This document shows positions 1-62,719 of a DNA stretch of 62,719 bases, one piece after another (the first letter of the stretch is position 1; every line of letters begins with the position of its first letter). The position numbers and the translations under genes are program-made. Below the pieces are notes generated by a model. The model saw only the letters and a program-made list of their open reading frames with translations. It was not told where the DNA came from and ran no database searches. The stretch comes from a bacterium endosymbiont of Bathymodiolus sp. 5 South (GTDB lineage: Bacteria > Pseudomonadota > Gammaproteobacteria > PS1 > Pseudothioglobaceae). Location: assembly GCF_900128535.1 (NCBI RefSeq), contig NZ_FQTR01000001.1:1-62719 (forward strand), read 5' to 3'.

Positions 1-153
1 ATTTATAAAAATTTAATGGTAACTTAGGGGTTTTGTTGGTTTTCTTGTTGAAAAAAAATAAGTTTTTTTGGGTTTGAGGTTGGTTTTTGAGGGCAATACA
101 GGAAGCTTCTATATTGTGCCATCAAGTTACCTTGTAAACTATAAAATAGATAT

Positions 154-1263
154 ATGGATTTTGCAAAAAAATTATCAAGCCTTAAACAGAGTCATCTGTA
201 TCGCTCAAGAAAAATATCTGAAAATGCACAAAATACGCAACTTATTATCAATGGGCAATCCTTGATAAATTTTTGTTCAAATGATTATCTGTCGCTTGCC
301 AAGCACCCAAAAATCAAACAAGCCTTCAAACAAGGGGTTGATAAATTCGGCGTTGGTGCTGGTGCATCGCATTTGATTAGCGGACACACGCCAGCACATC
401 AGGCGTTAGAGGAGGCATTGGCTGATTATACGGGGCAGGAAAAAGCGTTGTTGTTTTCAACGGGTTATATGGCAAATATCGGGGTGTTTTCTGCGCTCAG
501 AGATGAGCTTGACTGGGTCTTGCAAGACAAGCTGAACCATGCATCACTGATTGATGCGAATCATTTGATTGGTTTGCCACTGCAGCGCTATTTACACAAT
601 GATATGATTGCGCTTGAAAAAAAAATAGCAAAACAATCAGGGCAAGGGTTGATTGCAACGGACACCGTATTTAGCATGGATGGCGATCGGGCTGATATTA
701 AAGGCATTGAAAAAATGGTGAAAAAATCTAGTGCGCTTTTAATGCAAGATGATGCGCATGGATTTGGCGTGTTTGTACCCATCATTCCTCAAAACTCGAT
801 TTACATGGCAACACTAGGTAAAGCTGCCGGCACAATGGGGGCGTTTGTGGCTGGTGATGAGGATTTGATTGATTTTCTAATTCAAAAATCACGCCCTTAT
901 ATTTACACCACAGCAATTGCACCCGCTTTGTGCGTTGCGACAATAAAAAGTTTGGAGTTGATTAAACAAGGTGAACAAAATGCTAAATTATTGTCCAATA
1001 TTTGTTATTTTCAAACGCTTTCTAAAGCCCTAAATTTACCCATGGCAAATTCTAATAGTGCTATTCAGCCCTATATTGTGGGCAGTAGTAAAAAGGCAAT
1101 TCACCTTTCAAAAGAATTACTCAGTGCAGGGTTTTATGTTAGCGCCATCCGCCCACCGACTGTGCCAAAAGACACCGCACGCTTAAGAATAACATTAAGT
1201 GCCGAGCATACACACGACCAAATTAAACATTTACTCACCCAACTTAAATATGCTCTACAGTAA
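154..1263 (+). CDS. bioF: 8-amino-7-oxononanoate synthase BioF
   Basis: This PLP enzyme condenses pimeloyl-ACP (or -CoA) with L-alanine to give 8-amino-7-oxononanoate, the first ring-building step of biotin synthesis in the cytoplasm. The 369 residues match the usual length of the family. Visible family features are the N-terminal NFCSNDYLSLA segment, GAGASHLISG, the DDAHGFGV strand and the PLP-binding lysine in TLGKAAG near residue 223. The ATG at 154 is the only start that keeps the conserved N-terminus. The bioH-like gene begins 14 bases before the stop, so the two are probably translated together. The 153 bases upstream are AT-rich and contain no other supported gene. Confidence 0.95.
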   Translation: MDFAKKLSSLKQSHLYRSRKISENAQNTQLIINGQSLINFCSNDYLSLAKHPKIKQAFKQGVDKFGVGAGASHLISGHTPAHQALEEALADYTGQEKALLFSTGYMANIGVFSALRDELDWVLQDKLNHASLIDANHLIGLPLQRYLHNDMIALEKKIAKQSGQGLIATDTVFSMDGDRADIKGIEKMVKKSSALLMQDDAHGFGVFVPIIPQNSIYMATLGKAAGTMGAFVAGDEDLIDFLIQKSRPYIYTTAIAPALCVATIKSLELIKQGEQNAKLLSNICYFQTLSKALNLPMANSNSAIQPYIVGSSKKAIHLSKELLSAGFYVSAIRPPTVPKDTARLRITLSAEHTHDQIKHLLTQLKYALQ

Positions 1264-1957
1264 TACACAAGGTATTGGGACTGATTTGGTGTTACTTCAT
1301 GGCTGGGGGTTTAATTCAGCGTTGTTTAGCCACTTGGTTGATGCTTATAAAAACCAATACCGCATCACCCTTATTGATTTACCTGGACATGGCAGAAGTG
1401 CCAATGTTGACGGTGGGCTTAATGAGTGGTGTAATGAGATTATTAAAATCTTGCCTAATAATCCAATATTATTAGGTTGGTCATTAGGTGGATTGTTGGC
1501 AATAAATATTGCTAACAAAATCAAAATATCTCAACTTATCTTGCTGGCCTCTACACCTAAATTTATCAAAGATAATGACTGGAATTATGGCATTGATGTC
1601 AATAATTTTGAACAATTCTCGAACACTTTGCAACTTGACTCCACTCAAGGACTAAAGCGTTTTATTAGCTTGCAAACTGATAATAAGGCGCAGCTCAAAT
1701 CACTTAAACACTCTATTGATACATTACCTGCAAGCCCTAATGCACTCGCTCAAGGCTTGGCTATTTTGTTAAAGTCCGACCTACGCAAACCACTCAAACA
1801 ATTAACAATACCCGTGCAAGTCATCTTGGGCGAGCGAGATACCTTAGTGCCTATTGCTATTATTAAATGGTATACAATGCACAATATATCAATCACCCGA
1901 CTTAATACTGGGCATTTGCCTTTTTTACACCCAGACTTTGAATTGAGTATAATTTAA
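1250..1957 (+). CDS. bioH: pimeloyl-ACP methyl ester esterase BioH (alpha/beta hydrolase)
   Basis: This alpha/beta hydrolase probably removes the methyl group from pimeloyl-ACP methyl ester to release the BioF substrate. The protein starts close to a LLHGWG oxyanion-hole motif and carries the nucleophile elbow GWSLGG. It also has a late Asp in GERDTLVP and a His in NTGHLPF, which together complete the catalytic triad. A longer reading frame opens at 1199, but the ATG at 1250 gives a normal 235-residue BioH and only a 14-base overlap with bioF. The position behind bioF favours BioH over other small esterases. Function is inferred from motifs plus context. Confidence 0.88.
1924..1953 (+). promoter_or_regulatory. 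putative sigma-70 promoter for purEK
   Basis: A TTTACA hexamer (1924-1929) and a perfect TATAAT (1948-1953) are separated by 18 bases inside the end of bioH, about 30 bases before the purE start. This would let purEK be transcribed separately from the biotin genes. It was found by eye only. Confidence 0.5.
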
Positions 1958-1982
1958 ACATACAAAAACTTTGGAGAAATTG

Positions 1983-2471
1983 ATGGGTGCACTTGTTGGT
2001 GTTATTATGGGGTCAAAATCTGATTGGCCAACCATGAAAAATGCAGTGGAAATGCTAGAGCAATTTGGCATCCCATATGAAGTGCAGGTGGTGTCAGCAC
2101 ATCGCACACCTGATTTGATGTTTGAGTATGCAAGCACCGCTAGCGAACGCGGACTAAAGGTTATCATTGCAGGTGCAGGAGGGGCAGCGCACTTACCAGG
2201 TATGGTGGCAAGCAAGACCATCGTACCCGTCTTAGGTGTTCCTGTTCAATCCCGTGCGCTTAGCGGACAAGATTCACTGTTATCTATCGCCCAAATGCCC
2301 GGTGGTATTCCAGTTGGGACACTGGCAATTGGTGAGGCAGGTGCAAAAAATGCTGGTATCTTAGCGGCGCAAATTATTGCCAATGAAGACAATATCGTTA
2401 GAGAAAAAGTTGCTGCTTTTAGAGTCAAGCAAACACAGGATGTTCTTGACAACCCTAACCCTGCTATCTAA
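1983..2471 (+). CDS. purE: N5-carboxyaminoimidazole ribonucleotide mutase PurE
   Basis: This enzyme converts N5-CAIR to CAIR in de novo purine synthesis, acting right after PurK. The 162-residue protein shows the class I PurE signature: GSKSDWPTM at the N-terminus, VSAHRTP in the middle, and the [11 protein letters not shown] loop. A TTG at 1971 is also in frame. The ATG at 1983 is preferred because it follows a GGAGAA ribosome site by about five bases. The stop codon directly abuts the purK start. Confidence 0.96.
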
Positions 2472-3545
2472 ATGAAAGTCGGCGTCTTAGGTGCAGGTCA
2501 ATTAGGCAGAATGCTTGCTATTGCTGGTTATCCACTTGGCCATCAGTTTGGTTTTTCAGGGAATTCGCAGAATGAACCTTCCTCATTGTTAGGGCATTTG
2601 TTTATTAATGATAATAAGTCTTTGGTTGATTTTGCTGATGTCATTACCTTTGAAAGTGAAAATACAGATGTAGAAGTCGTCAAAAAAATAGCCAAAACAG
2701 TGGCCGTTTACCCTAGTGCAAAATCACTATTCACCACGCAGCATCGTGGTCGTGAAAAGGCTTTGTTTGATCAACTTAATATCCCTTGTGCACCTTACCA
2801 AATGGTAAATTCTGAAGAAGATTTAAAACAAGCAGTTGAGGCAATTGGCCTGCCAGCCATCTTGAAAACTGCCACTGAAGGCTATGATGGCAAAGGTCAA
2901 TTTTTGCTGCACGATACCAGTCAAATTACCCAAGCTTGGAACAGTATGCAGGCGAAAGAATCGATTCTTGAGGGTTTTGTTAATTTCAAACGAGAGCTTT
3001 CATTGATTGCAGTGCGTGATACTGATAATAATCACAAATATTACCCCTTGGTTGAAAATACACACCATAATGGTATCTTACGATTAACCATTGCACCCGC
3101 TCAATCTATTGACCCAGAAGTGCAGAAAACGGCGCGGCACTATATGCAAACTTTGCTTGATGAGATGGAGCATGTCGGTGCTCTAACGATTGAACTGTTT
3201 GAAACAGAAACGGGGTTGGTGGTCAATGAAATGGCACCTCGTGTGCATAATTCTGGACATTGGAGTATTGAAGGCGCCAATACCTCTCAATTTGAAAACC
3301 ATGTGCGTGCTATTACTGGTATGCCCTTAGGTGATAGTGTACCAACCCATCCATTTTGTGCCATGATTAATGTTATTGGGGAGATTGGTGATATAGAGAC
3401 TGTGCTTAAACTGTCAAATACGCATTTGCATTTATATGATAAAGAAGAGCGCGCCGATAGAAAATTGGGGCATATCAATATTACAGCCAACTCTCAGGCT
3501 GAGTTAGATGCAAGTATTAAACAATTAAAAGGCTTTCTGCCTTAG
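2472..3545 (+). CDS. purK: 5-(carboxyamino)imidazole ribonucleotide synthase PurK
   Basis: This ATP-grasp enzyme makes N5-CAIR from AIR, bicarbonate and ATP, the substrate of PurE. The 357-residue protein starts with the nucleotide-binding GVLGAGQLGRM. It contains the ATP-grasp stretch KTATEGYDGKGQ around residue 140 and the C-terminal EMAPRVHNSGHW motif. It starts immediately after the purE stop, an operon arrangement common in gammaproteobacteria. No clear terminator is visible in the 37 bases before the convergent glutaredoxin-like gene. Confidence 0.96.
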   Translation: MKVGVLGAGQLGRMLAIAGYPLGHQFGFSGNSQNEPSSLLGHLFINDNKSLVDFADVITFESENTDVEVVKKIAKTVAVYPSAKSLFTTQHRGREKALFDQLNIPCAPYQMVNSEEDLKQAVEAIGLPAILKTATEGYDGKGQFLLHDTSQITQAWNSMQAKESILEGFVNFKRELSLIAVRDTDNNHKYYPLVENTHHNGILRLTIAPAQSIDPEVQKTARHYMQTLLDEMEHVGALTIELFETETGLVVNEMAPRVHNSGHWSIEGANTSQFENHVRAITGMPLGDSVPTHPFCAMINVIGEIGDIETVLKLSNTHLHLYDKEERADRKLGHINITANSQAELDASIKQLKGFLP

Positions 3546-3582
3546 TGTTTTTGAGACTCTGTATTATCTTCAATATGCAGTA

Positions 3583-3957
3583 TTACCCAAAATTCTTTTC
3601 TAAATAAGCAATAATCTGAGAAGTTTCAAGCATCCACTCGACTTGATCGCCATTCGTAATTTTTAAACAAGGCACTTGAGTTTTGCCTGTTGCTTTGAGT
3701 AATTCTGCTCTGTAAGCGCCCTGTCTATTTTGTGCATCTCTGGTAACAATTTTAAGATTTAAGCGTCTGATGACCCTTCTGGCCTTGATACAAAATGGAC
3801 AACCAAAAAATTGATACAGTTCAATATTAGCGGTTTGTTGATCCACTTCTTGCTGCTTGGACTCACCACGCTTAACTTTGCGGACTGGAATTAGCCAACT
3901 AATCAAGGCAATAATTGCGCCCAGTCCATTGCGAAAGCCTTTTAGTAATAATTTCAT
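3583..3957 (-). CDS. membrane-anchored glutaredoxin-like protein
   Basis: This 124-residue protein has an N-terminal hydrophobic segment (about residues 9-23), then a charged linker, then a thioredoxin-fold domain from about residue 45. The domain carries a CPFC redox motif in FFGCPFC and a TGKTQVPCL cis-proline region, as in glutaredoxins and GST N-terminal domains. It probably reduces disulfides or glutathionylated targets at the membrane; the substrate is unknown. Its ATG overlaps the folD stop by four bases, making it the last gene of the lpxK-ycaR-kdsB-folD operon. Confidence 0.82.
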
Positions 3958-4790
3958 TTTTCCTCTCTTGCCTTATAGGCGATTAATGTATTTTCTAATA
4001 ATGTGGCAATGGTCATCGGCCCAACACCGCCAGGCACGGGTGTAATCCAACTAGCCACTTTCTCAGCAGACTCAAAATCTACATCACCAACCAAAGAGCC
4101 ATTATCCAGTCTATTGATACCAACATCAATCACAATAGCACCTTGCTTAATCCATTCGCCTTGAATCATTTGCGCAATACCAACGGCTGTCACCACAATA
4201 TCAGCTTGTTTGAGTTTGTTGGGTAAATCTTGAGTTTTGCTATGACAAATCGTCACTGTAGCACGCGCGTTTAAAAGCTCCATTGCCATTGGTCGTCCAA
4301 CAATGTTTGATGCACCCACTACCACGCAATTTTTACCTACCAGATCAACACCTGTGGCTGCTAATAGTGTCATTACCCCCTTAGGCGTACAAGGGCGTAA
4401 AAAGGGTTTATTTTGCATCAATTTCCCGATATTTTCGCTATGGAAACCATCGACATCTTTTGTAGGGTCAATGGTCTCAATCACTTGATTGGCATCCAAA
4501 TGTTTTGGTAGGGGTAATTGTACTAAAATACCATCAACTCTGTCATCATTATTTAAACGCTCAATTTCTGCTAACAATTCAGCCTGAGTAATATCGTTAG
4601 ATTTGTTGATTTTTTCAGTATAAAAACCCACTTCCTCGCAAGCATTGCCCTTGTTACGCACATATACACTAGAGGCCGGGTCATCGCCCACCAAAATCAC
4701 TGCCAAACCTGGCTTGCGGCCAAACAACGCTACCTGAGTCGCCATATCTGTTCTTAAGTCTTGTGCGATTTTCCTACCATCAATGATCAC
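3954..4790 (-). CDS. folD: bifunctional methylenetetrahydrofolate dehydrogenase/cyclohydrolase FolD
   Basis: FolD interconverts methylene-, methenyl- and 10-formyl-tetrahydrofolate using NADP. The sequence shows the [14 protein letters not shown] substrate motif with its catalytic Lys, [10 protein letters not shown], and the C-terminal [11 protein letters not shown] signature. A longer frame reaches 4856, but a GTG at 4790 behind a GGAGG ribosome site gives the expected N-terminus (IIDGRKIAQ) and 278 residues. That GTG overlaps the kdsB TGA by four bases, so translation is probably coupled. Confidence 0.95.
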
Positions 4791-5521
4791 TGTAATACCT
4801 CCCTTACTTTTTCTAAATCCTGAGCAGTGTCCACACCAAAACCTGCTGGAGCGCAAGCAAGTGCAACATGTATACCAAGCCCTTCATTCAGCACGCTAAG
4901 TTGTTCTAATTTCTCCACTTGTTCATAGTCTGAGCTGTTCATGGTCAAATACTGCTTGATAAAACCTGAGCGATACGCATAAATACCGATATGTTTAAAA
5001 CACAGTGCTACATCAAAATCCGCCTCATTTCGAAAAGCAGGAATTGGCGCGCGTGAAAAATATAGTGCCTTGCCAAATTTATCAAATACCACTTTTACAC
5101 AATTTGGGTCTAAATATTGCGCCTTGTCTAACACATTCTCACATAGTGTTGCCATTTGCATCTTCGAATTGGCTAAATTGTTTGCCACTTGTTTGATCAC
5201 TTGCTCGCCCAACATCGGTTCATCACCCTGCACATTAACAATGATTTGTTCATCGTCAATACCAAGTATTTCCAATACTTGCGCAATACGGGCAGTGCCT
5301 GATGTGTGTGCCTCATTGGTCATGCAAGTGGTTGCGCCAAAACCGTTGGCAACTTTCTCAATGCGTTTGTCATCTGTGGCAATAATCACAGTAGCTGCGC
5401 CGCTTTTTTTGGCATTTTCATAAGTATGTTGAATGAGTGGTTTGCCGTGAATATCTCTTAGTAATTTAGCACTCAAACGAGTTGATGCGTAGCGTGCAGG
5501 AATGATAACGGAAAAATCCAT
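4787..5521 (-). CDS. kdsB: 3-deoxy-manno-octulosonate cytidylyltransferase KdsB
   Basis: KdsB activates KDO as CMP-KDO for transfer to lipid A in the lipopolysaccharide inner core. The 244-residue protein begins with the nucleotide-binding [15 protein letters not shown]. It has NVQGDEPM with the metal-binding Asp in the middle, and YFSRAPIP further on. The ATG follows the ycaR stop with a one-base overlap (TAATG). Its place beside lpxK and ycaR is the classical lpxK-ycaR-kdsB arrangement. Confidence 0.96.
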
Positions 5522-5682
5522 TAGTTTATTTTTCTTGCTTCTTCGGCCAATAACACGGGGATACCGTCAATAATTGGGTAAGCCAATTCGCTCTGCTCAC
5601 AAATCAATTCGTCCTCCACTTGTTTAAGTGGTGCTTTGCTTTGTGGACAAACTAACAATTTTAATAGGGATTCATCAATCAT
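5521..5682 (-). CDS. ycaR: YcaR/Trm112-like small zinc-ribbon-type protein
   Basis: This is a 53-residue protein of the Trm112/UPF0434 family, read as [19 protein letters not shown] at the start. The family usually has paired cysteines. Here only Cys12 and one later Cys are seen, so full zinc binding is doubtful. The C-terminal [10 protein letters not shown] motif is typical. Its start overlaps the lpxK stop by four bases (ATGA), and its stop overlaps the kdsB start by one base. Small size hides it, but position and motifs make it a confident gene. Its exact role is unknown. Confidence 0.88.
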
Positions 5683-6626
5683 AATTTAGCATCCAGTTTT
5701 GTCAAAAAATCATCGCTTAAATCGGCCTCAGAATATAAATACCACATCTGTTGCGTTGCGAATTGCCTACATTTTACACAATCCTTAGCACTCATAATAA
5801 TTGGATAATCCTGAACAAAACTCAACTCTTTTTCAGTAAAGGCGTAATGGTCAGAAAATGCGTGTGGCTCAACCAACACACCAAGCTCAGATAGCGTATC
5901 AAAAAAGCGCTGCGGGTGCCCAATACCTGCGACAGCGTGACAGACTGTCTTTTCAAAAAAATCAAGTGGTTGAACTACACCTGTCGATAAATTAATAAAT
6001 GATTTTGGGGTTAATTTTGATGGGTATTCGCCTGCCTGCTGTGCGCCATTATTAATGACAAAATCGACACTTTTTAATCTTGCAACTGACTCTCTAAGCG
6101 CTCCAGCAGGTAGAAAGAAACCATTGCCAAAACGACGCTTACCATCTACTACCACAATCTCAACTGCACGCCCCATGGCGTAATGTTGCAAACCATCATC
6201 ACTAATAATAATATCTGGCTGATATTGCGTGATTAAATCTCTCACTGCTTGTGCGCGATTTTTATTCACCATGACCAACACATCGGATTGGGTGGCAATC
6301 AGTAAAGGCTCATCACCAGATAAGCTGGCTAAGGTGTTTTGATCAACCAACAAACTGCCTTGAGTGTGTGTACCGCCATAACCGCGTGACACCACCCCGA
6401 CCTTCTTACCTTGTTGCTTAAAATGCTTAACTAAAGCCATAACAATGGGTGTCTTTCCACTACCACCAACGGTAATATTACCCACCACCACCACAGCTAC
6501 ATCAAAATGATAGGTGGACAGCAGACCGATACGGTATAAAAATTTTCTAACAAGCGATAACAAATAAAAGACTACTGAGACTGGCAATAACAAATAATTA
6601 CCCAATTGACGCGTGTTTAAATCCAT
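5679..6626 (-). CDS. lpxK: tetraacyldisaccharide 4'-kinase LpxK
   Basis: LpxK phosphorylates the 4' position of the lipid A precursor at the inner face of the cytoplasmic membrane. An N-terminal amphipathic or hydrophobic anchor ([15 protein letters not shown]) is followed by the P-loop [12 protein letters not shown] and then GDEPLLIA. The ISDDGLQHY motif contains the catalytic DD. A TTG at 6677 could extend the frame. The ATG at 6626 fits the family length better (315 residues) and lies eight bases after the small ORF at 6634-6729. Confidence 0.94.
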
Positions 6627-6633
6627 AAATTTT

Positions 6634-6729
6634 TTAATAATCGCAGTCAGATTGATGTTTTTCTTGGTAAATTTCAATCATTAGGTTGCCTAACTGGTCA
6701 ATTTTGTTTTTGAGGGTTGTGTTTGACAT
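6634..6729 (-). CDS. small hypothetical protein (31 aa) upstream of lpxK
   Basis: This 31-codon frame begins with ATG at 6729, five bases after a strong GGAGAA ribosome site. It starts [20 protein letters not shown] and ends seven bases before the lpxK ATG. The predicted peptide is hydrophilic and helical with a heptad-like pattern, and its C-terminus is acidic. It could be a real small protein or a leader peptide coupling translation into lpxK, which has no good ribosome site of its own. No family is recognised. Confidence 0.4.
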
Positions 6730-6846
6730 GTTTTTCTCCTTTTTTAGAGCTCAGTACTCTTATACATAATTAAAAAGACAACAGATTTTATTGAATTGGG
6801 ACATTTTTTAAAAAAATTTCCAAGTTGATAAAAGCTGACATTTTAA

Positions 6847-6874
6847 TGATTGTTCATAATTACACAAAGGTCTT
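6847..6874. mobile_element. relic of one MITE end
   Basis: TGATTGTTC followed by CAAAGGTCT closely resembles the right inverted end of the complete elements at 50372-50534 and 52250-52412. Only one end is recognisable here, upstream of the lolC/E gene, so this looks like a decayed copy. Confidence 0.45.
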
Positions 6875-6912
6875 TACTTTTGAAGTGCTAATTATGACAA
6901 AATATTAACCTT

Positions 6913-8148
6913 ATGAGTATCGAATTTAAAATTTCTAACCAATATTTACGCTCCAATCGAAAGAAAGGCTTTGTTTCTTTCATTTCTGGTGTCTCTATCG
7001 TTGGATTGGTACTGGGTGTTATAACATTAATTACCGTGCTATCAGTCATGAATGGCTTTCATAAAGAACTACGCAATAGAGTGTTAGGCGCTATTTCACA
7101 CGCTTACATTACAGGATATGGCGATACAATTGAGAATTGGCAAACATTGCAAGCAAAAATTAATCAACACCCAAATGTCATTAGCACCTCACCTTATATA
7201 CAAAAATACGCACTTATCAATGCCTCGTTTGGCTCACAAGGTATCCGTATTAGAGGCATTCAGCCTAAGTTAGAGAAAAAGACTTCTGTTTTACTGGATA
7301 AAATCAAATCTGGCAATGCAGAACTAGGCAAGTCTAACATCTTAATTGGCACAGGTTTGGCAACAAAATTAGGGGTGAGGGTTGGCAATAAAGTAACTTT
7401 ACTCGTGCCACAACTGTCCGCTAATATTATGGGTATACAACCCAGATTTAAGCGTTTTACCGTGAGTGGTATTTTTGATGCAGGTATTGGTGAATATGAC
7501 AATAATTTAGCCTTTATTGACCTACATCAAGCGCAATTGTTATACGCAATGAAGGGCAAAGTGTCAGGTATCCGACTCAAAGTTGATGATTTATTTAATG
7601 CCAAAAAAATTACCAATGAAGTCGTCAATAGTCTAAATTCTAGTCAATATTACGGTGTTGATTGGACACAGCAGAAAGCCAATTTCATCAAGGCGCTTAA
7701 TCTCGAAAAACAAATGATTGCTATTATATTGTCATTAATTATTGCCGTTGCTGCATTTAATATTGTCTCAATGATGGTCATGGTGGTTACTGATAAAAAA
7801 GCCGATATTGCCATTCTCAGAACCATTGGCATGACCCCAAAACGCATTGTCAAATTATTCTTTTACCAAGGTATTACCATCGGTATTATCGGCATTGTTA
7901 TAGGCACAATATTAGGGGTTCTGCTGGCACTGAACATTGAAGCTGTGATTGGTGTGATTGAGTCAATATTAGGCTTTCAATTCTTCCCCAAAGATGTCTT
8001 TTATATCAGCCGTTTCCCTTCTGAAATTCACTTAGATGATGTGATTATGGTTACCGTGGGTGCTTTTGTCTTGGTAGTGCTTGCCTCTATTTACCCTGCA
8101 AAACGCGCAGGAAAACTGCAAATCTCAGAGGTGCTTAATCATGAATAA
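6913..8148 (+). CDS. lolC: lipoprotein-releasing system transmembrane protein (LolC/LolE family)
   Basis: This is the membrane subunit of the Lol ABC transporter, which extracts outer-membrane lipoproteins from the inner membrane and hands them to LolA. The 411-residue protein has one N-terminal membrane helix (about residues 25-47). A large periplasmic MacB-like domain follows, then three C-terminal helices from about residue 270 with the ILRTIGMTP coupling motif. Only one LolC/E-type gene precedes lolD. The transporter may therefore be a homodimer (LolF-like), unless a second gene lies elsewhere. It overlaps lolD by eight bases. Confidence 0.9.
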   Translation: MSIEFKISNQYLRSNRKKGFVSFISGVSIVGLVLGVITLITVLSVMNGFHKELRNRVLGAISHAYITGYGDTIENWQTLQAKINQHPNVISTSPYIQKYALINASFGSQGIRIRGIQPKLEKKTSVLLDKIKSGNAELGKSNILIGTGLATKLGVRVGNKVTLLVPQLSANIMGIQPRFKRFTVSGIFDAGIGEYDNNLAFIDLHQAQLLYAMKGKVSGIRLKVDDLFNAKKITNEVVNSLNSSQYYGVDWTQQKANFIKALNLEKQMIAIILSLIIAVAAFNIVSMMVMVVTDKKADIAILRTIGMTPKRIVKLFFYQGITIGIIGIVIGTILGVLLALNIEAVIGVIESILGFQFFPKDVFYISRFPSEIHLDDVIMVTVGAFVLVVLASIYPAKRAGKLQISEVLNHE

Positions 8149-8812
8149 GATTATCGAATGTCAAAATTTGAGCTATACCTATCATAACGCTGAGATTGAA
8201 ACACCTGTATTAAATGCGCTAAATTTAGACATTAATCCTGCAGAGTCATTGGCTATTATCGGACAATCTGGCTGTGGTAAATCCACTTTACTAAATTTGT
8301 TAGGCGGCATAGACCAGCCCACTACTGGAAAAGTTATTATCAACAACGCTGATTTATCACAACTCAACGAAGAAGCAATTACCAACCTTCGTGCACAACA
8401 CTTGGGGTTTGTTTATCAGTTTCATCACTTATTAAAAGACTTTAGTGCCTTGGATAATGTCGCAATGCCACTGCTCATTCGTGGTGATGACACACACTCA
8501 GCACTTGAAAAATCTAGCAAACTACTCGCAGATATCGGCCTGCAAAACCGACTCAATCATCGACCTGCAGAACTCTCTGGTGGTCAGCGTCAACGCGTTG
8601 CAATTGCACGCGCCCTGATTAACAACCCAAGTTGCCTGTTGGCTGATGAGCCCACAGGCAACTTAGATACAAAAAGCGCACAGGAAGTTTTAGGCTTGAT
8701 GATGGAGCTCAAGCAACAGAAAAAATCAGCCTTAATTCTGGTTACACATGATATGAATATTGCAAAAAAAATGGATCGATTTTTAACCTTAGAAAATGGC
8801 AAGCTGGTATGA
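8141..8812 (+). CDS. lolD: lipoprotein-releasing system ATP-binding protein LolD
   Basis: This is the ABC ATPase of the Lol system. It shows Walker A GQSGCGKST, the Q-loop FVYQFHHLL (typical of the LolD/MacB/FtsE type), signature LSGGQRQR, Walker B CLLADEP and the H-loop VTHD. A longer frame opens at 8081, but the ATG at 8141 gives a standard 223-residue LolD and starts just inside the end of lolC. The downstream gene of unknown function overlaps its stop by four bases. Confidence 0.95.
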   Translation: MNKIIECQNLSYTYHNAEIETPVLNALNLDINPAESLAIIGQSGCGKSTLLNLLGGIDQPTTGKVIINNADLSQLNEEAITNLRAQHLGFVYQFHHLLKDFSALDNVAMPLLIRGDDTHSALEKSSKLLADIGLQNRLNHRPAELSGGQRQRVAIARALINNPSCLLADEPTGNLDTKSAQEVLGLMMELKQQKKSALILVTHDMNIAKKMDRFLTLENGKLV

Positions 8813-9378
8813 ACATACATCAAATGCAAATATCTTATTCAGCCCAAGAAGATAGAATTATTTTAAACATTAACAGCAAAGAAAACGAAGAAATGCGCCT
8901 GCTTTTAACCCGTCGAATTGTAACCTCATTTTGGGATATTCTTAACCGCACCATTACCCATACTTTAACCAACGAACCTAAACTCAATGATATGCAAGAA
9001 ATACCTGTTGCCCCTATACCGCAAAATGCAGGGAAAGAAGCAACACTTAAGCAGATGGAACAACAGATACACCATCAAAATATCATTAATGAAAGTGATT
9101 ATAAAACCCCTTTTAATACAGGCGACACATTTCCAATGGGTGAGGCACCTATCTTGGTAGAGAAAATCACTATTAACACTTATGAGAACGGCAACATTGT
9201 GTTCATTTTTGAAAGTACCCATGAAAAAGATATGCGTCTTAACCTCAACTTACAAATACTACATAACTTATCTGATTTATTGGCTAGAGTGATGCCAATT
9301 ACTGAGTGGAATATTGAACTGACAGAAGGAATCAACGCCCTCATCTGCGAAAATCAAAACAAACTGGCACTGCACTAA
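8809..9378 (+). CDS. conserved protein of unknown function linked to lolCD
   Basis: This is a 189-residue soluble protein with no signal peptide or membrane segment. The N-terminal part pairs a beta-like strand (QISYSAQEDRIILNIN) with EMRLLLTRRIVTSFW. From memory, a similar N-terminal pattern occurs in an uncharacterised proteobacterial family, but this was not checked. A polar linker (about residues 60-110) leads to a second strand-rich part with EKDMRLNLNLQILH, which echoes the N-terminal half. The start overlaps the lolD stop (ATGA), and the stop overlaps the next ATG (TAATG). It therefore sits in the lol transcript. Function is unknown. Confidence 0.72.
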   Translation: MNIHQMQISYSAQEDRIILNINSKENEEMRLLLTRRIVTSFWDILNRTITHTLTNEPKLNDMQEIPVAPIPQNAGKEATLKQMEQQIHHQNIINESDYKTPFNTGDTFPMGEAPILVEKITINTYENGNIVFIFESTHEKDMRLNLNLQILHNLSDLLARVMPITEWNIELTEGINALICENQNKLALH

Positions 9379-10429
9379 TGGCTAACAAGAAAGTATCACA
9401 ACAATTGTTGACATTGGAACATAGATTAGAACGGCAATCGGACACCATTAAAAACATACAAGAAAATGTAGACAATACCTCTAAATATCAAGATTTAAGG
9501 CAAGATGTTTTAAAAAGCCAAGGAAGCTTAATTAATCGGTGGTTAAGTGTAATTGGTATCTTTTTAATGGTATTTGGTGGGTATGGGGTTTTTGTGGTTA
9601 GGATGAAATCAAAGCTCTTGATAAACTTGTTAAAAAGTCTGAAAGCACATTAGCAGTAATTAAAACACACTCAAAAAATGCAAAAAAATACGAGGAGGAA
9701 GCTAAAGTTAGTGCTTCAACTGCAAAAAAATTAGCCAATCCAGAGGTGAAGCTGACCAAAAAAACAGAACAAGAAGTTAAAAAATCTGGCACAAAACTTC
9801 AAAAACTAATGTTAAAAATACGGCAAGAAGATTATAAGACAGCAATTAACCTATGGAAATATTTTATCGGTCATGCTTATTATGAAAATGAGAAAAAATA
9901 TATATTAATTGGTTACTCTAATCTTGGTTATTCTTATGCCATGGAGGGTAATTATAAAAAAGCCATTGATGCTTTCGAAAAAGCCATTAAGATTAAGCCT
10001 GATTATCATGTGGCTTATTACAATAAGGGGAAGAATTATCGTAAACTAAAAGAGTATCAAAACGCCATTGATGCTTTCGAAAAAGCCATTAAGATTAAGC
10101 CTGATTTTCATGAGGCTTATTACAATAAGGGGGCTGCTTATGGTGAATTAAAAAAGTATCAAGAGGCTATTAACGCTTACAAAGAAACTATTAAGATTAA
10201 GCCTAATTTTCATGTGGCTTATCACGGTATAGGGGTTGCTTATAATAAAAAAGCCATTGACGCTAAGGCTTATTACAATATGGGGAAGATTTATCATAAA
10301 TTAAAAAAGTATAAAAACGCCATTAATGCTTTCGAAAAAGCCATTAAGATTAATCCTGATTTTCATGAGGCTCATCGCAATTTGGAAAATGCTTTGAATC
10401 TTTTTAAAGCAATAAATAATAATCATTAG
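9378..10429 (+). pseudogene. membrane-anchored coiled-coil/TPR protein, interrupted by a frameshift
   Basis: Two adjacent frames look like one broken gene. The first (9378-9653) encodes a coiled coil and a membrane helix (about residues 53-74), then runs into 17 unrelated residues. From 9602 the next frame encodes a Lys/Glu-rich coiled coil and then TPR repeats up to 10429, but has no ATG at its head. Adding one G in the AGG at 9600-9602 would join them into a protein of about 350 residues (FVVR followed by DEIKALDK). The frameshift could be real decay, phase variation or a sequencing error. The intact protein would anchor TPRs at the inner membrane for protein binding. Confidence 0.7.
9962..10369 (+). 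repeat. 102-bp tandem repeats encoding TPR units
   Basis: Units beginning GCCATTGATGCTTTCG recur at 9962 and 10064, with a diverged unit at 10166, spaced 102 bases (34 codons, one TPR). A further unit lies at 10319, 153 bases later, so 51 bases (17 codons) are missing from the array between 10166 and 10319. Long stretches are identical at DNA level, including third positions, which points to recent expansion by unequal exchange. Confidence 0.8.
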
Positions 10430-10486
10430 CGTTAAGAGGTGATGCTAACAAAAACTGGTCAATCTAAACGCTCAACAATATCGGTT

Positions 10487-10852
10487 TTAAAGGGCAGCTT
10501 TGATTTGTGTCAATACATTATTTGCATCAACATAGCACAATGTTGGCGCATAGTTTTTAACTTCAACTTCGCTGTAACTGGCATAAGAGGCAATAATCAA
10601 TAAATCACCAACCTGTGCCTTATGTGCTGCTGCACCATTCACGGAAATCACGCCTGAGTTGTCTTTGCCACGGATTGCGTAGGTGGTAAAGCGATTGCCG
10701 TTACTAATGTTGTAAATTTGGATTTGCTCAAAAGCATGGATGCCTGCTGCCTCTAATAAAATACCGTCAATCTCACACGAGCCTTCATAGTCCACTTCAC
10801 TGGCGGTGGTGGTTACGCGATGGAGTTTGGCTTTTAAAAAGGTTCTGTGCAA
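10487..10852 (-). CDS. panD: aspartate 1-decarboxylase PanD
   Basis: PanD makes beta-alanine from aspartate for pantothenate and coenzyme A. It is a pyruvoyl enzyme made by self-cleavage of a proenzyme. The protein has [11 protein letters not shown] at the start, the cleavage site Gly-Ser in YEGSCEID, and GAAAH in the middle, in 121 residues. No ATG precedes the conserved N-terminus; the start appears to be TTG at 10852. It lies five bases after the oadB TAA, so re-initiation after oadB is likely. Placement in an oxaloacetate decarboxylase operon is unusual. Confidence 0.93.
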
Positions 10853-10857
10853 AATAA

Positions 10858-11988
10858 TTAACTCAAAAACTGGATCATAATCCCAGCAGCAATTGCCGAG
10901 CCAATCACACCCGCCACATTTGGCCCCATGGCGTGCATTAATAAGAAATTGTGTGGGTCGGTTTCCAGCCCTACTTTGTTAGAAACACGGGCTGCCATTG
11001 GCACGGCAGAAACGCCTGCTGAGCCAATCAGTGGATTGATTTTATTTTTACCAAAGGCGTTCATCAATTTTGCCATCAACAATCCGCACGCTGTGCCAAT
11101 AGCAAAAGCCACCATGCCCAGCACCAGAATACCCAGCGTTTCAGGTTGTAAAAACTTATCTGCCATCAACTTCGAGCCAACGGCTAAACCTAAGAAAATG
11201 GTTACGGTATTAATTAAGGCATTTTGTGTGGTGTCGCTCAATCGATCCACCACACCCGATTCCTTCATCAAATTACCAAAGGCAAACATACCCAATAACG
11301 GCGCTGCATCTGGCAAGAGTAATGCCACCAACATCAACAACATCACGGGGAAAATGATTTTTTCTGCGGTGGAGACTTCACGCAATTGCACCATTTTAAT
11401 TTGACGCTCTTTTTGGGTGGTTAAAGCCCGCATAATCGGCGGCTGAATCAGTGGCACCAACGCCATGTAAGAATAAGAAGCCACGGCAATTGCCCCCAAT
11501 AAATCAGGCGCCAATTTGGAGGCAACATAAATACTGGTCGGTCCATCAGCCCCGCCAATAATGCCAATGGCAGCAGCGTCATTAAGGCTAAAATCAAAAA
11601 TCCCCATGGCACTCAAACCAATGGCACCCAACAAAGTGGCAAAAATACCAAACTGCGCTGCTGCACCGAGTAACAAAGTCTTAGGGTTGGCCAGCAACGG
11701 CCCAAAATCAGTCAAGGCACCCACCCCCATAAAAATAATCAAGGGAAAGGCGCCCGATTCAATGCCCACTTCATAAAATATATGCAAAATCCCATTACCC
11801 TCGGCGATACCTGCCCCTGGAATATTGGCTAAAATCGCACCAAAACCAATGGGCAACAACAACAACGGCTCAAACTTTTTAACAATAGCTAAGTATAACA
11901 GCAGCATTCCTACCAGCAACATCAGCCCTTGACCCCAAACCATTTGCTGTAATCCTGTATTTGCCCAAAGCATGTTTAATTGTTCCAT
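10858..11988 (-). CDS. oadB: sodium-pumping oxaloacetate decarboxylase, beta subunit (OadB/GcdB family)
   Basis: This multi-pass membrane subunit decarboxylates carboxybiotin and exports Na+ across the inner membrane. The 376-residue protein has about nine to eleven hydrophobic segments. It carries the [10 protein letters not shown] motif with the Asp essential for Na+ transport, and [14 protein letters not shown] near the C-terminus. The family includes glutaconyl-CoA and methylmalonyl-CoA decarboxylase subunits. The carboxyltransferase-type alpha subunit next door fixes the substrate as oxaloacetate. A 94-base gap containing a MITE relic separates it from oadA. Confidence 0.93.
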
Positions 11989-12045
11989 TGAGAGACCTTG
12001 TGATTATGAATAATTAGAAAAATAATAGTGTTGATAGTGACACAT

Positions 12046-12070
12046 AGAAACCTTTGCAATAAATAAGAAT
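12046..12070. mobile_element. relic of one MITE end between oadA and oadB
   Basis: AGAAACCTTTGCAATAAATAAGAAT matches the inverted end of the 163-bp elements (AGAGACCTTTGCATAAATAGGAAT) apart from one extra base and two substitutions. No second end is seen, so it is a solo end or decayed copy inside the oad operon. Confidence 0.5.
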
Positions 12071-12082
12071 ACTCAAGGCAGG

Positions 12083-13912
12083 CTATACCATGCTTAATAG
12101 CGTTTGACCTACAGTTACCGCATCACCCTCTTTGACGCTAACGCTGGCGACCACGCCAGATCTTGCTGCTTTGATTTCAGTTTCCATTTTCATGGCTTCT
12201 AAAATAACCAACACATCCCCTTCATTGATTTTTTGATGAGGCAATACCATCACCTTCCAAATATTACCCGAAAGGGGGGCGCCGATTTCTTCGGCATTTT
12301 CAGCAGGTATGGTATCAATCATTTCTTTTTCTGCTGGTGTTGCTGGCACAACAACATCTGCGGCGGACTTCATTGAGGTGATATTACCGCCTGCGGACAC
12401 ATCAACTTTGTAAGAAGTGCCTTTGAATGACACCGTATAACTGCCCTCTTCGGTTGAGTTATTAATGCTATTACCTGCTTCTGGAATAGCTTCAAAAAAT
12501 TCAGCATTATTACGATTTTCTATAAAATTGATGCCGACTTGTGGGAATAAAGCATAGGTCAACAAATCATCAATTTTATTATCGGCTAGGGTTAAACTCT
12601 TTTCTGCCACGATTTTGTCAAATTCTTGCTCCAAAATGTGCATTTCTGGTGTGATATTGTCTGCTGGGCGACAGGTAATTGGCTCGCTGCCATCTAGTAC
12701 TTTGGTTTGCAAGGCTTGATTAACTGGGGCAGGTGTTGCGCCGTATTCGCCTTTTAAAATGCCTGCGGATTCTTTGGTGATGGTCGTATAGCGTTCGCCG
12801 GTTAGCACATTTAAAACCGATTGTGTGCCAACAATTTGTGAGGTTGGCGTTACTAAAGGGATATAACCCAAGTCTTTACGCACGCGTGGAATCTCTGCCA
12901 TCACTTCGTCCATTTTATCAAGGGCATTTTGCTCGCGCAATTGGCTTTCCATATTGGTCAACATACCGCCAGGCACTTGTGATAATAAAATTCTGGAGTC
13001 TACGCCTTTAAGTGAGCCTTCGAACTGTGCATATTTGGCACGAATGGGTCTAAAGTAGGCGTCAATTTCTTCTAATTTGGCTAAATCTAACCCTGTTTTT
13101 CTAGGGCTATTTTCTAAAATAGATACCACTGAATTGGTGGCTGAGTGTCCATAAGTCATGCTCATAGAACCAATAGCTGTGTCCACACGGTCAATACCTG
13201 CTTCCACTGCTTTGACAATCGAGGCGGTTGACAAGCCTGTGGTGGCATGCGCGTGTAATTGAATGGGAATATCAACGGTTGCTTTAAGTTTTTTAACCAA
13301 ATCATACGCATCATAAGGGTGCAATAAGCCTGCCATATCTTTGATACATAAAGAATGGGCGCCCATGTCTTCAATGGCTTTTGCCATATCCACCCAAGTT
13401 TGCAGAGTGTGCACTGGGCTGACGGTGTAAGAAATGGTGCCTTGGGCGTGTTGACCTAATTTAACGGTTTGATCCACGGCCGTTTTTAGGTTGCGCATAT
13501 CGTTCATTGCATCAAAAATACGGAACACACTGACGCCATTTTCAGCGCAACGCTCAATAAATTGACGCACCACATCATCACTATAATGGCGGTAACCGAG
13601 TAAATTTTGCCCTCTGAGCAACATTTGCTGAGGGGTGTTGGGCATGACTGCTTTGATTTCACGAATTCTGTCCCAAGGATCCTCGCCAAGATAGCGAATA
13701 CAGGCATCAAAAGTTGCACCGCCCCATGATTCCATTGACCAATAGCCAATCTTATCAAGTTTATCAGCAATCGGGAGCATATCGTCTATACGCATTCTCG
13801 TTGCGAATAGAGATTGGTGTGCATCTCGCAAAACAAGCTCGGTGATTTCTACTTTTTTGGTGTTTTTTTGGTTATTAGGATTTCGAACAACATTCTTTAG
13901 AAAATCTAGCAT
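12083..13912 (-). CDS. oadA: oxaloacetate decarboxylase alpha subunit (biotin-dependent carboxyltransferase)
   Basis: This subunit transfers the carboxyl group of oxaloacetate to biotin, giving pyruvate. In order it has a carboxyltransferase TIM barrel (from about residue 20, with LRDAHQSL metal and substrate residues and later LHAHATTGL), a conserved carboxylase middle domain, and a biotinyl domain at the C-terminus with the biotin Lys in EAMKMET. The 609 residues match the family. It sits five bases after oadG. The biotin cofactor could come from the bioF/bioH pathway at the left of the window. Confidence 0.96.
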   Translation of the reverse strand: MLDFLKNVVRNPNNQKNTKKVEITELVLRDAHQSLFATRMRIDDMLPIADKLDKIGYWSMESWGGATFDACIRYLGEDPWDRIREIKAVMPNTPQQMLLRGQNLLGYRHYSDDVVRQFIERCAENGVSVFRIFDAMNDMRNLKTAVDQTVKLGQHAQGTISYTVSPVHTLQTWVDMAKAIEDMGAHSLCIKDMAGLLHPYDAYDLVKKLKATVDIPIQLHAHATTGLSTASIVKAVEAGIDRVDTAIGSMSMTYGHSATNSVVSILENSPRKTGLDLAKLEEIDAYFRPIRAKYAQFEGSLKGVDSRILLSQVPGGMLTNMESQLREQNALDKMDEVMAEIPRVRKDLGYIPLVTPTSQIVGTQSVLNVLTGERYTTITKESAGILKGEYGATPAPVNQALQTKVLDGSEPITCRPADNITPEMHILEQEFDKIVAEKSLTLADNKIDDLLTYALFPQVGINFIENRNNAEFFEAIPEAGNSINNSTEEGSYTVSFKGTSYKVDVSAGGNITSMKSAADVVVPATPAEKEMIDTIPAENAEEIGAPLSGNIWKVMVLPHQKINEGDVLVILEAMKMETEIKAARSGVVASVSVKEGDAVTVGQTLLSMV

Positions 13913-13917
13913 TTTTT

Positions 13918-14151
13918 CTACGCTCCTCTGTGTATCTTAATAGCTTCCTCAATGACAAATTTAGTCTCTTCGTCTAATTCGTCGTCCATATTGTTAACAG
14001 TGACTGATGCCTGTTTGTTTGTGTTTACCCTGTGAATAATAATTGACATTAATTTGGTCACAAACACCAATAAAGTCAAAAACAAAAAAACAAAACCCAT
14101 CCCAAAAAGGGTTAGGTTTAAGGCTTCTGCTATTAAATCTACTTGTTCCAT
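13918..14151 (-). CDS. oadG: oxaloacetate decarboxylase gamma subunit OadG
   Basis: OadG is a small membrane subunit that links OadA to OadB and assists the decarboxylation. The 77-residue protein has one hydrophobic segment (about residues 12-38, LTLFGMGFVFLFLTLLVFVTK) and a polar cytoplasmic tail. The sequence is poorly conserved across the family. Identification rests on size, one-helix topology and position before oadA. Confidence 0.86.
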   Translation of the reverse strand: MEQVDLIAEALNLTLFGMGFVFLFLTLLVFVTKLMSIIIHRVNTNKQASVTVNNMDDELDEETKFVIEEAIKIHRGA

Positions 14152-14174
14152 ATTATTTCACTTTGGTTTAAATT

Positions 14175-14259
14175 TGGTACCGATGGACGGGGTCGAACCG
14201 TCACTCCTTGCGGAACTGGATTTTGAATCCAGCGTGTCTACCAATTCCACCACATCGGC
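14175..14259 (-). tRNA. tRNA-Leu (anticodon CAA)
   Basis: The 85-nt cloverleaf starts GCCGATG and ends CATCGGT plus discriminator A and an encoded CCA. The acceptor stem pairs over seven bases except for one terminal G-U. The anticodon stem CTGGA/TCCAG encloses the loop TTCAAAA, giving anticodon CAA for codon UUG. The long variable arm and the D-loop GGAATTGGTAGACAC are typical of tRNA-Leu. It lies between infA and oadG, in the same direction. Confidence 0.95.
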
Positions 14260-14271
14260 TTAATCTTTTTT

Positions 14272-14490
14272 TTATTTATGTCTGAAAGTAATTCTACCCT
14301 TTGTTAGGTCGTAAGGTGTCATTTCTACAGTCACCTTGTCTCCTGGTAAAATACGAATATAGTGCTTACGAATCTTGCCAGAGATATGCGCCAATACACT
14401 GTGCCCATTCTCTAACTCAACCGTAAAAGTGGTGTTGGGTAATTTTTCTTTCACCACACCCTCTAACTCAATATAATCACTTTTCGACAT
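14272..14490 (-). CDS. infA: translation initiation factor IF-1
   Basis: IF-1 binds the A site of the 30S subunit during initiation. The 72-residue S1-fold protein shows [30 protein letters not shown] and the C-terminal [10 protein letters not shown] signature. A frame extends to 14508, but the ATG at 14490 gives the universal 72-residue form beginning MSKSD. The tRNA-Leu gene follows immediately. Confidence 0.97.
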
Positions 14491-14601
14491 ACACGCTCTT
14501 TTAAACAAAAAAAGTTATTTTACCCGATTGTTGCGACTTAGACAAAAGCTTTAATGCCATACAAATACGCTATAATTAGCGTCTTTTTACCAGCATTTAG
14601 A

Positions 14602-15426
14602 ATGCCAATGAAAACAAGTTTCGAATTTTTCCCCCCACGAACAGAAAAAGGCAAACAAACTCTACACCAAGTTCGCCAAGAACTGAGTAGCCTCAACCCA
14701 GAATATTTTTCTGTGACTTTTGGTGCGCTTGGTACAACACAAGAGGTAACATTAGAGACGGTTTTAGATATTCAAAAAAATGACACTGTCGCTGCTGCAC
14801 CTCATTTATCTTGCATTGGCTCAAAAAAAGAAATTATTATTGAATTGCTTGACCAATATAAAGCAGCTAATATTAATCGACTGGTTGCACTCAGAGGTGA
14901 CATCCCATCTGGCGTGCGTGATATTGGTGATTTCCATTATGCCAATGAACTGGTTGAATTTGTTAAATCGCAATACAACCATCACTTCCATATTGAAATA
15001 GCCGCCTATCCTGAGATGCACCCAGAATCTAAAAACAGACTAACTGACTTGCAACATTTTGCTGACAAAGTAAAGGCTGGTGCAGATGGTGCTATCACAC
15101 AATACTTTTATGACGCTGATGCCTATTTTAAATTTGTTGATGCAACAGAAAAACTCGGTATTAATATTCCAATCACCCCAGGCATTATGCCGATTACCAA
15201 CTACACGCAGCTGGTAAGATTTTCCAAAATGTGTGGTGCAAAAATCCCTCATTGGATTTTAAAAAAATTAGAACTGTATCAAGATGACTTTGACTCACTC
15301 AGTGCGTTTGGATTGGAGGTTGTCACCAACTTGTGTCAAACGCTAAAAGCGCAAGGCGTTAATAATTTTCATTTCTATTCAATGAATCGCTCACAGCCTT
15401 CTCTAGAAATCGCTAAGCATTTATAG
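14602..15426 (+). CDS. metF: 5,10-methylenetetrahydrofolate reductase MetF
   Basis: MetF is a flavin enzyme that reduces methylene-THF to 5-methyl-THF for methionine synthesis. It has the N-terminal FEFFPPRTEKG motif with the catalytic Glu, SVTFGALGTT, ALRGD, and GITPGIMPI-like (ITPGIMPITNY) segments, in about 275 residues with a normal C-terminus. A longer frame from 14554 is possible. ATGs at 14602 and 14608 are the natural starts, since KTSFEFFPP is the usual beginning of the protein. The choice between these two is open. Confidence 0.95.
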   Translation: MPMKTSFEFFPPRTEKGKQTLHQVRQELSSLNPEYFSVTFGALGTTQEVTLETVLDIQKNDTVAAAPHLSCIGSKKEIIIELLDQYKAANINRLVALRGDIPSGVRDIGDFHYANELVEFVKSQYNHHFHIEIAAYPEMHPESKNRLTDLQHFADKVKAGADGAITQYFYDADAYFKFVDATEKLGINIPITPGIMPITNYTQLVRFSKMCGAKIPHWILKKLELYQDDFDSLSAFGLEVVTNLCQTLKAQGVNNFHFYSMNRSQPSLEIAKHL

Positions 15427-15434
15427 TAGCACGC

Positions 15435-15869
15435 TTAATGTTGAGATTTAACCCAGCCTTGTAGGTTGTGTAATGCTTTTTTATCTTGAGAATGGCACTG
15501 CTGCTCAAGCATATCTAGGCGTTCAGCAAACTCAGAAAACACCATTTCATAATGTTTATTTTTAATTTCTTCTTTATAAAGTTTGGACTTTAGATTAGTG
15601 ATAATACCGTGATAGACTTTATCATTGGCACCATGAATGGCGTTATCAACTTCTATTTTATGGATAGCATCATCCTTAATCTGTTGCATTTTTTGAATAT
15701 GTTGGTCTTGCTCAGAACTCATATTAACACTCGGATACGCCAACCTCAAACTGTCTATTGTTACATAGCCTTCATGCGTTTGCAGTTTGCCATTGTTGAT
15801 TTGATTTTGAATATCAAAACGACTAATGCCCAACATTCTTGCTGCCTTAGATACACTCAACTTAACCAT
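15435..15869 (-). CDS. helix-turn-helix protein with C-terminal coiled coil, unknown function
   Basis: This is a 144-residue soluble protein. Residues 1-45 look like an excisionase/MerR-type winged helix: VSKAARMLGISRFDIQNQI, then a wing with EGYVTIDSLRLAYP. The rest is charged and helical, probably a coiled coil. From memory, a similar N-terminal pattern precedes ferredoxin-type domains in other proteobacteria, but here no cysteine cluster follows. It might be a DNA-binding regulator or a protein-binding module. It is convergent with metF (eight-base gap) and starts about 45 bases after the end of hemD. Confidence 0.65.
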   Translation of the reverse strand: MVKLSVSKAARMLGISRFDIQNQINNGKLQTHEGYVTIDSLRLAYPSVNMSSEQDQHIQKMQQIKDDAIHKIEVDNAIHGANDKVYHGIITNLKSKLYKEEIKNKHYEMVFSEFAERLDMLEQQCHSQDKKALHNLQGWVKSQH

Positions 15870-15914
15870 AATACTCTCCTCAAGAAATAAACTATAGTTA
15901 ACAATAAACCTATT

Positions 15915-16649
15915 TTAGGTTTTTGTCAAGTTTGTTAATGCTTCAAGTAACCCTTCATCACTGATTTTTGTGGCAACTTCAACTTGAGTGAAGCCTATAG
16001 ATTGTGCAAAAGTTTTAATCCGCTCACTTAATACTACTAATGGATAGCGCTTGATTGCATTCATCGAATTGGTATCGATTTGCTCAACTATTGACAAAAG
16101 TGCCGTGAGGTTTTCAACACTGGTTGCGGTAATAATACCTTGATCACTTTGTAAAAATTCCGACAAAGCGCTATGATGTAGTGATGTAGCATCACACACC
16201 ACACGCTGATAAGCTTCAATATATTCAACTGTATTATGCCGCTCCAGCCCTTCTCTGAGCGTTTCTCTTCCGCCTTTACCTCGAAAGATCAAAATATCTT
16301 TATCTGTTAGCATTTTGACTTCTGACAGTGCCAACAATGCTTCACTAGAGGCTTTCTCACCAGGGAAAGCATCAACCTCAAAGCCATATTCATTCAGTTT
16401 ATTTGCAGTTGCTGCACCTACAGCAAAAAATCTACATTGCTGATGCGCTAAGTTTTTAAGTATCTCTAAACTGTATTCAACTGCATTGCTACTGATAAAA
16501 ATCAGCACATCATAATGGCTTTTAAGCGGTGCATTACTTAAAGGCTCAACTTTTAAACTGGGAAACAAGATAGCTTGATAACCACTCTGACTTACCAAAG
16601 TTTGCAATGGTTGGACTTGAGCTAAGGCGCGTGTTAGTAAAATATTCAA
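15915..16649 (-). CDS. hemD: uroporphyrinogen-III synthase HemD
   Basis: HemD closes and inverts ring D of hydroxymethylbilane to give uroporphyrinogen III, the branch point to heme and siroheme. Siroheme is the cofactor of DsrAB encoded nearby. Sequence identity in this family is low, but NILLTRALAQ at the start, FISSNAVEYSLE, FAVGAATANKL and the C-terminal VVLSERI region fit. There is no suitable ATG. A TTG at 16649 starts directly at the conserved NILLTR, 14 bases after the upstream stop. A TTG at 16685 would overlap the neighbour. The start is therefore uncertain. Confidence 0.85.
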   Translation of the reverse strand: MNILLTRALAQVQPLQTLVSQSGYQAILFPSLKVEPLSNAPLKSHYDVLIFISSNAVEYSLEILKNLAHQQCRFFAVGAATANKLNEYGFEVDAFPGEKASSEALLALSEVKMLTDKDILIFRGKGGRETLREGLERHNTVEYIEAYQRVVCDATSLHHSALSEFLQSDQGIITATSVENLTALLSIVEQIDTNSMNAIKRYPLVVLSERIKTFAQSIGFTQVEVATKISDEGLLEALTNLTKT

Positions 16650-16662
16650 GCTACGCGCATCT

Positions 16663-17259
16663 CTAAAAACCCAATAATTCAGCAATAATGCGGATTCTAT
16701 CTAATGTTTCACGCTCTGCAAATTTGCAAATCAAGACCGTCTTAGTGTTGATATTAACGATACTTTCAAGGTAGGTGCGTATTTGTTTTTCATCCCATAC
16801 TTGTGCAGCATATAACACTGGATATTGATTAAAACTCAATATTATATCTGCGACTTGCGCTTCTTGTAAATCCAGTTTAAGTGTTTTAGATGATTGGAAG
16901 CACACTTTATAGCCAGACAATAACTTCATTATGGCTGTGCTTGGTGTCTGATCGACTTCGCAAAATAAAATAAAATTTTGCGAATAATCTTGTACTTCAT
17001 TTAGCGCGTTTTTCAGTGCTGTTGCATCGGTTAATTGCGAATGTTTAATCGTTAACACCAGCGTAAAATCATTCTCTTCATCTTCTGCAATATCGCTAAA
17101 AATTTGCTCTAAATCTTCATCCGTATCAATCGGTAATGATAGCGTTTTAAAGATAGCAGCATAATAATCAAAACGCCAATCTTCAGGTAAATCATCAGGA
17201 TAAAAATCATCTTGCAGGTCAAGCCCACTACGACCAATTAGAAATTCTGTTTTATTCAT
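16663..17259 (-). CDS. DUF72-like protein
   Basis: This acidic 198-residue protein is of unknown function. Its beginning, FLIGRSGLDLQDDFYP followed by DLPEDWRFDYYA, resembles the GTSGW...FYP...LP...YYA pattern of DUF72 TIM-barrel proteins. It is shorter than usual and the typical Trp is lost. It lies directly upstream of hemD with little space, so the two are probably co-transcribed. The assignment is by remembered pattern and is tentative. Confidence 0.55.
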   Translation of the reverse strand: MNKTEFLIGRSGLDLQDDFYPDDLPEDWRFDYYAAIFKTLSLPIDTDEDLEQIFSDIAEDEENDFTLVLTIKHSQLTDATALKNALNEVQDYSQNFILFCEVDQTPSTAIMKLLSGYKVCFQSSKTLKLDLQEAQVADIILSFNQYPVLYAAQVWDEKQIRTYLESIVNINTKTVLICKFAERETLDRIRIIAELLGF

Positions 17260-17426
17260 TAGTCCTCCTAAATAAATATAATTAAATTTTGTAAATCAAG
17301 GTTATTAAGCCCATAAGACAAGTTTTGCAACTAAGGTTGTTCTTTTAGTGTTGTCAAAAATTATCATATTTGTTCAGCGCGCACTATACCCTTTATAATG
17401 AGTGAAAAATTATTGCTTCATTAATT

Positions 17427-18380
17427 ATGCCTGATATTCTACTACCAATTATTGCCCTGTTAGCAGGTTTTATACTTTTAATTTGGAGTGCCGATACATT
17501 TACTGAAAATGGCGCAAAGATTGCTAATATTTTCAAAGTTTCGCCTTTAGTAATTGGCTTGCTTATTTTTGGTTTCGGTACTTCGGCACCTGAGATGCTG
17601 GTGTCAGGCTTAGCAGCAATAAATGGCAATACAGGACTAAGCATTGGTAATGCCATCGGCTCTAATATTTTTAATATCGCACTTGTGCTTGGCGTGAGTG
17701 CCATCATCGCTCCTATTGAGGTAAAAAACAAAGTTCTAAAAAAAGAATGGCTGTTCTTAATGCTTGTTACGCTTGTTGCTGGCTTCTTACTATGGGATAA
17801 ACACCTTGGTGTCGCTGATGGATTGGTATTGGTATTTTTATTAATTGTATTTTTAACTTACACTTTAATGACAGCTAGAAACTCAAACTCTCACGAATTT
17901 GATGAATTTTCAGAAACCATTGATAAAAGTCAAACGAAAAAAACTTGGGTAATGCTTATTGTTGGTTTAGTGGTGTTGATTTCCAGTGCTAAATTGATTG
18001 TATGGGGGGGTGTAGAAGTTGCGAAATTCTTTGAAATATCTGACTTAATCATTGGCTTAAGCGTTATTGCGCTCGGCACCAGTTTGCCTGAGTTAGCGGT
18101 ATCTATCTCTAGCGTTTTAAAGAAGCAATATGAGATGGTGGTTGGCAATGTGATTGGCTCTAATCTATTTAACACTATTGCTGTTCTTGCTATTCCTGGA
18201 CTCATTCACCCATCCAAAGTGGCAGATGAGATTATTGTTCGAGATTACCCAGTGATGTTACTATTGACATTACTGTTATTCATCCTATCTTATAAGTTTC
18301 ATAAAAAACATAGGATTAATCGCTTTGAAGGTATCGTATTGGTAAGTGTGTTTAGCATTTATATGTGGCAGTTATTCTAA
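17427..18380 (+). CDS. calcium/sodium antiporter family protein (YrbG/CaxA-like)
   Basis: This 317-residue inner-membrane protein has about ten helices and the internal duplication of the Ca2+/cation antiporter superfamily. The first alpha repeat contains GTSAPEMLVS and GNAIGSNIFN; the second contains GTSLPELAVS and GNVIGSNLFN. It probably exchanges Na+ (and possibly K+) for Ca2+. A Na+-linked role could connect with the Oad sodium pump, but that is speculation. The 167 bases upstream hold the divergent promoter region shared with the DUF72-like gene. Confidence 0.9.
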   Translation: MPDILLPIIALLAGFILLIWSADTFTENGAKIANIFKVSPLVIGLLIFGFGTSAPEMLVSGLAAINGNTGLSIGNAIGSNIFNIALVLGVSAIIAPIEVKNKVLKKEWLFLMLVTLVAGFLLWDKHLGVADGLVLVFLLIVFLTYTLMTARNSNSHEFDEFSETIDKSQTKKTWVMLIVGLVVLISSAKLIVWGGVEVAKFFEISDLIIGLSVIALGTSLPELAVSISSVLKKQYEMVVGNVIGSNLFNTIAVLAIPGLIHPSKVADEIIVRDYPVMLLLTLLLFILSYKFHKKHRINRFEGIVLVSVFSIYMWQLF

Positions 18381-18391
18381 GAGTGTCGCCA

Positions 18392-18847
18392 ATGAATCTG
18401 GTTTTTCACAGTGAGCTTGAAGTGGCAAAATTTGCTCAGGACTTAGCACGCAATGTAGAAAATCTTAATCATGCTATCGTTATTTACCTAGAGGGTGATT
18501 TGGGCGTAGGGAAAACCACAATAGCAAGAAACTTTATTCAAACTTTTGGTTTTAAGCGTGTCAAGAGCCCCACTTATTCACTGGTCGAAAGTTATCAAAA
18601 TCAAACGATTAATATTCATCATTTTGATTGTTATCGCCTCAGCGACCCAGAAGAATTAGAATATATTGGCATTCGAGAATATTCACAAGACAAAAGTATT
18701 CAACTGATTGAATGGGCAGAATTAGGCAAAGGTATGATTGCTCCTGCTGATTTAATTATTCACATCACTGGTGAAGACAACAGCAGAACTTTAACAATGA
18801 GCGCACAAAGTGACACAGGAAAGCAACTACTGCGCTCTATTGATTAA
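18392..18847 (+). CDS. tsaE: tRNA threonylcarbamoyladenosine biosynthesis ATPase TsaE
   Basis: TsaE is the ATPase that drives turnover of the TsaBD complex, which makes t6A37 in ANN-decoding tRNAs. The P-loop is GDLGVGKTT at about residue 35. It is followed by KSPTYSLVESY, and HFDCYRL and LIEWAELG are family hallmarks. A GTG at 18365 is in frame inside the end of the exchanger gene, but the ATG at 18392 gives the usual 151 residues. It converges on dsrR with a four-base overlap. Confidence 0.95.
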   Translation: MNLVFHSELEVAKFAQDLARNVENLNHAIVIYLEGDLGVGKTTIARNFIQTFGFKRVKSPTYSLVESYQNQTINIHHFDCYRLSDPEELEYIGIREYSQDKSIQLIEWAELGKGMIAPADLIIHITGEDNSRTLTMSAQSDTGKQLLRSID

Positions 18848-19176
18848 GCTTTTTCAGGTGCTACACCTTCTTCTGGTGGTTCGTAATTTGGGTCGTTTGG
18901 ATTCATAAAAATAAAGCCGTACCCCCCTTCGGTATCAATCTCGTCAAAATCAACCACCATGCCCTCTAACAATTCTTTCTGTGCATAAGTCAGCACATAC
19001 TCAATGCCGTTTGATTCTAAATGAATATCGCTATCTGAGCGCTCATCAAAACCCATTAAATATTGGAAGCCCTCATCGGTTTTATCAACCGCAAAACGCA
19101 TTAACAAACCTTGTGCATCAGGGTTTTGTGTAGAGAGTGCGATTTCTTCAGCAGCACGCTTAGTAATTGTAATCAT
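18844..19176 (-). CDS. dsrR: DsrR, cysteine-free IscA-like protein
   Basis: This 110-residue protein has the HesB/IscA fold pattern, starting MITITKRAAEEI with central RFAV and EYVLTYAQKELL. It lacks all three cluster-binding cysteines of A-type carriers, the known hallmark of DsrR of sulfur oxidisers. In Allochromatium DsrR affects dsr expression after transcription and does not carry iron-sulfur clusters. The C-terminus ends in NPNDPNYEPPEEG. Its start overlaps the dsrN stop by four bases, and it is the last gene of the dsr cluster here. Confidence 0.9.
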   Translation of the reverse strand: MITITKRAAEEIALSTQNPDAQGLLMRFAVDKTDEGFQYLMGFDERSDSDIHLESNGIEYVLTYAQKELLEGMVVDFDEIDTEGGYGFIFMNPNDPNYEPPEEGVAPEKA

Positions 19177-20522
19177 TCTTTATTTTTCCTAACAAAATTC
19201 ACAAATTGCTCAACCCAACGATTGCCACCTACACTACGCAAGTGTGTGTAAGTGGCTAATAGGTTGTGCGTTAAAATACCATCGTGCTTATTATCCACAC
19301 CTACGCCGCGCAAAACCTTATAAGCATAACGGGTTTTAGGGTTTATATTTTCAAGTTTCGAATAATGAAACTCATGTGCATAAATCACAGAGGCAGCCCC
19401 TTCCCAAGGGTGTTGGTCTGTTGGTGCTAATTGCACATAACCCCTGCCAATCGGTTTAGGCGTCATCACCGTGTTAGCCTGAATCACGCCAACCATTTGG
19501 TGAGATTTTCCTTGATGAGTGATTGTCTGACTAAGATACATCAGCCCACCACATTCTGCATAAGTGGGTAATCCCTGCTCTATTTTTAGTTTAATATCAG
19601 CAAGCAAGGATTGATTGCTACTGAGTGATTCAAGTTGCATTTCTGGAAAACCGCCACCAATAAACAAGCCATCACATTTTGGCAATTCACTGGCTTTTAA
19701 TGTATCAAAATATTTTATTTTGACACCCAAGGATTTGAATGCATCTAAGTCATCTTGATAGTAAAAACCAAAGGCTGGGTCTTTGGCTACACTGATTGTT
19801 AAATTGCTAAAGGCAATAACTGATACTGGCATATCAACCAATTTTTTTGCACTGGCTAAAGACAAAATCTTGTCTAAGTCCACTTGGTCAGCGATCATCC
19901 GAGCAGCACTGTTGATAAATCGTTGAGATTGAGTCGACTCATTCGCCGGCATAAGCCCTAAGTGGCGTTCATCGATAACCAATTCTTTAGAGCGACGAAC
20001 AGCGCCTAAAACAGGGGTATCTGTGTAATACTCAATGGCTTGGACAAGCTTTGATTCATGACGCTCGCCAGCAACCTTATTCAGGATTACGCCAACAATA
20101 TTAACATTAGTATCGAAAGTTTGATAACCCATTAATAGGGGTGCAACACCACGGGTAATACCGTTACTATCAATCACTAAAACAACATTTGTATCCAATA
20201 GTTTTGCCATATCCGCATTGGCATCACCCCCTGTGGTATTCATGCCGTCATACAAACCCTTATTGCCTTCAATAATTGCGATATCACTTTGTTGTTGATG
20301 AAATAACGCACTAATTTCATTTTCAGACATGGTATAAAAGTCTAAATTGTAGCAAGGGTTGCCACTGGCTTGTGCCAACCAAATCGGGTCAATATAATCA
20401 GGTCCTTTTTTAAATGCTTGAACTTTGAGTGTGCGGGCTTTAAATGCTGCACATAAGCCTAGGCTAACGACAGTCTTACCTGAGGATTTATGAGCAGCAG
20501 AAAGGTAGATAGAGGAGGACAT
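19173..20522 (-). CDS. dsrN: DsrN, siroheme amidase (CobB/CbiA-like)
   Basis: DsrN resembles cobyrinic acid a,c-diamide synthase and is thought to amidate the siroheme of DsrAB using glutamine and ATP. The N-terminal part is a P-loop dethiobiotin-synthetase-like domain (AAHKSSGKTVVSLGL, KKGPDYIDP, NKGLYDG). The C-terminal glutamine amidotransferase domain has GGGFPEMQL, the nucleophile Cys in AECGGLMYL and a late His in HEFHYS. The 449 residues are normal. It sits between dsrP and dsrR as in other sulfur oxidisers. Confidence 0.95.
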   Translation of the reverse strand: MSSSIYLSAAHKSSGKTVVSLGLCAAFKARTLKVQAFKKGPDYIDPIWLAQASGNPCYNLDFYTMSENEISALFHQQQSDIAIIEGNKGLYDGMNTTGGDANADMAKLLDTNVVLVIDSNGITRGVAPLLMGYQTFDTNVNIVGVILNKVAGERHESKLVQAIEYYTDTPVLGAVRRSKELVIDERHLGLMPANESTQSQRFINSAARMIADQVDLDKILSLASAKKLVDMPVSVIAFSNLTISVAKDPAFGFYYQDDLDAFKSLGVKIKYFDTLKASELPKCDGLFIGGGFPEMQLESLSSNQSLLADIKLKIEQGLPTYAECGGLMYLSQTITHQGKSHQMVGVIQANTVMTPKPIGRGYVQLAPTDQHPWEGAASVIYAHEFHYSKLENINPKTRYAYKVLRGVGVDNKHDGILTHNLLATYTHLRSVGGNRWVEQFVNFVRKNKE

Positions 20523-20535
20523 ACCTCATTATTGA

Positions 20536-21735
20536 TTAAGCTTTATGATGTGGGTCTGCCACTTTATCAGCCAAACTCTCAGGTAAAAATGGCAAGAATT
20601 TAATTAAAAACACAACAGCAATCAAAGCCACAGCAACACCACCCACACCCAATAACATCTCAGGCAATGAAGCTTGATAAATAACAAGCTCGCCATACCC
20701 CTCTAAGATTTCTTTACCTGGGAACATTTCTAATGGATAGGCTTGTCCGCCAATAATTAATACATACATCTGAACAATACCGCCAATCAACACCAAAAGA
20801 GACGCCAATCCCAAAACAGAACGATTGCCCTTAAATACTGGATGGTAAATTAACAACAGAGGCACCAAGCTGCCCAGTAGAATTTGCCCATACCAAAATA
20901 GATTGGTATAAATGCTGTTGGTATTAAATAGAAGCATTGCCACATTCTTATTTTCAGCCAAATAAATATTGCCAATATGAAACACGATCACAAAATACAA
21001 AACCGCTGCTACAAACACACCCAGTAAATTCCTAAGACGATTTAAAACCACATCACCCAAGGGGCGTTCGCTCCACTTGTAACTTGCCATTAAAATTAAG
21101 ATAAAGAAAGCCAAACCAAAAGAAAATGACATCGCAATAAATTTAGGTGCCATAATCATGGCATCATAAGCATGACGAGCCACCAATAAGCCAAAAATAG
21201 AGCCTGTGCCAGTCGTTAATATCAAACGCCAAATAAACGCTGCTATGCCAGCTTTGCGACTAAATTTGTTCATTCTACGCTCAAACATCATCCACAGATA
21301 CACCGCAACAATAACAAAGAAACCATTGTATAAAATAATATTCCAAGCAAAAATTGACTTGAAATTATACTCTGTCATTGCCACAATTAGACGATCAGGG
21401 CGACCCAAATCAAGCACCAACACCATTAAGCCACCTGCCAATAATGCCAAAGCCACCAAGCCCGATAAACGCGACAAGGGTTTATAAAGTTTTTTCTGAA
21501 ACACGGAGGCGATGGAAGCCACATTCAACGCACCTGAAGCGGCAATAATTAAAAACAAAGCAAACACATGTGGGAGACCCCAAACAATGCGGTTATTCAT
21601 GCCGGTAACAAAATGACCGTTATGCTCCATATAGTAAACGCTTCCCAATGCGGCTAAAATAAAAACACCTAAGCCTGCAACGAGCGCATAAAAACCTAAA
21701 CTTCTGCCTTGGATTTGCTGGTAACGAATATTCAT
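20536..21735 (-). CDS. dsrP: DsrP, NrfD-type integral membrane subunit
   Basis: This 399-residue NrfD/PsrC-family protein has about ten membrane helices and is part of the DsrMKJOP complex. With DsrO it forms the arm that exchanges electrons with the quinone pool. The hydrophobic segments alternate regularly, and GLPHVFALFLIIAASGALN and DLGRPDR are typical of the family. It starts 15 bases downstream of dsrO. Confidence 0.95.
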   Translation of the reverse strand: MNIRYQQIQGRSLGFYALVAGLGVFILAALGSVYYMEHNGHFVTGMNNRIVWGLPHVFALFLIIAASGALNVASIASVFQKKLYKPLSRLSGLVALALLAGGLMVLVLDLGRPDRLIVAMTEYNFKSIFAWNIILYNGFFVIVAVYLWMMFERRMNKFSRKAGIAAFIWRLILTTGTGSIFGLLVARHAYDAMIMAPKFIAMSFSFGLAFFILILMASYKWSERPLGDVVLNRLRNLLGVFVAAVLYFVIVFHIGNIYLAENKNVAMLLFNTNSIYTNLFWYGQILLGSLVPLLLIYHPVFKGNRSVLGLASLLVLIGGIVQMYVLIIGGQAYPLEMFPGKEILEGYGELVIYQASLPEMLLGVGGVAVALIAVVFLIKFLPFLPESLADKVADPHHKA

Positions 21736-21750
21736 AAAATTCCTAAATGA

Positions 21751-22479
21751 TTAAATGCCGCTGTAACGCACGCCAGTATTTAAATTGAGATCTGCCCTGA
21801 TTTGAGTGCTTTGAATTTTTTTAAGTGTTTGGTTAATTTTGCTATCGGCATCGTATAAATCGCCAAAAATAACACCCTCGCCACTCACTGCCTCAGCACA
21901 AGCAGGCACGCCCCCTTTATCAACACGATGAACACATAATGTGCAGGATTCAACTGTGCCTTTGCCTCGCGGCATATGCTCTTTTTGATTGCTCAAATTT
22001 TCATGCACAAACGAACGCGCATCATAAGGGCAAGCCATCATACAATAGCGACAACCAATACATAAATGCTTATCCACCAACACAACCCCATCTTCACGCC
22101 TCATTGAAGCGTTGGTTGGGCAAACATCTACACAAGGGGGTTGTTCGCAATGTTGGCACATCATGGGCAAACTATCAATCTTACCAGTGGCTCTGTCTTT
22201 GACTTTAATTTTCTTAATCCAACTTGGTTTTTGATGACCAGTAGAATGCGTTTCATTACCCCAACCATTTTCCTCTTGACAGGCATTTACCATGTTATCA
22301 ATATCGGACTCGCTCAGTTGGTTAATGTCAACCAACATTCCCCAGCGTTTTTCCTTGGTTACTGGATTGTCATTAACGGCAAATGTGGTTAACGAAATAC
22401 CACTGGCAATCGTTGCTACGCCTGCTGTTGAAGCCGTTGTACTCTTAATAAAATCACGACGATTTAGTTTTTTACTCAT
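21751..22479 (-). CDS. dsrO: DsrO, periplasmic iron-sulfur protein with Tat signal
   Basis: This ferredoxin-type subunit of DsrMKJOP is exported by the Tat system. The twin-arginine motif NRRDFIK lies near residue 5, followed by a hydrophobic stretch to about residue 37. Cysteine groups for several [4Fe-4S] clusters are CQHCEQPPCVDVC, CIGCRYCMMAC and CTLCVHRV with a later CAEAV. A longer frame runs to 22560, but the ATG at 22479 places the Tat signal at the N-terminus and overlaps the dsrJ stop by one base. Confidence 0.95.
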   Translation of the reverse strand: MSKKLNRRDFIKSTTASTAGVATIASGISLTTFAVNDNPVTKEKRWGMLVDINQLSESDIDNMVNACQEENGWGNETHSTGHQKPSWIKKIKVKDRATGKIDSLPMMCQHCEQPPCVDVCPTNASMRREDGVVLVDKHLCIGCRYCMMACPYDARSFVHENLSNQKEHMPRGKGTVESCTLCVHRVDKGGVPACAEAVSGEGVIFGDLYDADSKINQTLKKIQSTQIRADLNLNTGVRYSGI

Positions 22480-22862
22480 TATAAATCCTCTTGTGGTGTA
22501 GTGCGATGACAAGAAAAACAATCCAAACTTACGCCTACTTTTTGATGGCAAGTTGAGCAAAATTGATCAGGGGCGTTAACTGGAATATACTCACCGTCTT
22601 TACTAGTGCTATGACAATTAACACAAGCTTTTAATGAATCTCTCTTAGTTCGAACACCCTGGCGTAAAGTTTTATCACGCTTATGCAATAAAAACTCAGG
22701 GTGCATTTTTCTAATCTCAGAAAGACTGGGGTGAATATCTCTACTCTTGCCTTCATCTTCCAATTCACTCGCCTTGTCACCAAGATTAATATGACCCTCA
22801 CCACTATATGCAAACACGCTGGTATATGATAATGCTAACAAAATAATCAATAAACGATTCAT
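22479..22862 (-). CDS. dsrJ: DsrJ, triheme cytochrome c
   Basis: This periplasmic cytochrome of the DsrMKJOP complex has a Sec signal peptide (MNRLLIILLALSYTSVFA) and three heme c sites: CVNCH, CSTCH and CFSCH. A His/Met/Cys-ligated heme has been described in this family. The ATG at 22862 is chosen over the longer frame to 22916 because it places the signal peptide at the start. The mature protein is about 110 residues. Confidence 0.95.
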   Translation of the reverse strand: MNRLLIILLALSYTSVFAYSGEGHINLGDKASELEDEGKSRDIHPSLSEIRKMHPEFLLHKRDKTLRQGVRTKRDSLKACVNCHSTSKDGEYIPVNAPDQFCSTCHQKVGVSLDCFSCHRTTPQEDL

Positions 22863-22876
22863 AGTTATTCTCTTTA

Positions 22877-24838
22877 TTACTCGCCTAATCCCATTTGAAT
22901 ATAGCCTGTTGGACACACATCAGCACAAATGTGACAACCAATACACTTGTTGTAATCTGTGTCAACATAACGACCTAGTGTGGCCTGGTCTTTCTTAACC
23001 TTAAATACTGCATCTTGTGGACAATACATAACACAGTTGTCACATTCAAAACACAGACCACAAGACATACAACGACCTGCTTCAGCCTTCGCTTCTTCTT
23101 CGTTGTAACCAATTAAACGCTCTTCGAAGTTACCAAGTACATTGTCAACATCAACCGTTTTATGGTTTCTTGCGTTGCGCTCTTCATTATCAAAGTGCCC
23201 TAAGAATAACTCGGTATGTGGAATGATTGATGCAAATGAACGATCTTCATAGTTATGTACTGCATATTCTGCAGAGTCCGTTGCTGCAGCCAATGCACCC
23301 TTATCATATTCTGTAGGCGCTAAATCCCACTCGTTGAGTTTGTCCATTAAATCAAAGTAATGCACATCAACTTTATTACGCGCTTTTTGGTTGTTGCCAG
23401 CAAGGTAGTCATCAATACTATCAGCTACAATGCCTGCTTGTCCAATCGCAGTAGTTAACAAGTGTGGACGAACCACATCACCACAAACAAAGAAACCTGG
23501 TTTGTTTGGTATCTGAAAGTTCTTATCGGCATCAATAAAACCACGCTCATTAAAGAATGAATCATCCATACCTTCAGCGTCAACACCTTGACCAATCGCA
23601 GATACGATTAATTCGCACTCAATATCAAACTCAGAGCCTTCAATCGGTGTAGAGCCATCCTCTTCCAAGCGAATCATACGCAATGCAACAGCACGACCAT
23701 TGCCATCTGTCACTACTTCCACAGGTTGTAATTGACCTTGAATTTCAACACCCTCACGGTTTGCATCATCAATTTCTTCTTGTGCTGCTGGCATATTTTC
23801 AACAGTTGAGCGTGTTGTTAGTAGCACATCTGCGCCTAAACGCTTAGAAGTATCAACCACATCGTGCGCTGTATCATCAAAAATAACACGCTCAGGACGG
23901 TCTTTTTCGGCAATATTTTCAATGTTACCCAAACGACGAGCAACAGAAACAACATCAATTGAAGTATCACCACCACCAATACAAATCACTTTACCGGTAA
24001 TATGCTTTAAACGACCTTGGTTGTAAGCTTCAAGAAATGCAACACCTGAGACACAGTTAGCCGCTTCACCACCTGGAATTGGTAATGAACGACCACTCAT
24101 TGCACCGATAGCGAATAACACTGCATCGTAATCTTTTTCTAATTCTTCCATAGAAACATCAACACCAATCTTGGTATTCATTTTAGTCTCAACGCCGGTT
24201 TCTATAATACGATCAATTTCGTGCTTTAATACATCGCGCGGTACACGATAATCAGGAATACCATACATCATCATGCCGCCTAACTGGTCATATTTTTCAA
24301 ATACAGTCACACTGTGACCTTGCTTGCGTAATTGTAAGGCTGCTGTTAAACCACCACAACCGCCACCAATAATAGCAACTTTTTTGCCCGTGTCTTTAGC
24401 TTCAAATTCAAATTTGTAACCTTCTTCTTTTGCAGTATCACCAATAAATTGTTCTACTGCATTAATACCAACTGTATCTTCAACTTCATTACGGTTACAG
24501 CCATCTTCACAAGGTGCTGGACAAACACGCCCCATCACGGATGGAAATGGATTTGCATCCGTTGAACGACGGAACGCATATTCCTGCCACGATAGATCAC
24601 CAGAAGGCTTCTCCATGCCACGAACAATATCCAACCAACCACGAATATTGTGACCAGAAGGACAAGAGCCTTGGCAAGGTGGTGTTTGACTTACATAAGT
24701 TGGACATTTATGCGATTCATCGTTTTGAAAAATCTTTTGATTCCATGGTACGCTACCTTGGTCATCACCCTCATCTTTAAACATTCTAAATGTGTGGTTG
24801 TCGCCTTTATAATTTTGTCCATATGGGTTTTTTTGCAT
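22877..24838 (-). CDS. dsrL: DsrL, iron-sulfur flavoprotein NAD(P)H oxidoreductase
   Basis: DsrL couples DsrAB to NAD(P)H and is needed for sulfur oxidation. The 653-residue protein has an N-terminal cysteine-rich iron-sulfur domain (CPTYVSQTPPCQGSCPSG, later CPAPCEDGC) and a GltD-like FAD/NAD(P) core with GGGCGGLTAA and GGGDTSIDV. Two C-terminal ferredoxin clusters follow (CMSCGLCFECDNC and CIGCHICADVC). The extended C-terminus with ferredoxins distinguishes it from gltD at 31.5 kb. It starts 15 bases after dsrK. Confidence 0.95.
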   Translation of the reverse strand: MQKNPYGQNYKGDNHTFRMFKDEGDDQGSVPWNQKIFQNDESHKCPTYVSQTPPCQGSCPSGHNIRGWLDIVRGMEKPSGDLSWQEYAFRRSTDANPFPSVMGRVCPAPCEDGCNRNEVEDTVGINAVEQFIGDTAKEEGYKFEFEAKDTGKKVAIIGGGCGGLTAALQLRKQGHSVTVFEKYDQLGGMMMYGIPDYRVPRDVLKHEIDRIIETGVETKMNTKIGVDVSMEELEKDYDAVLFAIGAMSGRSLPIPGGEAANCVSGVAFLEAYNQGRLKHITGKVICIGGGDTSIDVVSVARRLGNIENIAEKDRPERVIFDDTAHDVVDTSKRLGADVLLTTRSTVENMPAAQEEIDDANREGVEIQGQLQPVEVVTDGNGRAVALRMIRLEEDGSTPIEGSEFDIECELIVSAIGQGVDAEGMDDSFFNERGFIDADKNFQIPNKPGFFVCGDVVRPHLLTTAIGQAGIVADSIDDYLAGNNQKARNKVDVHYFDLMDKLNEWDLAPTEYDKGALAAATDSAEYAVHNYEDRSFASIIPHTELFLGHFDNEERNARNHKTVDVDNVLGNFEERLIGYNEEEAKAEAGRCMSCGLCFECDNCVMYCPQDAVFKVKKDQATLGRYVDTDYNKCIGCHICADVCPTGYIQMGLGE

Positions 24839-24853
24839 ATCAAATCTCCTTAT

Positions 24854-26449
24854 TTATTTTGCAGTTTCTTTTTCTACTGATGCTTCTTCTACCTCTTCGG
24901 ATGAAGCATCATCTGTTTGTGGTTTGTCCATAATAATTGCCTCACTCACTAACTGATGAGCGCTGACAATCATATAGGGGTCAAAATCAAATTTTGGTAA
25001 CACTTTGCTGAACTGTGACTTACAGATTGCACAAATGGCAACCAGTGTATTAACAGCGTCAGTTTTTTCTACTTCCTTCAGTGCTTGCATTCTCGGCATA
25101 GCACCTTTAATACGAATCTCCATTAAGTCATCTGTTAATAGACCGCCACCGCCGCCACAACAAAATGTTGATTCCATAATCGTGCTTCGTTCCATATCCA
25201 CATAGTTATTACAAACCGCTTTAATCACTTCACGAGGAAGGATAAATTGACCATTTGGAATACCGCCCATATTAGTCGCCCGAGCAACATTACAAGAGTC
25301 GTGGAAAGTCACTGTTCTATCGTCATTAGCAGATTTATCAAATTCTAACCTGCCGCGCTGAATTAAGTCGTGTGTGTATTCAATAATATGCTGTGGTTGT
25401 GGATAACGGGAATCTAACTGATTTTGCAACTTTAAAGCATGTTTGTCAGTTGTGTCTGCACCAGCACCAACTCCTGATAAAGTATTCCAAAAACTGTATG
25501 CCACACGCCAAGCATGACCACACTCACCCACCATAACACGAGACACTTCAAGATCAAGTGCGGCTTTGCGAATTCTAAGTGCAGCTTTGCGCATAATGTC
25601 GTAAGAGCCAATAAACATACCGAAGTTTGCGCCTTCAGATGCATAAGAGCTCATGGTCCAACTAACGCCATCTTGATGAAAGACTTTGCCATAACCGATC
25701 AAACCATCAATATGTGGTTCAGCAAAGAAATCTGCTGATGGGGTGATGAGTAAAATCTCTGCACCTTTTTGGTCTAACGGGTATTTAACGGCAACACCTG
25801 TTTCCTCTTCAATCTCTTCTTCAAGGTCAAGCAAAGTATCCCGCAAGGCTGGCTCAGGCAATCCTAAGTTATTACCTACTGTGATTGCCTTACCTAAAAT
25901 TTGGTTACAATATTTTTGACCCACACCAACACTGTCTAATACTTCACGAGCTGCCATTGAAATTTCAGCGGTATCAATACCATACGGGCAAAATACAGAA
26001 CAACGACGACATTGTGAACACTGGTGAAAGTAGTTATACCAATCATCCAACATTTCATCATCTAGCTCTTTGGCGCCAACTAATTTAGGGAAATATTTAC
26101 CCGCAAAAGTAAAGTGGCGACGATAAACACTTCTAAACAAATCTTGTCGTGCTACTGGCATATTTTTAGGGTCAGAAGAACCCAAGAAATAATGACACTT
26201 ATCAGTACAAGCACCACACTTGACGCAAGCATCCAAAAAAACTTGAACAGAGCGATATTTAGACTTAAGCTCGCCCATTTTGTTAATCGCAACTTCTTGC
26301 CAATTGTCAACTTTTTCACCAGGAAAGCCTAAGGGTTTTTGAAATTCTTCAACGGATTTGAATGGACCGTCGCCAGCCATAACACCTTCGTTAATCTCAG
26401 GAATTTCTAAATAAGTGGGTAATTTTGGTACTTCGAAATCTTTTGCCAT
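24854..26449 (-). CDS. dsrK: DsrK, HdrD-like iron-sulfur catalytic subunit
   Basis: DsrK is the cytoplasmic subunit of DsrMKJOP thought to oxidise or reduce the DsrC disulfide or trisulfide. Two ferredoxin motifs (CVKCGACTDKC, CSQCRRCSVFC) precede two CCG-type domains that bind an unusual cubane. The second of these contains CCGGGGGLLTDD and CAICKSQF. The 531-residue length includes an acidic C-terminal tail. It ends 15 bases before dsrL and begins just after dsrM. Confidence 0.96.
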   Translation of the reverse strand: MAKDFEVPKLPTYLEIPEINEGVMAGDGPFKSVEEFQKPLGFPGEKVDNWQEVAINKMGELKSKYRSVQVFLDACVKCGACTDKCHYFLGSSDPKNMPVARQDLFRSVYRRHFTFAGKYFPKLVGAKELDDEMLDDWYNYFHQCSQCRRCSVFCPYGIDTAEISMAAREVLDSVGVGQKYCNQILGKAITVGNNLGLPEPALRDTLLDLEEEIEEETGVAVKYPLDQKGAEILLITPSADFFAEPHIDGLIGYGKVFHQDGVSWTMSSYASEGANFGMFIGSYDIMRKAALRIRKAALDLEVSRVMVGECGHAWRVAYSFWNTLSGVGAGADTTDKHALKLQNQLDSRYPQPQHIIEYTHDLIQRGRLEFDKSANDDRTVTFHDSCNVARATNMGGIPNGQFILPREVIKAVCNNYVDMERSTIMESTFCCGGGGGLLTDDLMEIRIKGAMPRMQALKEVEKTDAVNTLVAICAICKSQFSKVLPKFDFDPYMIVSAHQLVSEAIIMDKPQTDDASSEEVEEASVEKETAK

Positions 26450-26450
26450 G

Positions 26451-27224
26451 TTATTCGTCCTTACCTATTGTCTCGTTTAATCTAACTTCCTGTTCTTTTT
26501 CTTGCTTCAATGCCCATGGTGAAATGTGTCGTTTTTTGCGTGCATCATCCACTTGATTGCGTGTTGGGCTAAAAAACACACCCGGTACATGCAACAGTTT
26601 TGAAATTGGGAAAATTGCCAACAATGAAAATGCCAAGAAAATATGCACCAAAAAATGCACTTCTGTTGGTAAATTTTCCCAATCAAAAGTCAACAAACCA
26701 GAGGCAAAGTTTTTCACTGTAATAACATCAGTGTGATTACTGGTAAATGTCATCACCACCCCACTCACACCAATAACCAATAATAAAAGCAGCATAAGAT
26801 AATCAGATGGTGCTGAAATATAACGAATACGCTCAATGGCAATACGACGACCCATCAAACCAATCAGCCCAATTACCATTGCAAATGCTGCATATTTAAA
26901 GGGTTGAACCAATAAAAATATTTCAGGTAAATCGCCTGGCCAAAAATAACGAGCATGACGAATTAAAACCAACAACAAACCTACATGGAACAACCAGCCA
27001 AACAGCCAAGTCCATTTATTAGATTTAAACAAACTTTCAAACAACACAACTTCGCGCGCTAAGCGTATAACCACACCTGTTTGTGTTAACGGCGTTGGTG
27101 CAGTTGGAATTTTAAGAGGGGCAGGCGTTATCCAATATTGATAAATTTTTCTTGTCATACCAACAAGAAAAATCACCAAAGATAGGTAGAATAAAGCCGT
27201 AAAAAAAATACTTACTAAAGACAT
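26451..27224 (-). CDS. dsrM: DsrM, NarI-like membrane cytochrome b
   Basis: DsrM anchors DsrK and passes electrons to the quinone pool through b hemes. The 257-residue protein has about five to six membrane helices and conserved histidines in WLFHVGLLLVLIRHARYFW and HFLVHIF. The longer frame to 27281 is rejected because the ATG at 27224 starts directly at the first membrane helix. A hairpin separates it from dsrC. Confidence 0.94.
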   Translation of the reverse strand: MSLVSIFFTALFYLSLVIFLVGMTRKIYQYWITPAPLKIPTAPTPLTQTGVVIRLAREVVLFESLFKSNKWTWLFGWLFHVGLLLVLIRHARYFWPGDLPEIFLLVQPFKYAAFAMVIGLIGLMGRRIAIERIRYISAPSDYLMLLLLLVIGVSGVVMTFTSNHTDVITVKNFASGLLTFDWENLPTEVHFLVHIFLAFSLLAIFPISKLLHVPGVFFSPTRNQVDDARKKRHISPWALKQEKEQEVRLNETIGKDE

Positions 27225-27250
27225 GTTGCCCTCAAAAAATTTAAAATTTA

Positions 27251-27279
27251 GGAAAACACCCGAATAAACGGGTGCTTTC
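27251..27279 (-). terminator. hairpin with T-run between dsrC and dsrM
   Basis: Read on the minus strand, CACCCG-TTTATT-CGGGTG forms a perfect six-pair GC-rich stem (27257-27274), flanked by AAAG and followed by TTTT. This is the shape of an intrinsic terminator or partial attenuator after dsrC. It could lower dsrM and downstream expression relative to dsrC, or protect the dsrC 3' end. Confidence 0.65.
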
Positions 27280-27324
27280 AATTAATATTTACTTAAAAAG
27301 CCTTAGACCTTTTAAATCAAATAT

Positions 27325-27648
27325 TTAGATACAACCCGTTGGCTTAGGAAGACCCGCAAAACGACAGCCTTGCTTACCAGGACCGTATGGGAATAAAGAA
27401 TAAAGATACTTAGAGTTGCCTTTTTCTTTACCGAATTGTTTGCCAATTGCTTTTGTTAATACACGAACCGCTGGTGCAATCTGGTACTCTTCAAAGTAAT
27501 CACGCAAGAAATTAATAACATCCCAGTGTTCTTCAGACAACTCAATATCATCACCTTTTGCCATTTCTACAGCAATTTCCTTTGTCCAGTCTTTAAGATC
27601 TACCAAGAAACCTTCTTCGTCTACTTCTGCGCCTAAAATATCAGCCAT
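27325..27648 (-). CDS. dsrC: DsrC, sulfur carrier protein
   Basis: DsrC is the soluble protein that carries sulfur as a persulfide or trisulfide between DsrEFH, DsrAB and DsrMK. The 107-residue protein has the conserved C-terminal arm with two cysteines ten residues apart (KQGCRFAG and PKPTGCI), so it is a full DsrC and not a TusE. WDVINFLRDYFEEYQIAPA is a family signature. A strong hairpin follows it, consistent with separately controlled, abundant mRNA. Confidence 0.97.
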   Translation of the reverse strand: MADILGAEVDEEGFLVDLKDWTKEIAVEMAKGDDIELSEEHWDVINFLRDYFEEYQIAPAVRVLTKAIGKQFGKEKGNSKYLYSLFPYGPGKQGCRFAGLPKPTGCI

Positions 27649-27685
27649 TTTTTTACTCCTATATATTAAATTAAAAAACTATCGT

Positions 27686-27982
27686 TTAAACCCACGAAAC
27701 TGTCGTTCCGTGTTCCTCAACTAAATCAACAAAACCTGCATAATCAACTAATTTGATATTATCTGCAACCTTTGATGAAATTCCTCTTGCGTCAACATCT
27801 CCTTGCAATGCAAAGACTCTACCTTGCGCAGCAAGATCAGCAAGCATCGATGAATTCGCATTATTTGCAGCGGAAATCACACCGTCTTCAATCAACAAGA
27901 TAACACTTGTGTCATCAATTGTATTCAAACAAGACTGTAATGAGTTACGTTCAAAAGATGATTTGTTTACTGTATGTAGCAT
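27686..27982 (-). CDS. dsrH: DsrH, subunit of sulfurtransferase DsrEFH
   Basis: This is a small TusB-like subunit of the DsrE2F2H2 hexamer, which passes sulfur to DsrC. The 98-residue protein starts MLHTVNKSSFERN with the family Cys in LQSCL and VILLIEDGV. An ATG at 28009 would overlap dsrF. The ATG at 27982 is preferred because it follows AAGGAG with suitable spacing. Confidence 0.93.
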   Translation of the reverse strand: MLHTVNKSSFERNSLQSCLNTIDDTSVILLIEDGVISAANNANSSMLADLAAQGRVFALQGDVDARGISSKVADNIKLVDYAGFVDLVEEHGTTVSWV

Positions 27983-27993
27983 ATTAAAACTCC

Positions 27994-28398
27994 TTAAAAA
28001 CTTAGACATACGTCTTGTTCAGACATAATTTTAGTAAGTTCGGCATTAGAAACCACTTTAATACTTGGTTTTTCTGCCCAATCATCATCTTCATCTTCCC
28101 AGACTAAAGGCATAAGGTCGTCTAGACTCAAACCTCTTTCTTCCAAAGATTCTGCCGATACATAAAACTGTTTAATGTCATAATCGCCAAGCGCATGAAA
28201 AGTCTTAGAAAAGTTTTTCATGCCAATGCCTTCAGGGTTTTGACCTTCAACAAGTTGATACACACCGTCATCAATAAATGATAAAGAGACATCTTGGTCA
28301 AAAGCAGCGGCAACCAATACCACCTCTAATGACTCTAATGCATACACAGTACCATAAGGCGCCCTACGGTTTAAATACATAAATTTCTTTGTGCTCAT
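27994..28398 (-). CDS. dsrF: DsrF, subunit of sulfurtransferase DsrEFH
   Basis: This TusC-like subunit has 134 residues, with NRRAPYGTVYALESLEV near the start and SFIDDGVYQL, both typical of DsrF. The C-terminal part is acidic (WEDEDDDW). The ATG at 28398 follows GGAG and is chosen over a TTG at 28410 that would run into dsrE. It forms the middle of the dsrE-dsrF-dsrH trio. Confidence 0.94.
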   Translation of the reverse strand: MSTKKFMYLNRRAPYGTVYALESLEVVLVAAAFDQDVSLSFIDDGVYQLVEGQNPEGIGMKNFSKTFHALGDYDIKQFYVSAESLEERGLSLDDLMPLVWEDEDDDWAEKPSIKVVSNAELTKIMSEQDVCLSF

Positions 28399-28399
28399 A

Positions 28400-28801
28400 C
28401 TAGTCTCCAAATACCACTAAACGATCAGACTGAATGCCTGCTTCAATTAACTGACCTAGGCCAGAAATACGAAATGCAGGATGGATATTATTACCATCAA
28501 CACCATTCTTGCCCGCTTCACCTTCATCTAACATACCACGACGAAGCGCAGCAGCCACACATACCACCAACTCAGGCTCACCGTCAGCATTCTTAATATC
28601 TAGGCTAGCCCAATTACTAACAACATTACGATCGTCTTGTGGTGGAATGGTAAAGCGTGATGCGTTATCTACGCCATCGTGATAGAAAAACACACGAAAA
28701 ATCTCGTGTCCTTTTGCAATCGCTGCTTTAGCAAATTGATATGCAGTATCAGACGCTTGATGCTGATACGGACCCTCGTTAATTTGGATAGAAATCTTCA
28801 T
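28400..28801 (-). CDS. dsrE: DsrE, active-site subunit of sulfurtransferase DsrEFH
   Basis: This TusD-like subunit carries the active cysteine that holds persulfide sulfur, seen in LVVCVAAALRRG around residue 75. The 133-residue protein starts MKISIQINEGPY and has the HDGVDNA segment. A frame extends upstream to 28864 inside dsrB. The ATG at 28801 gives the normal protein, with the dsrB stop twelve bases upstream. Confidence 0.95.
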   Translation of the reverse strand: MKISIQINEGPYQHQASDTAYQFAKAAIAKGHEIFRVFFYHDGVDNASRFTIPPQDDRNVVSNWASLDIKNADGEPELVVCVAAALRRGMLDEGEAGKNGVDGNNIHPAFRISGLGQLIEAGIQSDRLVVFGD

Positions 28802-28812
28802 TGAACTGTCCT

Positions 28813-29886
28813 TTAGAAACGAATGTAAGCAGATGAATTTAACTGGTGACGCGTACCTTTCCAATCAGAAACATGGAATTTAGTAAACGGCAGTCCAGTC
28901 TTTTCAAAAAATGCCGGCCAGCCGATACGCTCAACCCACTCTCCAACTCTTTCCCAGTCGCGAGCATCACCTTTATAAACAGCTAAAATTTTCTTAACCA
29001 CTGCACCAACTTCTGGCCATCTTGGCGGGTTGTTTGGTAGTCCTGCTGCTACTAACTTCTGGAATGAAGGCTTAGAGCGAGCATTTGAGTGCTTACCACC
29101 GATCCAGATAGCAATCTTAGAGTGCTCGGGGTCGTTAATTTGCATTGGCGGACATGGCGGGAAACAAGCACCACAACAGATACACTTCTTCTCATCAACT
29201 TCCAATGTTGGCTTGCCGTTAACCATCGCTGGACGAATCGCAGCAACTGGACAACGCGCAACAACCGTTGGGCGCTCACAAACATTAGCCACTAAATCGT
29301 GATTAATCTTAGGTGGCTTAGTATGCTGGATATTAATCGCAATGTCACCATGACCACCACAGTTAATTTGACAACATGAAGTCGTCATGTGCACACGGTT
29401 AGGCATTTCTGCTTTAATAAATTCACTGTGTAAATCATCCATTAATGCTTTCACAACACCAGAGGCATCAGTACCTGGAATATCACAGTGTAACCAACCT
29501 TGGGTGTGTGAAATCATGGAGACTGTTGGACCTGTGCCACCTACTGGGAAACCAGCAGATTCTAGCGCCTCAATCAAAGGATTGACCTTTGCTTCGGTGT
29601 CCACCATAAATTCAACATTTGAACGAATGGTAAAACGAATAAAACCGTCACCGAAATCATCAGCAATATCTGCTAATTTTTTGATTGTGTAAACATCCAT
29701 TTGTCTTTGTGTGCCACAACGAACAGTCCAAACTTCTTCATTATGCTTTGAAGTATGACGTAATACACCTGGACGAGGACGGTCATGATAAGCCCACTGG
29801 CCGTAGTTACGACGCATAGTTGGGTGCATGTATTGAATAGGATCAGGGCAACCTGATTCGATAGGCATTCTTACTGGTTCAGCCAT
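28813..29886 (-). CDS. dsrB: reverse dissimilatory sulfite reductase beta subunit DsrB
   Basis: With DsrA this forms the alpha2beta2 siroheme enzyme that oxidises DsrC-bound sulfur to sulfite. In 357 residues it has the siroheme/[4Fe-4S] cysteines in TTSCCQINCGG and a later CERP/ARCP pair. An inserted ferredoxin domain carries CICCGACFPPC. The N-terminal GCPDPIQYMHP is characteristic. The reverse (oxidative) direction is inferred from the presence of dsrEFH and dsrL. Confidence 0.97.
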   Translation of the reverse strand: MAEPVRMPIESGCPDPIQYMHPTMRRNYGQWAYHDRPRPGVLRHTSKHNEEVWTVRCGTQRQMDVYTIKKLADIADDFGDGFIRFTIRSNVEFMVDTEAKVNPLIEALESAGFPVGGTGPTVSMISHTQGWLHCDIPGTDASGVVKALMDDLHSEFIKAEMPNRVHMTTSCCQINCGGHGDIAINIQHTKPPKINHDLVANVCERPTVVARCPVAAIRPAMVNGKPTLEVDEKKCICCGACFPPCPPMQINDPEHSKIAIWIGGKHSNARSKPSFQKLVAAGLPNNPPRWPEVGAVVKKILAVYKGDARDWERVGEWVERIGWPAFFEKTGLPFTKFHVSDWKGTRHQLNSSAYIRF

Positions 29887-29921
29887 AATAGTTTCTCCTT
29901 AATAGTTTGTGTAATTAAAAA

Positions 29922-31226
29922 TTATGCGTTTGCTTCGGCTTTATTCTCAAACCACTTAGTCGCTTCTTCATCCCACTTGTCCATACGAACATAAGACATA
30001 TAGCGTGGTGAATCAACCATATTTGGATTAACATCTAAGCCAATACCTTCCATAAAGTTAACAATACCAATACGCTCAATCATTTCACCCGTACGCTCGT
30101 GTTCTAGTGCATTCTCAGCAAAGAAGTCAATCACTTCACCTGCTAATTCTTCAATGGCTTCGTAGTCTTCTTCGGTTTCAAGTTTCATAAATGGAACAAC
30201 AACTGTACCGAATAAATCACCAATTTTTAGTGTACGCTTACCACCCATACAAATTGTTACACCTTTGTCATCGCCTGTTGCTAAGATTGCACCTTCTGCT
30301 GCGTCTTTAATATAGTTATGCGTCAATGGTGAAGTTGCATTTAAACAATGCATACACTTAACACAATTTTTATTATCAATGGTCAATGAAGTATCAGCTT
30401 CAACTTTCATACATTGTGTCGGACAACGAGAAGTAATGTTGTCAACAATATAATCCATGCCTTTATCAGCAACCATGGCTTTCCATGCGTCTTGGTTGAT
30501 CTTAATATCATCTCTCCAAGTACCAATAGTTGCAAAGTCTGAACGCTCAATAGAGTTCATACAGTCATTAGCACAGCCTGAAACTTTAAATTTCATTTTG
30601 TATGGTAATGCTGGACGGTGCATATCATCAAGGAATGCATTGACTAATGTTCTAAGTGCTGCTTGCTCATTCGTGTTTGACATTTCACAACGCGCTGCGC
30701 CTACACATGACATACCCGTACGAACCGCAGGACCTGCACCACCCATATCAAAACCATAATCATTTAATGCGTTGAAAATAGTTTGTGTTGTTTCTTCGGT
30801 TGCGCCTTGGAACATAATATCACCTGACTGACCATGAAAAGCAATCAAACCAGAACCACCATTATCAACAAAAGTATCGCACATATCTCTTAACAACTTA
30901 GAGGTGTAGTGCATACCTGCTGGCGGTTGAATCCTTAAAGTGTGGAATTCACCGGCATCTTTAAATTTAAATTCACCATTTTCATCTTTAAGTTCGTTAA
31001 AGCGTGGAATCACACCACCGCCATAACCAACAACACCAACCGTGCCGCCTTTCCAATAACCTTTTTTAGTGACATATGATGTTTCTAGTGTTGCCAATAC
31101 ATCACGAACCATGCTTGCACCGTCGTGATCATCTTGTGCTAAACGCTTAAGACCTGTTACAAACGAAGGCCAAGGACCATTTTCCAACTCATCAAGGTTG
31201 GGTGTGTTATATAACTCTTTTGCCAT
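29922..31226 (-). CDS. dsrA: reverse dissimilatory sulfite reductase alpha subunit DsrA
   Basis: This is the catalytic subunit of the sulfite reductase. The siroheme-[4Fe-4S] ligands appear as CVGAARC and CANDC in the middle of the 434-residue protein. A ferredoxin domain with CVKCMHCLN follows. It is the first gene of the cluster; its ATG lies about 66 bases downstream of a TATAAT box. DsrA and DsrB are homologous halves. Confidence 0.97.
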   Translation of the reverse strand: MAKELYNTPNLDELENGPWPSFVTGLKRLAQDDHDGASMVRDVLATLETSYVTKKGYWKGGTVGVVGYGGGVIPRFNELKDENGEFKFKDAGEFHTLRIQPPAGMHYTSKLLRDMCDTFVDNGGSGLIAFHGQSGDIMFQGATEETTQTIFNALNDYGFDMGGAGPAVRTGMSCVGAARCEMSNTNEQAALRTLVNAFLDDMHRPALPYKMKFKVSGCANDCMNSIERSDFATIGTWRDDIKINQDAWKAMVADKGMDYIVDNITSRCPTQCMKVEADTSLTIDNKNCVKCMHCLNATSPLTHNYIKDAAEGAILATGDDKGVTICMGGKRTLKIGDLFGTVVVPFMKLETEEDYEAIEELAGEVIDFFAENALEHERTGEMIERIGIVNFMEGIGLDVNPNMVDSPRYMSYVRMDKWDEEATKWFENKAEANA

Positions 31227-31291
31227 TTTATTTCTCCAATAGTTTTAATAAATCTCCTAATCCTCAAGAAAAGGAAATATGAACCAGATAA

Positions 31292-31297
31292 ATTATA
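31292..31297 (-). promoter_or_regulatory. putative -10 box of the dsr operon
   Basis: On the minus strand GCGTATAATTT gives a perfect TATAAT about 66 bases before the dsrA ATG. No good TTGACA-like -35 lies 16-18 bases upstream, which suggests an activator-dependent promoter. A CCCCTAAGGGG site lies about 60 bases further upstream (31356-31366). Both calls are by eye. Confidence 0.4.
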
Positions 31298-31355
31298 CGC
31301 AAGATGTAAGAAAATCCACTATTTATTGGTGATTTATTAGTGGTATTGATGACTA

Positions 31356-31366
31356 CCCCTTAGGGG
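31356..31366. promoter_or_regulatory. short GC-rich dyad upstream of dsrA
   Basis: CCCCT and AGGGG are separated by one base in an otherwise AT-rich region between gltD and dsrA. It might be a protein-binding site for dsr control. It is too short for a stable terminator and has no T-run in either direction. Confidence 0.3.
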
Positions 31367-31390
31367 ATATAGAATAACAAAAAATTGCAC

Positions 31391-31480
31391 TTATTTTTTC
31401 AAAATCAGCACAATAATAATAAAGCCAATACCTGTTAGGATAGGGGCAATAATGGTATTAGTAATACCAGCAACGATCAT
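31391..31480 (-). CDS. possible small membrane protein (29 aa or longer)
   Basis: From ATG at 31480 the frame encodes MIVAGITNTIIAP followed by a hydrophobic segment and a Lys-Lys C-terminus, 29 residues. A TTG at 31513 would add another hydrophobic segment (about 40 residues, two helices), starting just after the gltD stop. The AT-rich composition makes chance hydrophobic frames common, so this is only a candidate. Confidence 0.3.
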   Translation of the reverse strand: MIVAGITNTIIAPILTGIGFIIIVLILKK

Positions 31481-31518
31481 GCTAATTGCAATTATTAGGA
31501 GTAATATTAACAAGTATT

Positions 31519-32955
31519 TCAGACTAAATATTCATTAACTTTAGCGGCAACACCACGACCTTCATTGATTGCCCACACGACTAATGACTGGCCACGACGG
31601 CAATCACCTGCGGTAAAAATACCGGTTTGGGAAGTGGCATACTCGCCATAGTTGGCTTGATAATTACCACGCTCATCAAGTGAGATATTAGCATCAGTAC
31701 TCAAATAGTGCTCAGGAGTAACAAAACCCATTGATAACAACACTAATTGTGTATCCCAAGTTTTTTCACTGCCTATTTGTTCGATGAATTGCCCCTCTTT
31801 GAAATCAACATTCACGGTATTAAGACCTATAACTTTGCCATTCTCATCTTTGATGAATGATTTGGTCATTAAATGATATTGCCTTGGGTCTTCGCCAAAG
31901 ACTTGTTGGGCTTCGGCATGTCCATAATCCACACGATAAATCAATGGCCATAATGGCCAAGGGTTGTTGTCTGCACGAGTTTCAGGTGGCTTACCCATGA
32001 GTTCAAAATTTACAATTGATTTAGCGCCCTGGCGTAATGCCGTGCCAATACAATCGGTACCGGTATCACCACCACCAATCACAATCACATCTTTGTCTTT
32101 GGCTGACAAATCAGAGTTATCAGCACTGCCAGTATTTAATAGGCTTTGTGTGCTCTTGGTTAAATATTCCATCGCCAAGTGCACGCCATCTGCGTCATGA
32201 TTGTCTACTGGCAAATCACGAGCCTGTGTTGCACCTGTGGTAAAAACCAAGGCATCAAAATCATTTTGCAATTGTGCAACACTGATATCTTTACCTACAT
32301 CCACATTAGTCGTAAATTCAATCCCTGATTGTTTAAGTAAATTCACCCGCCGTTCAACCACATCTTTGCTAAGTTTCATATTAGGAATACCATACATTAA
32401 CAAACCACCAACACGCTCAGCACGCTCAAAAACGCTCACACTATGCCCCAGTTTATTCAGCTCTTCTGCTGCGGCCAAACCTGCAGGACCAGAACCAATC
32501 ACTGCCACTTTCTTGTCTGTGCGATATTCAACCTTAGTCGGCTGAATCCAACCCTCTTCAAAACCTTTATCAACAATCGCCTGTTCAATATTCTTAATAG
32601 CAACGGCTGGGTTGTTCAACCCCAATACACAGGAACCTTCGCAAGGTGCAGGGCAAACTCGGCCTGTAAACTCTGGAAAATTATTGGTCTTGTGTAGGCG
32701 TATTAATGCGGCTTGCCATTGACCATGATAAACCAAATCGTTCCACTCAGGAATCAAGTTATCAACAGGACAACCTTTCTCTGATTGACAAAAAGGCACG
32801 CCACAATCCATACATCTTGCACCTTGTTCTTGCAAGTGTCCTATGTTATGCGTGCCTGTGAATATTTCACCATAATCTTTCAGTCGCAATTCAACGGGGC
32901 GATAATCCTCAGTTTTTCTGTCAAATTCCTTAAAGCCAGTTACTTTCCCCATCAT
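31519..32955 (-). CDS. gltD: glutamate synthase (NADPH) small subunit GltD
   Basis: This FAD/NADPH subunit feeds electrons to the large subunit GltB for glutamate synthesis. The 478-residue protein has N-terminal cysteines ([18 protein letters not shown]), then [13 protein letters not shown] and GGGDTGTDC. It lacks the C-terminal ferredoxins of DsrL. The large subunit is not in this window. Adjacent ATGs at 32955 and 32952 both serve as possible starts. A role separate from dsr is assumed, although it lies just upstream of dsrA in the same direction. Confidence 0.93.
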
Positions 32956-33003
32956 TAATCATTATCTAAATATAAAGGTATATAATTATGCCATAAATTC
33001 ATC

Positions 33004-33032
33004 TTGTCTATCAATCATAATGACTGTATAAT
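33004..33032 (+). promoter_or_regulatory. sigma-70 promoter of rplS
   Basis: TTGTCT (33004-33009) and TATAAT (33027-33032) are separated by exactly 17 bases, about 38 bases before the rplS ATG. This is one of the best -35/-10 pairs in the window. It would serve rplS without the usual rpsP-rimM-trmD genes upstream. Confidence 0.65.
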
Positions 33033-33069
33033 TGCTCATTTTTACAGATTTGAAAGAAGGAATACAGTC

Positions 33070-33423
33070 ATGAATGTAATTGACCAAATTGAAAGTGAAC
33101 AGTTAAGATCAGATATCCCTGAATTTTCATCAGGTGATACTGTTGTTGTTCAAGTTAAAGTTCGTGAAGGCGAACGCGAAAGATTACAGGCATTTGAGGG
33201 TGTTGTTATTGCGAAGAAAAATCGTGGTATTGGTTCAGCATTCACAGTAAGAAAAATTTCTCACGGTGAAGGTGTTGAGCGTATTTTCCAAACACATTCT
33301 AAAATGATTGACTCAGTCGAAGTTAAGCGTCGTGGTAAAGTTCGCCAAGCAAAACTTTATTATCTTCGTGGTCTTACGGGTAAAGCAGCAAGAATTAAAG
33401 AAAAATTGGCTACTAAAAAATAA
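33070..33423 (+). CDS. rplS: 50S ribosomal protein L19
   Basis: L19 lies at the 30S-50S interface. The 117-residue protein shows [30 protein letters not shown] and FTVRKIS, all typical of L19. The frame is open from 33004, but the ATG at 33070 follows AAGGA and gives the standard start MNVIDQIE. The usual companions rpsP, rimM and trmD are not upstream. A terminator follows. Confidence 0.96.
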
Positions 33424-33442
33424 AAACCACTTATTTTTGTTG

Positions 33443-33473
33443 AAAAATGTCGGTTCTGCCGGCATTTTTTTTG
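33443..33473 (+). terminator. intrinsic terminator after rplS
   Basis: AATGTCGG and CCGGCATT form an eight-pair stem (one G-T pair) around the loop TTCTG, followed by a run of eight T. It lies 20 bases after the rplS stop and before xerD, and is a textbook rho-independent terminator. Confidence 0.85.
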
Positions 33474-33521
33474 TCTAAAATAAGATTGGGACTTTATACG
33501 ATTATGAAAATCTCAATAAGC

Positions 33522-34397
33522 ATGGAAAATAACCTACCCATTATTGAACAATTTTTAGATTATTATTGGCTCTCATCGGGTGCCAGTCAAAATACGCTGT
33601 TAGCCTATCGCTCTGATTTAAAACTCTTTGCCAAATGGTTAAATGCCTCACTGTTCAATGTTAATGATAAAGATATTACTGATTATTTCACGCAACGAAA
33701 ATCTAACCCTGCTACGCAAGCGCGTATATTGACTTGTCTACGGGTGTTTTATCAATATCTTATTTCTAAAAAAACAATTGATAGTAGTCCTTGCGAAAAA
33801 CTACACCACCCGAAACAAATACAAAAATTACCTATTTTTTTAAACATTCAAGAAGTTGAGCAACTGTTAGCTGCACCTGATAAAAAAACCATTTTTGGAC
33901 TGCGTGACCGAGCTATGTTAGAGTTGCTATATTCTTGTGGACTGCGTGTTTCTGAACTGATCAACTTAAGTTATCACAACATCAATCTAAATGAAGAATA
34001 TATTCGACTTCACGGCAAAGGCAACAAAGAGCGTATGTTGCCGATGGGTGAAGTAGCAATTGATTATTTGGGTATTTACGAAGAGAACTCTAGACCTTTT
34101 TTACTCAAAAGTGAGCAAACTGATGCTTATTTTTTAAGCAATCGTGGTGCGGGGATGAGTCGACAAAATTTCTTTTATGTTGTTAAGTCCTATGCTATTA
34201 AAGCAGGTATTGATAAACCACTATCGCCACACACTTTGCGTCACGCTTTTGCCACACATCTGGTACAAAGCGGTGCAGACTTGCGTAGTGTGCAATTAAT
34301 GTTGGGACACAGTGATATTTCCACGACACAAATATACACTCATATTCAAAATACCCAGCTTAAATCACAACACAGCAAACACCATCCTCGCGGTTAG
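33522..34397 (+). CDS. xerD: site-specific tyrosine recombinase XerD
   Basis: XerD with XerC resolves chromosome dimers at dif. The N-terminal SAM-like core-binding domain covers residues 1-90. The catalytic domain has Arg in CGLRVSEL, Lys in GKGNKER, HTLRHAFATH, a following His in LGHSDISTTQ, and the nucleophile Tyr in IYTH. The frame extends to 33447. ATGs lie at 33504 and 33522, and the latter aligns best with the usual XerD start (few residues before IIEQFLD). XerD is preferred over XerC by the N-terminal pattern and the C-terminal HHPRG. Confidence 0.9.
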   Translation: MENNLPIIEQFLDYYWLSSGASQNTLLAYRSDLKLFAKWLNASLFNVNDKDITDYFTQRKSNPATQARILTCLRVFYQYLISKKTIDSSPCEKLHHPKQIQKLPIFLNIQEVEQLLAAPDKKTIFGLRDRAMLELLYSCGLRVSELINLSYHNINLNEEYIRLHGKGNKERMLPMGEVAIDYLGIYEENSRPFLLKSEQTDAYFLSNRGAGMSRQNFFYVVKSYAIKAGIDKPLSPHTLRHAFATHLVQSGADLRSVQLMLGHSDISTTQIYTHIQNTQLKSQHSKHHPRG

Positions 34398-34530
34398 TTA
34401 AGCATTTTGACGATCCTAGCCAAGATATTTGTAGCTGGTATTTGAATTTAGGATTCTAAGCTATCATCTAAAAAAGTTTTACTGCTCTATCTTTAAAATA
34501 TGGCGTTATAAGTATATATTTTTCAATAGA

Positions 34531-35007
34531 TTAAATATATTGAACTTCCAGTATTTCATAAACAATATCACCTTTAGGGGCTTTCACTGTTACCTCGTCG
34601 CCCTCTTCATTGCCCATTATGCTACTGGCAATTGGACTGTGACAAGAGATTTTGTTTTGGCTGATATCCGCTTCATCTTCACCAACAATCTGATAGATTA
34701 TTTCACTATCATCGGTAAGATTCATTAAAGTAATCGTGGTGCCAAATACACATCTTCCATCTTGATTGAGTTTGCTCACATCAATGACTTGCATACATGA
34801 GAGTTTTGACTGGATTTCTTTAATACGCCCTTCAATAAAACCCTGCTCTTCTTTGGCAGCATGATATTCAGCATTTTCTTTAAGGTCACCGTGTGCACGG
34901 GCTGTTGCAATTTCTTCAACAATACGCGGGCGTTCAACATCCTTCAGATGTAATAATTCTGCTTCTAAAGCTTTGCTGCCTGCAACGGTCATCGGGATAG
35001 TTTGCAT
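34531..35007 (-). CDS. greA: transcription elongation factor GreA
   Basis: GreA rescues backtracked RNA polymerase by stimulating transcript cleavage. The 158-residue protein has the coiled-coil N-terminal part with acidic tip region [20 protein letters not shown] and a C-terminal FKBP-like domain ending [13 protein letters not shown]. It lies eleven bases after carB in the same direction, as in many gammaproteobacteria. The 133 bases to xerD hold no clear feature. Confidence 0.96.
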
Positions 35008-35017
35008 AAGAGTACCT

Positions 35018-38000
35018 CTAATTGTTTAATGATTGTATGGTTCTAACGGAAATTTTATCATGCGCTTTTAAGCCATCAAGTATCGCAAAAGCAGCAGCCA
35101 CTGTCGTAGTACAAACAACTTTATGCACCAAAGCTTGTTGGCGAATTTCTGCAGCATCTTCTGCACCTTGTGTGTCTTCTGTGGAATTAATAATTAAATC
35201 AATTTGATCATTTTTAATCATATCAACAATATGTGGTGAGCCTTCAGATACTTTATTAACTGTCTCGCATTCTAAGCCTGCTTCAACCAAGGCGTCTTTA
35301 TTGCTACGCGTTGCAACTAAACTAAATCCCTGTGATGCTAAACGCTTACCCAACTCAACCAAATCATCACGGTCTAATTTACGCAAACTAATAAATACTT
35401 TACCTTCTGTAGGTGCGTGCGAGCCTGCAGCAAGTTGCGCCTTATCAAAGGCAGAAGCAAAATCATCGCCCACACCCATTACTTCACCTGTTGAACGCAT
35501 TTCAGGACCTAAAATTGGGTCAACACCCAAAAACTTATTGAATGGAAACACAGCTTCTTTCACACTGAAATGTTGTGGAATAATTTCTGTTGTAAAGTTT
35601 AAGGCTTTTAATGTTTTACCTGACATTACGCGTGCTGCAATATTAGCCAATGGCACGCCAATCGCCTTAGAGACAAATGGCACGGTGCGTGATGCACGAG
35701 GATTGACTTCAATAATATAAATTTCATCGTCTTGATACGCAAGCTGCGTGTTCATTAAGCCAATGACACCCAGTTTTTTTGCCATGGCAATGACCTGCTC
35801 ACGCATCTCATCTAGTACATCGTTCGGCAAAGAATAAGGTGGTAATGAGCAGGCTGAGTCGCCTGAGTGGATGCCGGCTTGCTCAATATGTTGCATAATA
35901 CCACCAATCACCACATCCTCGCCGTCAGAAATAACATCAATATCTACTTCAATCGCATGGTCAAGGAATGAGTCTAACAACACCGGTGAATCGTTCGAGA
36001 CTTGTACCGCAGTGTGCATATAATGATCAAGACTGTCTTTATCATAGACAATTTCCATTGCACGGCCACCCAATACATAGGATGGACGAACCACCAATGG
36101 GAAACCAATCGCATCAGCAATATCTTGTGCTTGTTCTAATGAGCGCGCTGTACCATTGAGGGGTTGTTTTAACTCTAATTCTTGTAGCATTTGCGAAAAA
36201 CGCTCACGGTCTTCTGCCAAATCAATAGCATTAGGGCTGGTACCGATAATCTTTGCACCACTTTTTTCTAAGGCAGCGGCTAATTTAAGTGGCGTTTGTC
36301 CACCATAATGCACGATGATGCCATCTGGATTTTCAATATCAATCACCGCCAACACATCTTCAAGCGTTAACGGCTCAAAATATAAGCGATCAGAAATATC
36401 ATAATCGGTAGAAACCGTTTCAGGATTACAATTCACCATAATAGTTTCATAACCATCTGCGCGCAATGCTAAAGATGCGTGTACACAACAGTAGTCGAAT
36501 TCGATACCCTGTCCAATACGGTTCGGTCCACCACCCAATATCATAATCTTTTTCTTATCGGTCGGGTTGGCTTCACATTGTTGTTGGTAAGTAGAATATA
36601 AATATGCCGTTTGCGTATCAAACTCAGCTGCACAACTATCAACGCGCTTAAAAACAGGTTTTACATTGAGTGCTTTGCGACGCTCACGCACAGACGACTC
36701 ACTACAATTACACAACTGTGCTAAGCGCGCATCAGAGAAACCTTTACGTTTTAACAAAAATAATTCTCTGGCATCAATATCAGTAATATTGCTACCATTA
36801 ACTTGCATTTCACTGGAAACGATATCTTGAATTTGTGCTAAAAACCATGGGTCAACTTTAGATAAGTCGAATACTTCATCCAAACTCATGCCCAATCTAA
36901 ATGCATCGGCTAAATAGAAAATACGCTCGCCACGCGCGGTGATACATTCTGACCTGATTTTATTTTTAGCGTCATCAGCACCCAAATCAACCATTGGGTC
37001 TAAGCCAACTTTGTCGGTTTCTAAACCGCGTAAGGCTTTTTGCAAAGACTCTTGGAAAGTTGAGCCCATTGCCATTACCTCGCCTACCGACTTCATTTGT
37101 GTGGTCAAGCGGTCATCGGCTTTAGGGAATTTTTCAAAGGCAAATCTTGGGATTTTGGTTACCACATAATCAATACTTGGTTCAAATGAGGCAGGGGTTT
37201 TACCACCAGTAATATCATTATCAAGCTCATCTAGCGTATAGCCCACTGCAAGTTTTGCAGCCACTTTGGCAATAGGAAAACCTGTTGCTTTTGAAGCTAA
37301 GGCGGACGAACGAGACACGCGTGGATTCATCTCAATAATCGTTAGGCGACCGTCTTCGGGGTTGAGTGCAAATTGCACATTTGAGCCACCCGTATCTACA
37401 CCAATTTCTCTGAGTACTGCCAATGAAGCATTACGCATCACTTGGTATTCTTTATCCGTTAAAGTTTGTGCAGGTGCAACCGTGATTGAATCGCCCGTAT
37501 GAATACCCATTGGGTCAAAATTCTCAATTGAACAAATGATAATACAGTTGTCTTTGGTGTCACGCACCACTTCCATTTCGAATTCTTTCCAACCTAAAAT
37601 TGACTCTTCAACCAGCAACTCATTCGTTGGTGATAAATCCAAACCGCGTTCACAAATCTCAACAAATTCTTGTTTGTTATAGGCAATACCGCCACCTGAA
37701 CCACCCATCGTAAAGGAAGGACGAATAACGGTTGGAAAACCCACAGTCTCTTGGATAGTAAATGCTTCTTCCATATTATGTGCAACTGCTGCTTTAGGCA
37801 TATCAAGACCAATCTTAAGCATTGCCTCACGGAATAAATCACGGTCTTCTGCTTTATCAATGGCTTCTTTCTTAGCGCCAATCATCTCAACGCCGTGCTT
37901 TTCTAATACGCCATGACGCTCTAAATCTAGCGCACAATTTAGTGCGGTTTGTCCGCCCATAGTAGGCAACAAAGCATCGGGTTTTTCAATTTCAATGATT

Positions 38001-38227
38001 TTTTCTACCGTACGCCATTCAATCGGCTCAATATAAGTGCTATCAGCCATTTGCGGGTCGGTCATAATAGTCGCAGGATTAGAATTGACTAAAATAACAC
38101 GATAGCCTTCTTCTCGTAATGCCGTACAAGCTTGCGCACCTGAATAATCAAATTCACACGCCTGCCCAATAACAATAGGACCTGCGCCAATAATTAAAAT
38201 ACTTTTTATATCTTGTCTTTTAGGCAT
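35018..38227 (-). CDS. carB: carbamoyl-phosphate synthase large subunit CarB
   Basis: CarB makes carbamoyl phosphate from bicarbonate, ammonia and ATP for arginine and pyrimidine synthesis. The 1069 residues contain the two homologous ATP-grasp halves. The first starts [20 protein letters not shown]; the second starts around residue 555 with [22 protein letters not shown]-terminal MGS-like allosteric domain follows. Full length with no breaks. It is separated from carA by mlaA. Confidence 0.97.
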
Positions 38228-38238
38228 TATCTATATAT

Positions 38239-38925
38239 TTAAAATTCATCATCTTCAGGCAGATTGCCATTATATATATCATACTTACGCTTTTGTAAAT
38301 AAGCAGAACGAACGGCAATATAAGAATCATCTGAATGCTTAATCAAATCAGTTGCTGGTAATAATTTAACACGCGTATCAACCGCCTGCAATGTAATTAT
38401 CCCCACTTTTTCAACCTCCTTTAATGCTTTAGTTCGCTTCACCCTTTGAGCGCCATCTACCGCCTTGCCTGTTACATCACGCAATGTTGAAGAGCCTAAT
38501 ACCGGTAACACCACATAAGCACCTTTCGGTGTACCCCAGACTGCCAGTGTTTGTCCAAAATCTTCCTGTGTTTTTTCCAAACCCCAGTTACTTGCCACAT
38601 CAAATAAACCAAACAATCCCACCGTGGAATTAATCAAAACCCTGCCCAGTGTAGTAGTACTATTAATTAATTCAAACTGCGCTATTTCATTACCCAATGT
38701 GCCAATATCACCGATATTAGAAGAAAAATCACTCACTCGATTTTGCGCTGGTTTAGGTACATTCTCTTTATAGGATTTAGCAATTGGCTCAAACAATGTC
38801 TCATCTAAACCTTGGTTGAATTCAAAAATTACTCTGTTAGCGTCTTCAAATGGGTCAAGTTCTTCTTCAGCCATGACTGTCATGCTAAAGATTAAACACA
38901 AAGAACTTATTAATAAATTTTTCAT
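38239..38925 (-). CDS. mlaA: MlaA/VacJ family protein
   Basis: MlaA is an outer-membrane protein that removes surface-exposed phospholipids and hands them to MlaC. The 228-residue protein shows [29 protein letters not shown], and GPYV-like ([17 protein letters not shown]) motifs. The usual lipobox Cys is missing: the N-terminus looks like a normal signal peptide ending around VMAEEE. It may thus be unlipidated. Its start overlaps the carA stop by four bases, and carB follows after eleven bases, so it is embedded in the carAB operon. Confidence 0.9.
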
Positions 38926-40043
38926 TGACTAATCTCCTGTATAAATATATCAAATAAATGACTTATATCCTGTGGTCCTGGCGATGCTTCGGGATGTCCT
39001 TGAAAGCCAAATGCTTTCTTGCCAGTCACTCTAATGCCTTGAATGGTATTGTCAAATAACGATTTGTGTGTTATCTCAAGATGGCTTGGCATATCACTGT
39101 ACGATACAGAAAAACCGTGATTTTGTGAGGTAATCATCACCTGTTTAGAGATCAAATCTTGTACAGGATGGTTGGCGCCATGATGACCCACAGTCATTTT
39201 TTCAGTGGTTGCACCATTTGCGAGCGACAACAATTGATGACCTAAACAAATGCCAAACATGGGCATATTTTTTTCTAACAAGGTTTGAATATTTTTAATT
39301 GCATAATCGCACGGCTGCGGGTCACCTGGACCATTAGATAAAAAGACACCATCAGGATTCATTGCCAAAACATCTTCAACTGGCGTTTGCGCATTAACCA
39401 CTGTTAAATCACAGCCACGGTCAACCAACATTCTTAAAATATTTTTCTTGACACCGTAGTCATACACAACGACTTTGAATTTTGCATCAAGTGGGTTAAA
39501 TTCACCCTTTTCAAGGGAATAAGAGCCCTCATTAAAGGTATATTGCTTAATGGTTGAGACCACCTTTGCCAAATCCATATTTTGAAGACCTGCGAATGCT
39601 TGCGCCTTAGCAACTGCTGTGGCTTCATCAGCATCCTCACCTGTAATAACACAACCTTTAAGTGCACCTTTTTCACGCAGATGGCGTGTTAGTGCACGAG
39701 TATCAATATCACTAATAGCTACAATATTGTTAGCAGATAGATACTCATCAAGTGGCATTTCGCTACGCCAATTGCTATGTAGGAGTGGTAAATCACGAAT
39801 GATTAAACCTGAGGCATAAATTTTTCCAGACTCTTCATCAACCAAGTTAGTGCCTGTATTACCAATATGTGGATAAGTCAGTACTACGATTTGCTTGGCA
39901 TAAGAAGGGTCGGTTAGGATTTCTTGGTAGCCTGTCATTGATGTATTAAACACCACCTCGCCCACTGTATTGCCATTAGCACCCATTGATTTTCCTTTGA
40001 AAATCTGACCATCTTCTAATGCTAATAAGGCAACTTGCGACAC
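38922..40043 (-). CDS. carA: carbamoyl-phosphate synthase small subunit CarA
   Basis: This glutamine amidotransferase subunit supplies ammonia to CarB. In 373 residues it has N-terminal [23 protein letters not shown] and the nucleophile Cys in [14 protein letters not shown] and [10 protein letters not shown] with the catalytic His and Glu follow near the end. A frame runs to 40082, but a GTG at 40043 after AGGAG gives the expected N-terminus. The stop overlaps mlaA. Confidence 0.95.
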
Positions 40044-40148
40044 CAAAATACTCCTGAATAAAAACTTGAGAAATTTTACCACAACTGGTGTGCAATTTAA
40101 CGCTCAAATTGATATAATAAGACTCATTTATATTAAAGGAAAAATGTT

Positions 40149-40418
40149 ATGAATATCACGGTTGAAAACATCAAATGTGGCGGTTGTGCAGGCACAATTA
40201 CCAAAAAACTCAATGCAGAATTTAACACCGATAGTGTCAAGGTTGAGGTGGAACAAGGTATGGTTACTATTAATATCGAAGATAACAAACGCGATGAAGT
40301 AACTAAAGTTTTACTTGGCTTAGGTTATCCTGAAACCGATTCTGTACACGGTCTTAGCTCAGCAAAAGCAAAAGCCAAATCATTCGTATCTTGTGCGATT
40401 GGAAAAATGGATAAATGA
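40149..40418 (+). CDS. heavy-metal-associated (HMA) domain protein
   Basis: This 89-residue protein begins with a ferredoxin-like HMA fold containing the metal-binding CGGC motif (NIKCGGCAGTITKKL) in place of the usual MxCxxC. A short tail follows with one more Cys (SFVSCAIGK). It probably binds copper or another soft metal, or handles sulfur. A TATAAT at 40113 and AAAGGA at 40135 precede it. Its stop overlaps the thiS start by four bases, suggesting a shared transcript. Confidence 0.8.
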   Translation: MNITVENIKCGGCAGTITKKLNAEFNTDSVKVEVEQGMVTINIEDNKRDEVTKVLLGLGYPETDSVHGLSSAKAKAKSFVSCAIGKMDK

Positions 40419-40615
40419 TCTTACAAGTCAATGGCTCACCATTAGAAATTGACGACAAATCAAACGCTGCTGATTTAATTACAAAGCTCACACTCCAAAA
40501 CCAACGCATTGCATTAGAAGTCAATAGAGCCATTATTCCTAAGTCTAGGCATGCTGAATTCGTCCTAAATGAGGGTGATATTTGTGAAATTATTAAGGCT
40601 GTTGGTGGCGGTTAA
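40415..40615 (+). CDS. thiS: sulfur carrier protein ThiS
   Basis: ThiS is a ubiquitin-like carrier that is thiocarboxylated at its C-terminal Gly-Gly to donate sulfur for the thiazole of thiamine. The 66-residue protein ends in IIKAVGGG and has the ThiS pattern MILQVNGSPLEI and LEVNRAIIPKSRH. thiG is not adjacent, so it might serve thiamine or another sulfur-transfer route. It converges on the PP-loop gene with overlapping stops. Confidence 0.9.
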   Translation: MILQVNGSPLEIDDKSNAADLITKLTLQNQRIALEVNRAIIPKSRHAEFVLNEGDICEIIKAVGGG

Positions 40616-41655
40616 ACCATCCACTCTTTTTTGATTTCATCACTAGAAAATGGCTTAACACTCAGTGTTTGCATAATACCAGAATCTAATTTCACCTCCA
40701 CATCCACACTGCGCTCATCTCTACCTTGAGAATAGCGTGCTAATATTTTAGCGGCAATTTGTAAGTCTTCTTGATTTGGCTCACCATCAATCAATGCCAA
40801 CGGACCATTGCAACTAATTGGATATAGATTTGCATATTGATTGCGATAGCCTTCTAGGAATTTAACTTCACCCTCTTCTCTAGCGACAATCATTTTAAAA
40901 CGAGGGTTTGGGCGAATATGCCTACCAACTTTGAGCATCATTAAATCATCAAGTTGATACTCGCGATTACCGCGTGATTGCCACATATCCACCAGTTTAT
41001 CCGAATATTGTTTATCCGTTAAAAAACAACAGCCTCCTGCTGGCGTGGCATAATCTTCAAAACCATACTGTTTGGCTAAAGCCATTTGTGGTTTGCGCGT
41101 CCTACCTGAAAAATCTAATAATTTCTCTCTATCTACCCAACCTTCAATTTCTGCTTTGGTTGCTGGCAGGTGCTTGGCACACAAAGGTCGCAATAATAAG
41201 TCATTAGCGCCCGACTCTGCTTGCACAATCGGCATCGTCTCTTTGCGTTGAGACATCGGGCGTTGTCCCATCACCTCACCGGTAATAATAAAATCAAAAT
41301 CATGCTTAAGCATCCACTGCTTGGCTTTTTTCACCATAAACCCCTTACAATCAAGGCAGGGATTCATATTTTTACCATAACCATGTTTAGGATTTAGAAG
41401 GACATCACGATACTCTTCAATAACATCAATAATATGTAATTTAATACCCAATTGCTCCGCCACCCATAATGCATTATTGCGTTTTGGTTTGTCTTTTTTT
41501 TGCTTGCGAATAGCGTGTGTATGCCCTTCCACACAAAAGCCTGTAAAGAAGTTAATACCTTCCACATGTATGCCTTGGTCAAGCAATAATTTGGTGCTCA
41601 ACAGCGAATCTAGCCCCCCTGAAATTAACGATACTGCTTTTATTTGTTTGCTCAT
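40612..41655 (-). CDS. PP-loop ATPase, likely tRNA-thiolation-type enzyme
   Basis: The protein has an N-terminal PP-loop SGGLDSLLS (adenylation of a substrate). FFTGFCVEGHTHA, NPCLDCKGF with two Cys, and GGCCFLTD follow. The C-terminal third has VGRHIRPN and resembles RNA-binding NFACT-R-like segments. It is related to MnmA/ThiI-type thiolases, and tRNA sulfur modification is likely but unproven. An ATG at 41679 would overlap prmA by 17 bases; the ATG at 41655 is seven bases past the prmA stop. The start is uncertain. Confidence 0.75.
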   Translation of the reverse strand: MSKQIKAVSLISGGLDSLLSTKLLLDQGIHVEGINFFTGFCVEGHTHAIRKQKKDKPKRNNALWVAEQLGIKLHIIDVIEEYRDVLLNPKHGYGKNMNPCLDCKGFMVKKAKQWMLKHDFDFIITGEVMGQRPMSQRKETMPIVQAESGANDLLLRPLCAKHLPATKAEIEGWVDREKLLDFSGRTRKPQMALAKQYGFEDYATPAGGCCFLTDKQYSDKLVDMWQSRGNREYQLDDLMMLKVGRHIRPNPRFKMIVAREEGEVKFLEGYRNQYANLYPISCNGPLALIDGEPNQEDLQIAAKILARYSQGRDERSVDVEVKLDSGIMQTLSVKPFSSDEIKKEWMV

Positions 41656-41662
41656 TTTTGCT

Positions 41663-42541
41663 TTATTTTCTAATTCCATTTACTCGACACCAATCCTCTT
41701 TTTGCACCACTTTTAACTCTGAAAAATACTCGCCATAGGCATCCAATATTATCTCCAATTGCTCGTGCAAGATACCTGATAAAACAAGTTGCCCGCCCAG
41801 TTTAACCAATTTAGAAAAGTGCTCACACAAACCCACTAAAGGTTTTGCCAAAATATTAGCCATCAATAAGTCCACTTTGTCCAACTGCCCTTCATCATCG
41901 GTATGTAGGGCAATAATTTTCGTTGCTTCTTGATTATTTTCAATATTACTGCGTGTGGCAAGAACCGCCTGCGGGTCATTATCCACACAAAGAGCCTGAT
42001 TAGCACCCAACTTAACAGCAGCAATTGCCAAAATTCCTGTACCCGAACCATAGTCAATGACGCTTTGTCTTATAGGTGGGTTTTCATCTAAATATTGCAA
42101 ACACAGGTCTGTGGTTTGGTGTGTGCCAGTGCCAAATGCTAGCCCTGGATCCATATTAATCACGACCGCACCATCAGGCAATTGAGTGCTATCTTCCCAC
42201 GACGGGCAAATCCAAACACGCTTGCCAAATTGCATCGCATGGAAATCTTTTTTACACTCATCTTCCCAAACTCTGTCTTTCAATAAGGCAAAAGTTACTT
42301 TATCAATATTACAAATTTGTTGCAAAGACTCTTTGATGGCGCTCTCATCAATGCCAATGGCAAACAATGCAGTAACTGTTACATGCTGCCACAAGGGCGT
42401 TTCACCCACTGGTGGCTCAAAAATCTCATCATCAAATGTATCACTAAAAGTAACTGAAACACACTCTAAACCCATTAAAACTTCACTAACAAAATCTGCA
42501 TTTTCTTTATTCGTTTTTAATGTTAATTGCATCCAATCCAT
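41663..42541 (-). CDS. prmA: ribosomal protein L11 methyltransferase PrmA
   Basis: PrmA trimethylates L11 with S-adenosylmethionine. The 292-residue protein has an N-terminal L11-recognition domain starting MDWMQLTL. The MTase domain has NMDPGLAFGTGTHQTT, DYGSGTGILAIAA (SAM-binding), and LMANILAKPL. The frame extends to 42571 but the ATG at 42541 fits the family start. An AT-rich promoter region of about 105 bases separates it from the divergent DsrC-like gene. Confidence 0.95.
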   Translation of the reverse strand: MDWMQLTLKTNKENADFVSEVLMGLECVSVTFSDTFDDEIFEPPVGETPLWQHVTVTALFAIGIDESAIKESLQQICNIDKVTFALLKDRVWEDECKKDFHAMQFGKRVWICPSWEDSTQLPDGAVVINMDPGLAFGTGTHQTTDLCLQYLDENPPIRQSVIDYGSGTGILAIAAVKLGANQALCVDNDPQAVLATRSNIENNQEATKIIALHTDDEGQLDKVDLLMANILAKPLVGLCEHFSKLVKLGGQLVLSGILHEQLEIILDAYGEYFSELKVVQKEDWCRVNGIRK

Positions 42542-42646
42542 AGTAGCTAAATTATACCCATTTAAAAACACTTAAAAAAACCAAGTAAATAACTAAGGTA
42601 ATGACTATATAATATTGTTTAATTTATAGTATTTAAAGGAATGAAA

Positions 42647-42937
42647 ATGGCATTAGAAAGAACTGGAAACGGATATTTAGTTGACCCAAGCATCTGGAGT
42701 GAAGAAGTGATGTTTGAAATGGCAAAAGAAGACGATATAGAATTAACTGAAAGTATGGTGAGTCAAATTATGGCAGCCAGAGAATATTTTGCTGAAAATT
42801 CATCCGTCCCGCCCATTAGAACATTTGCTAAAGTAGTTGGCATTGACAAGAAAATATTATTTAAAGAATGGTTAACTGGTCCAATGAAACCTATTACTAA
42901 ATACGGTGGCATGCCACAACCAACTGGCTGCGTCTAA
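42647..42937 (+). CDS. DsrC/TusE family protein with a single C-terminal cysteine
   Basis: This 96-residue homologue of DsrC keeps the final Cys (PQPTGCV) but lacks the first arm Cys; the position is occupied in ITKYGGMPQ. This is the TusE pattern, so it may act as a tRNA 2-thiouridine sulfur carrier or as a regulatory DsrC-like protein. Two ATGs lie at 42641 and 42647. The second has proper spacing from AAAGGA. It stands alone on the plus strand, with no tusBCD genes adjacent (dsrEFH are homologues of tusDCB). Confidence 0.88.
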   Translation: MALERTGNGYLVDPSIWSEEVMFEMAKEDDIELTESMVSQIMAAREYFAENSSVPPIRTFAKVVGIDKKILFKEWLTGPMKPITKYGGMPQPTGCV

Positions 42938-43080
42938 TATATTAACAAAAATCCGCAAAAATGGTTTTTATGCTTGCAATTTATAAATTTCTCACATAAG
43001 AAAGAGCAGGCATTTTAAACGGGTGATTTACAAAAATATATTGATAAAAGCAAAAATATAAAATTTTCTAAAAGCTATTT

Positions 43081-43665
43081 TTAAATTTTATAAGACTTAA
43101 AAACTATAGAATCTAATAAATCTTGACCCAGTTGCTTAAACAATTGATTTTTTTGATCAAATGGTGCTTTTCTTGACAACTGAATAAAAAGACCAATATT
43201 GTTATTATTTGGGTGTATGCAATACACACCATAAACTTCAAATATTGTATATTGCCCATCTCTTTTTGCCCCATAATCTTTACTTGATGCAATATGTTTA
43301 ACACATGTTGCGCCTTTATGGTTATAAGAGTTTATAAACTCAGTAATGCGTTCATATCTGCCGGTCTTCGGGGCTTTTTTTTCTCTATCTTTAATAAAAG
43401 ACAGAAAATTTTCCTTATTTATTTCTTCAGATAGGTTAAAAGTTTCAATAACTGTGATTAATGTTTCATCTTTATTTTTATTAAATAATATTGCTTGATA
43501 AGTGTGCTGTTTTACGATATCCCATACTATATCCCCAGAAGGAATAAAACTCATTCCCGCAATCGCAATATTTTGACCACTATTACCCCGAACTTTATCA
43601 AAGTTTGGGATTGATGCACAAGATATAGTAAAAATGCATAATACATAAATGATTATTTTCTTCAT
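43081..43665 (-). CDS. putative lipoprotein, unknown function
   Basis: This 194-residue protein has a lipoprotein signal (MKKIIIYVLCIFTISCASIP; lipobox Cys about residue 16). The mature part is polar with two later cysteines (TCVKH, VYCIH) that could form a disulfide. No known family is recognised. It overlaps the upstream lipoprotein stop by four bases (ATGA). The region is AT-rich with Lys, Asn and Ile, and may be an acquired or fast-evolving pair. Confidence 0.7.
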   Translation of the reverse strand: MKKIIIYVLCIFTISCASIPNFDKVRGNSGQNIAIAGMSFIPSGDIVWDIVKQHTYQAILFNKNKDETLITVIETFNLSEEINKENFLSFIKDREKKAPKTGRYERITEFINSYNHKGATCVKHIASSKDYGAKRDGQYTIFEVYGVYCIHPNNNNIGLFIQLSRKAPFDQKNQLFKQLGQDLLDSIVFKSYKI

Positions 43666-44084
43666 AAATAACCCCTCACAGTTTCTTTCATTAGTAATTT
43701 TTCCTTTTCGCCTGTTACATCAAATAGATAAAAACTTACAGTGCTTGTAGTAATTGAAGATGTAGAGGTGATTTTGTACTTTTTCCCGGCTTCTAAGGTT
43801 ATAAACATTTCATGTTTTGCGCTTAATGGGGAAAATACAGATAGCGATTGCGAATGCACTTCAACAAAATGCTCTCCTGGCTTTAAGTAGAATTTATTTG
43901 CGATTTTACCATTCACCACTACGGTTGTAAGAGAATTATTTGCGAGTGCTGAAAAAATATTAGGCGTGATTGTACCTTGTAATACTGCATTATTAATAGA
44001 TTTTGTACCAATGTATTCAGGTATAGACGAACAACCAATTAAAAAGAATAAAATTGGTAATGTTCTAAATATCAATTTAATCAT
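43662..44084 (-). CDS. putative lipoprotein, unknown function
   Basis: This 140-residue protein has a lipoprotein signal with lipobox FLIGC at about residue 18. The mature domain is beta-rich: KFYLKPGEHFVEVHSQS and MFITLEAGKKYKITS resemble the PEGA-like/DUF2846 pattern of small surface lipoproteins. That likeness is by eye. It is translationally coupled with the next lipoprotein gene. Unknown role at the cell envelope. Confidence 0.68.
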   Translation of the reverse strand: MIKLIFRTLPILFFLIGCSSIPEYIGTKSINNAVLQGTITPNIFSALANNSLTTVVVNGKIANKFYLKPGEHFVEVHSQSLSVFSPLSAKHEMFITLEAGKKYKITSTSSITTSTVSFYLFDVTGEKEKLLMKETVRGYL

Positions 44085-44111
44085 AAATTATATATTGTGT
44101 TTATCATCAAG

Positions 44112-44237
44112 TTATTTTATCTGTTTGTTTTCACAGCGACAATGTTTTTTTTCTAAAATTAAAATATCACGACTACTTTTGCCAGTTCTCTTGGCAAGTT
44201 GTTTTTGACTCAGTCCTTGATAAAGTTCTTTTGGTTT
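44112..44237 (-). pseudogene. fragment of a helix-turn-helix protein
   Basis: An open stretch without a start codon reads ELYQGLSQKQLAKRTGKSSR and continues DILILEKKHC to a TAA at 44112. LSQKQLAKRTGKSSRDI looks like a helix-turn-helix of the XRE or transposase type. It is preceded by an in-frame stop at 44238, so the N-terminus is lost. It is likely a relic of a regulator or insertion element between the lipoproteins and alaS. Confidence 0.4.
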
Positions 44238-44244
44238 TTATTGT

Positions 44245-46842
44245 CTAAATTAGCCCCTTAACTGAAGCCAATGCTTGATTTATCTTACTAGGGTCTGTGC
44301 CGCCACCCTGCGCCATATCTGGACGACCACCGCCCTTGCCACCAACTTGTTGAGCGACATGATTCAGGATTTTCCCTGCTTGGTATTTATCGGTTAAATC
44401 TTTGGTAACGCCAGCAACCAATGATACTTTATCGTCACTAACAACTGCTAATACGATAATTGCAGTGCCTAATTTATCTTTGAGTTTGTCGGCAATATCA
44501 CGCAAATCTTTACCACTCACACCCTCTACAACGCTGGCGAGGACAGACACGCCTCCCACATCTTGTACTTGGTTAACCAAATCATCGCCTTGGTTGCTGG
44601 CAAGTTGTTTTTGCATAGAAGCTATTTGTTTTTCTAATTCTTTTTGTTGTTTTATTAACTGCGCTACTTTTTCTACAACTTGCACATTACTTGACTTAGT
44701 CATCTGTGCAATTTGATTCAAATTATCTTGTGTTTGATTGTCAAACTGATAAGCACTATAACCCGTCACTGCTTCAATACGGCGTACACCAGCAGAAACA
44801 CCGGCTTCTGAGATAATTCTAAAAAGTCCAATATCACCAAGTTGATTGACATGAGTGCCACCACAAAGTTCAACTGAAAAATCGTCCTTACCCATGGTTA
44901 AAACCCGTACAGTATCGCCGTATTTTTCACCAAACAGTGCCATTGCGCCTTTCTTTTTAGCGCTGTTAATATCAGTTACATCGGTATGCACTATAGTATT
45001 GCTCAAAATTTTACGATTGACCATGCCCTCAATTTTATCAAGGTCTGATTTAGCAATCATTTCATCGTGTGAAAAATCAAAACGCAGTTTTTCGCTGTCA
45101 ACCAATGAACCTTTTTGCGTTACTGTTTCACCTAAAACCGTGCGCAGTGCGGCATGTAGTAAATGCGTGGCTGAGTGATTTCTAGCAATGCGTTTGCGAG
45201 ATTTTTTATCAACAACAGCCGTCAACACATCGCCTACTTTTAAAAGACCTTTATTTAAAATACCGTGGTGCTCAAAGGCACCTGATTTTTGCCTTTGTGT
45301 ATTATTAACTACAAACGCAACCGTATCATTTGAAAGTGTGCCACAGTCACCAATTTGCCCTCCTGACTCGGCGTAAAAACTTGAAATGGCAAGCACAACA
45401 ATACCTTGTTCACCTGCTTCAATTTGTTCCACCAATTCGCCTTCTTTAATCAGGGCTTGTACTGAGGAGGAATTTTCCAACTGCTCATAGCCTAAAAACT
45501 GTGTTTGTTCGCCAATATCAACGCCTTTTTGCAGGGTTTTAAAATCCCCTGCTTGACGGGCACGCTCGCGTTGCTTAGTCATTTCAATTTCAAAACCAAA
45601 CATATCAATGGTTAAATGATGCTCTCGTGCTACATCAGCAGTTAAATCAGCTGGAAAGCCATAGGTATCATAAAGTTTGAATACAGTTTCACCATCAATC
45701 TCATTGCCTTTAAGTTGGGTAATCGCTTCGGTTAAAATTCCCATACCTTGGTCTAGTGTCTGTGCAAATCTCTGTTCTTCTCGCTTTAATACTTTTTCAA
45801 CATTTGCCAAAGATTTTTTGAGCTCTGGATAGGCGTCTTTAAGCTCTAATGCCAAAACTGGCGCTAAGCGATAAAAGAATACTTTATTGATACCAATTTT
45901 ATGCCCATGACGAATCGCGCGGCGAATAATGCGTCTGAGCACATAACCACGCCCTTCATTGGATGGAATCACACCATCTACCACCATAAACGCAGTTGAA
46001 CGAATATGATCAGCAATCACGCGTACTGAGGCGTTATTTTGTTTAATATTGTCATCTTTTGGGGTTAAATCAACAATGGCTTTGGTTAAAGTTTTAAAGC
46101 CATCGGTGTCATAATTATTATTTTTGTGTTGCAATACCGCAGCCAATCGTTCAAGCCCCATACCCGTATCCACGCAAGGTGCGGCAAGTGGTTTAAGATA
46201 GCCATCTTCTTGCTTGTCATATTGGGTAAATACCAAATTCCAAATTTCAATATATCTATCACCATCTTCATCAGCATGCCCTGGTGGACCCCCTGCAATA
46301 TCCTCACCATGATCATAAAAAATCTCACTGGATGGACCACACGGGCCAGTATCGCCCATTTGCCAAAAGTTGTCCTTAGCGCCACAACGAGAAATGCGAT
46401 TTCTGGGGAATCCGATTTCATTCACCCAAATATCTTCCGCTTCATCGTCTTCTTCAAAGACACTAACCCAAAGTTTTTCTTTGGACAGTCCAAGTTCAAC
46501 CGTTAAAAACTCCCACGCATATTGAATTGCCTCGCGTTTAAAATAATCACCAAATGAAAAATTACCCAGCATTTCAAAGAAAGTATGATGGCGCGCGGTA
46601 TAGCCCACATTCTCTAAATCATTATGTTTTCCCCCTGCACGCACGCACCTTTGACAACTGACTGCACGATTATAAGGGCGTTTTTCCACACCACTAAACA
46701 CATCTTTAAACGGCACCATGCCAGCATTAACAAATAATAAAGTTTTGTCATTATGCGGAATAAGTGAAGCACTTGGCTCAATCGCATGTCCTTTTGATGC
46801 GTAAAAATCTAAGAATTTTTGTCTAATCTGTGGCGTTTTCAT
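44245..46842 (-). CDS. alaS: alanyl-tRNA synthetase AlaS
   Basis: The protein charges tRNA-Ala and edits mischarged Ser/Gly. The 865 residues contain the class II core at the N-terminus (FASKGH-like FYASKGHAIEPSAS, and MGDTGPCGPSSEI). The editing domain follows (HSATHLLHAALR, and CGGTHV with the zinc ligands), then the C-Ala domain with GGGRPDMAQGGG at the end. Complete. A MITE ends 15 bases upstream of the start codon, so its promoter is either in that element or farther upstream. Confidence 0.97.
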   Translation of the reverse strand: MKTPQIRQKFLDFYASKGHAIEPSASLIPHNDKTLLFVNAGMVPFKDVFSGVEKRPYNRAVSCQRCVRAGGKHNDLENVGYTARHHTFFEMLGNFSFGDYFKREAIQYAWEFLTVELGLSKEKLWVSVFEEDDEAEDIWVNEIGFPRNRISRCGAKDNFWQMGDTGPCGPSSEIFYDHGEDIAGGPPGHADEDGDRYIEIWNLVFTQYDKQEDGYLKPLAAPCVDTGMGLERLAAVLQHKNNNYDTDGFKTLTKAIVDLTPKDDNIKQNNASVRVIADHIRSTAFMVVDGVIPSNEGRGYVLRRIIRRAIRHGHKIGINKVFFYRLAPVLALELKDAYPELKKSLANVEKVLKREEQRFAQTLDQGMGILTEAITQLKGNEIDGETVFKLYDTYGFPADLTADVAREHHLTIDMFGFEIEMTKQRERARQAGDFKTLQKGVDIGEQTQFLGYEQLENSSSVQALIKEGELVEQIEAGEQGIVVLAISSFYAESGGQIGDCGTLSNDTVAFVVNNTQRQKSGAFEHHGILNKGLLKVGDVLTAVVDKKSRKRIARNHSATHLLHAALRTVLGETVTQKGSLVDSEKLRFDFSHDEMIAKSDLDKIEGMVNRKILSNTIVHTDVTDINSAKKKGAMALFGEKYGDTVRVLTMGKDDFSVELCGGTHVNQLGDIGLFRIISEAGVSAGVRRIEAVTGYSAYQFDNQTQDNLNQIAQMTKSSNVQVVEKVAQLIKQQKELEKQIASMQKQLASNQGDDLVNQVQDVGGVSVLASVVEGVSGKDLRDIADKLKDKLGTAIIVLAVVSDDKVSLVAGVTKDLTDKYQAGKILNHVAQQVGGKGGGRPDMAQGGGTDPSKINQALASVKGLI

Positions 46843-46856
46843 AGTGATACTTTAAT

Positions 46857-47009
46857 AGAGACTTTTACATAAGTAGGGATGATTAGCAAAATGACAAGTT
46901 TTGCCGACTTGGTGATTTTATGAAATATAGTCATAGCAAAGCTATGGCTGTGTTTTATAAAATTGTCAAGGGCGTTTTGATGATTATTCATATTTATGCA
47001 AAGGTCTCT
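46857..47009. mobile_element. MITE, diverged copy (153 bp)
   Basis: The inverted ends are AGAGACTTTTACATAAGTAGG and (reverse complement of the right end) AGAGACCTTTGCATAAATATG. The middle contains its own hairpin CATAGCAAAGCTATG. AAT flanks both ends. No coding capacity. It resembles the two 163-bp copies at the ends but differs in the middle, so it may be a subfamily. It lies between alaS and the yciO-like gene. Confidence 0.8.
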
Positions 47010-47036
47010 AATAACTAAAAAAAATAAAAGATTGAA

Positions 47037-47654
47037 TTATACTGAAATGAGCGAGGTGTCGCCCGCACCTTGGCGAATAATTTCAACACTATCACCCGAT
47101 AAATCAATGACTGTAGTGGGCTCTGGCGGACAATAACCATCATCAATAATCACATCAACTTGGCTGTCTAACGCCTCACGCACATCATTAATATGATAAA
47201 ACTTATGCCCCTTTAAAATCAGAGAAACGCTCATAAGTGGCTCATTCAGTGCTTCTAAAATAGCTTGAACCACACTGTGAGCGGATATTCTTAATCCAAT
47301 GGTTTTTTTCTTAGGGTGTAATAGGCGTTTTGGCACATCACGAGTGCCTGCTAAAATAAAGGTATAAGCCCCAGGCAAGATTTTTTTTAATAAGCGAAAG
47401 GCATTATTGTCCAGCTTGGCATACTCGCCAATATGAGACAAGTCACGCATCATTAAAGTAAAGTCGTGTCGCTTAGACAAGTTGCGAATACGCCTAATTC
47501 GCGCTAAACCCTCTTTATTGCCCATTGCTGTACCTAATGCATAACCAGAATCTGTCGGATAGACAATAACACCACCTGCATTGAGTTCATCCACCACTTG
47601 TTTGAGCAAGCGATTTTGTGGATTCTGCGCGTGAATTTCCAATAATTTTGCCAT
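47037..47654 (-). CDS. YciO/TsaC family protein
   Basis: This 205-residue SUA5/YciO/YrdC-domain protein belongs to the family that makes threonylcarbamoyl-AMP. VIYPTDSGYALG and KRHDFTLMMRDLS are the nucleotide/RNA-binding motifs, and TIGLRISAHSVVQAI and TTVIDLSGDSVEIIRQGAG are in the second half. The neighbour is a TrpH-like phosphatase, which matches the E. coli yciV-yciO pair, so this is more likely YciO than TsaC. The ATG at 47654 overlaps the upstream stop by one base. Confidence 0.88.
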   Translation of the reverse strand: MAKLLEIHAQNPQNRLLKQVVDELNAGGVIVYPTDSGYALGTAMGNKEGLARIRRIRNLSKRHDFTLMMRDLSHIGEYAKLDNNAFRLLKKILPGAYTFILAGTRDVPKRLLHPKKKTIGLRISAHSVVQAILEALNEPLMSVSLILKGHKFYHINDVREALDSQVDVIIDDGYCPPEPTTVIDLSGDSVEIIRQGAGDTSLISV

Positions 47655-48478
47655 TACCAATCTCTCCATAATGCTCTATCAGGATTAGGAAAATCCTTTA
47701 AGCACCCAATTTTAATTCTTTGATTATTCCAACCATGGTAATCTGAACCACAAGAATGCAATAATTCATGCTCATTTGCCCACTTTGACATTAAACTAAT
47801 TTCGCCATCCGTGCTATGGGCAGTAATAACCTCCACGCCATCAAGTCCGGCATTTGATAAGTGCGAAAGCATTCGTTGAATTTTGGTATTGGTCATACGA
47901 TAACGCAAAGGATGTGCCAATACTGCCACGCCACCTGCGGCATGAATCCACTTAATCACTTCATCAAACTGCGCCCATTTCCCGCTAACACCGCCAGGTT
48001 TTTTACCTGTTAAAAATCGTCTAAATACAGATCTCATATCTTTGCAAATGCCTTCTTGAATAAGCATTTGTGCAAAATGCGTACGCGTGATCATATCGGT
48101 TTTGGCAAGTGCTTGGGTTTTTTCCATTGCCCTCACCACACCTGCACCACCCAAACCACGCGCCATTTTTTCGGCTCTGGTTTTGCGAAAACCTTGATGT
48201 TGCTTTAATCCTGAGCGCAAAATCGGATTATCTTTATCAATATTAAGTCCAACAATATGAAGGGTCATATTACTCCACATGGCTGATATTTCAACACCAT
48301 GCACCAACTTAATGTTTTGCTTATTCGCTTCTTGTTGTGCCTCAATTAGCCCATCGGTTGTATCATGGTCGGTAAGTGCAAACACATTGCACCCCGATTC
48401 TTTTGCTAAGCATACCACTTCGCTGGGTGATAAAACGCCATCGGAATAATAAGAGTGGTTGTGTAAATCAATTGTCAT
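47654..48478 (-). CDS. PHP-domain phosphoesterase (TrpH/YciV-like)
   Basis: This 274-residue PHP protein starts with the metal-binding IDLHNHSYYSDG. ALTDHDTTDG, HGVEIS and VAVLAHPLRYR follow, then GSDYHG at the end. The E. coli homologue is a 5'-3' exonuclease/3',5'-nucleotide bisphosphatase involved in rRNA maturation and pAp turnover. pAp is a by-product of sulfate activation, but that link is inference. The frame extends to 48511; the ATG at 48478 is preferred. Confidence 0.88.
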   Translation of the reverse strand: MTIDLHNHSYYSDGVLSPSEVVCLAKESGCNVFALTDHDTTDGLIEAQQEANKQNIKLVHGVEISAMWSNMTLHIVGLNIDKDNPILRSGLKQHQGFRKTRAEKMARGLGGAGVVRAMEKTQALAKTDMITRTHFAQMLIQEGICKDMRSVFRRFLTGKKPGGVSGKWAQFDEVIKWIHAAGGVAVLAHPLRYRMTNTKIQRMLSHLSNAGLDGVEVITAHSTDGEISLMSKWANEHELLHSCGSDYHGWNNQRIKIGCLKDFPNPDRALWRDW

Positions 48479-48531
48479 AAGCGTTATTATATTGACTATA
48501 ATTTCAAACATTAATCTTAATTATTGTTTAT

Positions 48532-50373
48532 ATGTGCGGAATTGTTGGCGGTATTTGCCAAAATAACATTACCCCTATCTTAATCGATGGTCTAAAACAC
48601 TTAGAATATCGTGGTTACGACTCGGCAGGCCTCGTTGTGCTAACGCACGACAATGTACTACAACGCGCAAGAGCAGCAGGCAAAGTTGCTAATCTTGAAG
48701 GTCGCATTAATTCAACAATCGTCAATGGCACGATTGGTATTGCTCATACTCGCTGGGCAACGCATGGCAAACCTTCGACAAAAAACGCACACCCTCATAT
48801 TTGTAACGATAGTGTTGGTGTGGTGCATAATGGCATTATTGAGAATTTCTTAGCACTTAAAACCCAGCAACAGGCACAAGGCTATCGCTTTACCTCAGAT
48901 ACTGATACTGAAGTAATTGCACACGGCATTGCTCAAGCATTAAAAGAATGTGACACTTTATTAGAAGCAGTGCAAAGCGCTATTACTACTTTCCAAGGTG
49001 CCTATGGTGTTGGCGTAATCTCGCCACAGCACCCAGGTCATATTATCGCTGCTAGAAGTGGTTCACCTTTGGTAATTGGCTTGGGCGATCAGGGTAATTT
49101 TATCGCTTCGGACCAAATGGCATTAATTAGCATCACCAAGCAATTTATCTTCTTAGAAGAAGGTGATATTGCTGATATCACTAAAGACTCTGTGAATATT
49201 TTTGACAAAAATGGCACAAAAGTTAAAAGAGCAATTAAAATCTCAAAACTTAAAAAAGGACAAACTTCAAAAGGTGATTATGCACATTACATGCAAAAGG
49301 AAATCTTTGAACAACCACAAGCCATCAGTGACACATTGGAATCTCGCATCACCAAAAACAAGGTGCTAACATCGGCTTTTGGTTACGAAGCAAAAACCAT
49401 ATTTAAAAAAATTGAACATGTGCAAATCATCGCCTGTGGCACGAGTTATAACGCAGGTTTGGTGGCTAAATACTGGCTGGAAGATATTGCTAAAATACCG
49501 ACTCATATTGAAGTTGCCAGTGAATATCGCTATCGTAACCCCATTATTTTAAACAATACTTTGTTTGTCACCATTTCTCAAAGTGGTGAAACAGCCGATA
49601 CCTTGGAAGCACTTCGAGCCGTTAAAAAACGCAACAAAAATATTCATTCATTAGCAATTTGTAACAACGCTGAGACAAGTTTGACTCGCGAATCAGAACT
49701 CACTTTTTTAACCCATGCAGGCCCTGAAATCGGCGTGGCAAGCACCAAAACATTCACCACGCAATTAGTATCCTTAGCCCTACTATCAGTTGTCCTCGGC
49801 AGATGCCGCAATCAAGTATCACAGGAACAAGAGGCCGTCATTGTTGGCGGGCTAAGCCGCCTACCTAATTTAATCAACAAAACGCTTGAACAAGAAGACC
49901 GAATTATCGAGCTTGCCAAAACTTTTAAAAACAAGTTCAATGCATTGTTCCTAGGCAGAGGCTCAATGCACGCCATTGCCATGGAAGGCGCGCTCAAACT
50001 CAAAGAAATTAGCTACATCCATGCTGAAGCCTATCCTGCAGGTGAACTCAAGCATGGTCCGATTGCCTTGATTGACAAAGAAACACCCGTGATTGCCGTG
50101 GCCCCAAATGATGAATTATTAGACAAGTTAAAATCCAACTTACAAGAGGTTAAATCTCGTGGTTCACATATGATTGTGTTTGAAGACGAAGCTTCAAATA
50201 TTGAGCCAATGGAGGGCATGAGTATCATCCCCATCACGCACAATTTAGGACGCATCACTGCCCCGATCATCTTTACCATTCCATTACAATTGTTAAGTTA
50301 TCATGTGGCGTTGATTAAAGGCACCGATGTTGACCAACCAAGAAATTTAGCCAAATCAGTAACAGTTGAATAG
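48532..50373 (+). CDS. glmS: glutamine-fructose-6-phosphate aminotransferase GlmS
   Basis: GlmS makes glucosamine-6-phosphate for peptidoglycan and lipopolysaccharide. The N-terminal class II amidotransferase domain has the nucleophile Cys2 (MCGIVGG), HTRWATHG and HNGIIENF. Two SIS domains follow, with TISQSGETADTLEAL and SYIHAEAYPAGELKHGP. It ends in the conserved KSVTVE. The present TAG stop consists of one gene base plus the first two bases of a MITE. No glmS ribozyme is expected or seen upstream. Confidence 0.97.
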   Translation: MCGIVGGICQNNITPILIDGLKHLEYRGYDSAGLVVLTHDNVLQRARAAGKVANLEGRINSTIVNGTIGIAHTRWATHGKPSTKNAHPHICNDSVGVVHNGIIENFLALKTQQQAQGYRFTSDTDTEVIAHGIAQALKECDTLLEAVQSAITTFQGAYGVGVISPQHPGHIIAARSGSPLVIGLGDQGNFIASDQMALISITKQFIFLEEGDIADITKDSVNIFDKNGTKVKRAIKISKLKKGQTSKGDYAHYMQKEIFEQPQAISDTLESRITKNKVLTSAFGYEAKTIFKKIEHVQIIACGTSYNAGLVAKYWLEDIAKIPTHIEVASEYRYRNPIILNNTLFVTISQSGETADTLEALRAVKKRNKNIHSLAICNNAETSLTRESELTFLTHAGPEIGVASTKTFTTQLVSLALLSVVLGRCRNQVSQEQEAVIVGGLSRLPNLINKTLEQEDRIIELAKTFKNKFNALFLGRGSMHAIAMEGALKLKEISYIHAEAYPAGELKHGPIALIDKETPVIAVAPNDELLDKLKSNLQEVKSRGSHMIVFEDEASNIEPMEGMSIIPITHNLGRITAPIIFTIPLQLLSYHVALIKGTDVDQPRNLAKSVTVE

Positions 50374-50534
50374 AGACCTTTGCATAAATAGGAATGATTA
50401 GCAAAATCCAATTTTTGCCCAATGGGTGATTTTTTTAAACCTTGTCCTAGCAGGACTAAGGCTGGGTTTAAAAAATCGCCAAGTGGGTGAAAAGTGGGTT
50501 TCTGATGATTGTTCCTATTTATGCAAAGGTCTCG
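50372..50534. mobile_element. MITE, complete copy (163 bp)
   Basis: Terminal inverted repeats are about 20 bases (AGAGACCTTTGCATAAATAGG). The element is imperfectly palindromic throughout, so the whole could fold into a long hairpin with the loop near TCCTAGCAGGA. AAT lies immediately outside each end. No coding capacity. It starts at the last two bases of the glmS stop codon and lies between convergent glmS and the TolC-like gene. The 163-bp length and inner sequence match the copy at 52250 in inverse orientation. Confidence 0.9.
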
Positions 50535-50568
50535 AATAATATTAACTTGACACTCAACGCACAGTATT

Positions 50569-52002
50569 TTAATACCGAGTTAATACCCTATCAAGTTTAT
50601 CGTCATATTTGAGTAAGCTTTCTTGATAGTCTTTCAATGCTTTAACATAGTCTAATTCAACATCGCGTTTTTCTTGATAGACATCAATCAGCGCTGTAAT
50701 CGAAACAGAATCATTCAAATAGCCTTTGAGTGCCAAATTAGCCTCAGACTCCACACCAATCCTTAATTTTTGATAGGTATCAAGCGCCTTTTTTTTCAAA
50801 TTCAACCCGACAATCAATGCCTCTACATCTGAACGAATATCTTTTAATTTGTTGTTGTAATCTATATTGAGTTTTTGCAAGTTTAATTGTGCCACCTGAA
50901 TGTCTTTTTGATTATTCACATCAACGCCAATTGGCATAGAAAAATTAAGACCTGCAGTATAAAGAATGCTCTTGCTCTTATAAACCGCGGTCATTGTGTT
51001 GCCTTTATTATCATTCCTTTCAGCGTCAATATTAAAATCCAATTTATAAAGAGATTGATTGTTGTGATAATCTAAATCAATCTTTTTTAAACGCTTGTCA
51101 ATCTCAAGCTTCAACAAAAATCGTACATTATGTTGTAAATATTGCGTTAAATCCGGCATAATTTTTGAGCGTTTTTCGGTATTTATTTTTGGGCTTTCAA
51201 ACCACAAACTTGAGTCATTCAGTACGCTCACCAACGCTCTTTTCAAAGACTGTAATTTACTATCATTGCTTGATATATCCTGCTTTGCACGCAAGATCGC
51301 TGTATTTAATTTTGACTTGTCTTTGACTTTATTAACTTGAATGATTGTTAATGACTGACTATAATCTTGGTAAACCTCAGCATTCTTTTGATAAAAATTC
51401 CAATCAATAAATTGCTTTAAACGAGCCACCAGAAAACCTTCTTGCGCATCATCAAAATCAAATTTTTCTCGTTCTAAATCCAAAATATCACGACGATAAG
51501 TTTTTAAACCCGATGCACTTTCACCATGCTTTAACAAGGGATATTTGTAACTAATCTTATAAGTATTATCAAAAGTAGTAATACTATATTTAGAATCACT
51601 GCCGATATACAGTGCATCTTGTTTATAGCGTGTTATATCAACATCTGGGATTGAGCGCTTAACACTGAATGTTAGAGTGGAGGGATTAGATAAAAAATTC
51701 TTCTTAATTGATAATTTGAGAGATTTATTATTGTTGTAGCGATACTTATCATAGATAGCGGTAGAAGTTGTATTATTATCTATATCATAATAACTGTTTA
51801 ATAATGATGCACTTAAATCAGCATTCCAATCTGCATAACTACGCTTACTGGCGTCTAACTCTATTTGCTTAATTGCAACATATATTTTATCTTTCTCAAA
51901 ATTTGTATCTTGATTTAATACTTTATCAATAAACGCTTTTTCAGTTAACGCTAAAGCGTCTATAACAAATAAAAGAAAAATCATGCTTGCAATAATTTTC
52001 AT
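50569..52002 (-). CDS. TolC-like outer-membrane protein
   Basis: This 477-residue protein has a signal peptide (MKIIASMIFLLFVIDALAL). Its long helical repeats and beta segments are typical of the outer membrane efflux protein family. The late GLNFSMPIGVDVNNQKD matches the strand-turn typical of TolC repeats, and KALKDYQESLLKYD matches the C-terminal helix. No membrane-fusion or pump gene is nearby, so the partner is unknown. Sequence is highly diverged and Lys/Asp-rich. Confidence 0.8.
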   Translation of the reverse strand: MKIIASMIFLLFVIDALALTEKAFIDKVLNQDTNFEKDKIYVAIKQIELDASKRSYADWNADLSASLLNSYYDIDNNTTSTAIYDKYRYNNNKSLKLSIKKNFLSNPSTLTFSVKRSIPDVDITRYKQDALYIGSDSKYSITTFDNTYKISYKYPLLKHGESASGLKTYRRDILDLEREKFDFDDAQEGFLVARLKQFIDWNFYQKNAEVYQDYSQSLTIIQVNKVKDKSKLNTAILRAKQDISSNDSKLQSLKRALVSVLNDSSLWFESPKINTEKRSKIMPDLTQYLQHNVRFLLKLEIDKRLKKIDLDYHNNQSLYKLDFNIDAERNDNKGNTMTAVYKSKSILYTAGLNFSMPIGVDVNNQKDIQVAQLNLQKLNIDYNNKLKDIRSDVEALIVGLNLKKKALDTYQKLRIGVESEANLALKGYLNDSVSITALIDVYQEKRDVELDYVKALKDYQESLLKYDDKLDRVLTRY

Positions 52003-52249
52003 AAGTCTGTGCTCTTGATAACTAAACGCTTAAGGTTGTCTAATTTTTTTAATGCTTTCTATATATATTTAAAGATTTTAAAGGTTTAAAATAAAATTAT
52101 ACACCTAAATCTGCAGATCACCTTATGCTTTAATCACCACTTTTGGCTTTCTCAACCTTGGTAGGCTTCTAGTTTTCGTATATCAAGCGTATTAAAGCAC
52201 TATTGCCTAACTCAAAAAGCAATGCAAGTGAGTCATGAAACAATTTAAT
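52003..52249. other. non-coding stretch upstream of the TolC-like gene
   Basis: No complete gene is seen. On the minus strand a short open segment (about 52120-52240) reads HDSLALLFELGNSALIRLIY, then a stop, then KPTKVEKAKSGD. It could be the degraded C-terminus of a lost gene. No clear promoter was identified for the TolC-like gene. Confidence 0.4.
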
Positions 52250-52412
52250 AGAGACCTTTGCATAAATAGGAACAATCATCAGAAACCCACTTTTCACCCA
52301 CTTGGCGATTTTTTAAACCCAGCCTTAGCCCTGCTAGGACAAGGTTTAAAGAAATCACCCATTGGGCAAAAATTGGATTTTGCTAATCATCCCTATTTAT
52401 GCAAAGGTCTCT
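52250..52412. mobile_element. MITE, complete copy (163 bp)
   Basis: It has the same length and ends as the copy at 50372-50534, placed in the opposite direction. It begins AGAGACCTTTGCATAAATAGGAAC and ends CCCTATTTATGCAAAGGTCTCT, with AAT directly outside at both sides. The middle contains CCTTAGCCCTGCTAGGACAAGG. It is non-coding and near-palindromic, and presumably mobilised by a transposase elsewhere in the genome. Confidence 0.9.
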
Positions 52413-52701
52413 AATAAACAGAAAATAAATATTTTAATCTGTTAATTTTTAAAAACTTTAAGTTGGCACTGACCTATATTTAATCGGATACAGTGCTAGA
52501 TACAAGTGTAGTGCCTCCAAAGCGTGAGTCACCCCACGCCGTGATTGACCCAACTACAAGCACATCCTACTAACACTTTGCGAAAAAATACGCCTGTTTT
52601 TAATTGGATAATATTATCAGATTCAGTGCTTGACTTAATATTAAACCTTTAAAATTTTAGTGATGTTATTACCTTTTAATTCCAATTTTATTTTAAAAAG
52701 C
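52413..52701. other. non-coding stretch before the merR promoter
   Basis: No gene is supported here. GGCACT near 52463 and AGTGCC near 52509 form an inverted pair. Two similar segments (GGATACAGTGCTAGA near 52488, and GATTCAGTGCTTGA near 52620) look like an old imperfect repeat. It may be decayed mobile DNA. Confidence 0.35.
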
Positions 52702-52718
52702 GTAAAGTAACACTTTAC
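52702..52718. promoter_or_regulatory. palindromic operator candidate for the merR-lipid operon
   Basis: GTAAAGT-AAC-ACTTTAC is a perfect dyad with seven-base arms. Its right arm overlaps the -35 hexamer TTTACA of the promoter at 52714-52741. It sits 53 bases before the MerR-family gene, a typical place for autoregulation. Which protein binds is inference; MerR proteins usually bind between -35 and -10. Confidence 0.55.
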
Positions 52719-52741
52719 AATTTTTGTTTTACCAGTATAAT
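52714..52741 (+). promoter_or_regulatory. sigma-70 promoter of the merR-lipid operon
   Basis: TTTACA (52714-52719) and a perfect TATAAT (52736-52741) are 16 bases apart, with the start codon about 30 bases downstream. The short spacer and the overlapping dyad suggest repression by the operon's own regulator. Confidence 0.6.
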
Positions 52742-52770
52742 GCTGATAATTTCTTAAAAAAGTAAATATT

Positions 52771-53412
52771 ATGCTAAAAATGAATGAATTGGTAAGGTTG
52801 AGCGGAGAAAGTAAATCGACACTTATTTATTATTTAAATGATGGTTTGTTGCCTCAACCACAAAGACCCAAGCCCAATGTTGCTTTGTATGATGAAAAAT
52901 GCCTAGAGATTATTAAATTTATTCGTTATTTGCAAAACTCTCTTTATTATTCCATTAGCCAAATCAAAGCAATTCTCACTGGCAGCACCATTAATTTTGA
53001 TGATAGTATTGATATGATTATTAACTCGCTAGAGGTTGTTTCAGTCGGCAATAAAGAGTTTTCTGTTAAAGAGGTTTTGCAAAAAAGTAAAATTTCCCTG
53101 CAAAAATTACAAGCACTGCAAACATTAGAACTCATTAGAGTTGATGATTTTTATTCCCAAAAAGATATTGAAATAATTGATATTCTCATAAAAAGCGAGC
53201 AAACACTAGAATTGCTCAAACATTATGTTAAAAGCGCTAAAGCATTGGCAAAACTAGAAAATAAAATTGGCGTAGAAATATTACAAGAGCAACACAAAAA
53301 CAGCAATACCCACCAAATAATTTTTGACACAGTGTTAAAAGTCAAGCCTTATATTTTTAGCAATCACACTTTACTAGAAAATAAACGCATTCATAATGGA
53401 GACAAATCATGA
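52771..53412 (+). CDS. MerR-family transcriptional regulator
   Basis: The N-terminal winged helix (MNELVRLSGESKSTLIYYLNDGLLPQP) is typical of MerR-like proteins, with the second helical part FIRYLQNSLYYSISQIK. A second HTH-like or helical domain follows (residues about 95-150). No metal-binding cysteines are seen, so a metal sensor is unlikely; a lipid or drug ligand is possible. Starts at 52771 or 52780 are possible. The stop overlaps the next gene (ATGA), making it the first gene of a lipid operon. Confidence 0.82.
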   Translation: MLKMNELVRLSGESKSTLIYYLNDGLLPQPQRPKPNVALYDEKCLEIIKFIRYLQNSLYYSISQIKAILTGSTINFDDSIDMIINSLEVVSVGNKEFSVKEVLQKSKISLQKLQALQTLELIRVDDFYSQKDIEIIDILIKSEQTLELLKHYVKSAKALAKLENKIGVEILQEQHKNSNTHQIIFDTVLKVKPYIFSNHTLLENKRIHNGDKS

Positions 53413-56400
53413 AAAATCTTTATAAAATTAGTGGATTTTTAACTTACTTTTTAATCGTATTCCTTAATGCTTCTGTTGATTTAGGGCACAAGATTGTTTT
53501 ACAAAATACTATTTTTAAAACCTATGATGGCACAGAATTAATGGTTTTAACTGCCATTATTAACGCCTTAATTTTATTACCTTTTGTATTTTTGTTTTCG
53601 CCATCAGGTTTTATTAGTGACAAATATTGCAAAACTAAGATAGTGCAAGTTTCCTCATTTATTGCTATTATTATTACCTCTTTAATCACATTGAGCTATT
53701 ATTTAGGCTATTTTGAAATGGCATTTGTTGCCACATTACTACTCGCCGCCCAAAGCGCTTTTTATTCCCCCGCCAAATACGGACTCATTAAAGAAATGTT
53801 TGGCACCGCTAATGTTGTTAAGGCCAATTCCATCACTCAGGCTATTACCATTATTGCAATTTTATTGGGCGCTGTTATTTATTCTATTTTCTTTGAAAGT
53901 CTTTTAATAGGTGATGTTAATAATAAAGATGAAATACTAAAAATGGTTGCTCCAATTGGCTTTGTGTTAATTATTTCAAGTGTATTTGAGTTTTTGTTGT
54001 CTCTTAAATTGCCAACAACCAAGACTAAAAAAATCACTGATAATTTTGCAATAAAAAAATACTTAACTGGCGGTTATTTTAAGAACAATAACAGCATAAT
54101 CAAAAGCAATAAAGTCATTTGGCATAGCATTATTGGGCTGAGTATTTTTTGGGCAATTTCACAAATTGTTGTTGCTGTCTTTGGCGCATTTTTAAAGTCA
54201 TCTGCTGGCGTAGAAAACACTGTCATTGCCCAGTCTTTGTTAGCAGTTGGCGGTCTTGGTATTATTGTTGGCTCAATGATTGCCAACAAGGTTTCTAAAA
54301 ACTATGTTGAATTAGGTATTGTGCCTTTAGGGAGTCTTGGCGTTGCAATCACTTTATTTATTATTCCTACTTTGCAAAATGTTAATATTATTGCTGGGGT
54401 ATTTTTTATTTACGGTCTTTGTGCTGGTCTTGTGTTGGTGCCACTGAATGCATTAATTCAATTAAGCGCACCCAGTTTTAGTTTGGGTAGAATTTTAGCT
54501 GCCAATAATTTTTATCAAAATGTCTTTATGCTTGTTGCTTTAATTGCTACTGCATCCCTTTCTTATTTACAATTTGATAGTGGTGATATATTGCTGATTG
54601 CCGCAACAATTGCCACTGTTGGAGCGCTTTGGACATTTGTTAAATTACCGCAATCTTTACTAATTTACATAGTGCGCTTTGTATTTAAGCTGCGTTACAA
54701 AATTAACGCCATAGGGGTAGAGAATATTCCTACAAATAAAGGCACTTTATTACTTGGCAACCATGTTTCCTACATTGATTGGGCAATTTTGCAAATAGTT
54801 TACCCACAACAAATTCGCTTTGTTATGGAAAAATCAATTTACAAAAAATGGTATCTTAAATGGTTTTTTGATTTTTTCAAAATAATTCCCATTTCATCAT
54901 CTGGTAGCAAAAATTCCCTCAAAGAAGTGGCAAAAGCACTTAATGACGGTCATACAGTGGCACTTTTTCCAGAAGGAATGTTGACTAGAAATGGTGGAAT
55001 GAATACTTTTTTAGCTGGTTATGAACACATATTAAGAGAAGTTAAAGATTGTGCAATTGTGCCCTTTTATTTACACGGCTTGTGGGAAAGTAAATTCTCT
55101 AATGCAGCAGATAGAATTAAACAAAGTGGTCGCAATATTTGTGTTAAATTTGGCGCAGAACTGCCAACTAACATCAAGGCTGTGCAATTAAAAAATATTG
55201 TTATTGATTTAAGCGTTGATGTTTGGCACAACTATATTAATCAGCAAAAAGATATTGCCAGTCTATGGATTGAACAAATAAAGAAGAAAAATAATTTTTA
55301 TGTAGCAGACTCCACAGGCATGAATTTAAACGCTAATAAATTTTTAGCCGCCACGCTATTAATGCGCAAATGGCTAAAAAATAAATTAGGAAATAATAAT
55401 AACATAGCGGTAATACTGCCTGCAACAGTTGCTGGTGCCATGTGTAATATGTCTTTATTTTGTTTGGCTAAAACAGTCGTTAATCTTAACTACACAACTG
55501 GAATACAGCCCTTGAAGTTGGCTATTAAAAAAGCGGACATACAAACCATTATTACCAGCAAAAAATTTATTAAAAAATTACAAGGTAAAGGCTTTGATTT
55601 AAGTGAAGTGCTTAACAATGGCAATGTTATTTACTTAGAAGATATGCAAAAATTTGCACACAAATTACGGGCAATTGGTTATTTTTTACGGGCAACATTC
55701 TACCCAGTATGGCTCTTAAAATTATTATTTATTACCAAAGTAAAAATCACAAAGACTGCTGTGATTTTATTTAGTAGTGGTAGCGAGGGTACGCCCAAAG
55801 GCATCATGTTAAGCCATAAAAACTTAATTGCTAATGTTAAACAAGTAATAACAATGCTCAACCCAAGCTTAAACGATAAAATAATGGGCACACTGCCAAA
55901 TTTTCATTCTTTTGGATTAACAGTTTGCACGCTGATGCCCCAACTTGAAGGCATTCCTGTTATTTATCATCCAGATCCAACAGATGGCTACGGTATTGGT
56001 AAGTTGGTAACCGAACATAAGGCAACTATTTTGCTTGGCACTGCGACATTTTTTCGCTTGTATTTGCGTAATAGAAAACTCCAACCTTTAATGTTAGCAA
56101 GCATTAGACTGGTAGTTGCTGGCGCTGAAAAACTACCTAATAAAATACTTGATGACTTTAAACAAAAGTTTGGATTAGATATTTATGAAGGCTATGGAAC
56201 CACAGAAACTGCACCTGTTGCAAGTAGCAATATTCCAAATGCACTGGTGCCAAAATATTGGAAAATTCAACAAGGGCAAAAAACGGGCACTATTGGCAAA
56301 CCATTAGTAGGCACAAGCATTATTATTACTGACCCTAATAGTTTTGAAGTATTAAAACAAGGTGATGCTGGGATGATTTTAATTTCAGGACCTCAAGTAA

Positions 56401-56849
56401 TGCAAGGCTATTTAAATGATCCTGCTCAAACAAACGCGGTAATAAAAACCATCAATAACAACAGGTACTACATCACTGGCGACAAAGGTAAGATTGATCA
56501 AGATGGCTTTGTTACTATTGTTGACAGATACTCTCGTTTTGCAAAAATTGGTGGCGAAATGATTAGCCTAGGCAGCTGTGAAGAGCAAATGAGTGTTTGT
56601 TTGGGTGATGAAATTGAAATAGCGGCTACCAATTTAACCGATGTTAAAAAAGGTGAAAAGATAGTATTGTTATTTACTGGAGACATGACACAAGAGGCAC
56701 TAAAACAAAAATTAATTGCCGCACAAATTAACCCATTGTATTTGCCTAGTTCTTACCACAAGGTAGAAGTTTTGCCAAAATTAGGAACAGGTAAAGCAGA
56801 TTTTAAAGGTATTAAAAAACTTGCGCAACACTTGGAGGCGGGCGAATGA
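53409..56849 (+). CDS. three-domain LplT-PlsC-Aas fusion (lysophospholipid transport, acyltransferase and acyl-ACP synthetase)
   Basis: The 1146-residue protein has three parts. Residues about 1-415 are an MFS transporter like LplT (about twelve helices). Residues about 430-630 are a PlsC-type acyltransferase with HX4D in GNHVSYIDW (near 450) and FPEGMLTRNG (near 519). Residues about 640-1146 are an AMP-forming acyl-ACP synthetase with FSSGSEGTPKGI (near 785), EGYGTTETAP (near 926) and TGDKG. It should import lysophospholipid, activate free fatty acid and reacylate the lipid. E. coli has these on two genes (lplT, aas). Confidence 0.92.
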   Translation: MKNLYKISGFLTYFLIVFLNASVDLGHKIVLQNTIFKTYDGTELMVLTAIINALILLPFVFLFSPSGFISDKYCKTKIVQVSSFIAIIITSLITLSYYLGYFEMAFVATLLLAAQSAFYSPAKYGLIKEMFGTANVVKANSITQAITIIAILLGAVIYSIFFESLLIGDVNNKDEILKMVAPIGFVLIISSVFEFLLSLKLPTTKTKKITDNFAIKKYLTGGYFKNNNSIIKSNKVIWHSIIGLSIFWAISQIVVAVFGAFLKSSAGVENTVIAQSLLAVGGLGIIVGSMIANKVSKNYVELGIVPLGSLGVAITLFIIPTLQNVNIIAGVFFIYGLCAGLVLVPLNALIQLSAPSFSLGRILAANNFYQNVFMLVALIATASLSYLQFDSGDILLIAATIATVGALWTFVKLPQSLLIYIVRFVFKLRYKINAIGVENIPTNKGTLLLGNHVSYIDWAILQIVYPQQIRFVMEKSIYKKWYLKWFFDFFKIIPISSSGSKNSLKEVAKALNDGHTVALFPEGMLTRNGGMNTFLAGYEHILREVKDCAIVPFYLHGLWESKFSNAADRIKQSGRNICVKFGAELPTNIKAVQLKNIVIDLSVDVWHNYINQQKDIASLWIEQIKKKNNFYVADSTGMNLNANKFLAATLLMRKWLKNKLGNNNNIAVILPATVAGAMCNMSLFCLAKTVVNLNYTTGIQPLKLAIKKADIQTIITSKKFIKKLQGKGFDLSEVLNNGNVIYLEDMQKFAHKLRAIGYFLRATFYPVWLLKLLFITKVKITKTAVILFSSGSEGTPKGIMLSHKNLIANVKQVITMLNPSLNDKIMGTLPNFHSFGLTVCTLMPQLEGIPVIYHPDPTDGYGIGKLVTEHKATILLGTATFFRLYLRNRKLQPLMLASIRLVVAGAEKLPNKILDDFKQKFGLDIYEGYGTTETAPVASSNIPNALVPKYWKIQQGQKTGTIGKPLVGTSIIITDPNSFEVLKQGDAGMILISGPQVMQGYLNDPAQTNAVIKTINNNRYYITGDKGKIDQDGFVTIVDRYSRFAKIGGEMISLGSCEEQMSVCLGDEIEIAATNLTDVKKGEKIVLLFTGDMTQEALKQKLIAAQINPLYLPSSYHKVEVLPKLGTGKADFKGIKKLAQHLEAGE

Positions 56850-57601
56850 CAAATATTCAAAAACTAACAATCAAATTAATATTATTAATCAGTTTTGTCA
56901 TAACGCTCATCATGTTTTTACAAGATCCAATTCCACAAAGTGTCAAATACCATAGTTTTGTTGATGACAGAGGTATGTTTGGGGTTGTTAATTTTTACAA
57001 TGTTATTTCTAATTTTCCTTTTTTATTGGTTGGAATTTACGCAATAATATTATTGAAAAACAATAAGTTAGACATTAGTGACAACATAAAATATATGTAT
57101 TACACTATGTTTTTTGGCGTTGTTATGGTATTTTTTGGCTCTAGTTATTTTCATCTTGATGTTAGGCATGAAACATTATTTTTGGACAGATTGCCGATGG
57201 TAATTGTCTTTATGGCACTTTTTTCCATTGTCATTAGTGAGTTTATTAGTTTAAAAATTGGTAAAAAACTATTTATTCCATTAATGGCATTAGGTTTGTT
57301 TACTATTGTTTATTGGATTATTGGCGAGCATTATGGATCTGGGGATTTACGCGGGTATCTTTTAGTGCAGTTTTTACCCATGTTGATTATGCCAATTATT
57401 TTGCTAAGTTTTAAACGCAAATCAGCTAAAGCGTATTGGTATTTGCTATTATTTTATGTTTTTGCAAAATTATTTGAGTATTTTGATGGGCAAATATTTG
57501 AATTATTTGGGTTTATTAGTGGACATTCAATTAAACATGTGGTTGCAGCACTTGGGTTATTGATTTTTTTACTTATAGAGAAAAAAGACTCAAAGCATTA
57601 A
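56846..57601 (+). CDS. ceramidase-like (CREST superfamily) membrane protein
   Basis: This 251-residue protein has about seven hydrophobic helices. Conserved polar positions fit the alkaline ceramidase/CREST metal-hydrolase pattern: NVISNFPFLLVG, GSSYFHLDVRHETLFLDRLPM (Ser, His and Asp) and GHSIKHVVAA with two late His near residue 227. It might cleave an amide or ester in a membrane lipid, releasing fatty acid. Its start overlaps the stop of the fusion gene (ATGA), so the fatty-acid link is plausible. Substrate unknown. Confidence 0.78.
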   Translation: MTNIQKLTIKLILLISFVITLIMFLQDPIPQSVKYHSFVDDRGMFGVVNFYNVISNFPFLLVGIYAIILLKNNKLDISDNIKYMYYTMFFGVVMVFFGSSYFHLDVRHETLFLDRLPMVIVFMALFSIVISEFISLKIGKKLFIPLMALGLFTIVYWIIGEHYGSGDLRGYLLVQFLPMLIMPIILLSFKRKSAKAYWYLLLFYVFAKLFEYFDGQIFELFGFISGHSIKHVVAALGLLIFLLIEKKDSKH

Positions 57602-57645
57602 CTCATAAAAATATTAATAAATGTATTTAGGCAGATAGTTTCTCT

Positions 57646-58488
57646 TTAAAAGTTGTATCGTTGTTCTTTTGCAAAAACACTGTTTGCCTCAACAAAACCC
57701 TTAACACTGCCGCAATCAAAGCGCCTACCTTGAAATTGGTAGGCGATGACCTTACCTGCTTTAGCAAGTGTCATTAAAGCATCAGTAATTTGAATTTCGC
57801 CATTTTTATCACCTTGAGTACTCTCCAAAACTTCAAAAATCTCATGTGTGAGAATGTAGCGACCAATGATTGCTAAATTGCTTGGTGCTTCTGTTGGCGT
57901 AGGTTTTTCCACCATATTATGCACACGATAGGCACTGCTTGAACCTTCTAATAATTCGCCATCAATCACGCCGTATTTGTCCACTTCACTTGCTACTACC
58001 TCTTCAATTGCCACAATGCAACAATCAGGGTTTTGTTCATACAATTTGATCATTTGTAACAGTACGCTATCACTGTCACTGGTGCATAAATCATCTGGCA
58101 AAATTACCGCAAATGCATCAGCGCCAATCAACGGCTTGCCCGTGTAAATTGCATGCCCTAAGCCCAGCATTTCTTGCTGCTCAATATAAGAAAAATCACA
58201 CTGTTCAGAAATAGCATTAATTTCATCTAACAACACTTCTTTGGTGGTGTTTTTAATACTTTTCTCAATATCTACCTGTGGTTTAAAATGGTTTTCAATG
58301 GCTTTTTTGTGTTTGTTGGTTACCATTGTCATACTACAAATACCCGCACTCATTGCTTCTTCCACGGCATATTGAATTAATGGCTTGGTGAGAATTGGCA
58401 ACATTTCCTTAGGGATGGCTTTGGTGACAGGTAAAAATCTTGTGCCATAACCTGCAACTGGAAAAAGACATTGATTGATAATACCCAT
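57646..58488 (-). CDS. galU: UTP-glucose-1-phosphate uridylyltransferase GalU
   Basis: GalU makes UDP-glucose for lipopolysaccharide and other glycans. The 280-residue protein has the nucleotide-binding N-terminus FPVAGYGTRFLPVTKAIPKEMLP, the PDDLC metal-binding motif, VEKP, and GRRFDCGSVKGFVEA at the end. It lies two bases after pgi, suggesting a hexose-phosphate operon. Confidence 0.96.
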   Translation of the reverse strand: MGIINQCLFPVAGYGTRFLPVTKAIPKEMLPILTKPLIQYAVEEAMSAGICSMTMVTNKHKKAIENHFKPQVDIEKSIKNTTKEVLLDEINAISEQCDFSYIEQQEMLGLGHAIYTGKPLIGADAFAVILPDDLCTSDSDSVLLQMIKLYEQNPDCCIVAIEEVVASEVDKYGVIDGELLEGSSSAYRVHNMVEKPTPTEAPSNLAIIGRYILTHEIFEVLESTQGDKNGEIQITDALMTLAKAGKVIAYQFQGRRFDCGSVKGFVEANSVFAKEQRYNF

Positions 58489-58490
58489 TA

Positions 58491-59690
58491 TTAATTCTGC
58501 AGACTTTCTTTAAGAATGGCTTTGCCTTTTTCTACACCTGGCTGATTGTAGGTGTTGATTTGTAAGAATTCACCAATCGCAGAAACCAATAATTGATAGC
58601 TAAACATTAGTTTGGCAATATTGTATTCATCCACAGTAGAAATTGTAATCACATCACAAGGAATATCGCCCTGGGCTTCAACCGATTCAATAGTAGCATC
58701 AGCTTGTTTGTTAAGCAAATCATTAAAACTCAAGCCTTCAGCGTATTCCGAGCCCAAATTCTTATCACCAGATTTAGGGATAATGGTATTGTCTTTTAAA
58801 TCGGCAATCTTAATAAAAGTAACCGTCTTGTCACGCACACCATCAATAATAAGTTGCAAAAAACTGTGCTGGTCAACAGGCCCTATCAAGGCAATTGGCG
58901 TAAGCGCTTGTCTGGTTTTGTTGATATTAATCTTACCTAAACTTTCTGCCCAAAGTTGCACATACCATTTGTTAAAACCTTCCAGTGATGAAGAATAGGA
59001 AAAAATCGCATTAATATTAAATCGTGCTTTGTTTTCCACTAAAAATCGTGCTTTTCTAATAATAGGTGCGTAATAACTGGACTGCTTAAAAAAACTGTCT
59101 GATACACGCTTGCAACCATTCAATAAATTATCAACATCCACACCTACCATCGCAAGTGGCACCAAGCCGACCACGCTAAATACTGAGAAACGCCCGCCAA
59201 TATTCTCAGCCAATTCAAAGACTTTGATATCTCGGTCTTGTGCAAACTTAGTTAGTCCGCTCTTAGCCTCAGAAATAACCGTGCAATTATCACTATTTAT
59301 CTCAACCAAAGTGTGTAAATACTTAAATAAACTAATGGTCTCAATAGTACTACCTGACTTTGAAATCACCACAAAATGTGCATCAAAAATATCAAATTTA
59401 GTGAGGCAATGATTAATTTCAAGTGGGTCAAGCGTCTCCAAAAAGACCAAATTTTTTTGATATTTATTTGATGGTAATAAAAACCCATAAATCGCTTTAA
59501 CACCTAAACTTGAACCGCCGATACCAACCACCACGATATGCTTTTGTGCTATCGTCTTAGCATACGCCTTGATATCACTGGTATCCTGGTAAGGTAAATC
59601 GTAATAGCCAATCGTCTCACGCTCGTTCTGAATGCGTTGGAAAATATCGTCATTAGAATGGATTTGATAAAAATTCTTGTTATATTCCAT
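58491..59690 (-). CDS. pgi: glucose-6-phosphate isomerase Pgi (short form)
   Basis: Pgi interconverts glucose-6-P and fructose-6-P. The protein shows VVGIGGSSLGVKA, the SKSGSTIET loop, GGRFSVFSVVGLVP, and a late Gln-Pro-Gly-Val-Glu (NQPGVEKGKAIL), all typical for Pgi. At 399 residues it is shorter than the E. coli enzyme (549), closer to the compact bacterial forms. The position just upstream of galU gives a path from fructose-6-P to glucose-6-P (a mutase lies elsewhere). Confidence 0.92.
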   Translation of the reverse strand: MEYNKNFYQIHSNDDIFQRIQNERETIGYYDLPYQDTSDIKAYAKTIAQKHIVVVGIGGSSLGVKAIYGFLLPSNKYQKNLVFLETLDPLEINHCLTKFDIFDAHFVVISKSGSTIETISLFKYLHTLVEINSDNCTVISEAKSGLTKFAQDRDIKVFELAENIGGRFSVFSVVGLVPLAMVGVDVDNLLNGCKRVSDSFFKQSSYYAPIIRKARFLVENKARFNINAIFSYSSSLEGFNKWYVQLWAESLGKININKTRQALTPIALIGPVDQHSFLQLIIDGVRDKTVTFIKIADLKDNTIIPKSGDKNLGSEYAEGLSFNDLLNKQADATIESVEAQGDIPCDVITISTVDEYNIAKLMFSYQLLVSAIGEFLQINTYNQPGVEKGKAILKESLQN

Positions 59691-59709
59691 CTAGTTATTA
59701 TATCTACTA

Positions 59710-61434
59710 TTAATATAGTCCACGGTCAATAAAAATTTGCTGATATTTTTTATCCCAATCTTTAAAACGAATGGCTTTTTTACCATCAGGAAAGGTCACA
59801 CTCATTTTCTCAAAGTCTAGCGTATAAACACTTAAATCAGGCTTAACCAAAACTGCCCTTGGGTCGTTGTGTTGTGTTGGCATATATTGACTAACAACTC
59901 TTAAGCGATTTGAGTCTTGCGTATCAAGCAAAGATTTACCATTCACATTAGCATGCGGTTTCATGCCAATAATCGCCAAAATACTTGGCACAATATCTGC
60001 TTGTGAAACTGGCAAATTTTGATTACGCATCAACACACGATAGTATGATTTTGGTGCAGAAATAAGCAGTGGATTGTGAATGATATTTAGATGTGGGTCT
60101 TGATTAAACTGCCCTGATTTTCCACCTAAGCCTTGCCCATGATCAGAAGAATAAAATACCCAACTATCAGGATAGTTGCTACGCATCTTCCCAATAATTT
60201 TAGACAGATAATCATCGGTTTTAACCACAGTGTTATCATACGCATTGATAGAATTTGGCTCATCCTCAGGCAAAAATTTCTTATGCTGTTTGGTGGAGTG
60301 CTCATTATAAGGATAATGCGAGCCATCCATTTGCAAGACTAAAAGAAATGGCTTCTCCTGCTTTGTAATATTGTCAATATACGGCATGGCAATCTCGTTT
60401 AACACACGCATATCATCTGCACCTTTATGCACAGAAGCGTCTTTATTCATCGTCACACCGTGCCAAAAATAATCCACATCCCCATCAACAAACAAATCTT
60501 TAATGTGTCCCCATTGAGTATCTTGCGCACTAATAAATGCAGTCGTATATCCACGAGCCTTAGCGTAATTAAAAACTGACGGGGTTTGATAAAATCTACC
60601 TTTTGGGTCAATACCTTCCATACCTACCAACATATAAGGCACACTCAAGCGTGTATTTGTACCAATGCTTAGTGCGTTGTTATATTTAATCAATTTTTTG
60701 TCTCTTTCAAGTTGCGACAATTGAGGTGTGGTATTTCGAGCATAGCCATAAATACTCATTTGTGAAAAGTTTAAAGATTCACCAACAATATAAACAATAT
60801 TAGGTAAGTGATCAAGTGGCTTTCGACTTGGCGCTATATTTGGCTTTTCATGTTTAAACTTCAATACTTGATTGTGTGACATTTGCAATAAGGTTGAATA
60901 ATATGCCAATACTGAATTCTGAAAATTACTCACACCATACCAACTAAATGTCGTGAGTAAATACAACAATACAAAACCAATAATATTTAAACCGTAACGC
61001 CATTTCACTATTCTAATTGGCACTGTTATGAGTCTTAACAAACCATAGACTGCCAATAGAATAAAAATAAATTTTAAAACATTAAGTTGTTCTAGCCATA
61101 ATGCCAACACCATCGTTGGGTCTTGTGAAAATTCATGAAAACCAAAACTAGAAGCAAAACTACGATACACTTCATAATGCGACATCTGCACCAACGTTGG
61201 CACAGCAATAGCGATAAAAACAAGCCTTCGTCCAATTTTAGAGCGCCCAACAATAGGTTTAAGAATAAACAACAAAGACAACATCGCTAAGGATGTTAAA
61301 CCCAAATTAACAAGTACGCGTTTAATATCCCAATGCTCTGAAATCCACGCAAAATCACGCACCACAAAGACATCTAACAATATAAGTGCAAGCCAAACAA
61401 AAAGCATGGATTTTATTTGATTGTTGTTAGCCAT
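59710..61434 (-). CDS. phosphoethanolamine transferase-like sulfatase-family membrane enzyme
   Basis: The 574-residue protein has an N-terminal membrane part of about five helices (to residue about 190). A periplasmic alkaline-phosphatase/sulfatase-type domain follows, with VYIVGESLNFSQMSIYGY (metal Glu), the Thr nucleophile region in GTNTRLSVPYML, and SSDHGQGLG. This is the EptA/CptA/OpgE type, which adds phosphoethanolamine to lipid A, core or glucans. Which substrate is open. The start overlaps surE by 22 bases. Confidence 0.86.
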   Translation of the reverse strand: MANNNQIKSMLFVWLALILLDVFVVRDFAWISEHWDIKRVLVNLGLTSLAMLSLLFILKPIVGRSKIGRRLVFIAIAVPTLVQMSHYEVYRSFASSFGFHEFSQDPTMVLALWLEQLNVLKFIFILLAVYGLLRLITVPIRIVKWRYGLNIIGFVLLYLLTTFSWYGVSNFQNSVLAYYSTLLQMSHNQVLKFKHEKPNIAPSRKPLDHLPNIVYIVGESLNFSQMSIYGYARNTTPQLSQLERDKKLIKYNNALSIGTNTRLSVPYMLVGMEGIDPKGRFYQTPSVFNYAKARGYTTAFISAQDTQWGHIKDLFVDGDVDYFWHGVTMNKDASVHKGADDMRVLNEIAMPYIDNITKQEKPFLLVLQMDGSHYPYNEHSTKQHKKFLPEDEPNSINAYDNTVVKTDDYLSKIIGKMRSNYPDSWVFYSSDHGQGLGGKSGQFNQDPHLNIIHNPLLISAPKSYYRVLMRNQNLPVSQADIVPSILAIIGMKPHANVNGKSLLDTQDSNRLRVVSQYMPTQHNDPRAVLVKPDLSVYTLDFEKMSVTFPDGKKAIRFKDWDKKYQQIFIDRGLY

Positions 61435-62156
61435 GTGGAAACCGTGTCTATTTCGTTATATTTAGTTAAGTCGATCTGCAAAGGCGTGACTGATACATAG
61501 TTATTGGCAATTGCATGAAAATCTGTACCCACGCCATTATCAGCTTGCGCACCATTTTCACCAATCCAAAATTTCGATGCATCGTCTTTATCAGGTATGC
61601 TTTTTTCCGATTGATGGCGTTTGCCCAAACGCGTAGTTTGAAACCCTTGAATATCTGCCAATGGCACATCTGGCACATTGACATTAAGAATCGTATCGTG
61701 TGACAATTGCGCATGGGTAATTTGGGTGAGTAATTTTTTTGTAATAATACCTGCGGTTTCAAAATGCTTGCCTTTCCAACTAGCCAATGAAATGGCTAAC
61801 GATGGCAGACCTAAAAAGCGCCCTTCAATGGCGCCTGCAACTGTACCAGAATAAACCACATCATCGCCTAAATTTGGTCCAAAATTAATACCCGTTACCA
61901 CCAAATCAAACGCTTCATCCAATAACCCACTCAGCGCTAAATGCACACAATCACTCGGTGTTGCATCAACACTATAAAAATTTTTCTTGATCTCAATGGG
62001 CTGTAGCGCTCTATCCAAAGTCAAAGCGCTACTAGAAGCCGATTTGTTTTCATTCGGTGCTACCACAACAATTTCATGCTCTTGTGACAAAGTTTGCACC
62101 AAAGTTTTGATGCCTTGTGCGTCAAAACCATCATCATTACTAATTAGGATTCTCAC
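61413..62156 (-). CDS. surE: 5'/3'-nucleotidase SurE
   Basis: SurE is a metal-dependent nucleotidase and survival protein. The 247-residue protein begins with the metal-binding ILISNDDGFDAQGI. It contains SGINFGPN-like (VTGINFGPNLGDDVVYSGTVAGA) and a late NVNVPDVP. The ATG at 62156 is the only good start. A relic of a MITE end lies just four bases upstream (62160-62180), so the promoter and ribosome-site region is altered by it. Confidence 0.95.
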   Translation of the reverse strand: MRILISNDDGFDAQGIKTLVQTLSQEHEIVVVAPNENKSASSSALTLDRALQPIEIKKNFYSVDATPSDCVHLALSGLLDEAFDLVVTGINFGPNLGDDVVYSGTVAGAIEGRFLGLPSLAISLASWKGKHFETAGIITKKLLTQITHAQLSHDTILNVNVPDVPLADIQGFQTTRLGKRHQSEKSIPDKDDASKFWIGENGAQADNGVGTDFHAIANNYVSVTPLQIDLTKYNEIDTVSTWLTTIK

Positions 62157-62159
62157 ATT

Positions 62160-62180
62160 AAGACCTTTGTATAAATACAG
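62160..62180. mobile_element. relic of one MITE end upstream of surE
   Basis: AAGACCTTTGTATAAATACAG matches the MITE end AGAGACCTTTGCATAAATAGG with about three differences. No matching second end is seen nearby. It lies four bases in front of the surE ATG. Confidence 0.5.
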
Positions 62181-62269
62181 TGCAATTTAGGAAATAGTAC
62201 ATTTAGTGTTACACAGAATTCTAGGAGAGCTCATACAAAAAAATAAGGGTAGTATATTGCCAAGGACTT

Positions 62270-62659
62270 TTACAACTTAAACGCATAATTTCCACCCAAT
62301 GTCTTTGCCCCTATTTTTCTAAAAAATCTATCAGTTAAGCTAATGTTTGCACCAGAAATTACATGAGTCAGCATATGCTTGACTTTTTCTTTTTTGGCAA
62401 TTTGTTTAACGACTTTAAAAAGTTTTAAAGCAACCTTGCCGCCCATTAAGCTGTGTCTTATCTCACTTTTAACATACAAAACAATAATGGTTACAATTTT
62501 ATCATTTTCACCAATAAAATATTCACCTATCGTTGCATAACTAAAATCAATGGCTTTTCCGTCAATTTTAGCAACCAAACCTAGCGCTGGTTTATTCTTA
62601 GTGGTATCAAAAGAAACCTTTGCATAAATAGGAACAATCATCATAAACCCACTTTTCAC
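62270..62659 (-). pseudogene. acetyltransferase-like fragment fused to a MITE end
   Basis: The frame encodes about 129 residues. Residues from about 17 on (KNKPALGLVAKIDGKAID ... KIGAKTLGGNYAFKL) have a GNAT-like acetyltransferase appearance: alternating strands, then ALKLFKVVKQIAKKEKVKHM and the late FFRKIGAKTLGGNYAF. The first 15 or so codons lie in the MITE that begins at 62612, which offers GTG (62659) or ATG (62644, 62641) starts. The original N-terminus is probably cut off by the insertion, and anything beyond it lies outside the window. Whether it is expressed is unknown. Confidence 0.5.
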
Positions 62660-62719
62660 CCACTTGGCGATTTTTTAAACCCAGCCTTAGCCCTGCTAGG
62701 ACAAGGTTTAAAGAAATCA
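62612..62719. mobile_element. MITE copy, truncated by the window end
   Basis: The segment begins AGAAACCTTTGCATAAATAGGAAC and continues through ACCCACTTGGCGATTTTTTAAACC to the end of the window. It is nearly identical to the left half of the copy at 52250. The second end should lie about 55 bases beyond. It interrupts the acetyltransferase-like frame. Confidence 0.85.

Follow-up and report, generated by a model that had tools for sequence, protein, structure and literature searches.

A three-gene operon in the window (the whole stretch of 62,719 nucleotides analysed here) is probably an inducible unit for the repair and salvage of membrane lipids, in which a CREST-superfamily protein would act as a zinc-dependent intramembrane hydrolase, releasing an amide- or ester-linked acyl chain from membrane lipids that are damaged or of foreign origin; we give this reading a probability of roughly 0.55. 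We favor it because the genes overlap, the promoter proximal to the regulator gene (merR) is conserved, the central gene encodes an LplT-Aas type fusion, the CREST protein has an ACER3-like site and predicted fold, and CREST genes recurrently keep company with repair genes. In the mechanism that we propose, the MerR-type protein would regulate the operon from one promoter, the PlsC domain of the fusion would reacylate lysolipid to diacyl phospholipid, and the C-terminal domain of the fusion would activate free fatty acid onto ACP; the CREST protein might either supply fatty acid to this synthetase or clear lipids that the acyltransferase cannot mend. We infer the hydrolase activity of the CREST protein and its substrate, the induction signal, the direction of regulation, and co-transcription.

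Organization and distribution of the operon

An earlier note, made from the DNA letters, had described three genes joined at ATGA junctions, and we confirmed the reading frames, their coordinates, and a four-base ATGA overlap at each of the merR/fusion and fusion/CREST junctions. The features are:

52698..52770, + strand: promoter region, with -35, -10 and dyads upstream of merR
52771-53412, + strand: MerR-type regulator gene (ORF of 213 aa)
53409-56849, + strand: LplT-PlsC-acyl-ACP synthetase fusion gene, acyl-[ACP]--phospholipid O-acyltransferase (ORF of 1146 aa)
56846-57601, + strand: gene for a probable CREST-superfamily membrane hydrolase, PF05875 (ORF of 251 aa)

The site of the stretch most like a sigma70 promoter (11/12) consists of TTTACA at 52714-52719, a 16-nt spacer, and TATAAT at 52736-52741; classic MerR promoters have spacers of 19-20 nt, their operator lying between the -35 and the -10. 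The dyad GTAAAGT-AAC-ACTTTAC (inverted repeat I2) lies at the -35, and a near-dyad, TTACCAG-N7-CTGATAA, read by eye from the alignment, surrounds the -10.

Among 83 genomes sampled from the order, all of one family, the trio occurs in two, the source genome (G000) and that of a sister species (G051), at 92-94% identity; the CREST gene is 92% identical between them and its ATGA overlap is kept. The earlier judgment that this is not a standard arrangement was thus correct, and linkage in relatives, whose lack would have counted against the earlier reading, is seen for the full trio in one sister species only. Roughly the last 100 bp 5' of merR are conserved between the two genomes, promoter and dyads included, and the sequences diverge 5' of that point and 3' of the CREST gene. 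This pattern fits a single transcription unit that has occupied two different places. Since the intact trio is found in two species it may be transient, and we regard it as a known fusion core in an unusual, recent operon.

Elsewhere in the order, G074 has the CREST gene alone, and three genomes of the same genus as the source (G058, G059, and G053) have only a C-terminal CREST stretch, residues 177-247, beside plsY (identified by Pfam in G059). This stretch appears to be a decayed CREST gene, its decay independent of the trio. Also next to plsY is a 534-aa protein that joins a class-V aminotransferase domain to an Acetyltransf_5 (GNAT) domain, the latter scoring under the Pfam cut-off. These features lie at:

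L112:5485-5733, L113:10514-10735, L114:10140-10376: CREST C-terminal remnant beside plsY, one in each of the three genomes
L112:3315-4919, L113:11327-12931, L114:7965-9569: 534-aa GNAT/aminotransferase protein

The fusion and the MerR-type protein

By sequence, the fusion is a member of an already known LplT-Aas fusion type: it matches NCBIfam NF006386/PRK08633 end to end, over residues 1-1142, with 1428.5 bits (cut-off 1221). Pfam places MFS_1, Acyltransferase, and AMP-binding domains along it in that order, and the PlsC motifs (NHVSYID at 451, FPEG at 520) and the adenylation motif of the AMP-binding domain (SSGSEGTPK at 789) are intact, which together support the earlier proposal of lysolipid uptake, fatty-acid activation, and reacylation. 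LplT/Aas, which reacylates lysolipids, shields E. coli from phospholipase, and the fused type has been described (PMC11416262). The three activities would be expected to be alike in E. coli lplT-aas, its fused relatives, and the operon's fusion; the difference is that the other members found here are solitary or stand beside an XRE/HTH_26 regulator, whereas here MerR-type and CREST genes have joined. No MerR or CREST gene adjoins the closest other fusion, that of G003, on its two contig ends.

Of the 23 loci that score over the cut-off, 8 have an XRE/HTH_26 regulator near the fusion, as does G278, and such a protein may be the usual regulator of the LplT-Aas system. Regulators of this kind with a long C-terminal domain stand beside LplT-Aas in L075, L080, L081, L083, L086, L087, L093, L097, and L105:12641-13384.

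The operon's own MerR-type protein matches Pfam MerR_1 (48.3 bits) and scores under the cut-offs of all NCBIfam MerR equivalogs (best 32 bits against 151), those of the classic metal sensors MerR, CueR, ZntR, and CadR included. Across the order's 83 genomes it has one ortholog only, the 92% identical protein of G051, and no MerR homolog was found in the flanks of other full-length fusions. On these grounds we rejected a trio conserved across the gammaproteobacteria. A literature search for MerR with Aas returned off-topic papers only.

Neighbors of bacterial CREST genes

A 2011 survey of the superfamily found bacterial groups related to alkaline ceramidases but without function, and its neighborhood analysis was uninformative (PMC3146951). 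What is new here is the company kept by the bacterial family: LplT-Aas, Arc3A/DUF2339, lipase, phospholipase D-like (PLD), and PspA genes. We gathered 80 loci by CREST similarity alone, regardless of neighbors, and scanned their flanks with LplT-Aas and DUF2339 profiles. LplT/Aas was near 2 (0.14 expected) and DUF2339, picked post hoc after the neighbors had been viewed, near 2 (0.041 expected). These expectations are approximate, since gammaproteobacteria alone supplied the background rates, and loci that are related do not count independently. In L191 (NC10, a Methylomirabilis MAG) LplT-Aas is followed by a PAP2_C/AtPDCT-like gene and then CREST; in L138 (a betaproteobacterium MAG) LplT-PlsC is followed by DUF2339 and then CREST, with overlapping ends; and in L174 (a Sulfurovum MAG) CREST is followed by DUF2339; all three are from MAGs, whose contigs may be mis-binned. 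The gene between LplT-Aas and CREST in L191 (3234-4124) encodes a protein of the head-group transferase type.

In the class sample, a lipase-CREST gene pair is present in all six genomes of one family that carry this CREST gene, followed by an intact PLD gene in four of them, by fragments in G744, and by none in G733. A PspA/IM30 gene lies upstream of the pair on the same strand in G743. In L245 (4965-10171), PspA/IM30, a Pfam-less membrane protein, lipase, CREST, and PLD share one strand, an arrangement that looks like a membrane-stress operon. Aas-LplT is near the lipase-CREST-PLD operon in G278, where 2.8 kb separate Aas from CREST; a weaker case is that of G175 and G295, where LplT-PlsC lies ~4.7 kb from CREST with other genes between.

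Repair-linked CREST proteins are scattered over a quick tree of 91 rows with 6 changes, many of its inner branches being poorly supported, and the association therefore either arose repeatedly or is old and mostly lost. Some 85 of the 91 loci have no recognized lipid-repair neighbor. Because most CREST genes have unrelated neighbors, we conclude that CREST and lipid-repair genes form a recurrent association and not a fixed system. At the level of genomes, CREST and LplT/Aas occur together mildly more often than by chance (24/37 against 143/332 for matches over the cut-off, p 0.009; p 0.026 counting all matches), and PF05875 and DUF2339 occur together at chance (9 against 8.5 expected). No general operon partner of CREST emerged, the recognized repeated neighbors, e.g. 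folD, looking like lineage inheritance. An acyl-CoA-ligase-like neighbor in L141 was rejected as LplT-Aas, its 56-bit match covering the synthetase part only. Literature searches linking DUF2339 with ceramidase, or on "ceramidase domain-containing protein," found nothing, and one on mussel-symbiont phospholipase found nothing usable.

The same data bear on whether the CREST gene is instead a passenger, a mobile orphan that came to lie behind the fusion by chance and has a lipid role unrelated to it. PF05875 is a singleton family with heterogeneous neighbors in most genomes; its genes also occur on plasmids, with no lipid neighbors among the annotated relatives there; and most of the order lacks the CREST gene, which in sister species has decayed at a different site. 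With 28% GC where the window has 38%, the operon's CREST gene may have been acquired recently. Chance placement fits poorly, however, with an ATGA overlap and 92% identity kept in the sister species and with the recurrence of CREST genes beside lipid-repair genes across unrelated lineages, and we consider the passenger explanation doubtful, though a serious contender.

The CREST protein as a candidate lipid hydrolase

The CREST protein matches Pfam Ceramidase (PF05875) with 46.1 bits against a curated gathering cut-off of 32.5. In a phmmer alignment, with numbers following from chain coordinates, S77, H81, and D92 of human ACER3 align with S99, H103, and D114, and H227 and H231 form the second metal motif, HxxxH; all five residues are invariant in 13 bacterial relatives of 34-92% identity. 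The metal-site residues whose lack would have spoken against the earlier assignment, a CREST membrane protein with a three-His/Asp/Ser site, are therefore in place. An AlphaFold model built from the relatives' alignment (pLDDT 92.5) has the seven-helix CREST fold, and ACER3 (6g7o) is its first structural match (Foldseek E 1.5e-4), no other solved structure coming in below E 1e-3. ACER3 also ranks first by VIA (rmsd 3.5 A over 202 residues), with a Z of 16.5 to be read against the 13-15 of unrelated seven-helix receptors. In ACER3, activity is lost when the equivalent His or Asp is mutated and falls ~600-fold with S77A (PMC9436119). Because of this site, the ACER3-like predicted fold, and the ACER3 mutant data, we assign the protein to the CREST superfamily, and hydrolase chemistry is likely.

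The likeness to ACER3 thus lies in the Ser/3-His/Asp active site and the predicted seven-helix fold. The two differ in that identity in the structural alignment is ~15%, that ACER3 Glu33 aligns with Asn49 here, and that the operon's protein belongs to a bacterial group without known substrate, in a genome without detected sphingolipid synthesis. That genome has nine PF00155 proteins, and of the four scanned with NCBIfam just one, bioF, is an alpha-oxoamine synthase (407 bits with the bioF model); no serine palmitoyltransferase was clearly found among these four, bioF reaching 254 bits against a serine palmitoyltransferase cut-off of 640. The remaining PF00155 matches were either named from the start of the sequence only or were too weak. 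As serine palmitoyltransferase models score far below their cut-offs, sphingolipid synthesis by the organism itself is unlikely from its genes; such a pathway would be supportive of an alkaline ceramidase, not strictly defining. The ceramide-like substrate of the earlier note accordingly found no support, and host ceramide is a possible substrate, likewise unsupported.

A true ceramidase would cleave ceramide from the host animal or the environment, leaving the fusion to use the freed fatty acid. The lineage, gammaproteobacterial and probably one of marine symbionts by our reading of genome sizes in its genus, may be host-associated, and imported ceramide would make an own ceramide pathway unnecessary; ACER3 is moreover the closest solved fold, with its catalytic residues retained. 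Against these points, the scanned proteins showed no serine palmitoyltransferase that would provide an own substrate, most members of the family come from methanotrophs, Woeseiaceae, Flavobacteriaceae, and others that appear to be free-living, the lipid genes next to it are phospholipid genes, and the bacterial group, for which no function is known, stands apart from the eukaryotic ceramidases (PMC3146951). We regard a true ceramidase as quite improbable. Least probable of all is a sensory role, in which the protein would signal on binding a lipid or fatty acid, the mode of action suggested for PAQR/AdipoR-like members: AdipoR and SIDT structures, with myomaker, are among the fold matches, but ACER3 ranks first, the full catalytic Ser/His/Asp set is invariant in the 13 relatives, and no partner domain or signaling gene accompanies the protein.

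A possible wider role in membrane repair

Membrane-lipid repair and salvage, the reading that we prefer for this operon, is reminiscent of the Arc3 system of Pseudomonas aeruginosa, in which Arc3A, that is DUF2339, prevents the lysophospholipid accumulation caused by a phospholipase toxin (PMC8926400). In many bacteria aas genes neighbor arc3 genes (PMC8926400), and the CREST family adjoins DUF2339 in the betaproteobacterium and Sulfurovum loci. The systems differ in that Arc3 is under Gac/Rsm regulation and no CREST protein has been described in it; a search of the source genome for DUF2339 (PF10101) gave no match, which sets the operon outside Arc3.

The neighbors of CREST genes hint that the family plays an unrecognized part in repairing membranes and not in ceramide metabolism. 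We put forward, tentatively and as less probable than not, that the PF05875/CREST proteins of bacteria serve as lipid hydrolases in a network for membrane repair and defense against phospholipases, that they have repeatedly been drawn into operons with genes for LplT-Aas, DUF2339/Arc3A, lipase, phospholipase-D-like proteins, and PspA, and that they act on lysophospholipids or damaged phospholipids and not on ceramide. The testable form of this idea is that bacterial CREST proteins hydrolyze such lipids and protect against phospholipase attack. If true, it would caution against automatic annotation, which labels such CREST proteins "ceramide metabolic process." Finally, a lipase gene lies directly 3' of the LplT-Aas fusion in L080 (799-1461), and its product is of the same family as the CREST-adjacent lipase of G278.
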